Part shown: in pieces, positions 1-49,446 of the stretch
How the letters are laid out: each line of letters begins with the position of its first letter
Position numbering within the stretch: position 1 is the first letter of the stretch
Assembly: GCA_029256325.1 (NCBI GenBank)
Contig: JAQSYD010000028.1
Span: 1-49,446 of the forward strand
Direction of reading: 5' to 3'
Length of the DNA stretch: 49,446 nt
From: Clostridia bacterium
GTDB lineage: Bacteria; Bacillota; Clostridia; Lutisporales; Lutisporaceae
Notes under the pieces: model-generated
What the model was told of the DNA's origin: nothing
The model's input: the letters and a program-made list of their open reading frames with translations, nothing else
Database searches by the model: none
Position numbers and translations under genes: made by a program

Positions 1-1920
1 TAAAGGATTATCAAAATAATTCGGATTGCTATGGGTGTACTTCCATTGTTCCGCATATTTAACATCATCCTCATAGTCATCATAGAAGGTTAGATATTCC
101 AGTTCCTCACCCATTATTACATACTGTGTTTTAGACTCTTCTTTATTTTCTCTGCCAATTATATAGTCTCTTAATGATGCTATTGCAGTATCTAGGTTAG
201 TATTATCAATGAATATTCCATTGTTGTTATTGCTTGTTATATAATTTTGTATCTGTGTCTTATTTGTAGTAGTACCAAGACCAACAAAATTCACGTTCTT
301 TTCTAGTGTCTGATTAAGTACTTTATTAGCTCGTTCAGGATCTGCAAGCTCTTCAAATTGATTATCAGCTATGTTAACAACGTAAGGCTGAGAATTTGCT
401 CTGAAGCTTTGTTGTGATATTAGTGTATTTAAGTATTTAGAATTATCCGTAACGCTAGTTAAGGTACCTTTGCCATTAAACATAGCGTTACCAGTAAGAT
501 AAGAGTCCTTAGAACGCTTATCAATTAAGGAATATGCTCTAAACTGAAAGTTATTTACATTATTGAATAAAGACCGAGAACCATACATTCCATTTCCGGC
601 AAAGTCGACTTTTGCCGACGCATTTATTGTTATCTGATTGCCTTCAGCCTTAAAGTCATGAATGATTAAAAACATTCTTGTGCACTCTGATCCAAGATCT
701 CGGCCAAGATCTACTAAATCATTGAATGTAACTTTGGTAGTGCCGAAGCTTACATAAGATATCCCTCCGTAATTAGTGCTTTTTAGAGTCGCTATATCTA
801 CGTAAGCCCCTGTTGTTGAATTATATAATCTGACATAAGTATAAGCAGGACTCTCATACATATTAGAATTCACGCTATATGCACTCCAATCAGCATCGGT
901 TTTTGCATTTAGTCTGTGCGAAAAAGAAAGTTCACTCTCCAAAGAAGTCATATCATAATTGTCTGCAACTTTTATACTTGCATCAATATCATTTGCACTT
1001 AAGGCAGGCACTAATATGGAATTAACTTTTGTTTGTACTTCTGATGCCGTATATTTCGTATCCCATACATTGAACACTAAATCCACTTTCTTTTTGTCAA
1101 TCATGCTAAAACCGGTAGTAGGCGCAATATTTATTACCTCCACTACACTTTCAGCTACTGCTTTGTCTGATGTATCATCAGATAGATAATCAGCTGGCAA
1201 GATATATAATGGTATTGTGTCAGTGAAGTTTTCTTGTACTAGAAGCTTTATTTGATATTTTCCTACTGTGGATACCTTGAATATAGGTTTTGTATTATTC
1301 CCACTGTCAATTGTCTTATAAACTTCATCAGCAAAGATTCCGTCATTATCACTATCAAATGCATAGCTCCATATTCTCTTGCTTAGAATATCTCCATCTA
1401 ACGAATAGGATGTATCTAGCAGCTCTATAGTAGCATTGCCATAATCGTTTACATCACGTATAACAGTAGTAGCCGTAGAATAGTTTGCTACTGGATTTAA
1501 GTCAGGTCCGATATTGATAAGGTATTCCGTAGAGTCCGTATATCCTAAAGTATTAGTTACATTAAGTGTAGCCTTATAAACACCTTGCTTATTAAATATT
1601 ACGTTTAATTCGTTCACTTTTGACAGTACACCATTGAATTTTATATCTGCATTCGTGCCTCCACTGACAGCTTGTAATGTCCATACAGTCTTATTAATAT
1701 CTAAAGGGTAGTGTGTAGGACTTTTACTAGCATTGGTGATCTTTACCTGTCTATTTACCTTAAGCTTCCCTGTGACCTTGATCTTAGCATTTACTGTTGG
1801 TTCAGTAACGGTTATATAATTAGATTCAGCGTCTGAAGCTCCTTTATTATCTGTAACTCTAACGGCTACTTTGTACTTCTTGGTCGACTGCCCAGTATAA
1901 GGATACCAAACATTTCTGCT
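1..1920 (-). pseudogene. Continuation of the surface protein in the shifted frame, cut by the left edge
   Basis: Read on the minus strand with codons at 1-3, 4-6 and so on, the frame is open from 1920 to 1. It encodes the second half of a PKD fold (VWYPYTGQSTKKYKV...VTDNKG), further Ig/PKD-like modules (one with DSDNDG) and a segment resembling the end of a von Willebrand A domain (VNFVGLGTTTNKTQIQNYI, then GIFIDNTNLDTAI). An in-frame stop lies just upstream at 1921-1923 and no start codon with an RBS is seen, so this half can be expressed only as a continuation of the 1866-3350 frame. It may be a true frameshift mutation, phase-variable expression or a base-calling error. The 3' end lies outside the window. 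Confidence 0.7.
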
Positions 1921-3350
1921 TTAACTGTTTCTTCATAGCCAAGTACAGCAACTGGTTTAATGTTTCCTCCTGTAGGTGGAGGGTCAGGAACAGGCGCAAC
2001 TTTATAAAAATCTGCTGTTGGTAAAGAGGTTGCTTGGTAAGAGCTTTCTCCATCAATTGCTCGATTTAAAGTTACAACAGCAGTTGTTCTAAAGGTTTGC
2101 AAAAAGCTATCAGCGTTAAATTTACTTTTCACCACAGTAAAGCTAAAGTTTGCACTTGAGCTTAAAACACCACCAGCGTTAGTTTTAGTTTGAAGTGTTA
2201 AATCTTCACCATCTAGCTTTGCATAAATTGTCCAATTTTTAATGTTTGATAAGTCTGTATATCCGACTAAAGATGCATTAACTGAAACAGTAACCAATTC
2301 ATCCTTGCTGCCGTCAACCTGTTTACTTGACGGATTTACAGTAGCCTTTATGTCCACATAAGCATTCGGGTATGGTTCAACTATTATGGTTATAGCTTTT
2401 GTGCCATGTTGAATATAAGCGTCAGCTCCAGACAAAGTAGAAACCATTTCAGCATTGCCTTGCAGGTAAACCACTTGAGAACCAACCTTTAAATCAGATC
2501 TTGAAAATATCTTATTAACAGTTTTTGTAGCGGTAAGAATATTCCCAACATCCAGACTCTTTTCGCTACCAAAACACGCTCTTAAAGACTTAACGTGAGA
2601 CTGTTTTACATAGGTTCCTCGGAGATCAGCTGTAGCAGTAACCGTTACTGGAACAGTGAGGGTTTGCTGATCCGCTTTCAATGTATAGGTGCTATTTTGT
2701 GTATAAACGTCACAATCAACATTTGTGTCCCCACCCATCTCCTGACCATAGAAGGTTGCGTAGTAAAGTTTGCCGTTAGCTGCTTTGTGCTCAGTCAGCA
2801 CGCTAAAACCATTCCTTAAAGAAGCTTTATTTAAAAGCTTTGCTTTCAATTGCCCTATAGCATTAACGGTAAGTCCGTTATAAACAACACCTTCAAATTG
2901 CAGCATATCAGAAAGCATAAAATTCTTTTGATTCACATCTGTTACAAGTGCCCAACTCTTTTCTGCATAGTCAACATCTTGATAGCTGTGCTCATTAAGC
3001 CAATCTATAGGCGTCTTGGTCCCCCTATCATCATTTGGATATAGTGAGTTTGTATATAACTGATCAGCGTCAGTGTAGCCAAGGTATCGAGGCTCATCCA
3101 TGCCTGTCTCTCTTGAGAATTTTGCGTCATCTGTTGGATTAAATTTGCCATATGTAATAAGGCCATACCTTTCATATGTATAAAAGTTGGCTGGTTTAAG
3201 CAATTTACTCTCTGTAAATATGTTGTTATTCTCAAGATAAAGTTCAAATTCTGCTGGATTGCTTGGGTAAGCTGCGAATATGCTGGAGGGAAATGATGTC
3301 AAGATCATCACCACAGCCAACAGCAGTGCAACTTTTCTTTTAAAACTCAC
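1866..3350 (-). CDS. Secreted surface protein, N-terminal part (frameshifted)
   Basis: This is the 5' part of a large exported protein. It starts with a clear signal peptide (basic MSFKRK, a hydrophobic stretch to about residue 22, then SIFAA). Several beta-rich repeats follow, and a proline-rich linker (VPDPPPTGG) leads into a PKD-like segment (PVAVLGYEETV, about residue 465). Translation stops at 1866, but the minus-strand frame covering 1-1920 is open without a stop to the window edge and continues the PKD domain (YKVAVRVTDNKG). One base has therefore probably been lost near 1913-1915. The start lies 2 bases after the stop of the SLH gene, so the two are cotranscribed. It is probably anchored at or secreted to the cell wall; its ligand is unknown. 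Confidence 0.8.
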   Translation of the reverse strand: MSFKRKVALLLAVVMILTSFPSSIFAAYPSNPAEFELYLENNNIFTESKLLKPANFYTYERYGLITYGKFNPTDDAKFSRETGMDEPRYLGYTDADQLYTNSLYPNDDRGTKTPIDWLNEHSYQDVDYAEKSWALVTDVNQKNFMLSDMLQFEGVVYNGLTVNAIGQLKAKLLNKASLRNGFSVLTEHKAANGKLYYATFYGQEMGGDTNVDCDVYTQNSTYTLKADQQTLTVPVTVTATADLRGTYVKQSHVKSLRACFGSEKSLDVGNILTATKTVNKIFSRSDLKVGSQVVYLQGNAEMVSTLSGADAYIQHGTKAITIIVEPYPNAYVDIKATVNPSSKQVDGSKDELVTVSVNASLVGYTDLSNIKNWTIYAKLDGEDLTLQTKTNAGGVLSSSANFSFTVVKSKFNADSFLQTFRTTAVVTLNRAIDGESSYQATSLPTADFYKVAPVPDPPPTGGNIKPVAVLGYEETVKAEMFGILILGSRPRSTK

Positions 3351-3352
3351 TA

Positions 3353-4624
3353 TTAATCACCAACTTTTGAGAAGCAAAATGTTAATCCAGATCCATCATC
3401 ATTTGGAAAATCAACCTTTACAGTTGTAAATGTTTTTGTGAAGTTTTTATCTACGTATTTTTGAGGGTTTTTACGCTTGTCAATGTAAGATCCATATACG
3501 TAGTCATAAATGTCCTCACCTTCAACTTCTCCAAATATTGCCATCAAAGAATGCTTTAATTTAGCTTCGTAATAAGGTGTGGACCAACTATTTGGATCTG
3601 GTGTTCTCCACAATCTATCCAAAGATAGAATTATGTATACTTTATCACTAAATTTTGGCTCTTTACCATCAGATCTAGCATTGTATGGTTCTTTTTCGAA
3701 GAACATATAACCAAAGAAAAGAGCGTCATTGAATGCATATCCAGAACTTTTTGCATAGTTGACAAATACCCTTGGTTTTTCATCTTTCATGTATGTTGTT
3801 AGTACATAATGATTGCTATCTATAAGCACCTTTGTTGCTTTATATACTTGATCACTTATGTTTGGATTGAGCTTGTTATCCAGCACATAATTTTTATATT
3901 TTCCCTCTTCATTAAAAGATATCTTCCCATCCTTTACCGAATAAGCACCAGCAAGAGTCAAATGGAATATATCCTCCCTGCCCCATACTTCATCATCACT
4001 CTTGAGAAGCTCAGGCAATGTTGCTGTATCTTCTTGTACCGGTATTGGCTTTCTCAAAGATTTATCCAACAAACGCATAATAACTGTAGCTGCTTCAGCT
4101 CTTGAAAGATTATCTGTAGGCTTGAAGTTGCCTTTTGGATCTCCTGTAATCATACCTGTGGCATAAGCTGTTAGTGCATGTTGTGAGTATTTCACACTAA
4201 TCTTTGCATAGTCAGGTACTACTGACTTATACTTATTGATTTCTTCTGCACTTGGAAGCTGCTCTAAAGTTTCTAAAGCTTGTACTATCAGTTTCGCCGC
4301 TTCTTCCCTTGTGATTGCCCTTCTATATGTATTAAACTCGTTGCTATAATAGTCCTTTCCATTCTCGAAGTTATTACCTAATGCACTTACAACCATTTTT
4401 ATATATGAATCTACTTCTACATTGTTCTCAGGCTTGAATGTTCCATCAGGATAACCGGCTATAATCAGCTGATCAATCAGCTTATCAATATAGACTTTCG
4501 CCCAATGTTCCTTGCCATTAATAAGAAGGTCTTTGAGTCCGATCGATGTGTTAGCGGATACATTAGGTGTTGACATAGTTAAAATTATTGTAATAACTAG
4601 TAGGAAACTTATAATTCTTCTCAT
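3353..4624 (-). CDS. S-layer homology (SLH) domain protein
   Basis: A 423-residue exported protein with an N-terminal signal peptide (residues 1-24, ending SANT). Three SLH modules follow: about 28-80 (HWAKVYIDKLI...GYPDGTFKPENNV), 85-140 (ITREEAAKLIVQAL) and 145-190 (ATGMITGDPKGNFKPTDNLSRAEAA). SLH domains bind pyruvylated secondary cell-wall polymers, so the protein should be non-covalently held on the wall. The C-terminal half (about 200-423) matches nothing I recognise. The RBS AGGAG sits before the ATG. The next gene, a secreted PKD/VWA protein, starts 2 bases after its stop, so the pair form one operon. A GGTGCCTGGCACC palindrome lies about 30 bases upstream of the start. Confidence 0.88.
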   Translation of the reverse strand: MRRIISFLLVITIILTMSTPNVSANTSIGLKDLLINGKEHWAKVYIDKLIDQLIIAGYPDGTFKPENNVEVDSYIKMVVSALGNNFENGKDYYSNEFNTYRRAITREEAAKLIVQALETLEQLPSAEEINKYKSVVPDYAKISVKYSQHALTAYATGMITGDPKGNFKPTDNLSRAEAATVIMRLLDKSLRKPIPVQEDTATLPELLKSDDEVWGREDIFHLTLAGAYSVKDGKISFNEEGKYKNYVLDNKLNPNISDQVYKATKVLIDSNHYVLTTYMKDEKPRVFVNYAKSSGYAFNDALFFGYMFFEKEPYNARSDGKEPKFSDKVYIILSLDRLWRTPDPNSWSTPYYEAKLKHSLMAIFGEVEGEDIYDYVYGSYIDKRKNPQKYVDKNFTKTFTTVKVDFPNDDGSGLTFCFSKVGD

Positions 4625-4654
4625 TATATTCTCTCCTTATATAACCTATTTTTT

Positions 4655-4680
4655 TGGTGCCTGGCACCATTGTTATCAGG
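4655..4680. repeat. REP-like palindrome, copy 1
   Basis: GGTGCCTGGCACC occupies 4656-4668 and is followed by ATTGTTATCAGG, which read on the other strand is CCTGATAACAAT. It lies 15 bases past the RAYT stop codon and upstream of the SLH gene. The same core plus a CCTGAT tag occurs at 5580 and 34107. The A-run lies on the wrong side for an intrinsic terminator of the minus-strand genes. Confidence 0.75.
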
Positions 4681-4683
4681 TTA

Positions 4684-5526
4684 TTAATAATTTCTATATC
4701 TTCCAAGCAATTCCTGTAAAGAACTAGAGGATGTATGTATACTAGCCCCTATTTCGATAAATGTATAATTGTTTTCCAATGCATTTCTAATATATTTAAC
4801 CTTGTATGGAGTTAAGCGCCTCTTCCTTGATCCAGCTTTAATCAAATTTATATCATCAACGGAGATACCAGTATCTAATAGTATCTCATCCAACCCTTTT
4901 CTGCTAGTAATCTGTTTTTTTCTGCTATCATATAAAATCATATAAGCTTCATCCCCAACAATATCTATTTTGTCATAGTCTTCATCACAATGACCGCTCA
5001 TAAACTTAGCATATTTCTTACCTGCTTCCTTTGGGTCTTTCGAAAGCATTTCCATGATTAAGCTAGTGTCTATGAAGTTATTTATATAAGTTCTATAATA
5101 TTTATCACTGCACCATGCATAATCCTGAATCTTTCTACAAATGCCTGCCTTCATTGGGTTTTGATGTATATAGCGCAATACATTGAACATATATGTTTCA
5201 TCTTGAATGATGCTAGATTTATATCTTCCTTGGAAAACATGACCAACTCTCTCATATTTCAAATTAAAGTACTTACTGTACTGATTATTTATTTTGTGCA
5301 TAACCTCTTGCAGCATTTTATCCATCGTCTGTATCAAAATGTGATAATGATTATTCATCAAAACATATCCATAAACTTTGTATCCCATAGCTTCACAGCT
5401 TTTTTTCAATAGACTGAGGAAATACCCCTTATCCTTATCCTCGTGAAAGATTACTTCTTTGTTGTTTCCTCTAGCAATAACATGATATATTCCACCCGTA
5501 TGATCTGCTCTTGTTGATCTGCCCAT
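4684..5526 (-). CDS. REP-associated tyrosine transposase (RAYT, Y1 family)
   Basis: A 280-residue Y1/IS200-like HUH nuclease of the single-copy RAYT type. The N-terminus reads GGIYHVIARGNNKEVIF, the metal-binding HUH motif is in NNHYHILIQT (about residue 60), and FQGRYKSSII (about 100-110) carries the likely catalytic tyrosine. A C-terminal helical region (about 210-280) resembles a helix-turn-helix. Family knowledge: RAYTs cut single-stranded DNA at short palindromes (REP sequences) that are dispersed through the genome. Here GGTGCCTGGCACC palindromes flank the gene on both sides. There are no IS200/IS605-type companion genes, which argues for a domesticated enzyme rather than an active insertion sequence. 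A strong RBS (AAAGGAGGTG) precedes the ATG. Confidence 0.9.
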   Translation of the reverse strand: MGRSTRADHTGGIYHVIARGNNKEVIFHEDKDKGYFLSLLKKSCEAMGYKVYGYVLMNNHYHILIQTMDKMLQEVMHKINNQYSKYFNLKYERVGHVFQGRYKSSIIQDETYMFNVLRYIHQNPMKAGICRKIQDYAWCSDKYYRTYINNFIDTSLIMEMLSKDPKEAGKKYAKFMSGHCDEDYDKIDIVGDEAYMILYDSRKKQITSRKGLDEILLDTGISVDDINLIKAGSRKRRLTPYKVKYIRNALENNYTFIEIGASIHTSSSSLQELLGRYRNY

Positions 5527-5562
5527 AGCTTCACCTCCTTTGAAGTAGCGGCAGAGGTAGCA

Positions 5563-5609
5563 GCAAATCCTGATTATATGGTGCCTGGCACCATATAATC
5601 AGGATTTGC
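5563..5609. repeat. REP-like element, perfect 47-bp inverted repeat, copy 2
   Basis: Two perfect 23-base arms (5563-5585 and 5587-5609) surround a single central base at 5586. The centre is GGTGCCTGGCACC (5580-5592) and both arms carry the CCTGATTATAT tag. It sits between the ssb-like gene and the RAYT gene. No U-run follows on either strand, so it is not a simple terminator. It is the probable recognition element of the adjacent RAYT. Confidence 0.85.
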
Positions 5610-5615
5610 ACTGAG

Positions 5616-5945
5616 CTATTCTTTTTTAAAATTTGTAGGATATACATGATCTACAATAAGCTCTGTAATAAATACATCCTCTTGATCATTACCCTTAAAA
5701 GATCTTGTTTCCATTCTACCAGTTACCCCGATAAGTTCCCCCTTCTTAAGCCAGCGATTGATAAATTTCTCAGGAAGGTTCCATGCCACAACCTTAAAGA
5801 AGTCAGCCTTTCTCTCTTCACCTTCCTTTACAAAGTTACGATCAACTGCAATAGTAAATTTCGAGACACGCTTTGAATTCTCCTCAAAAGTCTTGGTATT
5901 AGCGTCTTGTGTCAACCTTCCCATGAAATTACAAATGTTCATCAT
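5616..5945 (-). CDS. Single-stranded DNA-binding protein (short SSB paralogue)
   Basis: An OB-fold SSB of about 109 residues. The N-terminus MNICNFMGRLTQDAN matches the first strands of bacterial SSB, and conserved elements follow: SKFTIAVDRNF, ADFFKVVAWN, LKKGELIGVTGRMETRSF. It ends soon after the OB fold (VYPTNFKKE) and lacks the flexible tail and acidic DDIPF-type tip that housekeeping SSBs use to recruit partners, so this is an accessory paralogue. The start is set at the ATG of 5945, 8 bases after AAAGGTGG; the upstream GTG overlaps that RBS. It lies between the pilus genes and the RAYT. An SSB next to a single-strand transposase is suggestive, but no functional link is shown. Confidence 0.85.
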   Translation of the reverse strand: MMNICNFMGRLTQDANTKTFEENSKRVSKFTIAVDRNFVKEGEERKADFFKVVAWNLPEKFINRWLKKGELIGVTGRMETRSFKGNDQEDVFITELIVDHVYPTNFKKE

Positions 5946-5983
5946 TAATAAAACCACCTTTCGTATTTATTGATAGAAATTTA

Positions 5984-5996
5984 GTAACAGACACCA
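5984..5996. repeat. Possible degenerate REP-like half element
   Basis: GTAACAGACACCA, read on the other strand, is TGGTGTCTGTTAC, a diverged relative of TGGTGCCTGGCACC in the ssb/pilus intergenic gap. It is short and imperfect, so this may be chance. Confidence 0.3.
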
Positions 5997-6001
5997 TAAA
6001 T

Positions 6002-6769
6002 CTAATTTCTACTTATTTCGGTGCCGCCTAAAGCAAAGGCATAGAATTTCTCTACCTTCCAAGGGTTTAAGGTGGGTAGCGGCATTCCTTCCAGCATTAC
6101 AATAAAGCTAATTCCACCTATGCTTTCTGTCTCCTCGTCGGAATTATAACCAGCAATGTTTACTGAATAAGTGTTATTGCTCTCATAATTTTCTCGACCT
6201 TCAAGAAATTTGTTTAGCTCTTTTCTGATAAACTCGCTCACTAATGCTTCTCTTTCAATAGGGCTAATACCAAAGTCTATATCTCGCCCCCATAGATTTG
6301 TATTTTTTACCCTGACTTGATCTGACATTGTAAAGTAATACTTAGTACCTTTATAATCTATCAGATACTCTCTTTCATATATCCACTGGTCGTGCAGATT
6401 TGCAATCATTAGTCTATCAAAGCTTGCTATTGCTTTCATGGGAATATACTTTTTAATATTCTCTTGTGTTGTCATATCATCTTCAATTCCAAGATTTCTG
6501 AAAAACACCTTGTAAAACCAATCTAGTGCATTATCCTTATCGACTAAAATATTATCTCCATGCTGCATTTCACTACCAAATCCAATTGCTGCATATTCCA
6601 AGCTATCCCTATCATCATAAATATACGCCCTTGCAGCTGAGCTTGCCCCTGCATCCAATGCTCTTTTGTAGCGATCCTTCATAATGTCTAAATGGTCTAT
6701 CCCCTTTCCGATGAAAATAATTGGGGTGACAAAAACAAGAAATATTAATGTCCAGAAAAACCATTTCAT
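6002..6769 (-). CDS. TadE/TadG-like pilus-associated membrane protein
   Basis: About 255 residues with one N-terminal membrane segment (MKWFFWTLIFLVFVTPIIFI), then an Ala-rich helix (DRYKRALDAGASSAARAY) typical of TadE-like minor pilins, and a large predicted extracytoplasmic domain without further membrane segments. It is the last pilus gene of the operon. The start is set at the ATG of 6769 because GGAG lies 7 bases before it; an earlier in-frame TTG would place the RBS inside the gene. I infer that it is a minor pilin or assembly protein. Similarity to named family members is only architectural. Confidence 0.6.
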   Translation of the reverse strand: MKWFFWTLIFLVFVTPIIFIGKGIDHLDIMKDRYKRALDAGASSAARAYIYDDRDSLEYAAIGFGSEMQHGDNILVDKDNALDWFYKVFFRNLGIEDDMTTQENIKKYIPMKAIASFDRLMIANLHDQWIYEREYLIDYKGTKYYFTMSDQVRVKNTNLWGRDIDFGISPIEREALVSEFIRKELNKFLEGRENYESNNTYSVNIAGYNSDEETESIGGISFIVMLEGMPLPTLNPWKVEKFYAFALGGTEISRN

Positions 6770-6784
6770 ATATTCACACTCCAA

Positions 6785-7228
6785 CTATCTTATATAACTG
6801 CTTGACTTGCCAAACAAAGTAAAGTTATAGCTGCTATTTTTAGGTACACCCAAAACACTGTATTCATACATGATACTGACTGGATGTCTCTTCTTATAAA
6901 TAACTGTAAGACTTATGAGATCATAACCTTGGTTGCGCAGATCGTAATTTATAACAGTCTTACCATCTAGAATAATAGGTGCGCTATTCCCTTGATACTT
7001 CTCTGCTTTAATAAATACTTCATATTCACCATACTTGCTTAATTCCTCTTCCATGTCATTCAATACAGATTCGAATAGAATACCCTTTTTGGCAGCTACC
7101 TGCGTATATTGATAAACTATATTTTCAACGTCCTGCTGTGCTATCGTGTAGTTTCTGTCCAGTACGGTAAACATGGAATACCATGTAAAAATCGGCAATA
7201 CTACAAGCACTGCCCAAAAGTTATGCAT
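6785..7228 (-). CDS. TadE-like membrane-anchored pilus protein
   Basis: A 147-residue protein with an N-terminal hydrophobic anchor (NFWAVLVVLPIFTWYSMF), then an amphipathic helix (NYTIAQQDVENIVYQYTQVAAKKG) and a soluble domain. This matches the single-helix-plus-exposed-domain layout of TadE/TadF pseudopilins. It lies between two other membrane-anchored proteins downstream of tadABC. The RBS AGAGGTGAG is well placed. No Gly-x4-Glu Flp processing site is visible, so it is not a classical Flp pilin. Confidence 0.55.
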   Translation of the reverse strand: MHNFWAVLVVLPIFTWYSMFTVLDRNYTIAQQDVENIVYQYTQVAAKKGILFESVLNDMEEELSKYGEYEVFIKAEKYQGNSAPIILDGKTVINYDLRNQGYDLISLTVIYKKRHPVSIMYEYSVLGVPKNSSYNFTLFGKSSSYIR

Positions 7229-7280
7229 TTATCTCACCTCTTGTATTGAGTATGAGGACATGAGAACCTTGTCCTAAAAG

Positions 7281-7664
7281 TTAACTCTGCTCTGTAAATA
7301 TGATTGAGCTGGAACTGGTTTCCTTAAGATAATGCTTGTCTGAATCAACTATTGTGCTTATATTTTGCCCTGAATAACTTGGTTCAGTGGTAAAGATGTA
7401 GGATGTCCCCCCTTCTACCACCACAACTTTCATTGTATTGCCAGCCCTACAAATGTTAGTTACTGTGTTAATAACATCGTCACCGTTATAAGACAATGGA
7501 GCCATATCATCCACTCCAGCCTTCACTGCATTTACACTTTGCTGTGTACTTTCTGCCATTGCTTCCTGTGCTGATCTTTGCGGTGCATAGACATTTCCTA
7601 TGAAGAACAACCCTATTGCCGCTACGATGCCTAAAATCAGTAATTTTGACCAAAAACTATCCAT
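7281..7664 (-). CDS. Small pilin-like membrane protein of the Tad locus
   Basis: 127 residues: a short cytoplasmic start, one membrane helix (residues 8-25, LLILGIVAAIGLFFIGNV), a helical segment rich in Ala/Gln/Ser (SAQEAMAESTQQSVNAVKAG) and a beta-rich C-terminal domain. It follows tadC directly, with RBS GGAGGGTG. Its position and size make it the best candidate in this locus for a main pilin, but the usual Flp cleavage motif (Gly followed by Glu five residues later) is absent, so this role is inferred from context only. Confidence 0.5.
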   Translation of the reverse strand: MDSFWSKLLILGIVAAIGLFFIGNVYAPQRSAQEAMAESTQQSVNAVKAGVDDMAPLSYNGDDVINTVTNICRAGNTMKVVVVEGGTSYIFTTEPSYSGQNISTIVDSDKHYLKETSSSSIIFTEQS

Positions 7665-7684
7665 ACTATCACCCTCCTATATTT

Positions 7685-8845
7685 TTATTTCATTAGCATA
7701 TTTGCTGGATTTGATATAACCGTCAAACCATATGCAAAATATATACATCCTAAGCCTATTACCACAGCCATTGCCGACATAGCATATAGCATTTTGGCAC
7801 GTCGCCTTTTGATATTTTCAATTTCAATCCATTTTATTGTATTTGTTATCGTATCATCTAAATCATCTACAGCATTAACCAAACCAGTAACCTTTGCAAG
7901 CTTCATCGTTTCTATCAGCTCATATAACTCATCTCGGTCCACAGACTCAAGAGCCGTATCAAAGGCTTCCTGTTGTCGCCCTCCTTTTTTTATTCCTTCA
8001 ATCAATGCTTCAATTAAGGGCTTGTACACTTCTGTCGCAATTGCCATATGCTCTAATATATTAAGCACTGAATATGGCTGCATCCTGCCAAAAGTAGAGA
8101 ATACAATCATGCAATTCAGTATTTCCCAATTTTTCTTATCCTCAATTAATTTTCTTTTTATTTGACCAAGCATATCCGGTAAATGATAAACAAGAATACT
8201 AAACATAATAATATAAATGTAAGGAGTGATACTATTTCTGATAATTCTTGTTTGCAGCACTTTATAGTATAATCGCTGCGCTGTAGTTTTGAGTCTATCA
8301 CCAACTTCTAAGCGCTGATCTGATAATAAACTTTCTATATTTTCAATATAAATATGCTTTTTCTGCTTATCATATATTTCTTTGTTATTTTTGAGCATTT
8401 CATCAACTAGATTATAGAGTTGCTTTTCCAATGCAATATTTTGTTCAGTTTCAACATTTAGTGTTTCAATAATATTATGGTTATAGTTGACATTCTGCAC
8501 GATGTCTTTCAATTCAATCGTTGCATTTGTTGTTTGTATGGTCACAAGCATAAAAAGCGTCACAGCAAACATACCCCACTTACATAAATAAATATCTTCG
8601 ACACTGATTTTCCATCCAACAGAAGTCAAGAAATATTTTGTTCTTATAAATTTATTACTGCTTGGTTTCGGAACAAAAGGATAAAGCTTCCTTACCGTTT
8701 TTCTGTTAATTACTCTGATATATTCATTACTGAACAACCGCTTAAGTTTAAAATTTCTAGCTGCATAGGATATATAGATATATATCACTGCTATTATCAA
8801 TAATGTGGCCAAACTCTGTACAATAATTATAATATTCAACTCCAT
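7685..8845 (-). CDS. tadC: Tad pilus inner-membrane platform protein, TadC-like
   Basis: 386 residues with membrane segments near the N-terminus (IIIIVQSLATLLIIAVIYIYI), around residues 90-110, around 205-225 and at the C-terminus (AMSAMAVVIGLGCIYFAYG). The cytoplasmic stretch IEALIEGIKKGGRQQEAFDTALESVDRDEL resembles the type II secretion F domain found in TadB and TadC. These proteins form the membrane platform with which the TadA ATPase works. It follows the TadB-like gene by 6 bases, behind the strong RBS AGGGGGG. The B and C assignment rests on gene order. Confidence 0.7.
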   Translation of the reverse strand: MELNIIIIVQSLATLLIIAVIYIYISYAARNFKLKRLFSNEYIRVINRKTVRKLYPFVPKPSSNKFIRTKYFLTSVGWKISVEDIYLCKWGMFAVTLFMLVTIQTTNATIELKDIVQNVNYNHNIIETLNVETEQNIALEKQLYNLVDEMLKNNKEIYDKQKKHIYIENIESLLSDQRLEVGDRLKTTAQRLYYKVLQTRIIRNSITPYIYIIMFSILVYHLPDMLGQIKRKLIEDKKNWEILNCMIVFSTFGRMQPYSVLNILEHMAIATEVYKPLIEALIEGIKKGGRQQEAFDTALESVDRDELYELIETMKLAKVTGLVNAVDDLDDTITNTIKWIEIENIKRRRAKMLYAMSAMAVVIGLGCIYFAYGLTVISNPANMLMK

Positions 8846-8851
8846 GCCCCC

Positions 8852-9661
8852 CTATATCTGCTGCTTACGCATCCAATGAATAAAAAGAGCTGATAAATTT
8901 GCAGATAAAAATATATAAGCTTTTATATTTTGAGCCTTAATCCCTTGATATACGTCCTGCATATTCATTTCAATCAGTATTTTGGCATTAATCCAATCAG
9001 AGGAAAAGATAAAAAGCAGAGGTATGAAGTAAAGGAATAGTTGTATAAATTTTAACTCAGCATCGTTGTAACCTTGCTGGACATTTATAAAATTCAATAT
9101 ATTCGTTATTTTGGTTAGGCTCTTTCCTATCAAATTTGTCTGACTTCCATCGGCTTCTACCCCAACCCCTTTCTCCTTTGCCATATAAATTATAGATGCC
9201 AGCATTCTAAACCATACAAATGGAAATGTAGTTTTTAGTGTAGTGATTTCTTCCCCAGGTCTTCCCGATAAAAGTGCCTTGCGGATTTTTACCAAGTACA
9301 GCTTTGCCTCTAAAGGACACTTTTCTTCAGCGTCCTTTAAAGTTGGAATCACATTGCCTTTATAATGAGTATAATAATGAGAAAGTTTTCTTGTAGTTTT
9401 TGGCAAAGAAAGTTTAATTCTGCTTTCTACTTGCTCAAAATACAAATCCTGTATGCTATATCCGAATATCAATGCAGATATTACAGCAAAAAGCTTATGA
9501 TACCATAAGGTATGAAAAAGTCCGATTGCAAGAGCAAAATAAGTTATACTGGCAGCACATACTACAATGAACAATATTGAGGTCTTTGATAAATTATCTG
9601 AAAAGCTGCGTTGGTTAAGAGATGAAAGTCTATTATTCATGTTCAACTTCAGCTTATTCAT
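8852..9661 (-). CDS. tadB: Tad pilus inner-membrane platform protein, TadB-like
   Basis: About 269 residues with two hydrophobic segments near residues 25-70 and two more at the C-terminus (LFLYFIPLLFIFSSDWI and AYIFLSANLSALFIHWM), around a cytoplasmic helical region (ALLSGRPGEEITTLKTTFPF...IIYMAKEKGVG) like the T2SSF fold. The ATG at 9661 lies within the last codons of tadA and is preceded by GAGGTGG at 9 bases, which indicates translational coupling. With TadC it would form the pilus platform. Sequence conservation is weak and the call leans on context. Confidence 0.65.
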   Translation of the reverse strand: MNKLKLNMNNRLSSLNQRSFSDNLSKTSILFIVVCAASITYFALAIGLFHTLWYHKLFAVISALIFGYSIQDLYFEQVESRIKLSLPKTTRKLSHYYTHYKGNVIPTLKDAEEKCPLEAKLYLVKIRKALLSGRPGEEITTLKTTFPFVWFRMLASIIYMAKEKGVGVEADGSQTNLIGKSLTKITNILNFINVQQGYNDAELKFIQLFLYFIPLLFIFSSDWINAKILIEMNMQDVYQGIKAQNIKAYIFLSANLSALFIHWMRKQQI

Positions 9662-11426
9662 TATATCCAGCCACCTCATTTCTCTTTTTATTGTTTACAA
9701 TAAGTTCTAAGAATCTCTCCATATAATTCCATGAATCTTTATTAGACCTTGCTCTTTTTAATATTTGCTCTGATGGCATATTTAAGAATTTAGGGATACC
9801 ATCCCGCGCATCCATTATTTTGTTCAGCCTATACATATTGTTTGGATTGTTTTGTATTTGTTGAATATAGTACAGCCTTTGCAGTTTTTCTATATCAGTA
9901 TCAATGTTTAAATCAAATCCATATTCAAAGGCAGTACTTACCATAGGAACCACCTCAACGATTTCTGTTATGATTCTCTTCCCATTTATAATATTATGTT
10001 GAAATATCAAATTTACATAATTTACAATATCCATTACCGCACTTTGTTCAGTATGATAACGCCCTGTACCAAGGAGTAAATTCTTAAACCTAGGTACAGT
10101 AGTTTCAGGGTTTGCAACGTGTACTGTAAACCAAGCTGACATGCTTACAGATTGTATTAACTGCAGCACACTATACAAAGCCTCCCCGCTCCTTACTTCT
10201 CCAAGGTCTGCTACGTCTACACTTAACCGAAGTATTGTTTTAACTGCATCCTCCAGGGATTTATTGTATAAGCTTTTAAGCTCTACAATCCTTTTATACG
10301 GATATTTCTGCATAACATGCTGTTCAAAGAAATCCTCTACAATTCCAATATGCAGATTATCATCCAATAGCTCATATAATGCAGACATCGTGGTGGTTTT
10401 ACCTGTCCCCAAGCTTCCCTGCATGCAAATACTCGCACCGCTTCTGACCAAGGCAGTTACAGCTGTAAGCAATTCTTCTTCACGCAGTAGTTCTTTTATT
10501 CCCAGATGTCTTTGGTTAAATATTCTGGTGCATAAGTTCCTTGCCGAAGAATATGGCTGCTGGGTAACAGTAATCCTTGCTAAATCGCCTCTATAGCATA
10601 ATTTCTCCGGCGAACTCTCATCCAACTGTCCCGCATCCTTATCAAAGGATATTGCTCTATCCTGTACAACCCTGGCTTCCTCCTTTGTAAGCTCTAAGAA
10701 ACTAAGCCAAATCTTTATGTCACACCAACAGTAAACATATTTACCATCATTGGAAAAGCCTATTTCGTTTATATCAGAGTAAGCAAGAATGTCTAGACAC
10801 ATCAATCCAAAGATATTTTGATAAATAATCTGTACTACTATTTCCACTTTATCGGTGAAGCTTAAGGGGCTTCTCTCCAACTCCATGCGGTATATAAAAT
10901 CAATATCTTCCTTATTGTATTCATGCCTATTACTGGTATATTGCCAATTTCCCGTGCCATCACTTCTTTGCTTCGTATATATATCATATTTGCTTATTAA
11001 GTTCTTAAACGCTTGGGATCGGCCCCTGGTCTCCGTTCTATTCAAATATAATATTATATTGAATTTTTCTTCTGCTGTAAGCTTTTCAGAACATTCAAAA
11101 GGCAATACTTGTTCAATATAATCATTATCCTCTTCTATTCTTACATCTCTGCAAAGGGGTATATCCGCTAAACTTCCATCCTCTAAAACACTGTAGATAT
11201 TAAAGCTGGTTAATAAATCAGTTTTAATATGAGCCTTTAGTATATTTCTATCTTCTGCATTGCCGGAGGTGGAGCTATCCTTAAAATTTTTGAGAATACT
11301 TATAATTCTTTTCATTTGCTCATTTTCCGGTTGTCTTATGATGAAGCTTTCAAAGTTTTTTTCAATTTGCTTACAAAGCATGTTAATATCCAATGCCTTC
11401 AAAATCTCTTTTTGGTAATTAGACAT
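9654..11426 (-). CDS. tadA: Tad pilus assembly ATPase TadA/CpaF
   Basis: About 590 residues. The secretion ATPase core is recognisable: Walker A GSLGTGKTTT at about residues 337-346, and the Walker B/Asp-box region ADLGEVRSGEAL at about 405-416, in place of the common IVGEVRGGEA. An unusually long N-terminal region (about 1-300) precedes it. TadA powers polymerisation of pilin subunits at the inner membrane. The ATG at 11426 overlaps the end of the preceding gene by 8 bases and has GGGGTG at 6 bases, so I prefer it to the ATG at 11471. Confidence 0.85.
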   Translation of the reverse strand: MSNYQKEILKALDINMLCKQIEKNFESFIIRQPENEQMKRIISILKNFKDSSTSGNAEDRNILKAHIKTDLLTSFNIYSVLEDGSLADIPLCRDVRIEEDNDYIEQVLPFECSEKLTAEEKFNIILYLNRTETRGRSQAFKNLISKYDIYTKQRSDGTGNWQYTSNRHEYNKEDIDFIYRMELERSPLSFTDKVEIVVQIIYQNIFGLMCLDILAYSDINEIGFSNDGKYVYCWCDIKIWLSFLELTKEEARVVQDRAISFDKDAGQLDESSPEKLCYRGDLARITVTQQPYSSARNLCTRIFNQRHLGIKELLREEELLTAVTALVRSGASICMQGSLGTGKTTTMSALYELLDDNLHIGIVEDFFEQHVMQKYPYKRIVELKSLYNKSLEDAVKTILRLSVDVADLGEVRSGEALYSVLQLIQSVSMSAWFTVHVANPETTVPRFKNLLLGTGRYHTEQSAVMDIVNYVNLIFQHNIINGKRIITEIVEVVPMVSTAFEYGFDLNIDTDIEKLQRLYYIQQIQNNPNNMYRLNKIMDARDGIPKFLNMPSEQILKRARSNKDSWNYMERFLELIVNNKKRNEVAGYNE

Positions 11427-12282
11427 CAATTTCACCCCAGTGCTTTCTTCTAGGAAACAGCATGTCAACAAGCCTATTATTATCCTGTATTTCTTCCAAT
11501 GGGATCAAAAGCTTCTCGGCAATGATTCCGCTTAGCTCTCTCATTTGTTCAACCATGGGAATATAAGAATTCCTCTTATTTAATTCCTTTTTTAGGAAAC
11601 TATACATTTTACCCTCACTGCAAGCAGCTTTATTTGTCTTTACATCGTAGGAGATACCATAGGATGCCTTTAGTCCTAATCTGTCATTATATCTTTTTAA
11701 GGTCTTAACTTCTCCGCTTGTAATGTGTAAACCATTAAATATTGGAATTGCTTTATCACTCTTAACATATTCCTGTATTGTTTCGCTGCTTTCAAAAATC
11801 TCTTTCAGCATTAATTCATTTTCATTCATAACTGGAAGTACCATGTCAGCACTATTAAGAAACACTTGATTTTCCTTATTTATACCTGTTTCTAAATCAA
11901 CTATAACGATTTCATAAGCCTCTAACGCTTTCTCAATAAATCTTTGATAAAAACCTTCTCCAACCTTAGTTATTCCACTGGTAATCCTGCAGTTTGGCAA
12001 AATACACAACAAATCATTTATACTAGTAGCATAGGTCTTTATATGCTCTGCACTTAAATCCATGTTGAAGCTTCTTAAATAATCCATTGAGAATCTTATA
12101 TCCACATCATTTTTTAAATACTGCTCCATAAAGTTTCTTGGACTGCCCATATTGACAATTAAGGTTCTCCTATTAGTAATATGCTGCAGCGTAATACCGA
12201 TACAATTTGCTATTGTACTTCCACCTGCCCCATGGTTACCAGGTACCCATACTGCAATAAGCCTACCTTTTTTATCTCTCAT
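11419..12282 (-). CDS. TadZ/CpaE-like MinD/ParA-family protein with atypical P-loop
   Basis: 287 residues with a MinD/ParA-type fold: beta strand plus P-loop-like WVPGNHGAGGSTIA (residues 12-25), YEIVIVDLETG (about 155-165, Walker B region) and LPVMNENELMLKEI. The P-loop has Gly-Ala-Gly-Gly-Ser-Thr, so the invariant GK(S/T) lysine is missing. TadZ proteins place the Tad machine at the pole and some members are poor ATPases. The gene lies between cpaB and tadA and overlaps tadA. It is the second ParA-like protein in the locus. Confidence 0.7.
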   Translation of the reverse strand: MRDKKGRLIAVWVPGNHGAGGSTIANCIGITLQHITNRRTLIVNMGSPRNFMEQYLKNDVDIRFSMDYLRSFNMDLSAEHIKTYATSINDLLCILPNCRITSGITKVGEGFYQRFIEKALEAYEIVIVDLETGINKENQVFLNSADMVLPVMNENELMLKEIFESSETIQEYVKSDKAIPIFNGLHITSGEVKTLKRYNDRLGLKASYGISYDVKTNKAACSEGKMYSFLKKELNKRNSYIPMVEQMRELSGIIAEKLLIPLEEIQDNNRLVDMLFPRRKHWGEIDV

Positions 12283-12285
12283 CTA

Positions 12286-13023
12286 CTATTCGCCCCCGCT
12301 CATATTTGTATCTCCAAATTTCGATGCAGCCTTTATTCCCAAAGCTTTATTTTCGTGGCTATATTGTGGTAAATATGTTACAGCACTTGCTTCTTGAGAC
12401 TTGTCCAAATACTGCACAAGAAAAAGTTGACCTTCTGTACTAGCCTCTTTAATATTCTCCTGCTCAGTTTCATTTAAATAAAAGCTTAAGGTTTGATTTG
12501 ACTTCCCGATTACAACAGCCTTTGTAATCACAACACTGTCCAGCTCTTTAACCCTAAATAGCTTTATATCTACTATACTTCCCACCGCTACCGTTAAAGG
12601 TATAGCTCCCTCTTGAAATGTGTGCTCAATAAGCCTGTCACCCACTTCGTACCAATCTCCACTTTCAACTAAATCACTTTGCAATAAAAACTCCTTATCT
12701 CTTATTTCAACTGATACTCTTTTATTTTGCAGCTGCTGTAATGAGCCCACTGCTCCAGGAGGTACAATACCTGTTGGTACTTGAGCTATTTCAAATTTTA
12801 ATGCATCCGCTATTTCACCTGCTTGTATATTCCTATTAGCTCGTACAACACTCATCATATTCTGCTCCTTAGCAGCAGTATGACTGTTTTCCATCGTTGT
12901 TCCAGTCCTATTGCTTAAAAATAAAGCACTCCCTGTACCTAGCAAAATGAATAATAATATTAGCATTACATATAATACCAGCTTCTTACTTATGCCTAAT
13001 CTCGTCTGTCTTACATAACTCAT
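12286..13023 (-). CDS. cpaB: Flp pilus assembly protein CpaB (SAF domain)
   Basis: 245 residues: cytoplasmic start, one membrane helix (LVLYVMLILLFILLGTGSAL), then a SAF domain (VVRANRNIQAGEIADALKF, then VPPGAVGSLQQLQNKRV). This is the layout of CpaB/RcpC, which acts outside the membrane in Tad pilus assembly, perhaps through carbohydrate binding by the SAF fold. It overlaps the upstream gene by ATGA (13020-13023). RBS GAGGAAG. Confidence 0.8.
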   Translation of the reverse strand: MSYVRQTRLGISKKLVLYVMLILLFILLGTGSALFLSNRTGTTMENSHTAAKEQNMMSVVRANRNIQAGEIADALKFEIAQVPTGIVPPGAVGSLQQLQNKRVSVEIRDKEFLLQSDLVESGDWYEVGDRLIEHTFQEGAIPLTVAVGSIVDIKLFRVKELDSVVITKAVVIGKSNQTLSFYLNETEQENIKEASTEGQLFLVQYLDKSQEASAVTYLPQYSHENKALGIKAASKFGDTNMSGGE

Positions 13024-14219
13024 CGTGCTTCCTCCCTATTCATAATATAATTAGGTGTGCCTTTTCTATTTCTAGCATTTAAAGCACTTAATATATTGTT
13101 CATATCCATACTAAAGCTGCTACTTTTTACTGTTTCATAGGGCGTTTTGCCAGTATGCATCAAATCACAGCCCAAATTACCGCAAGTACTCAAGGGCAAT
13201 GATCCCTTAAACTTTATATTCAACCTGCTTATTTGTTTGTATATGTAATTATAAGACTCGCTGCCTGTACTGCAGTTGTTCATAATAGCATAAGTTTTCT
13301 CTGCTATAAAATGACTGCCCAGCTTTTCAATCATTAGTTTATTCATGTGAAAATGCATAAGATCGCTATCAAAAATGAGAAGATCAATATTTGAGTTGTT
13401 TATTGCTTGAAATGTTACATCGTTTAATCCTGTATATGTATCAATTATTAGAATGTCGCTTTTTGATCTGGTAAAATATAAGAACTTTAAAAAATCTTCT
13501 GATGAAATTAAACTGTCGCTTCCTAGGTTTCCTGTTACTACACGTAAGTTTCCTTTTTTATAGCATTGATCTAAGATACTTTGGTGCTCCCCCTGTTTAA
13601 TCAGGTATTCCAGCAAGTCAAAATAAATTTCCTCTATTCCAAAATATAGATTTGCCGAATATCCACGGTCAAAATTTAGCAACGTTGTTTTATAGCCCCT
13701 TCGAGCAAAGGCTGTTGACAAATTCCATGCCAAATGCGACTTGCCATTTGAACAGTTTGAATATATACTAATGACTGCTTTATCCAATTCCTTGACCCAC
13801 AAGGTTTTCGCATTGGTTTTTATGAAACCATTTGTTATAGTCCGCTTCTCCTTTTTATTATTAAACAGCAACCGATTCAGGTCTAAGGATGATACATGCT
13901 CTCCAACATGATAATCAATTATGTTTTTGCCTTCTAAATATTTTAGAAATAATTTTGTATTGCTGTCTTCCACTCCGTATAAGTAAATAATTCTCAATTC
14001 AGATCTAAGGGCTTTTATCCTGTCTATCAAGATTTGAGGATTTTCACTGCCTATCAGATATCTAGAAAGGACTAAAGTATCGGCTTTAGAATAGTTAAGC
14101 AGCTCATACAGCTCCTCTGCACTTTCTGCAACATCAGAAATTTCCACACCGTAGCTTTGTGCAATAAATCGATGCATTTCTGCATGACCTACCGCCAATA
14201 ATAGCCTCAAATTTGTCAC
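13020..14219 (-). CDS. CpaE/TadZ-like protein (receiver-like domain plus ParA-type ATPase)
   Basis: 399 residues. Residues 1-120 look like a response-regulator-like or atypical receiver domain (LRLLLAVGHAEMHRFIA, TLVLSRYLIG, IIYLYGVED). From about residue 145 a ParA/MinD-like domain begins (AVISIYSNCSNGKSHLAWNL, P-loop at 155-164; then KSDILIIDTYTGLND). This two-domain order is that of CpaE. It is the first gene of the pilus operon. GTG at 14219 lies very close to GAGG; TTG at 14210 has AGGTG at 6 bases and is an equal alternative. Confidence 0.72.
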   Translation of the reverse strand: MTNLRLLLAVGHAEMHRFIAQSYGVEISDVAESAEELYELLNYSKADTLVLSRYLIGSENPQILIDRIKALRSELRIIYLYGVEDSNTKLFLKYLEGKNIIDYHVGEHVSSLDLNRLLFNNKKEKRTITNGFIKTNAKTLWVKELDKAVISIYSNCSNGKSHLAWNLSTAFARRGYKTTLLNFDRGYSANLYFGIEEIYFDLLEYLIKQGEHQSILDQCYKKGNLRVVTGNLGSDSLISSEDFLKFLYFTRSKSDILIIDTYTGLNDVTFQAINNSNIDLLIFDSDLMHFHMNKLMIEKLGSHFIAEKTYAIMNNCSTGSESYNYIYKQISRLNIKFKGSLPLSTCGNLGCDLMHTGKTPYETVKSSSFSMDMNNILSALNARNRKGTPNYIMNREEAR

Positions 14220-14299
14220 CTACCTCATTAAGAGTTGTTAACATTCAATTCCTTTTGTAACTAAATATTTATAATTTTCCTTATATTTCATTATAAACA

Positions 14300-14328
14300 A
14301 TTATACAAAGTGTTTTATTGTATGTCAA
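14300..14328 (-). promoter_or_regulatory. Consensus sigma-A promoter of the Tad operon
   Basis: On the minus strand, TTGACA (14328-14323), a 17-base spacer and TATAAT (14305-14300) match the consensus exactly. It lies about 80 bases upstream of the first pilus gene, whose operon runs without large gaps to about 6.0 kb. Confidence 0.85.
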
Positions 14329-14397
14329 TATTACATTTGGAATTTTGTAATAACTTTTCCTTTTTACGCATCTAATACACTATCCTGTAAATAAATG

Positions 14398-14426
14398 TTG
14401 AAAATTAAGGCTTGTAGCGGTATGAT
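14398..14426 (+). promoter_or_regulatory. Probable promoter of the small ORF at 14442
   Basis: TTGAAA (14398-14403), a 17-base spacer and TATGAT (14421-14426) are close to the sigma-A consensus. The promoter is so close to the gene that the 5' leader would be very short. Confidence 0.55.
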
Positions 14427-14441
14427 AATAGAGGAATAAGT

Positions 14442-14702
14442 GTGGGATGTGGTTTTATGAGCAGTAAGCGTAAACAAGCAATTGAAAATCAAATATCCAT
14501 TTATGATATGGTGCTTAAGACAGGCGATAAGCTTTTTAAGGATGGTGCCCTGTATGGCGAAATTGCAGGAGAGAGCGAATTGCTTTACTTTGTGATAAAA
14601 ACCAATAGCAGGGACAATATGCCTATACCCTATCAAAAGCATTCTTTGAAAAATAACATACTTTTAGGCAAGTTAACCTTAGAAAGCTTTAATTATGATT
14701 AA
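14442..14702 (+). CDS. Small hypothetical protein
   Basis: 86 residues (81 if the ATG at 14457 is used), soluble, with a basic N-terminus (SSKRKQAIENQ), then YDMVLKTGDKLFKDGALYGEIAGE. I do not recognise a family. Support for a real gene: a promoter-like TTGAAA-17-TATGAT upstream, GAGG 7 bases before the GTG at 14442, and a perfect hairpin terminator right after the stop. It is a single-gene unit divergent from the pilus operon. Confidence 0.6.
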   Translation: MGCGFMSSKRKQAIENQISIYDMVLKTGDKLFKDGALYGEIAGESELLYFVIKTNSRDNMPIPYQKHSLKNNILLGKLTLESFNYD

Positions 14703-14706
14703 AAAA

Positions 14707-14734
14707 ACGAGCACATAATTTGTGCTCGTTTTCT
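14707..14734 (+). terminator. Intrinsic terminator
   Basis: ACGAGCACA (14707-14715), a 5-base loop, TGTGCTCGT (14721-14729), then a T-rich tail. It lies directly after the small ORF. Confidence 0.85.
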
Positions 14735-14802
14735 ATATGTTCTCATATATATGATCTGATCATGTCCTTAACTGAAATTTTGAGTAGTTTTATTCACATA
14801 TA

Positions 14803-15336
14803 CTATATAAGATATTTAACTAATAATTTACCACCTATCCAAGCTCCGAAAAAAATGAATATCCAATAAACCCAGCCATGTATGGACATGGATGCAACCC
14901 CGCTGAATAATGTTCCGATATTACATCCAAAGGATATTCTTGCACCATAGCCCATTATAAGCCCGCCAAGTGCTGCAGCAGCGACTTGCTTCCATGATCG
15001 AATCTTCTTTATTCTAAACTGCGATGCCAATAAAGTTGCCAGAAGAGCGCCAAATATGATGCCAAAATCAGATAAAGACTGCATATTCTGTGCAAATCCG
15101 CCTACTAATGCTGCCGCTTCACTTTTTTCCTGAAAGTAAAACCATGATTCAGGATGTCCACCTATAGCTTGATATATCCATGCTGCCCAGGTAGCAAAGT
15201 AAGATGTTACACCCCACGCCTTTCCTGTAGATACCAGCATGCCAATATTCAATAATCCCAGAATCACTGCACCAACGGTATATGGCCACGGTTCCTTTAG
15301 AAATTTTTTGTAATAAACATTATTTCTTAAATCCAT
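14803..15336 (-). CDS. YeeE/YedE-family transporter, C-terminal-half type
   Basis: 177 residues with about five membrane helices. It carries the family signature GGLIMGYGARISFGCNIGTL (about residues 128-147), whose Gly-Cys pair lines the substrate path in YeeE/TsuA thiosulfate transporters. A full YeeE has two homologous halves (about 350 residues); here the halves are separate genes (this one and 15623-16282) flanking a TusA. The set should take up thiosulfate or a related sulfur or selenium species and pass it to the TusA cysteine. RBS GGAAGGTG precedes the ATG. The substrate is inferred. Confidence 0.85.
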   Translation of the reverse strand: MDLRNNVYYKKFLKEPWPYTVGAVILGLLNIGMLVSTGKAWGVTSYFATWAAWIYQAIGGHPESWFYFQEKSEAAALVGGFAQNMQSLSDFGIIFGALLATLLASQFRIKKIRSWKQVAAAALGGLIMGYGARISFGCNIGTLFSGVASMSIHGWVYWIFIFFGAWIGGKLLVKYLI

Positions 15337-15367
15337 AAATGCACCTTCCTATATAAAAAAGGGAGAT

Positions 15368-15595
15368 TTATTTTGTTTTTTTAATGTATATTTCCCACAG
15401 ACCAGCATCAACTTCTGTAACTTCAACATGATATCCTTCTTTGCTGGCCCATTCAGGTACATTTTTCAGTGCACAGCTATGATCTGTTTCTACTATCATA
15501 ACCTCTCCTACCCTCAAAGCGGCCATCTTCTTCTGTGCTTTGATCAAAGGGATTGGACAAGCCTCTCCCAAGCATTCTAATCTTATTGCTGACAT
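15368..15595 (-). CDS. TusA-family sulfurtransferase
   Basis: About 75 residues, the size of TusA/YedF proteins. The family motif is GEACPIPLIKAQ with the active Cys-Pro-x-Pro cysteine near residue 13; a second conserved patch is ETDHSCAL. TusA proteins carry persulfide sulfur between partners. Its place between two YeeE halves fits the YeeE-TusA (TsuA-TsuB) couple known from thiosulfate uptake; the related YedE/YedF pair is linked to selenium metabolism. The ATG at 15595 is preferred, 9 bases after GAGGTG; the upstream GTG belongs to that RBS. Confidence 0.9.
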   Translation of the reverse strand: MSAIRLECLGEACPIPLIKAQKKMAALRVGEVMIVETDHSCALKNVPEWASKEGYHVEVTEVDAGLWEIYIKKTK

Positions 15596-15622
15596 TCTTA
15601 TTTTCACCTCAAATACTTAGCC

Positions 15623-16282
15623 TTATTGACTCGGCTTCTTATTTCCATGCCAATCAGCCAATATAAAAATTGCTAATAGCAGTACAAATTGAACGGTTAT
15701 TGCTAATGGCCACCCCAATACCTCAGGTAAGAATATTCCTTTCTCAGGCATAAAGTTAATTGACCACCATCCAAAATCCTTAGCTCCCCATAGAGATCCT
15801 ATTAAAAAAAATATAAAAGAGATCATTTGCATAACGGAACCTTCACCAACTCTCATTAACGTTCCTGAAGCGCATCCGCCTGCGATCACCATGCCTATTC
15901 CAAATAATACAGCGCCTACCACAGTATGAATCCCAACGGGGTCGATATTTCCAGGTATTGCAATCCCATTGGTCACAGCTGCAAATTGAAGTGCTGCGAA
16001 GCCGATAGTCGCAGTCGCTATCGCAATTACTACAGCCTTTGTTAAAGAAGTGCCTCCAGTCAGCAAAGGATCTCTCAATGAAGCTGTAAAGCAAAATCTT
16101 GATCTCTGCAATACAAATCCTGCTGCAACGCCAAATCCCCACAAAAGCGCTGATTTAGGCTGTTGAATTCCTACGAAAAATCCTACACCTATGATAGCAA
16201 TTAAAAGTCCTACTCCAATCGGAATTTGATTCATTCTTTTATTATTTGTTTTTGCACCTATGGACGTTTTAATTTCAGTCAT
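15623..16282 (-). CDS. YeeE/YedE-family transporter, N-terminal-half type
   Basis: About 219 residues and five to six membrane helices. Two family signatures carry cysteines: LQRSRFCFTASLRDPLLTGG and GAVLFGIGMVIAGGCASGTL. It pairs with the separate C-terminal half at 14803 and the TusA between them. The ATG at 16282 follows GAAGGGTG; the in-frame GTG upstream is part of that RBS. The start region (GAAAAGcATGACTGAAATT) and the 70 bases before it closely resemble those of the selenoprotein gene at 20459, which implies shared regulation. Confidence 0.87.
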   Translation of the reverse strand: MTEIKTSIGAKTNNKRMNQIPIGVGLLIAIIGVGFFVGIQQPKSALLWGFGVAAGFVLQRSRFCFTASLRDPLLTGGTSLTKAVVIAIATATIGFAALQFAAVTNGIAIPGNIDPVGIHTVVGAVLFGIGMVIAGGCASGTLMRVGEGSVMQMISFIFFLIGSLWGAKDFGWWSINFMPEKGIFLPEVLGWPLAITVQFVLLLAIFILADWHGNKKPSQ

Positions 16283-16349
16283 GCTTTTCACCCTTCAATC
16301 AATTGTAAATTGATTAACATATCAAAATGCTTTATTTCACATTAATTAT

Positions 16350-16368
16350 GTTAATTATATAACAAACA
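16350..16368 (-). promoter_or_regulatory. Promoter core shared with the selenoprotein operon
   Basis: GTTAATTATATAACAAACA occurs here and again at 20527-20545, each time 68 bases upstream of the gene's start codon. On the coding strand it contains TATAAT, a probable -10 element, without a good -35, as expected for a LysR-activated promoter. Confidence 0.65.
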
Positions 16369-16392
16369 ATTCGCTTTCTATTATAAATTTCT

Positions 16393-16417
16393 CTTATACA
16401 GTATAAGAATTTCTTAT
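16393..16417. promoter_or_regulatory. Probable LysR-type operator (two overlapping palindromes)
   Basis: CTTATACAGTATAAG (16393-16407) and ATAAGAATTTCTTAT (16403-16417) overlap. Both fit the TTAT/ATAA dyads bound by LysR regulators. They lie directly upstream of the yeeE promoter core and downstream of a decayed lysR start. Confidence 0.6.
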
Positions 16418-16487
16418 ATCCAAAATATACAGGAAAATTTATTCGCTTATGATTATTTTGTTGTATAAAGAAAGAAGAATAATTGAT

Positions 16488-16630
16488 ATGCACATACTTA
16501 TCTTACTTTATTTCTTATCATAGTTAAACAGGATAGTATCTCTATATGCTCCAAGAATTTACACCTGACCAAATAACCCTTCATAATGCGCTTTTGAGCT
16601 TTAGCGAAATCTCAATTGATATCATTTTAA
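16488..16630 (+). pseudogene. Decayed remnant of a second LysR regulator gene
   Basis: From ATGCACATA onward the sequence aligns base by base with the start of the intact lysR at 20714. Translated with one frame correction it reads TYLTLFLIIVKQDSIS.CSKNLHLTK, against SYLTSFIEIVKQDSIS.ASKNLHMTQ in the intact gene. A frameshift and several stop codons kill it, and similarity fades after about 16630. It sits divergent to yeeE just as the intact regulator sits divergent to the selenoprotein gene, so the regulator-promoter segment was duplicated and one regulator lost. Confidence 0.8.
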
Positions 16631-16721
16631 TAGGTACAATAATTTTTGATATTAACTTCAAAAAGTTATACCCATTTGACATAAATCAAACAGGTATATT
16701 ACTACAGTAAATCTATATTAA
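16631..16721. other. Intergenic, no feature seen
   Basis: An AT-rich stretch between the lysR relic and the stop of the HMA/TauE gene. I see no clear hairpin, promoter or ORF. Confidence 0.4.
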
Positions 16722-18068
16722 TTAATTTGTACAACAGCTCACTGGCTTTGGTGCCTTGGTACTTATATCGTCAGGAATATTATTGATATCATCTACAACG
16801 ATGAATTTTCCATCTAGCATACCCATCCAGCAGCTAAATCCTAATTCTCCCACTTCCTCTGGGGTAAACTTTATAATATTATAGCCTTCTTTAAGCTTCA
16901 GTGAAATATTTAGTTCAGGAATAACAATCTCATTGTTGCAGCTATTTATAGAATCTCCTGAAATCACCCAGTTCACAGGCTTTCCCTTTTCCAATATAAA
17001 GTAGTTAGGTTCGTAACCATTTGAATTCGCAGAAGTGTTTATAACCTGAAAACCATTCATATTCGCCGGAAGCATGGCTTCTGATGTCGCCTTCCTTGCA
17101 TTGATGAAGCTATCCAGCGTGCCATTTCCCTGTAACGCTAACCCTCTATTAACAATAATTAGACCCAGAATAATTACTAGTACTGAGCTTAACTTTAATA
17201 ACTTCCTATTTAACCCACTGCTTATATATCCGCTGATCGTACCCAAACCCATCATCAATGGTACTGTTCCCATACTGAATACAAACATGGATAAAGCTCC
17301 TTTTAATATACTTCCAGTTCCAAGCGCATATATTTGCATTGTTTGCAATGGGCCGCATGGCATAAGACCTGTAGCCAACCCAATTAATAATGGCGCATTT
17401 TTATTGCTTTTATATTTAGAAATATTAAAAATTGCGGGCAGCTTTATGTATTTTCTAAGAAATGCAAAGGGCTGAAGCATACTCAAACCCATAAGAATCA
17501 TAAATGTCCCGGCAAAAATTGTAATATAACCTTTGACCATGGGCGAAAAGCTAACTATTGAGCCAATTCCCCCCACAATCGCTCCCATGGCTGTATAAGC
17601 TATTACTCTACCCACATTGTAACCCAGCGTAGCTTTAATAGGATTTCCAAAAGCCATACTCTGAGAAATCACAATACCACCGCACATTGAAAGGCAGTGC
17701 AAGGATGTTGCTATACCCAAAGCAAACAATATTCCGTAGCTAACCTTTTCTTGAAGCTGTGGAAGAGTGTTAAACCCAACTGTATTTTTAATAATCAAGT
17801 AAAAACCAAGAAGAACCAATAATGCTACTATAATACCTTTAACTTTATTGTGGCTTGCTGAACTATCCTCTGCAATTTCTGCAGTATAACCTAATTTATG
17901 AATAGCGGTTACAATTGAATCCTTATCTTCAGAAATACATGTCAATTCTTCATTTTCGTAAGAAACCTCAAGTTCCTCTAAGGCCATATAACTAAGCCCG
18001 TCTTTTATCTTCTTACTACAATTATGACAATGCATTCCCTTAATTTTCAAAGTCAGTTTCTTTTTCAT
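16722..18068 (-). CDS. HMA domain - TauE/SafE-type membrane protein - cupredoxin-like domain
   Basis: 448 residues in three parts. Residues 1-70 are a heavy-metal-associated domain with the CxxC site (GMHCHNCSKK, Cys14 and Cys17). Residues about 75-310 are a six- to seven-helix membrane unit of the UreH/DsbD-like TauE/SafE group (LHCLSMCGGIV and LMPCGPLQ, each with a conserved cysteine). Residues about 340-430 resemble a cupredoxin fold (YFILEKGKPVNWVISG, EEVGELGFSCWMGMLDGKF). The end is PVSCCTN. The layout suggests handling of copper or electron/thiol transfer across the membrane. It may form part of the neighbouring export/redox cluster, though a gap of about 215 bases separates it from the FMN-binding gene. 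Confidence 0.82.
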   Translation of the reverse strand: MKKKLTLKIKGMHCHNCSKKIKDGLSYMALEELEVSYENEELTCISEDKDSIVTAIHKLGYTAEIAEDSSASHNKVKGIIVALLVLLGFYLIIKNTVGFNTLPQLQEKVSYGILFALGIATSLHCLSMCGGIVISQSMAFGNPIKATLGYNVGRVIAYTAMGAIVGGIGSIVSFSPMVKGYITIFAGTFMILMGLSMLQPFAFLRKYIKLPAIFNISKYKSNKNAPLLIGLATGLMPCGPLQTMQIYALGTGSILKGALSMFVFSMGTVPLMMGLGTISGYISSGLNRKLLKLSSVLVIILGLIIVNRGLALQGNGTLDSFINARKATSEAMLPANMNGFQVINTSANSNGYEPNYFILEKGKPVNWVISGDSINSCNNEIVIPELNISLKLKEGYNIIKFTPEEVGELGFSCWMGMLDGKFIVVDDINNIPDDISTKAPKPVSCCTN

Positions 18069-18138
18069 ATCGTCTACTCCTTGAATATTTTACATAGAAC
18101 CGCACCCATTACCAGATGCAAGATAAAGTAATTACTTA

Positions 18139-18204
18139 AACTGAACCCCCTTAATAACACATTGTACTTTTATTATACTGGTGTCTATCAAGGGGGTTTC
18201 AGTT
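18139..18204. repeat. Inverted repeat resembling joined insertion-sequence ends
   Basis: The left arm at 18139-18152 (AACTGAACCCCCTT) pairs with the right arm at 18190-18204 (AAGGGGGTTTCAGTT), with one unpaired base and about 37 bases between. Read outward-in, the right arm continues GATAGACACC, which resembles IS150/IS3-type termini. It may be a solo mini-element or a deleted insertion sequence. No transposase gene is present. Confidence 0.45.
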
Positions 18205-18282
18205 CCATTTGCTTAGTAAATTTTATCTAAATTTTCAGGGTAATTTATAAAGTACAAGCTTTATAAAATGAATTCTTAGCTA

Positions 18283-18729
18283 TTATTTTGCAGCTTCTAA
18301 GGCATTTATTACAGCTTTCATAATACCTTCACTTGCAATTGTCGCACCTGTTACTACCTCTACATTTGGTGTGTTCTTTTCAACGATAGCTGCTGGAATT
18401 TGTTCTAGGGCTGGTTCAGCAATTCCCGCAGTTTCTTTGTGCTCTTTAATTTCAACTTTTGCTATTTTGCCACCTGCAACTTCAACAGCTACTTTTATTG
18501 TATGCATGCCTTCCGCTGTTCCTTCATAGATACCATCTTTATAAACTACTACTTCTTCTGCAGGTTTTTCTTCTGTCTTAGGCTCTTCTTTTGCAGGTTC
18601 TGTTTTGTTTTCTTCAACCTTAGGTGTTTCTTGAACTGGAGCTGCAGCTTCGTTTGTTCCTCCACTGCATCCAACTAGAGCAGTAACTACGAATAGTAAT
18701 ATTAAAGTAATTGATATTATTTTCTTCAT
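18283..18729 (-). CDS. FMN-binding domain lipoprotein
   Basis: 148 residues. A lipoprotein signal (ALVGC, Cys21) is followed by a long Glu/Pro/Lys linker (about 25-60) and an FMN-binding domain (YKDGIYEGTAEG at 63-74, VEVAGGKIAKVEI, and VVTGATIASEGI at 125-136). The TGAT segment corresponds to the S/T-G-A-T flavin site of this family, whose members carry FMN and take part in extracytoplasmic electron transfer. It lies 28 bases after tatC, so it is probably cotranscribed with tatAC. It could be the electron donor or acceptor for the exported cysteine/selenocysteine protein encoded upstream; that is inference. Confidence 0.88.
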   Translation of the reverse strand: MKKIISITLILLFVVTALVGCSGGTNEAAAPVQETPKVEENKTEPAKEEPKTEEKPAEEVVVYKDGIYEGTAEGMHTIKVAVEVAGGKIAKVEIKEHKETAGIAEPALEQIPAAIVEKNTPNVEVVTGATIASEGIMKAVINALEAAK

Positions 18730-18757
18730 TTATGTTATCTCCTTTACATGTTAGTAT

Positions 18758-19513
18758 TTATTCTTCGTTTAATGTATTATTTTCTTTTTTCTTTTCTACT
18801 AAGCCAGCTAAAAAGATACCTATTTCAGCAAGCAGAAGCATTGGTCCCGCCAATATGATCTGGGAAATTACATCCGGCGGCGTCAAAATTGCAGCTAGTA
18901 CAAAGACTATCAATATAATATACTTACGGTTTTGCTTTAAAAAGCTTACCTTTAGAATTCCAAATCGACTTAAAAGCACCATCAAAATTGGCAATTCAAA
19001 AATAGTCCCAAAGGTGAAAAGAGTGCTTAGTACAAAGCTTAAATAACTTTCAAAGCTTATCATAGGCTTTATTGCCTCTATTTGAAATCCCATAAAGAAT
19101 ACAATCATTGTAGGAATAACCACAAGATACGCGAAGGTCACACCAGCTATAAAAAATATGCTCCCCAGAAGCAAAGAGAAGAAAATATATCTTTTTTCTT
19201 TGCCATTCAAGCCTGGTATTACGAATAACCAAATTTGAAATATTAAAAACGGTGCCGCAATTATTAGTCCACCTATAACAGACAGCTTAATATATGACAT
19301 CAAAAGCTCAGCTGGAGCTATGAATATAAATTCAACATTCTTAGCTATATCAATTAAATCCTTGATTATATTTTCAACAAAACTGTAGCAGAAGCCTACT
19401 GCTAAAATTAGCGCTATTGCAGAATATATTATTCTCTTTCTCAGTTCTGCCAAGTGTCCAACAAATGTTAATTTTTTTTCTTCCTTTGGTTTACTAGTTT
19501 TTCTTTTCATCAT
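18758..19513 (-). CDS. tatC: Sec-independent protein translocase TatC
   Basis: About 251 residues with six membrane helices. The conserved N-terminal block [19 protein letters not shown] is the signal-peptide contact region of TatC; further family features are [29 protein letters not shown] and the last helices ([15 protein letters not shown]). With TatA it exports folded proteins. The start is probably one of the two ATGs at 19513/19510, with AAGG about 9 bases upstream, overlapping the end of tatA. Its immediate neighbours are tatA, a putative exported redox selenoprotein and an FMN lipoprotein. Confidence 0.95.
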
Positions 19514-19682
19514 CAGTATCAACCTTTAAATCTTCAGATACCTTACTTGCATGAGTTTTAAATTCTTTAATTGCTCTTCCTAAAGTTTTTCCAATCTCAG
19601 GCAATTTAGAAGGGCCAAAAATTACAAGTGCTATTGCCAATATAAGGATTAGTTCTGTTGGGCCAATTCGTAAGAAACCCAT
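19494..19682 (-). CDS. tatA: Sec-independent translocase subunit TatA/E
   Basis: 62 residues: the short hydrophobic helix [19 protein letters not shown], the hinge [12 protein letters not shown], the amphipathic helix [12 protein letters not shown] and an acidic tail, all standard for TatA/TatE. The ATG at 19682 is chosen because GGGAGG lies 7 bases before it; the upstream ATG overlaps that RBS. The gene overlaps tatC. There is no separate tatB, as is usual in Gram-positive minimal TatAC systems. Confidence 0.94.
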
Positions 19683-19757
19683 AGCTGTCCCTCCCATCTT
19701 TTTTATTCTGATAGTTTTTATTTACTTAAATACTTCATTGGTGTCCCTGTTTTATAT

Positions 19758-19784
19758 TTCAGGTGGAGATATTCTCCACCTGAA
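19758..19784. other. Strong perfect hairpin between selenoprotein gene and tatA
   Basis: TTCAGGTGGAGA (19758-19769), loop TAT, TCTCCACCTGAA (19773-19784): a perfect 12-base stem. No U-run follows on the minus strand (ATATAAAACAGG), so full termination is unlikely. It may reduce read-through or stabilise mRNA ends between selenoprotein and tat genes. Confidence 0.7.
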
Positions 19785-19814
19785 GGGGAAATCCGTTAAA
19801 ACCAAATTTGCATA

Positions 19815-20459
19815 TTATGCCAAAGTTCCATTCAGTAATTCAACCATCTTTTTTGTTACTTCGCCAGCAACTGCCGCACAACGGCTTTTTCTTTCAGCGC
19901 TTCCATATTCAAAACCGCTTACTTCCATAAACTTACCAACTGACTTTTCGCACAAAACTGAGTCTGCAACAGTTTGAGGTAAGTTCAGGCCTTCCGGTTG
20001 ATAAGTTGGGAAACTTTCTTGCTTATACCACTTTGAAAGTTCTGCTATTAATTTCTTTGATGTTTCCACATCACATACAGATCCAATACAAGTTGCTGCT
20101 ACCCCTATGCTGCCGCAAAGAGTAGCTTGTCCATATCCACCAGCTGCACTTGTAAATGCTTCTACCGGTATTTGATTAAATGGATAGCCTACTTGCTCTG
20201 CTAATTCGCCGAAGAACCCTTCAGCCACGCCGCCGCCTCAGCCACCCTTTTCTTTATAGCCTTTAAATCCTCTTGCCAATACCTTTTCTGGATCTAGCTT
20301 TTTATAAGGAAATGGCCATTGAGGCTTCTCTGCTACTGCAGATGTAGGCTCAGCAGTTGTGCATCCTGTCAGTACAGATCCTAAAGTACCTACTACTGTT
20401 ACTCCGGCAACAGCTTTTCCTACGCCTTTAAGAAACTCTTTTCTTGAAATTTCAGCCAT
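19815..20459 (-). CDS. Exported C_GCAxxG_C_C family selenoprotein (UGA = Sec)
   Basis: One reading frame of 214 residues interrupted only by a TGA at 20238-20240 (residue 74). Before the TGA: an export signal with a Tat-like start (SRKEFLKG), a hydrophobic core and LTGC33 (possible lipobox), then YKEKGG. After it: GGGVAEGFFGELAEQVGYP and spaced cysteines at 115, 124, 129, 170 and 194 (TLCGSIGVAATCIGSVC, SVLCEKS, KSRCAAV). From memory, homologues have Cys where the TGA stands, and the family includes annotated selenoproteins. A hairpin fitting a bacterial SECIS follows the UGA. The signal has Arg-Lys rather than Arg-Arg, but tatA and tatC are the next genes. ATG 20459 is preceded by GGAAGG. 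A redox role outside the membrane is likely; the substrate is unknown. Confidence 0.85.
20208..20225 (-). promoter_or_regulatory. Putative bacterial SECIS hairpin
   Basis: On the coding strand GCTGAAG (20225-20219), loop GGTT, CTTCGGC (20214-20208): seven base pairs, one of them G-U. The loop begins 19 bases after the UGA and opens with G, as expected for the bacterial SECIS bound by SelB. Confidence 0.7.
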
Positions 20460-20526
20460 ACTTTTCACCTTCCCATTATATTGTTAATCGATTAAATAAA
20501 ATATTTTATTTATTGCGCGCTACAGC

Positions 20527-20545
20527 GTTAATTATATAACAAACA
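20527..20545 (-). promoter_or_regulatory. Promoter core shared with the yeeE operon
   Basis: The identical 19 bases found at 16350-16368 recur here, again 68 bases upstream of the gene's start codon. The coding strand carries TATAAT. It is a probable LysR-activated promoter for the selenoprotein gene and perhaps for tatAC. Confidence 0.65.
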
Positions 20546-20610
20546 TTGTGACTTGTGTCATTAGCTTCTCTAATATACAATTAGAATTAATGATATGCAA
20601 TAAGCGTTGG

Positions 20611-20623
20611 TTATGCAGAATAA
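20611..20623. promoter_or_regulatory. Probable LysR operator
   Basis: TTATGCAGAATAA forms a TTAT-N5-ATAA dyad in the divergent lysR/selenoprotein spacer. It is close in sequence (CAG.ATAAGAAT) to the palindromes at 16393-16417 before yeeE. Confidence 0.5.
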
Positions 20624-20713
20624 GAATCAGTTATAATCTGCAATGTCTAAAATGCATATCATAAAACCAATTACAAATAGTTATTCTATGATTAAGGAGA
20701 AGGTTGATCGTTT

Positions 20714-21616
20714 ATGCATATATCTTATCTTACGTCATTTATTGAAATCGTAAAGCAGGACAGTATATCTAAAGCATCCAAGAATCTGCACATGACTCAG
20801 TCGGCTCTGAGCCAACAGCTTCAAGCCTTAGAGAAATCTTTGGATTCTAAGCTTTTAATAAGAAGCAATAAGGGTGTAGAGTTGACTGAGGAAGGCGAGA
20901 TCCTATTGAGCTATGCAGAGGCTCTCATAAATATTTATGAAAATATGCTTAAGGATATTGATCTTTGCAAAAAATCAGAAATTCAGGAGATTAAAATATC
21001 TTCCTGTAACAGTGTTGGAGAATATCTGCTGCCGTGCACCTTGCACCTGTATAAGAAAAGCCAGCCTGATACCAGATTTTCAATTAAAAATGAATATACC
21101 AAGGATATTATTGACCATGTCTTAGACTGTAGTGCCGATATTGGCTTTATTGACTCGAAAGTAAATATCGATGGTATAGAATGTATTCATATAAGCAATA
21201 TCAATTTGATATTTGTTTATTCAAGCAATCGCAAAATAAATAAGGAGTCAATTTCATTGAAGGATATCGCTGCTTTGCCTATTATAACAGGACCAAGTGC
21301 AAGCAGTATAAGAGAATTTAGTGAAGAAATGTTTAAAAGAAATAATATTCCTGTTGAAAAGTTAAATATAGAAATGGAACTGGCCACTTATGAGTCCATA
21401 AAAGCATCCGTCGTAGCAGACCATGGCGTCTCAATCATCCCTGCTACCTCTGTAAAAAAAGAATTACACACGAATTTATTAAATACCTTGCCCATTCAAG
21501 AGGATATACCGGTCTGTGAAATCTGCGTCATATACCAAAAAAGCAGGGCTTCGCAGCCTCACATTAAAGAGTTCATATCGTTTATAAAAAATTATGGGAG
21601 AAAAACTTTCTGCTAA
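20714..21616 (+). CDS. LysR-family transcriptional regulator
   Basis: 300 residues. The N-terminal winged helix-turn-helix (residues 1-60) reads YLTSFIEIVKQDSISKASKNLHMTQSALSQQLQALEKSL in parts typical of LysR proteins, followed by a periplasmic-binding-like effector domain (residues 90-295). It is divergent from the selenoprotein gene, with 250 bases between that hold TTAT/ATAA dyads. RBS AAGGAGAAGG. Because the same promoter segment stands before yeeE-tusA-yeeE, this regulator probably controls both units, perhaps in response to a sulfur or selenium metabolite. A decayed copy of its own start is found at 16488. Confidence 0.92.
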   Translation: MHISYLTSFIEIVKQDSISKASKNLHMTQSALSQQLQALEKSLDSKLLIRSNKGVELTEEGEILLSYAEALINIYENMLKDIDLCKKSEIQEIKISSCNSVGEYLLPCTLHLYKKSQPDTRFSIKNEYTKDIIDHVLDCSADIGFIDSKVNIDGIECIHISNINLIFVYSSNRKINKESISLKDIAALPIITGPSASSIREFSEEMFKRNNIPVEKLNIEMELATYESIKASVVADHGVSIIPATSVKKELHTNLLNTLPIQEDIPVCEICVIYQKSRASQPHIKEFISFIKNYGRKTFC

Positions 21617-21834
21617 CTTATTTTCGTAATAGTTATCTCCCATATCCCATTTTCTTCTTCTACTTTTACATCACAGTCAAACTTTTTAAAAGCATCTATA
21701 AGAGCTTGAGAAGTGCAGCTATGATCTGCAATTATGGTTATATGCTCTCCAGAACTTATTTTTTTATATTGAATCTGTGCTTTTATCAAAGGTACCGGAC
21801 ACATTTCGCCTATGCAATCTACTAATATACTTAT
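21613..21834 (-). CDS. TusA-family sulfurtransferase with apparent AUA start
   Basis: About 73 residues with GEMCPVPLIKAQ, the TusA active-site motif, and ADHSCTSQAL matching the second conserved patch of the TusA at 15368. GGAGG (21848-21844) is followed after 9 bases by ATA at 21834-21832, which gives (M)SILVDCIGEMCP, collinear with MSAIRLECLGEACP of the other copy. No ATG, GTG or TTG lies at that distance. The frame is open upstream to a TTG at 21876, but this has no RBS. The start is therefore either a rare AUA codon or an ATG-to-ATA change. The gene converges on lysR, with 4 bases of overlap. Confidence 0.8.
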   Translation of the reverse strand: MSILVDCIGEMCPVPLIKAQIQYKKISSGEHITIIADHSCTSQALIDAFKKFDCDVKVEEENGIWEITITKIS

Positions 21835-22017
21835 TTGAATCAGCCTCCAAATCAATGATTTTTGTAATTTTGACAAATAATTATCAAAAGATCATGTCTA
21901 AATTATAATACTTATTTGAAATTTAGAAAATATGTCTTAAAAATATTATTTGCATTATTAAATTTATATTGTATCAATTATTATACTACGAATATTTTAT
22001 TAGCACTAAATACTATA

Positions 22018-22051
22018 AAAATCCTCTGCTAAAAAATCAGCAGAGGATTTT
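22018..22051. terminator. Bidirectional intrinsic terminator
   Basis: AAAATCCTCTGC (22018-22029) pairs perfectly with GCAGAGGATTTT (22040-22051), with A/T runs on both sides. It lies after the stop of the PTS IIA gene, at the end of the mur operon. Confidence 0.85.
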
Positions 22052-22061
22052 ATTGTTTATT

Positions 22062-22544
22062 CTATTGCTTTTCAAATACAGTCATCAGAACATTCTTATC
22101 TCCCGTAAGTCCGTTTTTCTCGATCTGCTCCACCATTTCCATATTGGTAATAACTACAGGTGAAATTATAGATTTTGCTTTTTTCTCCACTAGCTCCAGG
22201 TTAAAGTTCAGCAGCTTCTGCCCCTTTTTCACTTTATCGCCTTCTGATATCAAATTTTCAAAGCCTTCTCCATTCATATTTACAGTGTCTAGACCTACAT
22301 GAATCAGAATCTCAAAGCCTTCCTTTGTTCTTATTCCAATACCATGACCCGTTTCTGCCATCAGCATGATTTCACCATCTACAGGTGAGTATACCTTTCC
22401 TTCTGTGGGATAGATGGCGACCCCATCACCAACATACTTATTTGCAAATACTGCATCTGGCACTTCAGTAATGTCAATGATCTGACCCTTCATTGGTGCT
22501 GCCAATTGAAGCGGTGCTTTTTTTACTTTGCTAAATAGATTCAT
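22062..22544 (-). CDS. PTS glucose-type IIA component
   Basis: 160 residues, the full length of a Crr-type IIA domain. Key parts: APMKGQIIDITEVPDAVFA, GDGVAIYPTEGKVYSPVDGEI, and FEILIHVGLDTV with the phosphorylated histidine (about residue 91). It takes phosphate from HPr-P and passes it to an IIB cysteine. MurP upstream in the operon is an IIBC protein without its own IIA, so this gene probably supplies it. It is the last gene of the mur operon, after mupG with a gap of about 105 bases, and is followed by a terminator. Confidence 0.93.
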   Translation of the reverse strand: MNLFSKVKKAPLQLAAPMKGQIIDITEVPDAVFANKYVGDGVAIYPTEGKVYSPVDGEIMLMAETGHGIGIRTKEGFEILIHVGLDTVNMNGEGFENLISEGDKVKKGQKLLNFNLELVEKKAKSIISPVVITNMEMVEQIEKNGLTGDKNVLMTVFEKQ

Positions 22545-22649
22545 CCTTATTATCTCCTATATTCTCACTAATCGGACTCATGATCCTATTAGCTGTTTTC
22601 TTCATAAGCTTCAACGTTATCTGCAATTTTTCCTGCCAGCAAAAGACAA

Positions 22650-23738
22650 TCATCTTTCCTGTATATGGCTAATACTGTCCCGGAACATTCCCTTGCCTCT
22701 TTCCAGCCTAATACTTGCGCCATTTTTAATACAATGCATTATTGTGATATATTCTTCCTCAATATGACCAATGACGTTTACTCTATCATCTTGAGGCAAG
22801 TTTTGCCTTATAATCTGAATCTCACCGGAATACCTTCCGTAGTTCTTGTTATCCATGGTAATAGCTCCCTCTGACCTTATGATACAATGCTTGGGTTCCT
22901 GGAGCTTTCCTTGGCAGGAATATTCTCTGGATTCCTGCAATCGCATCACTGCTGCCGGCGAATCTATACGTATGGTGAATTTCTTTCCATACAAATATTC
23001 ATATTCTGAATTCAAGTTTGATGGGACTATTATAACCCCATCACGGCAATAATCTCTGATAAGGAACTCCTGCTTTTGAGAAAGCTGAACGTCTCCTATG
23101 AAAATACCATCCATCTTAAAATTCACCGTTAAGTCCAGATATCCAACATAAGGAGGAATATTTCTGTGTCGTTCTAATGTAGGCAAGCCTTCTTCAATAG
23201 GTCCTCTTTTTATTTCATCTCCCGGTATAAAAGCAAGAACTTTTAACCCAATTGCTTGAAGTTTCTGATTCACAGATCTAAAATATTCATCATCCAGTCC
23301 CGTTTCCGGTCTTGGATAGTAATTATGCATGGCATAGACTTGCTTGCCTGCATCTATTAGTACCTTAGCTTCTAGAGGATTTACAGTAGAAGCATTGAAG
23401 GCGATGCCGAACTGATCATGAATTGCCACGACTTCTTCCAGGCTAAAACCATAATCTATCCGAAGAACATCCAAGCCCATATCCTCAGCAAAGCGGCTGA
23501 TGTCCACATAACCAAAAAACTTCAGCGTCTTAGGAGATACATCTCCAATAATAAAAAAGCCTGCTTCCTTCAGGAAATTGCATAAGGCTTTTGCTTTTTC
23601 TTTATATTGATCATCCAGCTCCTCCTGGATGTGAAAGGAGGTAAATACAAAGCTCCCTTTCACATCCATTTGAAGCAGACGATCCTTCTGTCGTTCATAA
23701 GTGCTGACATAAACGGATCTGCCTATTTGACTAAACAC
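22650..23738 (-). CDS. mupG: 6-phospho-N-acetylmuramidase MupG (DUF871 family)
   Basis: 362 residues. An N-terminal TIM-barrel (ISRFAEDMGLDVLRIDYGF, AFNASTVNPLEAKVLIDAG, MHNYYPRPETGLDDEYF) and a C-terminal cyclophilin-like domain (about 240-350) match the MupG/DUF871 family. In Staphylococcus aureus MupG hydrolyses MurNAc-6-P-GlcNAc taken up by MurP, and the genes form a murQ-mupG-murP-murR operon; the same set is present here. The GTG start overlaps the end of murP by 8 bases, indicating coupling. The last 15 residues (LERGKGMFRDSISHIQER) run past the usual family end. Confidence 0.9.
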   Translation of the reverse strand: MFSQIGRSVYVSTYERQKDRLLQMDVKGSFVFTSFHIQEELDDQYKEKAKALCNFLKEAGFFIIGDVSPKTLKFFGYVDISRFAEDMGLDVLRIDYGFSLEEVVAIHDQFGIAFNASTVNPLEAKVLIDAGKQVYAMHNYYPRPETGLDDEYFRSVNQKLQAIGLKVLAFIPGDEIKRGPIEEGLPTLERHRNIPPYVGYLDLTVNFKMDGIFIGDVQLSQKQEFLIRDYCRDGVIIVPSNLNSEYEYLYGKKFTIRIDSPAAVMRLQESREYSCQGKLQEPKHCIIRSEGAITMDNKNYGRYSGEIQIIRQNLPQDDRVNVIGHIEEEYITIMHCIKNGASIRLERGKGMFRDSISHIQER

Positions 23739-25161
23739 TTTCTACTTCTTTATCCTTTATGTACATAGTTGTAACTACAAATCCTCCAATATAAGAGATT
23801 ATAATTCCCAGCAAATAGTTCAGAATAGAGGCTGGCTGCATGATTGCAACTGCTACCAGACCAGATGGTCCCCACGCAGATGCCATTACCTTTGTTGCCA
23901 TTACAAACGCGCCGCCAAAACCAGCGCCAAGGCCTGCTGTAATAAAAGGCTTACCTAATGGAAGCGTTACCCCATAAATAAGAGGTTCGCCAACGCCTAG
24001 AATACCTGCCGGCAATGCACCTGCAATTACCTTTTTAAGTCTTTCGTTCTTCACCTTCTTCGCTTTTAGGTAAATAGCGATGGCTGCGCCGACTTGACCT
24101 GCTCCCGCCATTGCTAGAACGGGGAATAAGCTTACGCCGCCCAAAGCTTCAAGCTGAATTGCATATATTGGAATCAATCCGTGGTGTAAACCTAATAAGA
24201 CCATTGGCAGGAATAGTGCCGATAAAATATATCCAGAAAGAATACTTACAATTGTATTATTCGAGCTAATAAATATGTTTAAAAATTTTACCAGCCAATC
24301 GGATACAAATCCGGATACAGGCATGATAACAAATACAAATGCCAATCCTACCACCAATAAGGATACAAATGGCGTTACGATAAGATCCAATACATCCGGT
24401 ACTCTTTTTCTAATCCACTTTTCAACCTTAGCAAGGATATATACTCCTACAATAACACCAATAATACCGCCTTTTCCTGTTGTAAGGATAGAGTTTAGTG
24501 GAACTTCCTTATTTAATAATCCAAATACACCTGAAATATCATTAATTAATGCATTGATGGAAATGGCACCTATCATGCCACCAAGCGCTTCAGTTGCTCC
24601 AAATCTTTTAGCTGCATTAATCCCTGTATAAATTGCAAAATATCCTAGGAAACCAGTTCCCAGCAATGAAAATAACATCCTGGTTACGATCCAGAAATTG
24701 CTTTCAGCAGGTAAAACACCTTTTCCCAACAGGGTACTAATTAAGGAAGCCAAGCCATTGAATAAGCCGGCTGCGATAATTGCAGGGATTAAAGGAATAA
24801 AGATGCCTGCAATGGTTTCAAGCGCTTGCTTTCCTTTGCTTTGTTTCTTTCCTGCTTTGATTGCTTCTTTGTTCGCTTTCCAGTCTTCCTCTACAGCTGC
24901 ATCCTTTGCTACACAATATTCATCCACTACAATATCCAGTATCTTTTTAGCTTTACCTGGTCCAACTATTACCTGTAGTGTTTCAGCGTCAACCACGCCT
25001 AGAACCCCTTCTGTCTTCTTAAGCTCTTCCATGTTTACTTCACTTGAATCCTTCAATCTTAAGCGAAGTCTTGTCATACAATTCGTTGCTGATGCAACAT
25101 TAGCCTTTCCCCCAACCAGTTCTAGGATTCTGGCTGCTAATTGATTGTTATTGATAGCCAT
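23731..25161 (-). CDS. murP: PTS N-acetylmuramic acid transporter IIBC (MurP)
   Basis: About 476 residues. The IIB domain at residues 1-85 has its phosphorylated cysteine in ATNCMTRLRLRLKD; the IIC membrane domain (about 105-470) shows the glucose/sucrose-family signature (AGALPAGILGVGEPLIYGVTLPLGKPF). It imports MurNAc or MurNAc-disaccharides with phosphorylation. Its place between murQ and mupG decides the substrate call. ATG 25161 follows GGGAGTG. There is no IIA domain; the separate IIA gene at 22062 fills that need. Confidence 0.9.
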   Translation of the reverse strand: MAINNNQLAARILELVGGKANVASATNCMTRLRLRLKDSSEVNMEELKKTEGVLGVVDAETLQVIVGPGKAKKILDIVVDEYCVAKDAAVEEDWKANKEAIKAGKKQSKGKQALETIAGIFIPLIPAIIAAGLFNGLASLISTLLGKGVLPAESNFWIVTRMLFSLLGTGFLGYFAIYTGINAAKRFGATEALGGMIGAISINALINDISGVFGLLNKEVPLNSILTTGKGGIIGVIVGVYILAKVEKWIRKRVPDVLDLIVTPFVSLLVVGLAFVFVIMPVSGFVSDWLVKFLNIFISSNNTIVSILSGYILSALFLPMVLLGLHHGLIPIYAIQLEALGGVSLFPVLAMAGAGQVGAAIAIYLKAKKVKNERLKKVIAGALPAGILGVGEPLIYGVTLPLGKPFITAGLGAGFGGAFVMATKVMASAWGPSGLVAVAIMQPASILNYLLGIIISYIGGFVVTTMYIKDKEVESV

Positions 25162-25187
25162 AGTCCACACTCCCTTAATATTTATTT

Positions 25188-26084
25188 TTATTTTATTAGT
25201 GCCTGTCTGATATGTCCCTTCGCTGCCTGTAGTTTCTCTAAGGCCCCATCCGCATCACAACCTAACAGAATCATGGCAATTGCCAGCTTTACACTGCCTT
25301 TTGCCTCGATTAATGCTGTCTTTGCTGTGGTACGGTCAACCTCTGTTGCATTCATAATAATGTTTTCTGCTCTGGTTTCTAACTTTTGATTGGACTTCTT
25401 AACATCTACCATAAGGTTCTTGTACACTTTACCGATTCCAACCATGGCTAGGGTGGATATCATATTCAGCACCATTTTTTGAGCGGTGCCTGCCTTTAAT
25501 CTGGTAGAGCCTGTAAGAATCTCAGGTCCAACAATCACCTCGATTGCGATATCTGCAACAGCTCCAATTGCAGAATTCTTATTACAGGATACTGCGGCTG
25601 TAGTGCATCCCACCTCTTTTGCATATTGAAGTGCTGCTACCACATATGGAGTTCTTCCACTAGCCGCTATTCCTATGACTATATCGTTGCTGGTGAGACC
25701 GATGTCCTTTAAGTCATTGATACCCATGGTCAGACTGTCTTCTGCGCCTTCTGTGGCTTTAACAAAAGCACCTACTCCGCCCGCCAACAGACCCACCACC
25801 ATTTCAGGCGGTGTACCAAAGGTCGGGGGACATTCTACCGCATCTAAAAGTCCAAGCCTTCCGCTGGTTCCGGCTCCTATATAGATCAATCTTCCATCAT
25901 TTTCAAAGGCTTGTATTACAGCCTTCACTGCTTTTTCTATATAAGGCAGTTCCTGGCGAATTGCTGTCGCTACCTGAGCATCCTCTTCATTCATCGCCAC
26001 CAAGGCATCATAGATGGACATGGTATCTAAGTCCTGAGTTTTCATGTTTCGCTGCTCTGTTGACAGCGCTTCTAAATTAATCAT
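25188..26084 (-). CDS. murQ: N-acetylmuramic acid 6-phosphate etherase MurQ
   Basis: 298 residues, full family length. It starts NLEALSTEQRN and carries the SIS-domain phosphosugar site IYIGAGTSGRLGLLDAVECPPTFG (in parts, residues 68-90), IAASGRTPYVVAALQYA, and VGPEILTGSTRLKAGTAQKM with the catalytic glutamate region. It cleaves the lactyl ether of MurNAc-6-P to give GlcNAc-6-P and D-lactate, the central step in recycling wall amino sugars. It overlaps murR by 8 bases; RBS GGGAG. Confidence 0.97.
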   Translation of the reverse strand: MINLEALSTEQRNMKTQDLDTMSIYDALVAMNEEDAQVATAIRQELPYIEKAVKAVIQAFENDGRLIYIGAGTSGRLGLLDAVECPPTFGTPPEMVVGLLAGGVGAFVKATEGAEDSLTMGINDLKDIGLTSNDIVIGIAASGRTPYVVAALQYAKEVGCTTAAVSCNKNSAIGAVADIAIEVIVGPEILTGSTRLKAGTAQKMVLNMISTLAMVGIGKVYKNLMVDVKKSNQKLETRAENIIMNATEVDRTTAKTALIEAKGSVKLAIAMILLGCDADGALEKLQAAKGHIRQALIK

Positions 26085-26814
26085 GATATTCTCCCTTTTG
26101 AATATGTGTTTTTGAGATTTGCTCTAAGGATTTTTCAAATTGTGTTAATTCAACAATAGGCGATACCCCATATCGGGTTATTGAAATTATCTTGACGCCG
26201 TTTTCTTTCATAGCCTTGGCGCATTCAATCATCTCGTTGGTTTGCCCTGAGTAGGATATGATAATGCCGAGATCCTCCGAAGACATATATCTGGCTGTTA
26301 AAAGCTGTACATGCCAGTCATCATTCACGGTACATCGCTTATCCAGCCTCATAAATTTCAGTTGCGCATCCTTGGCAACCAACAAAGAAGAACCCATTCC
26401 AAACAAGCAAACGTTCTTACAGGTGCGTAAGAGCTGAATGCAGCTATTGATGACTTCAAAATCAATAAGGGATTTTGTATCCTCCAAGGAAATAATATTC
26501 TTGTATGTCACTTTATCCACGATTTCTTCAATGCGGTCAGCCTTCGTAATTTCCTTTTTTTCCTCAGATTGGCTATGTTCCCTTACCGCCAACTCATATA
26601 TCAGTGCTTTTGTAAAATCCTTGTACCCCTCAAACCCATTTTTCTGGCACATTCTTATTATGGAAGAAGGTGAAGAAAAAGTCTGGTCTGCAAGCTGATA
26701 GATGGTCATGGATGAGGTTTCTTTCGGATTTTTTAAAATATAGGTGACAACAGCTTTCTCAGTTGTACTGGCTTGACTACTGTATTCTCTTAATCGTACT
26801 AATACACTTTTCAT
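26077..26814 (-). CDS. murR: RpiR/MurR-family transcriptional regulator
   Basis: About 245 residues: an N-terminal RpiR-type helix-turn-helix (about 1-75, TSSMTIYQLADQTFSSPSSIIRMCQKNGF) and a SIS sugar-phosphate domain (about 110-240, NVCLFGMGSSLLVAKD, IIISYSGQTNEMIECAKAM). MurR proteins respond to MurNAc-6-P. It heads the mur operon, so it is likely to control itself and the downstream genes. The start is set at 26814, 5 bases after AAGGAAGG; the ATG at 26832 has no RBS. Confidence 0.88.
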   Translation of the reverse strand: MKSVLVRLREYSSQASTTEKAVVTYILKNPKETSSMTIYQLADQTFSSPSSIIRMCQKNGFEGYKDFTKALIYELAVREHSQSEEKKEITKADRIEEIVDKVTYKNIISLEDTKSLIDFEVINSCIQLLRTCKNVCLFGMGSSLLVAKDAQLKFMRLDKRCTVNDDWHVQLLTARYMSSEDLGIIISYSGQTNEMIECAKAMKENGVKIISITRYGVSPIVELTQFEKSLEQISKTHIQKGEYHD

Positions 26815-26862
26815 AGTACCTTCCTTCTTCATATGGTATTAATTCCCATGGCTTATACGTTT

Positions 26863-26890
26863 ATTATAACATCGTGAATTAGTGTGTCAA
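26863..26890 (-). promoter_or_regulatory. Promoter of the mur operon
   Basis: On the minus strand TTGACA (26890-26885), a 16-base spacer and TATAAT (26868-26863), about 50 bases before the murR start. Confidence 0.75.
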
Positions 26891-26904
26891 TTATTCGCGG
26901 AGTT

Positions 26905-26923
26905 TGTGGAACTATGTTTCACA
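26905..26923. promoter_or_regulatory. Candidate MurR operator
   Basis: TGTGGAACTATGTTTCACA is a 19-base dyad with one mismatch per arm pair. It lies 15 bases upstream of the -35 of the mur promoter. Binding by MurR is inferred from position. Confidence 0.5.
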
Positions 26924-26993
26924 TTCTGATTTTTTTGATATTTTATTCAGAAAATTTATGAAACTTTTATTTTGTTAAGATTTTAAAAAACTA

Positions 26994-27022
26994 TTGACAA
27001 TAAAAATTCATCGCTGTATTAT
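26994..27022 (+). promoter_or_regulatory. Promoter of the GntR-ABC operon
   Basis: TTGACA (26994-26999), a 17-base spacer and TATTAT (27017-27022), about 50 bases before the GTG start at 27073. Confidence 0.85.
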
Positions 27023-27048
27023 TGTATTAAGTACTTAGTACAATAATA
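27017..27048. promoter_or_regulatory. 32-base operator palindrome of the YtrA-type regulator
   Basis: TATTATTGTA, a central TAAGTACTTA palindrome, then TACAATAATA form a near-perfect 32-base dyad (one mismatched pair). It starts on the -10 box, so a bound GntR protein would block transcription of its own operon. Confidence 0.8.
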
Positions 27049-27072
27049 CAGTAATGCAAAAGGAGTGATCGT

Positions 27073-27444
27073 GTGTCTTGGGATCTAAAATCAGACCGAC
27101 CAATATATTCGCAATTGATTGAGCAAATTGAAATCAAAATTTGCTCTGGGATATTTGCGCCAGGATCTAAGCTTCCTTCAGTCAGAGAATTGGCACAGGA
27201 GGCTGCTGTAAACCCGAATACCATGCAAAAAGCTCTATCTATGTTAGAGGAGCATGGACTACTTTATACCAATCGTACAAGTGGAAGATTTATAACGGAG
27301 GATATTAAAATGATTCAACAGGCAAAGCAAAAACTGGCTCAAGAACAGATATCAGAATTTCTTGAAAAGATGAAAAGCTTAGGCTTGAATAAAACAGAGA
27401 CCCTTTCAATTATTACAACAATGCTGGAGGAGGCGAAAAAATGA
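27073..27444 (+). CDS. GntR-family regulator, YtrA subfamily
   Basis: 123 residues: winged helix-turn-helix in residues 1-75 (PIYSQLIEQIEIKICSGIF, GSKLPSVRELAQEAAVNPNTMQKAL, RTSGRFITED) and a short C-terminal helical pair, the layout of the small YtrA subgroup that controls ABC exporter operons. GTG start after AGGAGTG. It overlaps the ABC ATPase gene by ATGA. It presumably represses the operon by binding the palindrome over the -10 element. Confidence 0.92.
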   Translation: MSWDLKSDRPIYSQLIEQIEIKICSGIFAPGSKLPSVRELAQEAAVNPNTMQKALSMLEEHGLLYTNRTSGRFITEDIKMIQQAKQKLAQEQISEFLEKMKSLGLNKTETLSIITTMLEEAKK

Positions 27445-28139
27445 GTTCCATTCTAACGTGTAAGAATTTAAGTAAAAGCTTTGGTAGTAAACAAGCCCTA
27501 AATAATATCAATTTGAACATAGAGAAAGGCCGAATCATTGGTTTGCTGGGACCTAACGGCAGTGGGAAAAGCACCCTCATAAAGCTTTGTAATGATCTTC
27601 TAAAGCCAACAAGCGGTGAACTTCAAATAATGGGAAGAACCCCAGGAATTGAGACAAAAAAAGTTGTTTCTTATTTACCTGAGCGAACCTATCTAAATGA
27701 TTGGATGAAGGTTTCCGAAATCATACAGATGTTTCAAGATTTCTATCAGGATTTCAACATAGAAAAAGCCTACGACATGTTGAAAAGACTAAACGTCAAT
27801 CCTAATGAGCGATTAAAGACACTTTCAAAGGGAACAAAAGAAAAAGTGCAGCTGATTCTAGTCATGAGTCGCGAGGCACAGCTTTATCTGCTGGATGAAC
27901 CCATAGGTGGTGTAGACCCTGCAGCTAGAGATTACATTCTAGATACCATACTGGGCAACTATCAAGAAAATGCAACCATCATTATTTCGACACATCTGAT
28001 TTCTGACATTGAGAGAATCCTTGACGATATCATCTTTTTAAAGGACGGCCAAGTGGTACTCACAAAGTCGGTGGATGAAATTCGTGATGAAAACGGGAAA
28101 TCAGTTGATTCTTTATTCAGGGAGGTTTTTAAATGTTAA
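27441..28139 (+). CDS. ABC transporter ATP-binding protein
   Basis: 232 residues with all nucleotide-binding motifs: Walker A GLLGPNGSGKST, signature LSKGTKEKVQLI, Walker B LYLLDEPIGGVDP and the switch His in IIISTHL. It is of the type paired with YtrA regulators and a six-helix permease. It overlaps both neighbours. Such modules commonly respond to cell-envelope-active compounds; the substrate here is unknown. Confidence 0.93.
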   Translation: MSSILTCKNLSKSFGSKQALNNINLNIEKGRIIGLLGPNGSGKSTLIKLCNDLLKPTSGELQIMGRTPGIETKKVVSYLPERTYLNDWMKVSEIIQMFQDFYQDFNIEKAYDMLKRLNVNPNERLKTLSKGTKEKVQLILVMSREAQLYLLDEPIGGVDPAARDYILDTILGNYQENATIIISTHLISDIERILDDIIFLKDGQVVLTKSVDEIRDENGKSVDSLFREVFKC

Positions 28140-28942
28140 ACAAGCTATTAAAATATGAGATAAAGGCAACCGCTCGTCTGTTTCTGCCTCTTTATCTTAC
28201 CATAGTGATTTTTGCAGCCATCAATCTTTTATTTCTTGATGTGCCCAATGCTAGTGACAAAGCCTTTTCTTCTTATGGTTTAATGATAGGCATCAGTATG
28301 TTCGTGTATGTGATTTTGATGATAGGCTTGGTGGTTATGACATTGTTTGTACTGATACAGCGGTTCTATAAAAGTCTTTTAGGTGACGAAGGCTATCTGA
28401 TGTTTACGCTGCCAGTTCAGTCATGGAGTCATATTCTCAGCAAGCTAATTATTTCAATGCTTTGGACCATTGCCAGCGGCTTTGTTGGTTTCTGCTCCAT
28501 TTTACTGATTTCATCTAACAAAATTAATATCTCGGAGTTTTTTAGCAGAATAGCAATGGCCTTTAGCCAAATTCAACAACAGTTAGGTGCTTCTACTTTT
28601 CTTGTTGGCTTTGAAGTCATGGTGCTTGGTTTATTGACACTTGCTTCTACAATATTGTCAATCTATGCAGCTATCGCATTAGGGCACCTCTTTAACAAGT
28701 ATAAGCTTTTAGCATCCTTCGGTATGTATATTCTATTAAATATAGTTTCTCAAATAGCTACGACGTTGTTTGGTGCTATTTTCTTTAATCACTCCATATT
28801 CACACCGGGAGGCGCCTATATCCCAGACTTATTGCTGATAAATAGCATTCTGCTGGTCTCCATCTTATATTCGGGAGTCTTTGCTGCTGGATATTTCTTC
28901 TTAACCAATTACATTTTAAAGAGAAAGTTAAATTTAGAGTAA
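28133..28942 (+). CDS. ABC transporter permease
   Basis: 269 residues with about six membrane helices (LFLPLYLTIVIFAAINLLF, GISMFVYVILMIGLVVMTLFV, and others), with no recognisable soluble domain. It is the membrane partner of the ATPase at 27441, whose end it overlaps by 7 bases. It is the last gene of the GntR-ABC operon and is followed by a strong terminator. Confidence 0.85.
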   Translation: MLNKLLKYEIKATARLFLPLYLTIVIFAAINLLFLDVPNASDKAFSSYGLMIGISMFVYVILMIGLVVMTLFVLIQRFYKSLLGDEGYLMFTLPVQSWSHILSKLIISMLWTIASGFVGFCSILLISSNKINISEFFSRIAMAFSQIQQQLGASTFLVGFEVMVLGLLTLASTILSIYAAIALGHLFNKYKLLASFGMYILLNIVSQIATTLFGAIFFNHSIFTPGGAYIPDLLLINSILLVSILYSGVFAAGYFFLTNYILKRKLNLE

Positions 28943-28945
28943 ATA

Positions 28946-28990
28946 AAAGCTGTTCGGAAACGTTAATACTGTTTCCGAACAGCTTTTTTA
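28946..28990 (+). terminator. Intrinsic terminator
   Basis: AAAGCTGTTCGGAAAC (28946-28961), a 9-base loop, GTTTCCGAACAGCTTT (28971-28986), then more T. A perfect 16-base stem after the ABC permease. Confidence 0.92.
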
Positions 28991-29065
28991 AATAAGGATT
29001 ATAAGAGTCTATTCTTTGAATAATTGTGGCGCAAGAAATAGAATACAGAATCCATTTGTTCTCTT

Positions 29066-32000
29066 CTAACTGTGTGCTTTTCTTGTTTCTAGCTTTGATT
29101 CTACCCAGTGATATACAATAGGGATGATTACAAGAGTTAATAGGGTAGAAACCATCAAACCACTCATTAATGCGATTGACATTGGTCTAAACAGCTGACT
29201 TTCTGAAAACAACAAAGGAGTTAACCCTATTACTGTCGTAGTCGTACTGAGTATAATTGGTCTAAAGCGTTTATCTACTGCATCTAAGCATGCTTCCTTA
29301 ATATCTTTGCCTTGATTTCTTTCACTGTTGATAAAATCAATGAGCACGATGGCGTTATTCACAACGATCCCTAATAAGCTTACTATACCTAAAAGCCCTG
29401 TGAAGGATAGCGGTTGTCTAAATATAAATAATCCTAAAATAGAGCCGATGACAGATAGGGGAATTGTAAGCAAAATTATCAACGGTTGTATAAATGAATT
29501 AAACTGGATGAGCAGAATGCCGTAAACCAATAGTATAGCGAAAATGGAGGATATTCCGATATTTCCAAAGTGCTCTACAATCTTCTCGCTTTCTCCGTCG
29601 AATACCACTTCTACATCTCCTAATTCCATCCCTTTCAAAGCTACCTTCAACTGATCCTGGATTGTTACAGAACTGTATCCCAGCTTAACATCACTATAAA
29701 TCATAACAGCTTTATCCCTGTCATATTTTTTAATATTGGGTACTTCTGATATCAATCGAATCTCTGCCACTTCTTTTAACAAAATTTTGTTCCCTGTCAT
29801 AGAGGATTTTATCGCCGTATTTCCAAGATCCTCGGTAGACGCAATGTTGCTATCGACGATGATGTCATATTCATTGCCGGCTTCTCTAAATACAGAAGCT
29901 TTACGTCCCATTAAAGCTATGTTTATTTCCTTTTGTACATCATATTTGGTGATACCAAAATAACTGGCTTTCTCACTATCAATATCCACATAGAATTCAT
30001 AGGATTTATCTGTAAAATCGTCATCAACATTCATTGTCCCGTCAATTGCGGAAAGATATTGACTGATTTTTCTGGCTGAAGCTTCCAGCTGTTCCATATC
30101 CTCTCCGGTAACCCGGATTCTCACCGGAGCTCCAATAGGCTCACCCTGTTCCAGCTCCTTAACGGTTGCTGTCCCGCCAATAATTCGTCTATCAAAAACT
30201 TCTTGCAGATAATCAGCAAAAGCGGTATTGTTTTTAAATCGTTTACTCTTTTTTAGATCCAAGCGAATCATTACTTGAGCAAAGTCTTGGGATCTGGTAT
30301 ATATGGGCAAGGTATTGTAGAACTTAGGCAGTCCATCCCCTATGGCAACTGTATGACTTAATACTTCTTCCTGCTCTTCCAGTATTCTGGTTACCTGCAC
30401 TACCAAATCCTCCGTTTTATCTATATTGGTACTGGACTCTGTCCTCATATCAATATAGATGATGTTTGTATCAGCTTTTGGGAAAAACTGCAAACCCAAT
30501 TGCGCAGCTAATATTATTGAGAGCCCTAGGGCTATAAATGCTATAGTAATCGTTGTTTTCCTTTTTAGCATTCCTACGTGAAGCATACGGTCAAAGAATT
30601 TTCTGATCTTATAGGGCTTTTCTTTTACTGTACTCTTCCTAAAGAAGAGGTACGCCATTGTAGGTGTTACAAAGAGAGCCACAAGATAAGAAGCAGACAA
30701 GGAAACCATAACTATAATCGGAAGGCTTCTAATATACTCGCCAGCTATAGAAGGCAATGCAATGAGTGGAATAAAAGCTGCCACTGTAGTCAGGGTTGAG
30801 GTTAAGACCGGGATTGCCACTTCCTTTACTCCCTCCACACAAGCCTCCATCCTATCTTGTTCTTGATCTATCCTTACCTGTATGGCATCACTTATTACAA
30901 TAGCATTATCTACAAGCATCCCCAGCGCAATGATCAGAGCCGTTATAGAGATCTGATGTATTTCTACACCTAACAGCCTCATAATCAGAAAGGTGGCTAG
31001 AACAGACAGCGGAATAGCCATGGACACTATTACAGCATTCCGGAATCCCATGCCGATAAACACAACAGCGATTACGAAAATAATACCTTCGATAAGATTG
31101 ATGATAAAATTATTTACAGCCTTCCCTACATCTTTTGGCTGATAAAGCACTTGATCAAATTGTATATCTTCTGGTAAATTTCTTTTTAACTCATCAATCT
31201 TTTTTTCTACATCTTTACCAACCAGTACAATATTTTTATCTTGCTGAAAAAAACCAGTCAATAATATAGCACTATGTCCATTCTGCTTGATAAAGTAATT
31301 GGAATCCTCTAATTCCATGTATATTTTCGCGATATCTTTTAGCCTTACTACAGCACCACTTTCTTGTGAACCTGCAATAATTGTGTTTTCTATCTCTTTC
31401 AAGCTTTTAAAAATTCCAGATGCTTTTACATTGAATCTTCCCCCATCGTATTTAATTTCTCCCGATGGAATTTCTATATTTTGCATATGTAGAATTTGAA
31501 CAATATCTTCAAGGGAAAGCTTATAATAATTCAGCTGTTCCATATCGATTTCAACTTTTACTTGCTTCTCTTGTTTTCCACTAATATCAAAGCGTGAAAT
31601 ACCGTCAATCTTACTAAGTTCTTTCTTAAAGTTCTCTGCATAGCCGGCCAACTCCTCATAGGAATACTTTTCTCCAGACATACTGATGATGATTCCGGCT
31701 GTCTCAGTAACATCAGTATTGATTTGAATCTTTTCCACCTCTGCAGGCAAATCAGGCTGTATGTCCTCCATTTTTTGCCGTAAGTCCGGCCATGCTTTTT
31801 CAACATTTGTTCCTTGATCTAGCTTTAAAACTACAACGGATAGACTATTACGTGACTGGGATTCTGCATGCTCATATCCCTTCAGCTCTGCAACCTCATC
31901 TTCAATCTTGCTCGTTATGAGCTTTTCTACATCCTCAGGTGATGCACCGGGGTAGACAGCAGTAATAATGGCATAAGCTGGTGTAATCTCCGGATTCTCT

Positions 32001-32110
32001 TGCTTTGGCGTAATATAATAGCTATATAATCCTCCAATCATGATCAATGCTGCAAGAAATAGTGTAACCTTTCTTTCTTTTATAGCGGCATAAATAATTC
32101 CTTTTCTCAT
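29066..32110 (-). CDS. RND efflux transporter permease (AcrB/MdtB-like)
   Basis: 1014 residues, full length for an RND pump: a first membrane helix (VTLFLAALIMIGGLYSYYI), porter domains, the helix 2-6 block with GMLVDNAIVISDAIQV (TM4 region), and the repeat in the second half (GIVSLLGIVVNNAIVLIDFI). It is driven by the ion gradient. It follows its membrane-fusion protein by 13 bases, and the TetR gene precedes both. No outer-membrane channel gene is present, as expected for a single-membrane cell. The substrate is not predictable. Confidence 0.94.
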   Translation of the reverse strand: MRKGIIYAAIKERKVTLFLAALIMIGGLYSYYITPKQENPEITPAYAIITAVYPGASPEDVEKLITSKIEDEVAELKGYEHAESQSRNSLSVVVLKLDQGTNVEKAWPDLRQKMEDIQPDLPAEVEKIQINTDVTETAGIIISMSGEKYSYEELAGYAENFKKELSKIDGISRFDISGKQEKQVKVEIDMEQLNYYKLSLEDIVQILHMQNIEIPSGEIKYDGGRFNVKASGIFKSLKEIENTIIAGSQESGAVVRLKDIAKIYMELEDSNYFIKQNGHSAILLTGFFQQDKNIVLVGKDVEKKIDELKRNLPEDIQFDQVLYQPKDVGKAVNNFIINLIEGIIFVIAVVFIGMGFRNAVIVSMAIPLSVLATFLIMRLLGVEIHQISITALIIALGMLVDNAIVISDAIQVRIDQEQDRMEACVEGVKEVAIPVLTSTLTTVAAFIPLIALPSIAGEYIRSLPIIVMVSLSASYLVALFVTPTMAYLFFRKSTVKEKPYKIRKFFDRMLHVGMLKRKTTITIAFIALGLSIILAAQLGLQFFPKADTNIIYIDMRTESSTNIDKTEDLVVQVTRILEEQEEVLSHTVAIGDGLPKFYNTLPIYTRSQDFAQVMIRLDLKKSKRFKNNTAFADYLQEVFDRRIIGGTATVKELEQGEPIGAPVRIRVTGEDMEQLEASARKISQYLSAIDGTMNVDDDFTDKSYEFYVDIDSEKASYFGITKYDVQKEINIALMGRKASVFREAGNEYDIIVDSNIASTEDLGNTAIKSSMTGNKILLKEVAEIRLISEVPNIKKYDRDKAVMIYSDVKLGYSSVTIQDQLKVALKGMELGDVEVVFDGESEKIVEHFGNIGISSIFAILLVYGILLIQFNSFIQPLIILLTIPLSVIGSILGLFIFRQPLSFTGLLGIVSLLGIVVNNAIVLIDFINSERNQGKDIKEACLDAVDKRFRPIILSTTTTVIGLTPLLFSESQLFRPMSIALMSGLMVSTLLTLVIIPIVYHWVESKLETRKAHS

Positions 32111-32123
32111 TGTTACACCTCCC

Positions 32124-33326
32124 TTACTTCTGAATAGATATCAGGTCTTGATCCTTTAGTCTTTGCATTCCTTCTATAACAAGCTGGTCGTTATTTTCTA
32201 TTCCTTCCACCTTCACATAGCTTCCATTCACTGCTCCTAATGTAATTTTCCTTAATGAAGCTTTTTCATCACTTACCACATATACATAATCTTCACCATT
32301 TGCCATAACCGCTGTGATTGGAATCCATACACCACTTTCTTCTCCAATAATTAATTCTAACTTTATTACGGAACCCAGAGGCAAAGTTTGTTCTGGCAAG
32401 GCAATTTCGATTGGATAAGTCCTGGTTTGACTATCCGGCGTCTGTCCTATATTGGTTACTTCCCCTTCTATTACCTTTCTTTCAGTACTGATCTTTGCCT
32501 TTGTTCCAATTGTAACCTTTTCAAAATCTTTAGAGGATATACCTACTTTTACGACTTGATTATCATTTCTTATTACTAAAACAGGATATCCTGCTGCTAC
32601 CAATTCCCCTTCCTCATACAAAACATCTACCACGTAACCGCTTGAATCAGACTTTATGGTCGCATCCTCCATTAGGCTCGCCTTATAATCATAGTCTGCC
32701 TGTGCCTGTTTCCATTGACCTTTTGCAGCTGCTTTATCCTCGTCCCTTGCTCCGTTTTTTGCCTGTTTCTCTATTTCTTTGGCTGCTTTTAAGTCCGATT
32801 CCCTAATATCAAGCTCCAGCTTTATTTGGTCAAGTTCATTTTGGGAAATGGCTCCTTGTTGAAATAGTTTTTCAAATTTTTCATAGTTATCCTTCGTAAA
32901 ACTATAACTGTCTTGCGCCTTTTTAACATTAGCTTCTATCTGTTGAAGCTCCTCAGGGGCAACACCATTGACTGCCTTGTCATATTGAGCTTTTGCTGCG
33001 TCCATTTGACCTCTGGCACCGGATAGGGCATAGGCTAAGTCTGCAGTATCCAGTTGTATAAGCGCTTGACCGGCTTCAATCTGTTCTCCTGTTTTTACAA
33101 AAATCTTTTTTACTTTTCCTCCACTTTTGAAGGCTAGCTTTTTTAATTCTTCTGTCCCTACGATTCCTGTATATTCTAAGGTTATGGGCCGCTTTTCTTC
33201 TTTTACGGTTAAAACTCTAACTGGTTTTTTCTTATCTTCGCCTGCTAGTTCATTAGATTTTATGGAACAACCTGTAGTCCATGTTAAAACTAAAATCATC
33301 ATGATGGCTATCACTGATTTTTTCAT
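32124..33326 (-). CDS. RND efflux periplasmic adaptor (membrane-fusion) lipoprotein
   Basis: About 400 residues. Lipoprotein signal (ILVLTWTTGC), a biotinyl-lipoyl half (GGKVKKIFVKTGEQIEAGQALIQLD), a long coiled-coil hairpin (about 95-200, rich in Ala/Gln/Lys/Glu), the second lipoyl half (DSSGYVVDVLYEEGELV) and a beta-barrel end. It is the HlyD/MexA-type adaptor of the RND pump encoded next. The ATG at 33326 follows GAGGGGG at 6 bases. Confidence 0.92.
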   Translation of the reverse strand: MKKSVIAIMMILVLTWTTGCSIKSNELAGEDKKKPVRVLTVKEEKRPITLEYTGIVGTEELKKLAFKSGGKVKKIFVKTGEQIEAGQALIQLDTADLAYALSGARGQMDAAKAQYDKAVNGVAPEELQQIEANVKKAQDSYSFTKDNYEKFEKLFQQGAISQNELDQIKLELDIRESDLKAAKEIEKQAKNGARDEDKAAAKGQWKQAQADYDYKASLMEDATIKSDSSGYVVDVLYEEGELVAAGYPVLVIRNDNQVVKVGISSKDFEKVTIGTKAKISTERKVIEGEVTNIGQTPDSQTRTYPIEIALPEQTLPLGSVIKLELIIGEESGVWIPITAVMANGEDYVYVVSDEKASLRKITLGAVNGSYVKVEGIENNDQLVIEGMQRLKDQDLISIQK

Positions 33327-33355
33327 ATTCATCCCCCTCATTCTACTGCTAATAA

Positions 33356-33967
33356 CTACATAATTCTTTTTAAAATATCATGAAAATGATAGTATATAAA
33401 TCGCTGGATAAGCCTACCCATCTTTAACTCATCTTCACAGTGCTTCATAATGTATTTCATTCCTTCAATGATGTTCGTAGCAAGAACATGAACAAAAAAG
33501 TCATCCTCTTCATTTACTGAATCATTTTTCTTGAGCCAAGGAAAAATATTTTGGTTGAACTTATTCACCAGAAGGGTGGTAATTTCTTGTAACCCTTCCT
33601 CAAATCTGGTTCCCTCACTGCCTTCCATCAAAATTAAAAGCTCAGCCCGATGTGCTCGCTTGATGGCAATCAGCTGATTAGCAATATATTCTATAAACCT
33701 ATGCCCCTCTTCAGGGTGGTTTAAATCCAGATTTTCTGCTTCAGTTAACGCAACAATCTTATGGTAAGCAGGACTTATTACGTCATAAAATAAATCCTCT
33801 TTACTTTTAAAATATCGATATAAATTGCCTACCGTCATTCCCCCTCTTTCTGCAATACTTCGCATAGAAGCTTCCCTAAAACCTTTTTCATAAAACTCTA
33901 CCAGAGCAGCTTGATGAATCGTTTTTCTAACTTCTTCCTTTAATACTTGCATATAATAAACACCCAT
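33356..33967 (-). CDS. TetR-family regulator of the RND operon
   Basis: 203 residues (198 if the ATG at 33952 is used; neither start has a strong RBS). The N-terminal helix-turn-helix reads TIHQAALVEFYEKGFREASMR, GGMTVGNLYRYFKSKEDLFYDV; the C-terminal ligand domain is helical. It is the first gene of the tetR-adaptor-RND operon, separated from the adaptor gene by about 30 bases, so it is likely to regulate it. No clear operator dyad was found in its upstream spacer. Confidence 0.88.
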   Translation of the reverse strand: MGVYYMQVLKEEVRKTIHQAALVEFYEKGFREASMRSIAERGGMTVGNLYRYFKSKEDLFYDVISPAYHKIVALTEAENLDLNHPEEGHRFIEYIANQLIAIKRAHRAELLILMEGSEGTRFEEGLQEITTLLVNKFNQNIFPWLKKNDSVNEEDDFFVHVLATNIIEGMKYIMKHCEDELKMGRLIQRFIYYHFHDILKRIM

Positions 33968-34039
33968 TCATTATTAATTTTATTCTAATTCTAAGCTCTT
34001 TTATTCATGTTGTCAATAAAATACCCATGATATAAAAAT

Positions 34040-34067
34040 GTCACCCAAAACAACTTTTTTGGGTGAC
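34040..34067 (-). terminator. Intrinsic terminator of the ABC exporter operon
   Basis: GTCACCCAAAA (34040-34050) and its complement ending at 34067 form an 11-base stem with a short loop. On the minus strand ATTTTTAT follows. It is downstream of the ABC ATPase gene. Confidence 0.7.
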
Positions 34068-34093
34068 TTCCTATTGTTAAATACTTATTCAAT

Positions 34094-34120
34094 AACCTGA
34101 TACTTTGGTGCCTGGCACCA
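34094..34120. repeat. REP-like palindrome, copy 3
   Basis: GGTGCCTGGCACC (34107-34119) is preceded by CCTGATACTTT, matching the CCTGAT tag of the copies beside the RAYT gene 29 kb away. It lies 4 bases after the stop codon of the ABC ATPase gene. Confidence 0.75.
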
Positions 34121-34123
34121 ACT

Positions 34124-34852
34124 CTATGCTGTTAATTGAAATCCTTTTAGCCATTCATTCAGTTCACTTTCCCGGTCTGCACCCACTGAGAATTCCTTAC
34201 AAGCTGCAATCTGTCCATCTCTGATATAAAGTACCTTCTTTGCTTTGGCAGCAACACGGGGGTCATGGGTAACGGTCATGATGGTCATTCCCTCTCGATT
34301 CAAGTCCTCCAGAATCGACAATACCTGATCTGTAGCACCTGAATTCAGCGCTCCTGTCGGTTCATCCAAAAATAGAATTTCAGGGTTATTAATCATGGCC
34401 CGGCAAATAGAAGCCCGTTGTAATTGTCCTCCGGATACTTCCCGGATATCACGCTCCTCAATTCCTTCAATTTCCATCCTCTTCATTAATCCTGATGCAC
34501 GCTTTCTTATGTCATCTGCCGATTCTTTTTTGGCTACTAGACCTGGCAGTGTAATATTATCAAATATAGAAAGATTCTTTAACATCTGTGCATTCTGGAA
34601 TACAAATCCCATTTTGTTCAGCCGGAATCCGGATAAATCCTCCTCCTTCATTTCAGATATGTTTATTTCTTCAAACAATACCTTTCCGGAACTCAAGCTA
34701 TCCATTCCACTGATACTGTAAAGAAGCGTTGACTTACCGGAACCCGATGGTCCCATAACCGCTATGAAATCTCCCTTTTTGATTTCAAAAGATATGTCAT
34801 GCAATATCTGTGTATTTTTAAATGATTTACTGATTTGTTCTACCTTTATCAT
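34124..34852 (-). CDS. ABC transporter ATP-binding protein, MacB/LolD type
   Basis: 242 residues: Walker A GPSGSGKST, signature VSGGQLQRASICRAM, Walker B ILFLDEPTGALNS, switch His in MTVTHDPRVA. The Q-loop neighbourhood (GFVFQNAQML) and LNSGATDQV fit the MacB/LolD/BceA group that works with FtsX-type permeases such as the one encoded just upstream. RBS AAGGAG. Such pairs often give resistance to antimicrobial peptides, but no sensor kinase is present here; a TetR is the regulator. Confidence 0.93.
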   Translation of the reverse strand: MIKVEQISKSFKNTQILHDISFEIKKGDFIAVMGPSGSGKSTLLYSISGMDSLSSGKVLFEEINISEMKEEDLSGFRLNKMGFVFQNAQMLKNLSIFDNITLPGLVAKKESADDIRKRASGLMKRMEIEGIEERDIREVSGGQLQRASICRAMINNPEILFLDEPTGALNSGATDQVLSILEDLNREGMTIMTVTHDPRVAAKAKKVLYIRDGQIAACKEFSVGADRESELNEWLKGFQLTA

Positions 34853-34863
34853 AATTCTACTCC

Positions 34864-37194
34864 TTATTCCCTTATTTGATCTCTGATATGATAATTTCTG
34901 ACCACTTTGCTTCCTACAATCACAGTAATGAAGACCACAAGCAGCTGCGCTGTCGGGTAAAGCATATAGGCCGTAAACGGTTCAACCAGCATCGTTATTT
35001 TTGATGCACCCATAGAAGATAGCATCCACCCGAAAACAGCTTCTCCCAATGAGTTCGCCAGAAGCGTTCCCATAAGGATTGCCACGAATTGAATCATAAG
35101 AATCCGTATTCCGAATTGGATCCTGATGTCCCGGTTTGAAAAGCCAATTGCTTTCTTGACTGCGATTGCACTGTGTTCTCTTGCCGTTATAAGCTGTAAA
35201 ATCATCACGGTTATTAATATGATTAACAGCAATGAAATCGCAATGGCTGCACCTTCCACCAAACTCATATTATCCGTAATACCGCCAAGGGTCTGAGAAA
35301 CGAATTCACTGATTGGCGTTATTTTGCTGTCTGTTAAAATATTTCTCAATTCCTGTGTCTTTTCCGCAATATTGACTCCGTCCCTGACATCTAAATAAAT
35401 AATATAGACCTCCACGTCATTTTCGTCAAAATCAATGGCTGCTTTTGCAGTCTTGCCACCGTAAGTAATATCCTGATAAATACCGCTGATGGTAAATAAA
35501 AGCTCTTCTCCCAGATAGGTAACCCTCAGGGAATCCCCAACTTCTTTTCCTAATTCCGAAGCGTTCAGATAAGACAGCGCCATTTCATTGCTGTCATCCG
35601 GTGCGCTTCCCTCAAGATATTCCAATGGGAAAACTGATTCATCGCCATTTTGCACACGGATGTATTCCCATTCTCCAGCCTCATTCTGTAGCTGTACATA
35701 ACCATTCCGGTAAATTGAATACTTCTCAATTTGAGAATCCTTCTCCAGATAGGAAATAGCGGTGTCTCTTTGTTCTGACAGCTTCTCGCTGTACTGGATA
35801 TCAATACGAATATCACTTTCTCCTACCCCCATATAAGTAATGAAGGATGGGTTTTCAACTGTATTCTTCATATTCATGGGAAGCAGAATTAAGAATGATG
35901 AAAATGCAAATACCAAAAAGATAAGTGTGTACTCCTTCCACTTACATTTCAATTCCCCCAATGCGATGCTGAGATTGCGATATTTTAGGCCTGTGGAGGG
36001 TAAAGAATAGTGACCTTCTTTTTTAATTTTCTCTTCTCCTCGCATCAGTTCCACAACCGTACTTTTGAGATTTTTCCGAATGATTCTGCGACATCCACTC
36101 ATTACAATCAAGCTGAGCAGAACTACGCCAATGAAAGGCAATACCCATTTCATCCACACCTCGTTGCCATATCCGCAGTACATAACAACAGAGGATGAAA
36201 AGAAATCTCCAAAGGGAATAGCTGCCACATAACCGATCACTCCCGCTGTCAGCACAAGCAACCTATATTTCATCTGATATAACTTCTCTATTGCTTTTCC
36301 CGGAAATCCAATTGCTTTCATCTCACCGATGGTATAATTCTCTTCTGCCATGGTTGCCCGAATAATATAGGATAAACACAAGACTGCTATCATAATTAAA
36401 AGAATACTGATGGCAATGATTATGAATGCAACCAAACCATAAGAAAGATTATTCAGCATAGCCAGAAGGCTGCCTGTTACACCAACACCATTGGAGGGCA
36501 TGCCCCCATCCATATAATCCTTCTCCAAAACCGCTGTAGAGGTATCCTCCTCTAACAGAAATTCAAAACTGTATTCCCATTCTCCCATGTAAGAACTTAT
36601 TTCATCAAGATCTGACTGACTAATCAAAAAGCGCTTTGAAGATGCGAGTGCCGCGTTCATCTGAGCGTCGCGAATAATTGTGGATACCGTCAGCTCCTTA
36701 CGATAATCACCTTGGTGCAAAGTAATTACATCTCCAACCTGAATACCCAACTCTTCCACATAATAAACGGGAACCCCGATTTCCCCATCCTGTACGACGG
36801 CAATTTCATTATCCATATTTAACAGGAGGTCAAATCCTTCATTTTGAATAACGAAACCGTTATCCATCAGACACTTTTCCAGCGTTTCACCCTGATAAAC
36901 AATATTAGCATTGTTGATATTAAGCATCTTGACTATCAGCGAATCCTTAATATAATCATGGTCTTTCACAAAGCTCTCAAAGACTTTCTCATCATAAGCT
37001 CCCTTATGCATCTGCAGGTATTGAGGCGGTACAGCCAATTCATTTAATCCGTTCAGTGAAGATAGCATTGTACCTGCCACCCTTAAACCGCCTGCCATCA
37101 AAAGGGTCGAGAGTATTAAAAATACCGCTAGGGCAGTTGTGATAGCCCGATTTCTCTTAAAGTCCCTCCGGACAAGATTCAGCAATAGATTCAT
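34864..37194 (-). CDS. ABC transporter permease with two FtsX domains
   Basis: 776 residues. An N-terminal helix (AITTALAVFLILSTLLMAGG) is followed by an extracellular domain, then FtsX membrane domains at about 245-365 and 640-770, with a central helix (YTLIFLVFAFSSFLILLPM) and a second extracellular region between. This is the double-FtsX layout of MacB/YtrF/BceB-like exporters. The ATPase starts 11 bases later. Preceded by GGAGG and, 60-80 bases upstream, a TetR operator identical in core to the one before the tetR gene. Confidence 0.9.
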   Translation of the reverse strand: MNLLLNLVRRDFKRNRAITTALAVFLILSTLLMAGGLRVAGTMLSSLNGLNELAVPPQYLQMHKGAYDEKVFESFVKDHDYIKDSLIVKMLNINNANIVYQGETLEKCLMDNGFVIQNEGFDLLLNMDNEIAVVQDGEIGVPVYYVEELGIQVGDVITLHQGDYRKELTVSTIIRDAQMNAALASSKRFLISQSDLDEISSYMGEWEYSFEFLLEEDTSTAVLEKDYMDGGMPSNGVGVTGSLLAMLNNLSYGLVAFIIIAISILLIMIAVLCLSYIIRATMAEENYTIGEMKAIGFPGKAIEKLYQMKYRLLVLTAGVIGYVAAIPFGDFFSSSVVMYCGYGNEVWMKWVLPFIGVVLLSLIVMSGCRRIIRKNLKSTVVELMRGEEKIKKEGHYSLPSTGLKYRNLSIALGELKCKWKEYTLIFLVFAFSSFLILLPMNMKNTVENPSFITYMGVGESDIRIDIQYSEKLSEQRDTAISYLEKDSQIEKYSIYRNGYVQLQNEAGEWEYIRVQNGDESVFPLEYLEGSAPDDSNEMALSYLNASELGKEVGDSLRVTYLGEELLFTISGIYQDITYGGKTAKAAIDFDENDVEVYIIYLDVRDGVNIAEKTQELRNILTDSKITPISEFVSQTLGGITDNMSLVEGAAIAISLLLIILITVMILQLITAREHSAIAVKKAIGFSNRDIRIQFGIRILMIQFVAILMGTLLANSLGEAVFGWMLSSMGASKITMLVEPFTAYMLYPTAQLLVVFITVIVGSKVVRNYHIRDQIRE

Positions 37195-37256
37195 TATTAT
37201 CCTCCTATACTATATAAGCCTTTATAATATTCATGTCTATAAATATATATATTTTT

Positions 37257-37275
37257 AATCGACCATCGGTCGATT
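37257..37275. promoter_or_regulatory. TetR operator before the ABC exporter
   Basis: AATCGACCATCGGTCGATT, with 8-base arms and a 3-base centre. The core TCGACC-N3-GGTCGA recurs at 37987-38001. Confidence 0.85.
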
Positions 37276-37306
37276 GTGGTAAAAAATTTTTAAATGATTC
37301 CTTTAT

Positions 37307-37939
37307 CTATGACAACTGTCCAAACATCCCCATGAGCTCTTTGAGTTGCCCTTCTTTTGTCCCCAGCATTCTCTCTACATTACACAAGAATGCCTGTATT
37401 TTCCTTGGATAATCCTCCATTTTCCATTCAAAAACATCGCAATCAAACATCATATGTCCCAATAGTAAAATAGATTCTATACACTCTGTCGGATACTCCA
37501 TTTGGAAAATAGCCTGATCCACGCCTTCTAAAACTGGTTCTTGCAAAATCGGTGTCATACGTTTAAGCATTTCCCTTAAGTATAACCGTTCCAGCTTTGC
37601 ATTCTCAACCTTATGAAGTTCTTCCTTTATCTCATCCGATCCTTCAAACTCCGGAGCTTGCGCCATTATCGCCATCATAATACGACTCACCAAAGGAATT
37701 GACTTATCCTTTAGAATCATCTCTGCCCTCCTTGCTCCTTCTTCCACGATATCAAGAATGATTGCCTCCAGTACTTCTTCCTTGGAAGCAAAATAATAAT
37801 AAAAGGTGCCTTTGGCTATATCTACAATCTTTAGGATATCGTTAACAGAAGTCTGTTCATAGCCTTTCTTTACGAATAATTCTCGCGCTGCAACCAGAAT
37901 TTCTCGTCTTCGTACTTCGCCTTCTTTGACAGTCTTCAT
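37307..37939 (-). CDS. TetR-family regulator of the ABC exporter
   Basis: About 210 residues. The helix-turn-helix reads REILVAARELFVKKGYEQTS, VDIAKGTFYYYFASKEEVLEA; a helical ligand domain follows. ATG 37939 lies 6 bases after GGAG; the ATG at 37951 is weaker. It sits just upstream of the permease-ATPase pair, and the same dyad, TCGACC-N3-GGTCGA, occurs both before this gene and before the permease, so it probably represses itself and the exporter. Confidence 0.9.
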   Translation of the reverse strand: MKTVKEGEVRRREILVAARELFVKKGYEQTSVNDILKIVDIAKGTFYYYFASKEEVLEAIILDIVEEGARRAEMILKDKSIPLVSRIMMAIMAQAPEFEGSDEIKEELHKVENAKLERLYLREMLKRMTPILQEPVLEGVDQAIFQMEYPTECIESILLLGHMMFDCDVFEWKMEDYPRKIQAFLCNVERMLGTKEGQLKELMGMFGQLS

Positions 37940-37986
37940 ATCATTCTCCATTTCTTATAACTATTTTCAGCTTATACTTAGCATTC

Positions 37987-38001
37987 TCGACCGTCGGTCG
38001 A
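37987..38001. promoter_or_regulatory. TetR operator before the tetR gene
   Basis: TCGACCGTCGGTCGA, perfect 6-base arms around a 3-base centre, 48 bases upstream of the tetR start. It matches the operator at 37257. Confidence 0.85.
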
Positions 38002-38155
38002 TAGATTAATAATAATCCTGTTAGAAAAAAATGTCAAGTCTTTTTTTGAAATAATTGGTATATTTTTATATCGCTTTTTTGTCGAATCTAAAACAACGTC
38101 ACAGTTTGAGTATAAATAAGCCGAAAACGATCTCAGATACCCGCTAAAATAAAGG

Positions 38156-38197
38156 CAGCCCTTGAAAATGCAGTAAGCAATCCATTTTCAAGGGCTG
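38156..38197. terminator. Intrinsic terminator
   Basis: CAGCCCTTGAAAATG (38156-38170) and CATTTTCAAGGGCTG (38183-38197) form a perfect 15-base stem with a 12-base loop. T-rich sequence follows on both strands. It ends the GTPase-NYN gene from the right. Confidence 0.8.
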
Positions 38198-38308
38198 TTT
38201 CATTTATTGCTTTTCTGTTAATGCTAACATCTCTCAATGGATGATGAATTCAAATCAACATATAAACTAAGCTCCATATAATAACTGGAACTCTTTAGCA
38301 TCTGGCAT

Positions 38309-40960
38309 CTACTTTATTTCTTCTTCTTTAAAGAGTTCATTCATCTGTTGTTTGGTTTCAACAGATAATGCATCCTTTAGATAATTAAGCTCCACTGCTT
38401 GTTTTTCTTGATATGTCTGAATGACTGTTTCATTTGTTCTTTCAATTTCTTCCTTCAGCTCTCTGGCGGACAATACGAAACAGCCTGATCCCCTGATAAT
38501 TATCTGCTGCAAACCATCTGACGTTGCAACAGTTATATTATATTTTTTTTGGTTATCATGGGCAAACTTTTCAATATAATGGTCTGCTGTCTGTGCCTCT
38601 CTGGTATATACCACATGGAGGTTATCGTAGTCTATTATTTCCTCATGATGCCGCTGAACACGATAGGCATCAAATACTGCGATAATTTTACATTCTCGAA
38701 CACCTTGATATTTACTGAGATAATCAAGCAACTTTGATCTCGCACTGTCCAAATTATCCTCTGCAATTTCTTTAAGTTCAGGCCACGCGAAGATAATATT
38801 ATAGCCATCTACAAGAAGATATTCTTCTTTTGTTTCTTTTGCTTCACTTATATAGGCAGTCGGTTTATAATAGCTTTCGGGAGCTGTTCTTCGTTTTTGC
38901 CAAAGGGTCTTTTTCCCTTGATTTGCATAGTAGGTTTGATTAAGGATCCTGTCAGTTTCTTCTGGATCAATCCATCGCTCTCCTGAATATGAAGTCATAT
39001 TTTCCGCTGCTTCCTTAAATAAAGCATCTTTTTTTTGAAAACAGCTTTCTACATGCATATAGTCCTTTACTTCATTCCAATTAACCAAGAAGCTGGAGCC
39101 GTTTGCACAAAATACAGACTCCGCTGGATTTGCCATGTCCCTTTCATAATTATATCCAACCATTTCTATGACCTCTTCAGTATTATGACAGGGTTCATAC
39201 CCCTTCAAGCTGCAAAAAAGCCTTCCTTGACCTTTGGTATAGGCCGTCACATCTTTCTGATAGTTTCTCATTATAGCAACTGGGGCTTTTCCTACAAGAA
39301 CTGCTATTTCACTTTCTATATGCGAAATTTGGCAAGTTCCATGCATTTTCTCAATGTCCGTCATAGCGCGGCCTACCATTTTCTCAGGCAGCTCTAGATG
39401 AAAAGCATAATATGGTTCTAATAAAATAGATTCTGCTTCCTTTAAGCCTTGACGTACTGCACGATAGGTAGCCTCTCTAAAATCGCCGCCTTGAGTATGT
39501 TTATTATGTGCTCGGCCTGACACTAAAGTAATTTTCATGTCTGTAATCGCTGACCCTGTGAGGACTCCTTTATGGAGCTTTTCTTCCAGATGAGATAAAA
39601 TTAGTCTTTGCCAGCTTTTACCCAGCACATCTTCACTGCATTCTATCTCAAACTGTAGACCGCTTCCCTGCTCCCCCGGTTCCATTAACAGGTGAACCTC
39701 CGCATAATGCCGTAAGGGTTCAAAGTGTCCTACCCCTTCTACAACATTTGCAATGGTCTCTTTATAAACAATCTTGCCACAATCAAATGACACCTGGATA
39801 CCAAATCGGCTTTGTATAAGACTTTGCAGTACTTCGGTTTGAACTTCGCCCATAATCTGTACCTGGATTTCCTTCAGCTGCTCATCCCAGACAATATGAA
39901 GTTCGGGGTCCTCCTCCTCGATCATGCGCAGCTTAGGCATCATCACTCTTGGGTCACAGCCTTCAGGAAGTAAAATTTGGTAGGACAATACAGGCTCCAA
40001 TACAGGTATATTTGTAGCTTCCTCTCTCCCCAAACCTTCTCCCGGTTTTGTTTGACTAAGTCCTGTTACAGCACATACAGAGCCCGCTTCTATCTCATTC
40101 ACAGCTTCGAATTTCTGTCCTGAATAGATTCTAATCTGATTTACCTTTTCTTCCCAAGATTCATTCTTTAAGACATCTCTTACCCTAAGTCTTCCACCGG
40201 TAATCTTCAGATAGGTAAGGCGGTTCCCTTGTTCGTCCCTGCCGATTTTGAATATTCTAGCACCAAATTCTTCCGAATAGGAAGGTATTTCTGCATACAT
40301 CACGATACCCTGAATAAACTCCTCAACACCTTCCAATTTCAAAGCTGAACCGAAAAAACATGGAAATAACTTACGTTCACTGATCGCTTCCTTAATCTGT
40401 GGGATTTGGATATATCCTGTTTGCAAATAGGCTTCCATAAGTGTTTCATCACACATGGCCAATTGGTCCTTAAAGCCGTCTGTCTCGTCTTGTCCAAATT
40501 CAATACATCCTTCACCCAGCTGTTTCTTTAGTTCATTCATGATTCTTCCTTTATCAGTCCCATTTTGATCCATTTTATTAATAAATAAAAAAACTGGTAT
40601 CTGATATATGGAAAGCAGCCGCCATAAGGTCTTAGTGTGTCCCTGCACGCCATCTACTCCGTTTATCACCAAAATGGCATAATCCAGCACCTGCAGAGTT
40701 CTCTCCATTTCTGTTGAAAAATCCACATGCCCCGGGGTATCTAATAAGGTAATCTGTGTATCTGCCACTTCAAGCATAGCCTGCTTCGAAAAAATAGTAA
40801 TCCCTCTTGCTCTTTCAAGCTCATAGTTATCCAAATAGGCGTCTCTATTGTCCACCCTTCCCATCTTTCTAATTTTACCGCTTAAATATAACAAACTCTC
40901 TGATAATGTTGTCTTACCTGCATCTACATGTGCTAATATTCCAATGACCAATTTTTTCAT
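38309..40960 (-). CDS. EF-G/TetM-like translation GTPase fused to a NYN (YacP/Rae1-type) ribonuclease domain
   Basis: 883 residues. Residues 1-650 are a ribosome-binding GTPase of the EF-G/TetM group: G1 AHVDAGKTT, switch I RGIT, G3 DTPGH, G4 NKMD, G5 SAL, then EF-G domains II-V. After a linker, residues 712-835 form a NYN/PIN domain (YLLVDGYNIIFAWPEL, IIAVFDAYRV, ADHYIEKFA, ATSDGLQQ) with the acidic residues of YacP/Rae1. Known: TetM-type proteins bind the ribosomal A-site region and Rae1 cleaves mRNA at the A site. The fusion suggests one protein that docks on ribosomes and cuts mRNA, or a dormant/rescue factor; tetracycline resistance is possible but unproven. RBS GAAGGA is 11 bases from the ATG. 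Confidence 0.9.
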   Translation of the reverse strand: MKKLVIGILAHVDAGKTTLSESLLYLSGKIRKMGRVDNRDAYLDNYELERARGITIFSKQAMLEVADTQITLLDTPGHVDFSTEMERTLQVLDYAILVINGVDGVQGHTKTLWRLLSIYQIPVFLFINKMDQNGTDKGRIMNELKKQLGEGCIEFGQDETDGFKDQLAMCDETLMEAYLQTGYIQIPQIKEAISERKLFPCFFGSALKLEGVEEFIQGIVMYAEIPSYSEEFGARIFKIGRDEQGNRLTYLKITGGRLRVRDVLKNESWEEKVNQIRIYSGQKFEAVNEIEAGSVCAVTGLSQTKPGEGLGREEATNIPVLEPVLSYQILLPEGCDPRVMMPKLRMIEEEDPELHIVWDEQLKEIQVQIMGEVQTEVLQSLIQSRFGIQVSFDCGKIVYKETIANVVEGVGHFEPLRHYAEVHLLMEPGEQGSGLQFEIECSEDVLGKSWQRLILSHLEEKLHKGVLTGSAITDMKITLVSGRAHNKHTQGGDFREATYRAVRQGLKEAESILLEPYYAFHLELPEKMVGRAMTDIEKMHGTCQISHIESEIAVLVGKAPVAIMRNYQKDVTAYTKGQGRLFCSLKGYEPCHNTEEVIEMVGYNYERDMANPAESVFCANGSSFLVNWNEVKDYMHVESCFQKKDALFKEAAENMTSYSGERWIDPEETDRILNQTYYANQGKKTLWQKRRTAPESYYKPTAYISEAKETKEEYLLVDGYNIIFAWPELKEIAEDNLDSARSKLLDYLSKYQGVRECKIIAVFDAYRVQRHHEEIIDYDNLHVVYTREAQTADHYIEKFAHDNQKKYNITVATSDGLQQIIIRGSGCFVLSARELKEEIERTNETVIQTYQEKQAVELNYLKDALSVETKQQMNELFKEEEIK

Positions 40961-41238
40961 AATCTATTTAATCCTTCGCTATTTATCAATATATATGTAT
41001 ATATATATAATACCAGTAAGTGTGAAATCTAACAAATTGCATGTTATTCCATGACAGCCATCAAGCAGATTGCAATTATTATTTATCATTACCTGCTCCT
41101 CTGGCTTTGATTCGTAACCATTGGTCGTGGAATTCTACGAATCATTCTTTTCTACGATGATTATACGACTTTATAGTTTAAGAAGCTTTTAACTTCTTAA
41201 ATAACAACATATTTTTATCATATATTAATAATAATTTA
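40961..41238. other. Divergent spacer, no gene seen
   Basis: Between the GTPase-NYN gene and the DUF2975 gene. It holds an (AT)n tract near 40989-41010, in the likely promoter region of the GTPase gene, and an 8-base inverted repeat GATTCGTA/TACGAATC (41109-41116 and 41136-41143). No coding potential is evident. Confidence 0.4.
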
Positions 41239-41267
41239 TTGACATTCGATAAATACTAAAATATAAT
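41239..41267 (+). promoter_or_regulatory. Consensus promoter of the DUF2975-XRE pair
   Basis: TTGACA (41239-41244), a 17-base spacer and TATAAT (41262-41267), 33 bases before the start codon. Confidence 0.85.
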
Positions 41268-41299
41268 TTATATAACAATAATTATGTGAGGTGCTTTTT

Positions 41300-41776
41300 A
41301 TGAAACGAGGAACAACAATATTTTTAAAAATGGCTGTTATACTTATAGGAATTCCAGTTCTTGTTTTGTGTATATTTGGGTTGCCTTGGTTAGCTAATAA
41401 TCCGGCAAATCCAGCTTATGCCCATATACTATATCCCATTGTAGTAGGTATGTATGCAACAGTAATACCGTTTTATATTGCGCTGTATCAGGCTTTTAGA
41501 CTTTTAGGTTATATTGACAAGAACGAAGCTTTCTCAAAATTATCTGTAAAGGCTTTAAAGAATATAAAGAAATGCGCAGTCACAATTAGTGTCTTATATG
41601 TTGTAATTATTCCATTCGTTTTTCTCCTAGCAGAGCTGGATGATGCCCCTGGTCTCATAATAATGGGAATGGTCCCTATCTTTGCTTCAATGGTAATCGC
41701 AGTCTTTGCGGCTGTTCTCCAAAGGCTTTTACAAGAAGCGATTGATATAAAATCAGAAAATGATTTAACAGTTTGA
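41300..41776 (+). CDS. DUF2975 membrane protein
   Basis: About 158 residues with four membrane helices (FLKMAVILIGIPVLVLCIFGL, LYPIVVGMYATVIPFYIALY, and two more in the C-terminal half). The layout and the FSKLSVKALKNIKKCA loop match DUF2975 proteins, which are regularly encoded directly before a small Cro/CI-type regulator, as here. ATG 41300 follows TGAGGTG; the in-frame GTG belongs to the RBS. The function of the family is not known. Confidence 0.85.
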   Translation: MKRGTTIFLKMAVILIGIPVLVLCIFGLPWLANNPANPAYAHILYPIVVGMYATVIPFYIALYQAFRLLGYIDKNEAFSKLSVKALKNIKKCAVTISVLYVVIIPFVFLLAELDDAPGLIIMGMVPIFASMVIAVFAAVLQRLLQEAIDIKSENDLTV

Positions 41777-41786
41777 GGTGAATAAT

Positions 41787-41999
41787 ATGTCAATTATAAT
41801 CAATATTGATGTGGTGCTGGCTAAAAGAAAAATGAGTGTAACAGAGCTGACAGAGAAGGTTGGAATCACGATGGCGAATCTTTCTATATTGAAAAATGGA
41901 AAGGCAAAAGCGATCAGGTTTTCAACCTTGGAGGCAATATGTAAAGCACTAGAATGTCAACCAGGTGATATTTTGGAATATAAAAGTGATATAAATTAA
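41787..41999 (+). CDS. Small XRE-family (Cro/CI, YozG-like) regulator
   Basis: About 70 residues that are almost only a helix-turn-helix: VDVVLAKRKMSVTELTEKVGITMANLSILKNGKAKAIRF in parts, then STLEAICKALECQPGDILEY, the standard signature of these short regulators. ATG 41787 is 6 bases after GAGGTG. It is paired with the DUF2975 gene, 10 bases upstream, and probably regulates the pair. Confidence 0.9.
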   Translation: MSIIINIDVVLAKRKMSVTELTEKVGITMANLSILKNGKAKAIRFSTLEAICKALECQPGDILEYKSDIN

Positions 42000-42040
42000 A
42001 GAATAACGTTTAAAACATCCTTGAAATTAAGAGGTGGATT

Positions 42041-43102
42041 ATGTATGATATTGTCATTGTTGGTTCTGGCCCCGCAGGGGCTAACCTAGCACGATTAATC
42101 GGAGATAAATATAAGGTTTTATTAATAGATAAACGGGATCTGGAAAATGAGAATCCCAAAAGCCTCGCAAATAAATGCTGTGGAGGATTACTAGCGCCCG
42201 ATGCTCAGAAAATGATTGCAAGGTTGGGTTTAGGGATACCTAAAGATATTCTAGTTGAACCGCAACTTTTTGCTGTAAGAACCATTGATTTAACGAACAA
42301 TCTGGAAAGACTGTATCAGCGATACTATTATAATATGGATAGAGAAAAATTTGATAGATGGCTTGTTTCCCTACTTCCAACTGGTGTTGATAAAAAGTTT
42401 AACGCCATTTTTAAAGGCTTCACTGAAGTACCAGGAGGTTATGAAATTAGATATATATATAATAAACAAGAGATATCCGCAAGGACAAAAATTATTATTG
42501 GTGCTGATGGGGCGTTTTCAAGGATTAGGAATTATATTAGTGAAGATAAAAATACTCCTGAAACGTATATCTCCATTCAGGAATGGTTTGAATGTCCATA
42601 TAAAATACCCTATTTCACAGCAATTTTTGATGAAGAAATCAGTGATTTCTATTCTTGGATAATACCAAAGAAAAATTATCTACTATTAGGGTCAGCCCTT
42701 AGACCCAGGGAGAATACCAGGGAAAAGTTTGATATATTGAAAACGAAATTAATACAGCTGGGCTTTCATTTTGATAATAAAATAAAAACAGAAGGCGCAT
42801 ATATCTATAGACCAAGGAAGGGATCACAGCTTTATGTAGGAAGGGATGGCATCGCCTTGGTTGGAGAAGCTGCAGGTGCTATTAGTCCCAGCTCTGCAGA
42901 AGGAATCAGCTATGCATTAAAAAGCTCTTTATACTTAGCTCAGAGCCTCGAAGAGGGAATCGATGGATTTTTGGATAGATATAAACAGAAAGCTAAAGAT
43001 ATCAAGTTGAATCTATTTATTAAAAATTTAAAATCTCCAGCTATGTATAATCCATTCATTAGACAGTTCGCTATGAAATCAGGTCTGCAAAGTATTAAAT
43101 AA
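42041..43102 (+). CDS. FAD-dependent oxidoreductase, geranylgeranyl-reductase family
   Basis: 353 residues. The Rossmann FAD site is at residues 4-20 (DIVIVGSGPAGANLARL), a Cys-Cys-Gly-Gly motif (NKCCGGLLAPDAQKM, about 47-60) is typical of geranylgeranyl/digeranylgeranyl reductase-like flavoproteins, and the second FAD contact is GIALVGEAAGAISPSSAEGI (about 270-290). The physiological substrate in Clostridia is unknown. It stands alone between the XRE gene and the uracil permease leader. RBS GAGGTGG. Confidence 0.85.
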   Translation: MYDIVIVGSGPAGANLARLIGDKYKVLLIDKRDLENENPKSLANKCCGGLLAPDAQKMIARLGLGIPKDILVEPQLFAVRTIDLTNNLERLYQRYYYNMDREKFDRWLVSLLPTGVDKKFNAIFKGFTEVPGGYEIRYIYNKQEISARTKIIIGADGAFSRIRNYISEDKNTPETYISIQEWFECPYKIPYFTAIFDEEISDFYSWIIPKKNYLLLGSALRPRENTREKFDILKTKLIQLGFHFDNKIKTEGAYIYRPRKGSQLYVGRDGIALVGEAAGAISPSSAEGISYALKSSLYLAQSLEEGIDGFLDRYKQKAKDIKLNLFIKNLKSPAMYNPFIRQFAMKSGLQSIK

Positions 43103-43168
43103 AATTGTAAATTTATATTGCAATTATCTTATAAACATGTTAACATTACACAAACAGAATAAATAAAT

Positions 43169-43201
43169 ATCTTTAAAACAGTCCAGAGAGGCTGGCAAGA
43201 T
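43169..43201 (+). promoter_or_regulatory. PyrR-binding loop 1 (anti-antiterminator)
   Basis: ATCTTTAAAAC-AGTCCAGAGAGGCT-GGCAAGAT: the conserved PyrR loop AGUCCAGAGAGGCU closed by an ATCTT/AAGAT stem. Its 3' half (TGGCAAGA, 43193-43200) can instead pair with TCTTGCTA (43243-43250) as the antiterminator. Confidence 0.9.
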
Positions 43202-43237
43202 AAGTATTATTAATTTCACATTATGATAGAATACGTG

Positions 43238-43269
43238 AGACTTCTTGCTAGCGCAGGAAGTCTTTTTTA
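43238..43269 (+). terminator. Attenuator terminator of the uracil permease leader
   Basis: AGACTTCTTGC (43238-43248), loop TAGC, GCAGGAAGTCT (43253-43263), then a T-run. Formed when PyrR-UMP holds loop 1. Confidence 0.9.
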
Positions 43270-43299
43270 TTGATTTTATATTAATTCTGTATGTAAATA

Positions 43300-43330
43300 C
43301 CTTTAAATTAGCCCGGTGAGGCTGAAAAGG
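43300..43330 (+). promoter_or_regulatory. PyrR-binding loop 2
   Basis: CCTTT-AAATT-AGCCCGGTGAGGCT-GA-AAAGG: a second PyrR-type loop with a perfect CCTTT/AAAGG stem, downstream of the first terminator and 53 bases before the permease start. Confidence 0.85.
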
Positions 43331-43375
43331 GGAAAAGAGTAAACTCTTCTCCTCAATTTTAAAAAATTAGGGAGG
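43329..43375 (+). promoter_or_regulatory. Mutually exclusive hairpins controlling the permease RBS
   Basis: GGGGAAAAGAGT (43329-43340) pairs with ACTCTTCTCCTC (43343-43354). Alternatively CTCCT-C-AATTT (43349-43359) pairs with AAATT-A-GGGAG (43364-43374) and hides the GGGAGG ribosome-binding site at 43370-43375. The first hairpin shares two G residues with the stem of PyrR loop 2, so PyrR binding should favour the closed state. Confidence 0.55.
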
Positions 43376-43382
43376 CTTTATT

Positions 43383-44663
43383 ATGACAGAGAATGTATTA
43401 ACGAAACCAGGAGTTGAAACTCCAGAAAACACGAATTGGTTAACGATATCAAAGAAAGTGATCCTTGCCCTACAACATCTTATTGCAATGTTTGGTGCAA
43501 CAGTATTGGTACCTATTCTTACAGGATTGAATCCTTCTGTTGCATTGGTTTCAGCAGGATTAGGTACTCTTGTATTTCACGCAGTAACTAAGAAAAAGGT
43601 TCCAGTTTTCTTAGGTTCTTCCTTTGCCTTCATTGGCGGAATAATCGCAGTTAAGGAAGCACACAATGGAGACCTTGCATATGCTCAAGGTGGTATAATA
43701 GTTGCAGGTCTGATATATGTATTAATGTCTTTCGTAATTAGAAAAATCGGAATTGATTTTATAAAGAAATATCTGCCATCCCATGTAATAGGGGCAATGA
43801 TTATTGTTATAGGATTAAACCTAGTTCCGGTAGCATTTGGTATGGCCAGCGGAAACTTTGTACTTGCTATAATAACTCTTGGTACAGCACTTATTATAAC
43901 CTTCTTTGGTAAAGGCTTTGTAAAACAACTTTCCATATTAATTGCTGTAGTAGTAGGTTATTTGGTAGCACAGGTACTTGGACAAGTAGATGCATCTTCC
44001 TTCGTAAATGCACCACTCCTTGCAATTCCAGCGTTCACACTGCCAAAGTTCAGTGTACCTGCTATAGCAGTTCTTGCTCCAGTAGTGCTGGCAGTTTTCA
44101 TGGAACACGTTGGTGATATCACAACAAACGGACAAGTTGTAGGTCAAGATTTCATAAATGATCCGGGACTAAATAGAACTCTTCTTGGTGATGGACTTGC
44201 AACATTATTAGCCGGTTTCATTGGGGGACCTGCTAATACAACCTATGGAGAAAACACAGGCGTTCTAGCTATAACAAAGAACTATGACCCATCTATATTA
44301 AGACTAGCTGCAGTATTTGCCATAGTTCTTGGGTTCGTAGCCAAGATCGGTGGTTTCCTTGGAACGATACCTACTCCAGTTATGGGCGGCATAAGCATGA
44401 TGTTATTCTCAATGATTGCTCTTGTGGGTGTACAAACAATAAAGAATAATAAAGTACAATTCAATGCGGTAAATGTTATTGTTATGATTGTAGTATTAGT
44501 ATTAGGCTTATGGGGATCCTACTTCCAAAACATGACTGGTATTAATATCGGAATAAAGATAAACGAAACTGTCTCAATTACAGGCTTGAGCTTAGCTGCA
44601 ATAGCAGGAGTAGCATTAAATACATTCCTTAACATGATCATACCAACAGCTAAGAAAGCTTAA
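43383..44663 (+). CDS. Uracil permease (nucleobase:cation symporter-2 family)
   Basis: 426 residues and about 12-14 membrane segments. Family features: QHLIAMFGATVLVPILTGL near the N-terminus, FLGSSFAFIGGI, the substrate-site region VFMEHVGDITTNGQVVG (about 245) and GGPANTTYGENTGVLA (about 282). It imports uracil with protons. The upstream PyrR-type leader strongly supports uracil as substrate and UMP-dependent repression. RBS GGGAGG lies 7 bases from the ATG. It is followed by its own terminator. It is probably the uraA/pyrP equivalent. Confidence 0.95.
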   Translation: MTENVLTKPGVETPENTNWLTISKKVILALQHLIAMFGATVLVPILTGLNPSVALVSAGLGTLVFHAVTKKKVPVFLGSSFAFIGGIIAVKEAHNGDLAYAQGGIIVAGLIYVLMSFVIRKIGIDFIKKYLPSHVIGAMIIVIGLNLVPVAFGMASGNFVLAIITLGTALIITFFGKGFVKQLSILIAVVVGYLVAQVLGQVDASSFVNAPLLAIPAFTLPKFSVPAIAVLAPVVLAVFMEHVGDITTNGQVVGQDFINDPGLNRTLLGDGLATLLAGFIGGPANTTYGENTGVLAITKNYDPSILRLAAVFAIVLGFVAKIGGFLGTIPTPVMGGISMMLFSMIALVGVQTIKNNKVQFNAVNVIVMIVVLVLGLWGSYFQNMTGINIGIKINETVSITGLSLAAIAGVALNTFLNMIIPTAKKA

Positions 44664-44683
44664 TAATATTTATAGAAACAAGT

Positions 44684-44722
44684 AAAACCCATGGGTTACT
44701 CTTCAGGTAATCCATGGGTTTT
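44684..44722 (+). terminator. Intrinsic terminator of the uracil permease
   Basis: AAAACCCATGGGTTAC (44684-44699), a 7-base loop and GTAATCCATGGGTTTT (44707-44722), with one G-U pair, then a T-rich tail. Confidence 0.9.
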
Positions 44723-44787
44723 CTATTTATTCCACAATCTTTTGTTCGTTGAATTTAATTATCAGAAAAAACAAACATAACTGATAG

Positions 44788-44982
44788 CAGACCAGACCGG
44801 GACAAAAAGGTGTTTTGTCACATGTGCTATGCCTGTTTAAACTTCTTCCTGCTAAAGCTGTTCTGATAAGTGATATACCGGGAGTTAAATCCATGGTAAA
44901 GGAAAATGGAAGATATCCTTATGCTTCCGTTGACGATATATTAAAACGGCAAGCTATCTTGAGTAAGAGTTCTATAAATTAG
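44788..44982 (+). pseudogene. Protein-coding remnant of unknown origin
   Basis: An open stretch without start codon or RBS. Its end reads AKAVLISDIPGVKSMVKENG and RYPYASVDDILKRQAI before a TAG at 44980-44982. Codon choice and composition look like a real protein, unlike the surrounding noncoding DNA. I do not recognise the family. It is probably the 3' end of a deleted gene. Confidence 0.4.
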
Positions 44983-45059
44983 CGTATTGAAATCTTGCCC
45001 CTAGCATAGCACATAAGCATTTATTTAAATCTTATAAGGGTAAGACAACAGCTTCCCCA

Positions 45060-48173
<3,114 letters not shown>

Positions 48174-48211
48174 AAACTCCTCTGATGAAGAATCTTTCAA
48201 CAGAGGAGTTT
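48174..48211. terminator. Intrinsic terminator
   Basis: AAACTCCTCTG (48174-48184) and CAGAGGAGTTT (48201-48211) form a perfect 11-base stem with A/T flanks. It lies after the DUF6273 gene on the minus strand. Confidence 0.75.
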
Positions 48212-48254
48212 ATACTATTTTATATACAAAATTTTTTATTCCTACCATAAGCCT

Positions 48255-48935
48255 TTATAATATATGATTAATTTTTAAAGCAGGACGCACGCCATAACGG
48301 GCTGCACTAACATTTGCGTAGCTTCTAATGCTGCAGCTTGTACCGACAAAAAACGCCCTGGTCGGCTTGTTTCCTTGTGTTCGCAGCCACCACCAGGAAC
48401 AGCCGACTTCTTCACCGCTTCTAATGATATAGTTATCTTTGTTCGTTTTATCATATACGTATAAACTGCAGCCATCAGGTTTTTTCGTTTTGGCATAGTC
48501 CGTTCCAACAGCACGCCGCAAGTCCTTGCCCTGTTTATCAGATATATCCTTTATCTCATTGACGCTAAGCAAAAATACCTTGTCCTCTGTATCCTGACTG
48601 CCTTCGACCATGTCCGTGCAATGAGTCGTCTTTATAAATTCTTTCTCTGCAACAGTGAATGCAGTGTTATAAAATTCATCGTTCAGCCACATGCGCAAAT
48701 CACAGTCACGCCACGTAATATCCACACAATCACGCCACTTAATATCTACGGACTTACCTTGATACCGCTTGCAGTCCAAAATGTACTCGCTCAATAGGAA
48801 CATCTCACTTCCTGAATTTTGCAGCACCCGCCACTTTATCGGTGTTTTGTCAGCACCGTCAGCCCTCTGCGGATATGTCCCAAAAGTAATGATTTCTCCA
48901 GGTTTTGCGTTCTTATTATAATCAACTATTTGCAT
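48255..48935 (-). CDS. DUF6273 domain protein
   Basis: About 226 residues. The opening ITFGTYPQRADGADKTPIKW with later blocks RMWLNDEFYNTAFTVAEKEFI, VFLLSVNEI, SWWWLRTQG and ARYGVRPALKI is the pattern of DUF6273, a domain of unknown function common in Firmicutes and related to the FGE/SUMF-like fold by appearance only. No signal peptide. ATG 48935 follows GGGAGG at 8 bases. An internal 24-base duplication gives VDIKWRDC-VDITWRDC at about residues 60-75. Confidence 0.8.
   Translation of the reverse strand: MQIVDYNKNAKPGEIITFGTYPQRADGADKTPIKWRVLQNSGSEMFLLSEYILDCKRYQGKSVDIKWRDCVDITWRDCDLRMWLNDEFYNTAFTVAEKEFIKTTHCTDMVEGSQDTEDKVFLLSVNEIKDISDKQGKDLRRAVGTDYAKTKKPDGCSLYVYDKTNKDNYIIRSGEEVGCSWWWLRTQGNKPTRAFFVGTSCSIRSYANVSAARYGVRPALKINHIL
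48703..48750. repeat. 24-base tandem duplication inside the DUF6273 gene
   Basis: Units 48703-48726 and 48727-48750 match at 20 of 24 positions and keep the reading frame, adding eight residues (VDIKWRDC/VDITWRDC). Confidence 0.8.
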
Positions 48936-49031
48936 ATTGTTATCCTCCCGCATAGCAGATCAATTTTCCTTTTTTGCATGATGCTATTAATCTCTCTGTT
49001 AGATTTGAATTTATTATACATAAATTTAATA

Positions 49032-49446
49032 TTAAACACTCTTCATTAATTCTATTTGAATTTTTCTTTCTTTCCTTACTTCCTCTAAATTTTTAGGGTA
49101 CATTAAATTAATTAAAGTTATTGCATAATCTGAAGCTATTAAAGCATGTCTCTTCACATGAGGAGTAGCAGCAACTTGCCCCAGAATCCTTAAAACCTTT
49201 ACTTTTATGGGGTCTTTTTCCTCGCCAGCTAATCTGTGTATCTTAAAAGCTACATTCCTTGCCTCTTGGAACCTTGCTTTTCCTTCTTGCCATTTCCTAT
49301 TGATATCAAAACATTCATTAATTGCATCACAAGGTTGTATATTGGTTAAATCTAAAATATGTTGTGCTAATAGTAGACTATAACATGAAATAGCCTTATG
49401 ACTATGACTTTTACTATCAAATACAGCAATAAGTTCATCTTTTAAC
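49032..49446 (-). CDS. Imm-5-like putative immunity protein (N-terminus cut by the window edge)
   Basis: The last 137 residues of a minus-strand frame that enters from the right edge and stops at 49032-49034. Conserved stretches are SHSHKAISCYSLLLAQHI, CDAINECFDINRKWQEGKA, RNVAFKIHRLAGEEKDPIK, LGQVAATPHVKRHALIASDY and LMYPKNLEEVRKERKIQI. I recognise these as the alpha-helical protein usually annotated as putative immunity protein (Imm-5-like). No toxin gene is visible in the window. The start codon lies outside. Confidence 0.7.
   Translation of the reverse strand, partial: LKDELIAVFDSKSHSHKAISCYSLLLAQHILDLTNIQPCDAINECFDINRKWQEGKARFQEARNVAFKIHRLAGEEKDPIKVKVLRILGQVAATPHVKRHALIASDYAITLINLMYPKNLEEVRKERKIQIELMKSV

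Follow-up and report, generated by a model that had tools for sequence, protein, structure and literature searches.

An in-frame UGA predicted to encode selenocysteine in a probably exported C_GCAxxG_C_C protein of an uncultured Clostridia bacterium

Layout of the locus and the read-through product

The window (the whole 49,446-nucleotide stretch of DNA that was analysed) carries on its minus strand two open reading frames, 20238 to 20468 and 19815 to 20228, that share one register. Between 19815 and 20459 this register is broken only by the TGA at 20238 to 20240, and reading through it gives a product of 214 residues. The likely start codon is the ATG at 20459, with GGGAAGGTG directly ahead of it. 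The read-through product begins MAEISRKEFLK and continues through LTGC33, the segment EKGG-U74-GGGVAEGFFG, LCG (Cys115) and SVLC170 to RC194. Genes for Tat translocase subunits, an FMN-binding lipoprotein, a composite membrane protein and a split YeeE/YedE transporter with a TusA-like protein follow on the same strand, and a LysR-type regulator is encoded divergently (Table 1). A second selenoprotein was sought as an in-frame TGA in the other operon genes, none of which was convincing. Further downstream of the operon, at 6002 to 14219 on the minus strand, the window holds genes that resemble a Tad/Flp-type secretion or pilus cluster, judged by their translations only.

Table 1. Features of the predicted selenoprotein locus and its neighbours in the window
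Feature	Coordinates	Strand	Basis or description
Predicted selenoprotein gene, 214 aa with Sec74	19815..20459	-	Tat-type lipoprotein signal, then split-Soret/C_GCAxxG_C_C domain
N-terminal export signal, Tat-like SRKEFLK and lipobox LTGC (Cys33)	20361..20459	-	Sequence; weak Tat-target model match
In-frame UGA, predicted selenocysteine at residue 74, GG-U-GGG	20238..20240	-	Homologue column; faces Cys of 1h21
Bacterial SECIS hairpin, GCUGAAG-GGUU-CUUCGGC	20208..20225	-	Comparative pairing and bSECIS constraints
tatA (Tat translocase subunit), first gene after the selenoprotein gene	19494..19697	-	Profile matches; adjacency kept in relatives
tatC-like translocase subunit	18758..19522	-	Named from sequence and place after tatA; tblastn synteny
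FMN-binding lipoprotein	18283..18729	-	PF04205
HMA, DsbD/CcdA-like membrane and cupredoxin-like protein	16722..18068	-	PF00403 and PF13386 above cut-off; PF13473 just below
YeeE/YedE (Sulf_transp), first half	15623..16291	-	PF04143; NF033796 below cut-off
TusA-like sulfurtransferase between transporter halves	15368..15607	-	PF01206
YeeE/YedE (Sulf_transp), second half	14803..15336	-	PF04143
Divergent LysR regulator	20714..21616	+	Best NCBIfam match selenium-metabolism LysR NF040786, 183 bits vs cut-off 250
Putative shared regulatory region, with a second copy upstream of yeeE (about 16290-16570)	20468..20796	-	blastn

The product matched the C_GCAxxG_C_C profile PF09719 with 33.2 bits against a gathering cut-off of 27 (E 6.2e-08). 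By both sequence and fold, its best match in the PDB was the split-Soret cytochrome c of Desulfovibrio desulfuricans (1h21; phmmer E 3.7e-18), to which it is homologous over residues 51 to 211, with 28% identity in the structure match. The AlphaFold model used here was built from 8 sequences and is poor (mean pLDDT 59), so it served for the fold match only, in which 1h21 alone was significant. The match to the split-Soret profile NF047622, at 109 bits, fell below the curated cut-off of 400. Unlike split-Soret cytochrome c, the window protein has no CXXCH and no C-terminal part, and it has a predicted selenocysteine. The CXXCH haem motif was absent from the window protein and its close orthologues and present in longer, more distant homologues. 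Because the haem-binding part is absent, the function of the split-Soret family cannot be transferred to the product.

In the alignment with 1h21, U74 faces the Cys of KGFGCGFG; 1h21 and almost all homologues retain Cys115, Cys170 and Cys194. The product thereby matches the four conserved non-haem cysteines of the split-Soret family, with Sec74 standing for a Cys. Cysteines have reportedly been proposed as ligands of the iron centre of split-Soret cytochrome c. The predicted selenocysteine stands in place of the first of these four cysteines, all of which we infer to be ligands of an iron centre.

At the N terminus, Arg6 is found in all 45 homologues that have a residue at that position, followed by R in 26 and K in 17. 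Compared with the Tat motif SRRxFLK, the window protein has SRKEFLK and its homologues have RR or RK, and the tat genes are adjacent. The SRKEFLK motif suggests export through the Tat system, and the product is probably lipid-anchored at Cys33.

The sequence-only reading had taken the two adjacent frames for one frame split only by the TGA, with an export signal upstream and a C_GCAxxG_C_C domain downstream. The common register, the Tat-like motif followed by a lipobox, and the PF09719 score above threshold all bear this out. The family assignment likewise stood and could be refined, as the closest characterised relative is a split-Soret cytochrome c whose haem-binding part is missing here.

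The UGA position and the downstream hairpin in homologues

Homologues were gathered from named genomes together with 391 class-level and 398 phylum-level genomes. Of these homologues, 56 could be aligned at the UGA column. The codon there is TGA in 34 of them and TGC or TGT in the other 22; no further residue occurs, nor does TAA or TAG. The count excludes one truncated homologue (L028, in G050) that is without the Sec region and looks decayed. The homologue tree, from which L088 was omitted, requires at least five switches between Sec and Cys. Orthologues with the same TGA are 56 to 88% identical, and the TGA reaches homologues down to roughly 40% identity. Sequence is kept on both sides of the UGA, at 88% identity with the nearest relative and about 55 to 65% with more distant genera. 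Thus, the expectation that homologues carry Cys at the UGA was correct, the column being Cys or Sec only.

Two further observations concern individual homologues. The fragment L088 (G413:C28) has Cys at the Sec column and a TGA at a conserved Trp position, which may reflect an error, decay or a changed code. In G501 and G421, Sec and Cys paralogues both occur in one genome.

The hairpin begins 12 nt past the UGA (15 from its U) and has a 7-bp stem and a 4-nt loop, GGUU, which starts with GG and begins after 19 nt. By itself it folds with −8.2 kcal/mol (z −3.9). The 51-nt stretch as a whole showed no unusual stability relative to dinucleotide shuffles (z −0.53), so the hairpin in a single sequence is weak evidence, and comparative and synonymous tests were used in place of single-sequence stability. 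The bacterial SECIS model as given in PMC13188914 specifies a loop of 3 to 9 nt with G in the first two loop positions, a stem of 4 to 16 bp, a distance of 16 to 37 nt from the UGA and an MFE of at most −7.5. The loop, stem, distance and folding energy of this hairpin all lie within these limits, in agreement with the earlier proposal of a SECIS-like hairpin whose loop starts with G.

Since the amino-acid motif AEGFFG by itself favours pairing, we tested the hairpin in 4000 simulations that recoded each gene synonymously at its own codon frequencies. The 31 distinct Sec members include 20 with perfect pairing (7/7) in the same register, where synonymous recoding predicts 3.4. None of the 4000 simulations reached 20, a result that is not a strict probability because the members are related by descent. 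As expected, perfect pairing was seen in none of the 22 Cys members. In 11 orthologues, codons +6 to +9 (GAA GGG TTC TTC) have invariant third bases, and most other conserved codons vary. Pairing is also kept in sequence variants such as GAGG-GGGU-CCUC, CAAG-GUCU-UUUG and GAAG-GGAC-CUUC. These comparisons indicate a SECIS conserved beyond protein constraint.

The remaining 11 of the 31 distinct Sec sequences pair imperfectly in the +13 to +30 register, and four of them have an alternative loop at +31. In the distant Sec homologues L079, L083, L086 and L087, the usual hairpin is absent and a conserved hairpin with an AGUU loop lies 31 nt after the UGA.

Selenium machinery of the genome and alternative readings of the UGA

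The genome contains selD (394 bits), selA (648 bits) and selB (394 bits) in a row. The selD gene (L017:7053-8096, plus strand) has an in-frame TGA of its own, in the context SSG-U-AAK, which makes SelD a predicted selenoprotein too; the grdA gene likewise has an in-frame TGA, at the classical CFV-U site. SelB scored above cut-off in 38 of the 41 genomes with homologues. Two of the other three (G348 and G757) have the Cys form, and the third (G561) has the Sec form in a 90%-complete assembly, its congener G460 having SelB.

A single selC was detected in the assembly (L018:6824-6913, minus strand; G000:C55:34724-34813), with anticodon UCA and 49.8 bits, above the gathering score. Relative to its genus-mate G002 (L032), it is missing about 63 bp, among them a TATAAT resembling a promoter element and the acceptor strand on the 5′ side, and the remainder is identical. 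ARAGORN did not accept the assembled selC as a tRNA, and the assembly holds no second copy. The sequence-only reading had named selA, selB, selC and selD as the genes to look for; selA, selB and selD are present, and selC was detected in an assembled copy that is 5′-truncated.

A truncated, promoterless selC present as a single copy in the assembly would be expected if recoding were real in the family and tRNA-Sec had recently been lost in this strain, leaving the gene silent here. However, selA, selB, selD, grdA and the selenoprotein gene all look intact, as expected of an assembly error, and the genome is an 88%-complete assembly in 198 contigs. Because the remaining Sec genes are intact, we favour an assembly error over a real recent lesion, and consider a loss in the strain unlikely. 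With selC truncated, this assembly cannot by itself vouch for decoding in exactly this strain; the isolates Anaerosolibacter carboniphilus, Alkaliphilus serpentinus and Sedimentibacter saalensis have the TGA gene together with an intact tRNA-Sec.

The damage to the only selC in the assembly could also be taken to favour a nonsense mutation, in which a Cys codon became TGA and left a pseudogene. That reading is very improbable, given that the same TGA is found in 34 homologues, some only about 40% identical, with both flanks conserved and never TAA or TAG in its place, and that the Sec/Cys changes on the tree include clades with a long-lived TGA. At the level of the family, the common TGA and the conserved flanks refute it. 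An in-frame GTG a few codons past the TGA would allow two genes, one for a short peptide anchored by its signal and one for a domain started separately at GTG 20228; we rejected this reading and give it next to no credence, as the Cys-codon homologues are single continuous frames, the downstream piece is without the export signal and the first conserved Cys, and the GTG lies inside the conserved motif GxGVAEGF, where it alternates between GTG and GTA. We found no support for, and rejected as wholly implausible, a changed code that decodes UGA as Trp or Cys, in view of the full set of Sec proteins, the conserved SECIS, a column that aligns with Cys and not Trp, and the canonical UGA-Sec sites in GrdA and SelD.

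An intact selenoprotein gene, rather than a broken one, is thus the preferred reading, because relatives have a UGA or Cys codon at this position and the UGA forms carry the recoding hairpin. For the gene family, we consider it highly probable, from sequence comparison, that the locus is one selenoprotein gene in which UGA is recoded as selenocysteine.

Relation to known families, operon context and possible role

PMC9312934 already lists C-GCAxxG-C-C proteins with Sec as a selenoprotein family, and PMC13188914 gives two forms, 1 and 2. The window protein shares with them the Pfam domain PF09719 and a predicted Sec replacing a conserved Cys. The C-GCAxxG-C-C entries of the two reviews give representative accessions only, with no Sec-site motif, and leave operon and export signal undescribed. 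For split-Soret cytochrome c, Abreu et al. (cited in PMC5701242) report a novel iron centre in their title. We regard the gene as a very well supported predicted member of the known C-GCAxxG-C-C selenoprotein family. The subgroup that lacks haem and carries an export signal is less well documented, as is its sulfur/selenium-transport operon; a literature search that left most subscription papers outside its scope found no description of this subgroup with its operon.

The gene order is fully kept in the closest relatives, and the linkage of tat, YeeE/TusA and LysR genes recurs in more distant genomes. Two blocks of the upstream region are repeated ahead of yeeE (70% over 158 columns, E 8e-14; 76% over 84 columns, E 3e-13), which suggests that the selenoprotein gene and yeeE are co-regulated; the repeats probably represent a regulatory region that was duplicated and serves the LysR protein. 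YedE/TusA-type modules for selenium or thiosulfate transport likewise contain YeeE/YedE, here split into two halves around TusA. The YedE family and the LysR_Se subfamily have been proposed as selenium-linked (PMC5322559). The LysR protein of the operon best matches a selenium-metabolism LysR; all LysR and YeeE matches to selenium- or thiosulfate-related models are below their cut-offs.

The single frame, the Sec/Cys column, the SECIS, the Sec-machinery proteins and the conserved operon are established by sequence comparison; we infer an export route, a lipid anchor, a metal centre, electron partners and a substrate as follows. SelB with Sec-tRNA(Sec) would bind the hairpin, which lies immediately 3′ to the UGA, and direct selenocysteine to residue 74. 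The product would leave by the Tat route, probably through the adjacent tatA/tatC pair, would probably be lipid-anchored, and may function as a redox protein with a split-Soret/C_GCAxxG_C_C fold that holds no haem. One metal or redox centre would be formed by Sec74, Cys115, Cys170 and Cys194, as proposed for the cysteines of split-Soret cytochrome c. As a guess based on the shared operon, the product may trade electrons with the FMN lipoprotein and with the DsbD-like protein in the membrane; it may also serve the handling of sulfur or selenium compounds tied to the YeeE-TusA-YeeE transporter. We offer the functional part of this explanation, taken as a whole, as a tentative possibility. It is rather doubtful, if conceivable, that the locus encodes a selenoenzyme module that is exported and works on sulfur or selenium oxyanions. 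In such a module, a haem-less, lipid-anchored extracytoplasmic split-Soret member with selenium as a ligand of an iron-sulfur-type centre would have a Tat translocase dedicated to it and a YeeE-TusA transporter regulated along with it.

Ordinary gene calling cuts the gene into two wrong pieces, so that a conserved, probably exported selenoprotein is easily hidden, and the gene recurs across many Clostridia and related Bacillota. The operon offers a testable link between a predicted exported selenoprotein, Tat export and YeeE/TusA transport. The Sec and Cys forms, with their repeated switches, may serve as a natural system for learning what is gained when selenocysteine takes the place of a cysteine that is a proposed iron-centre ligand.
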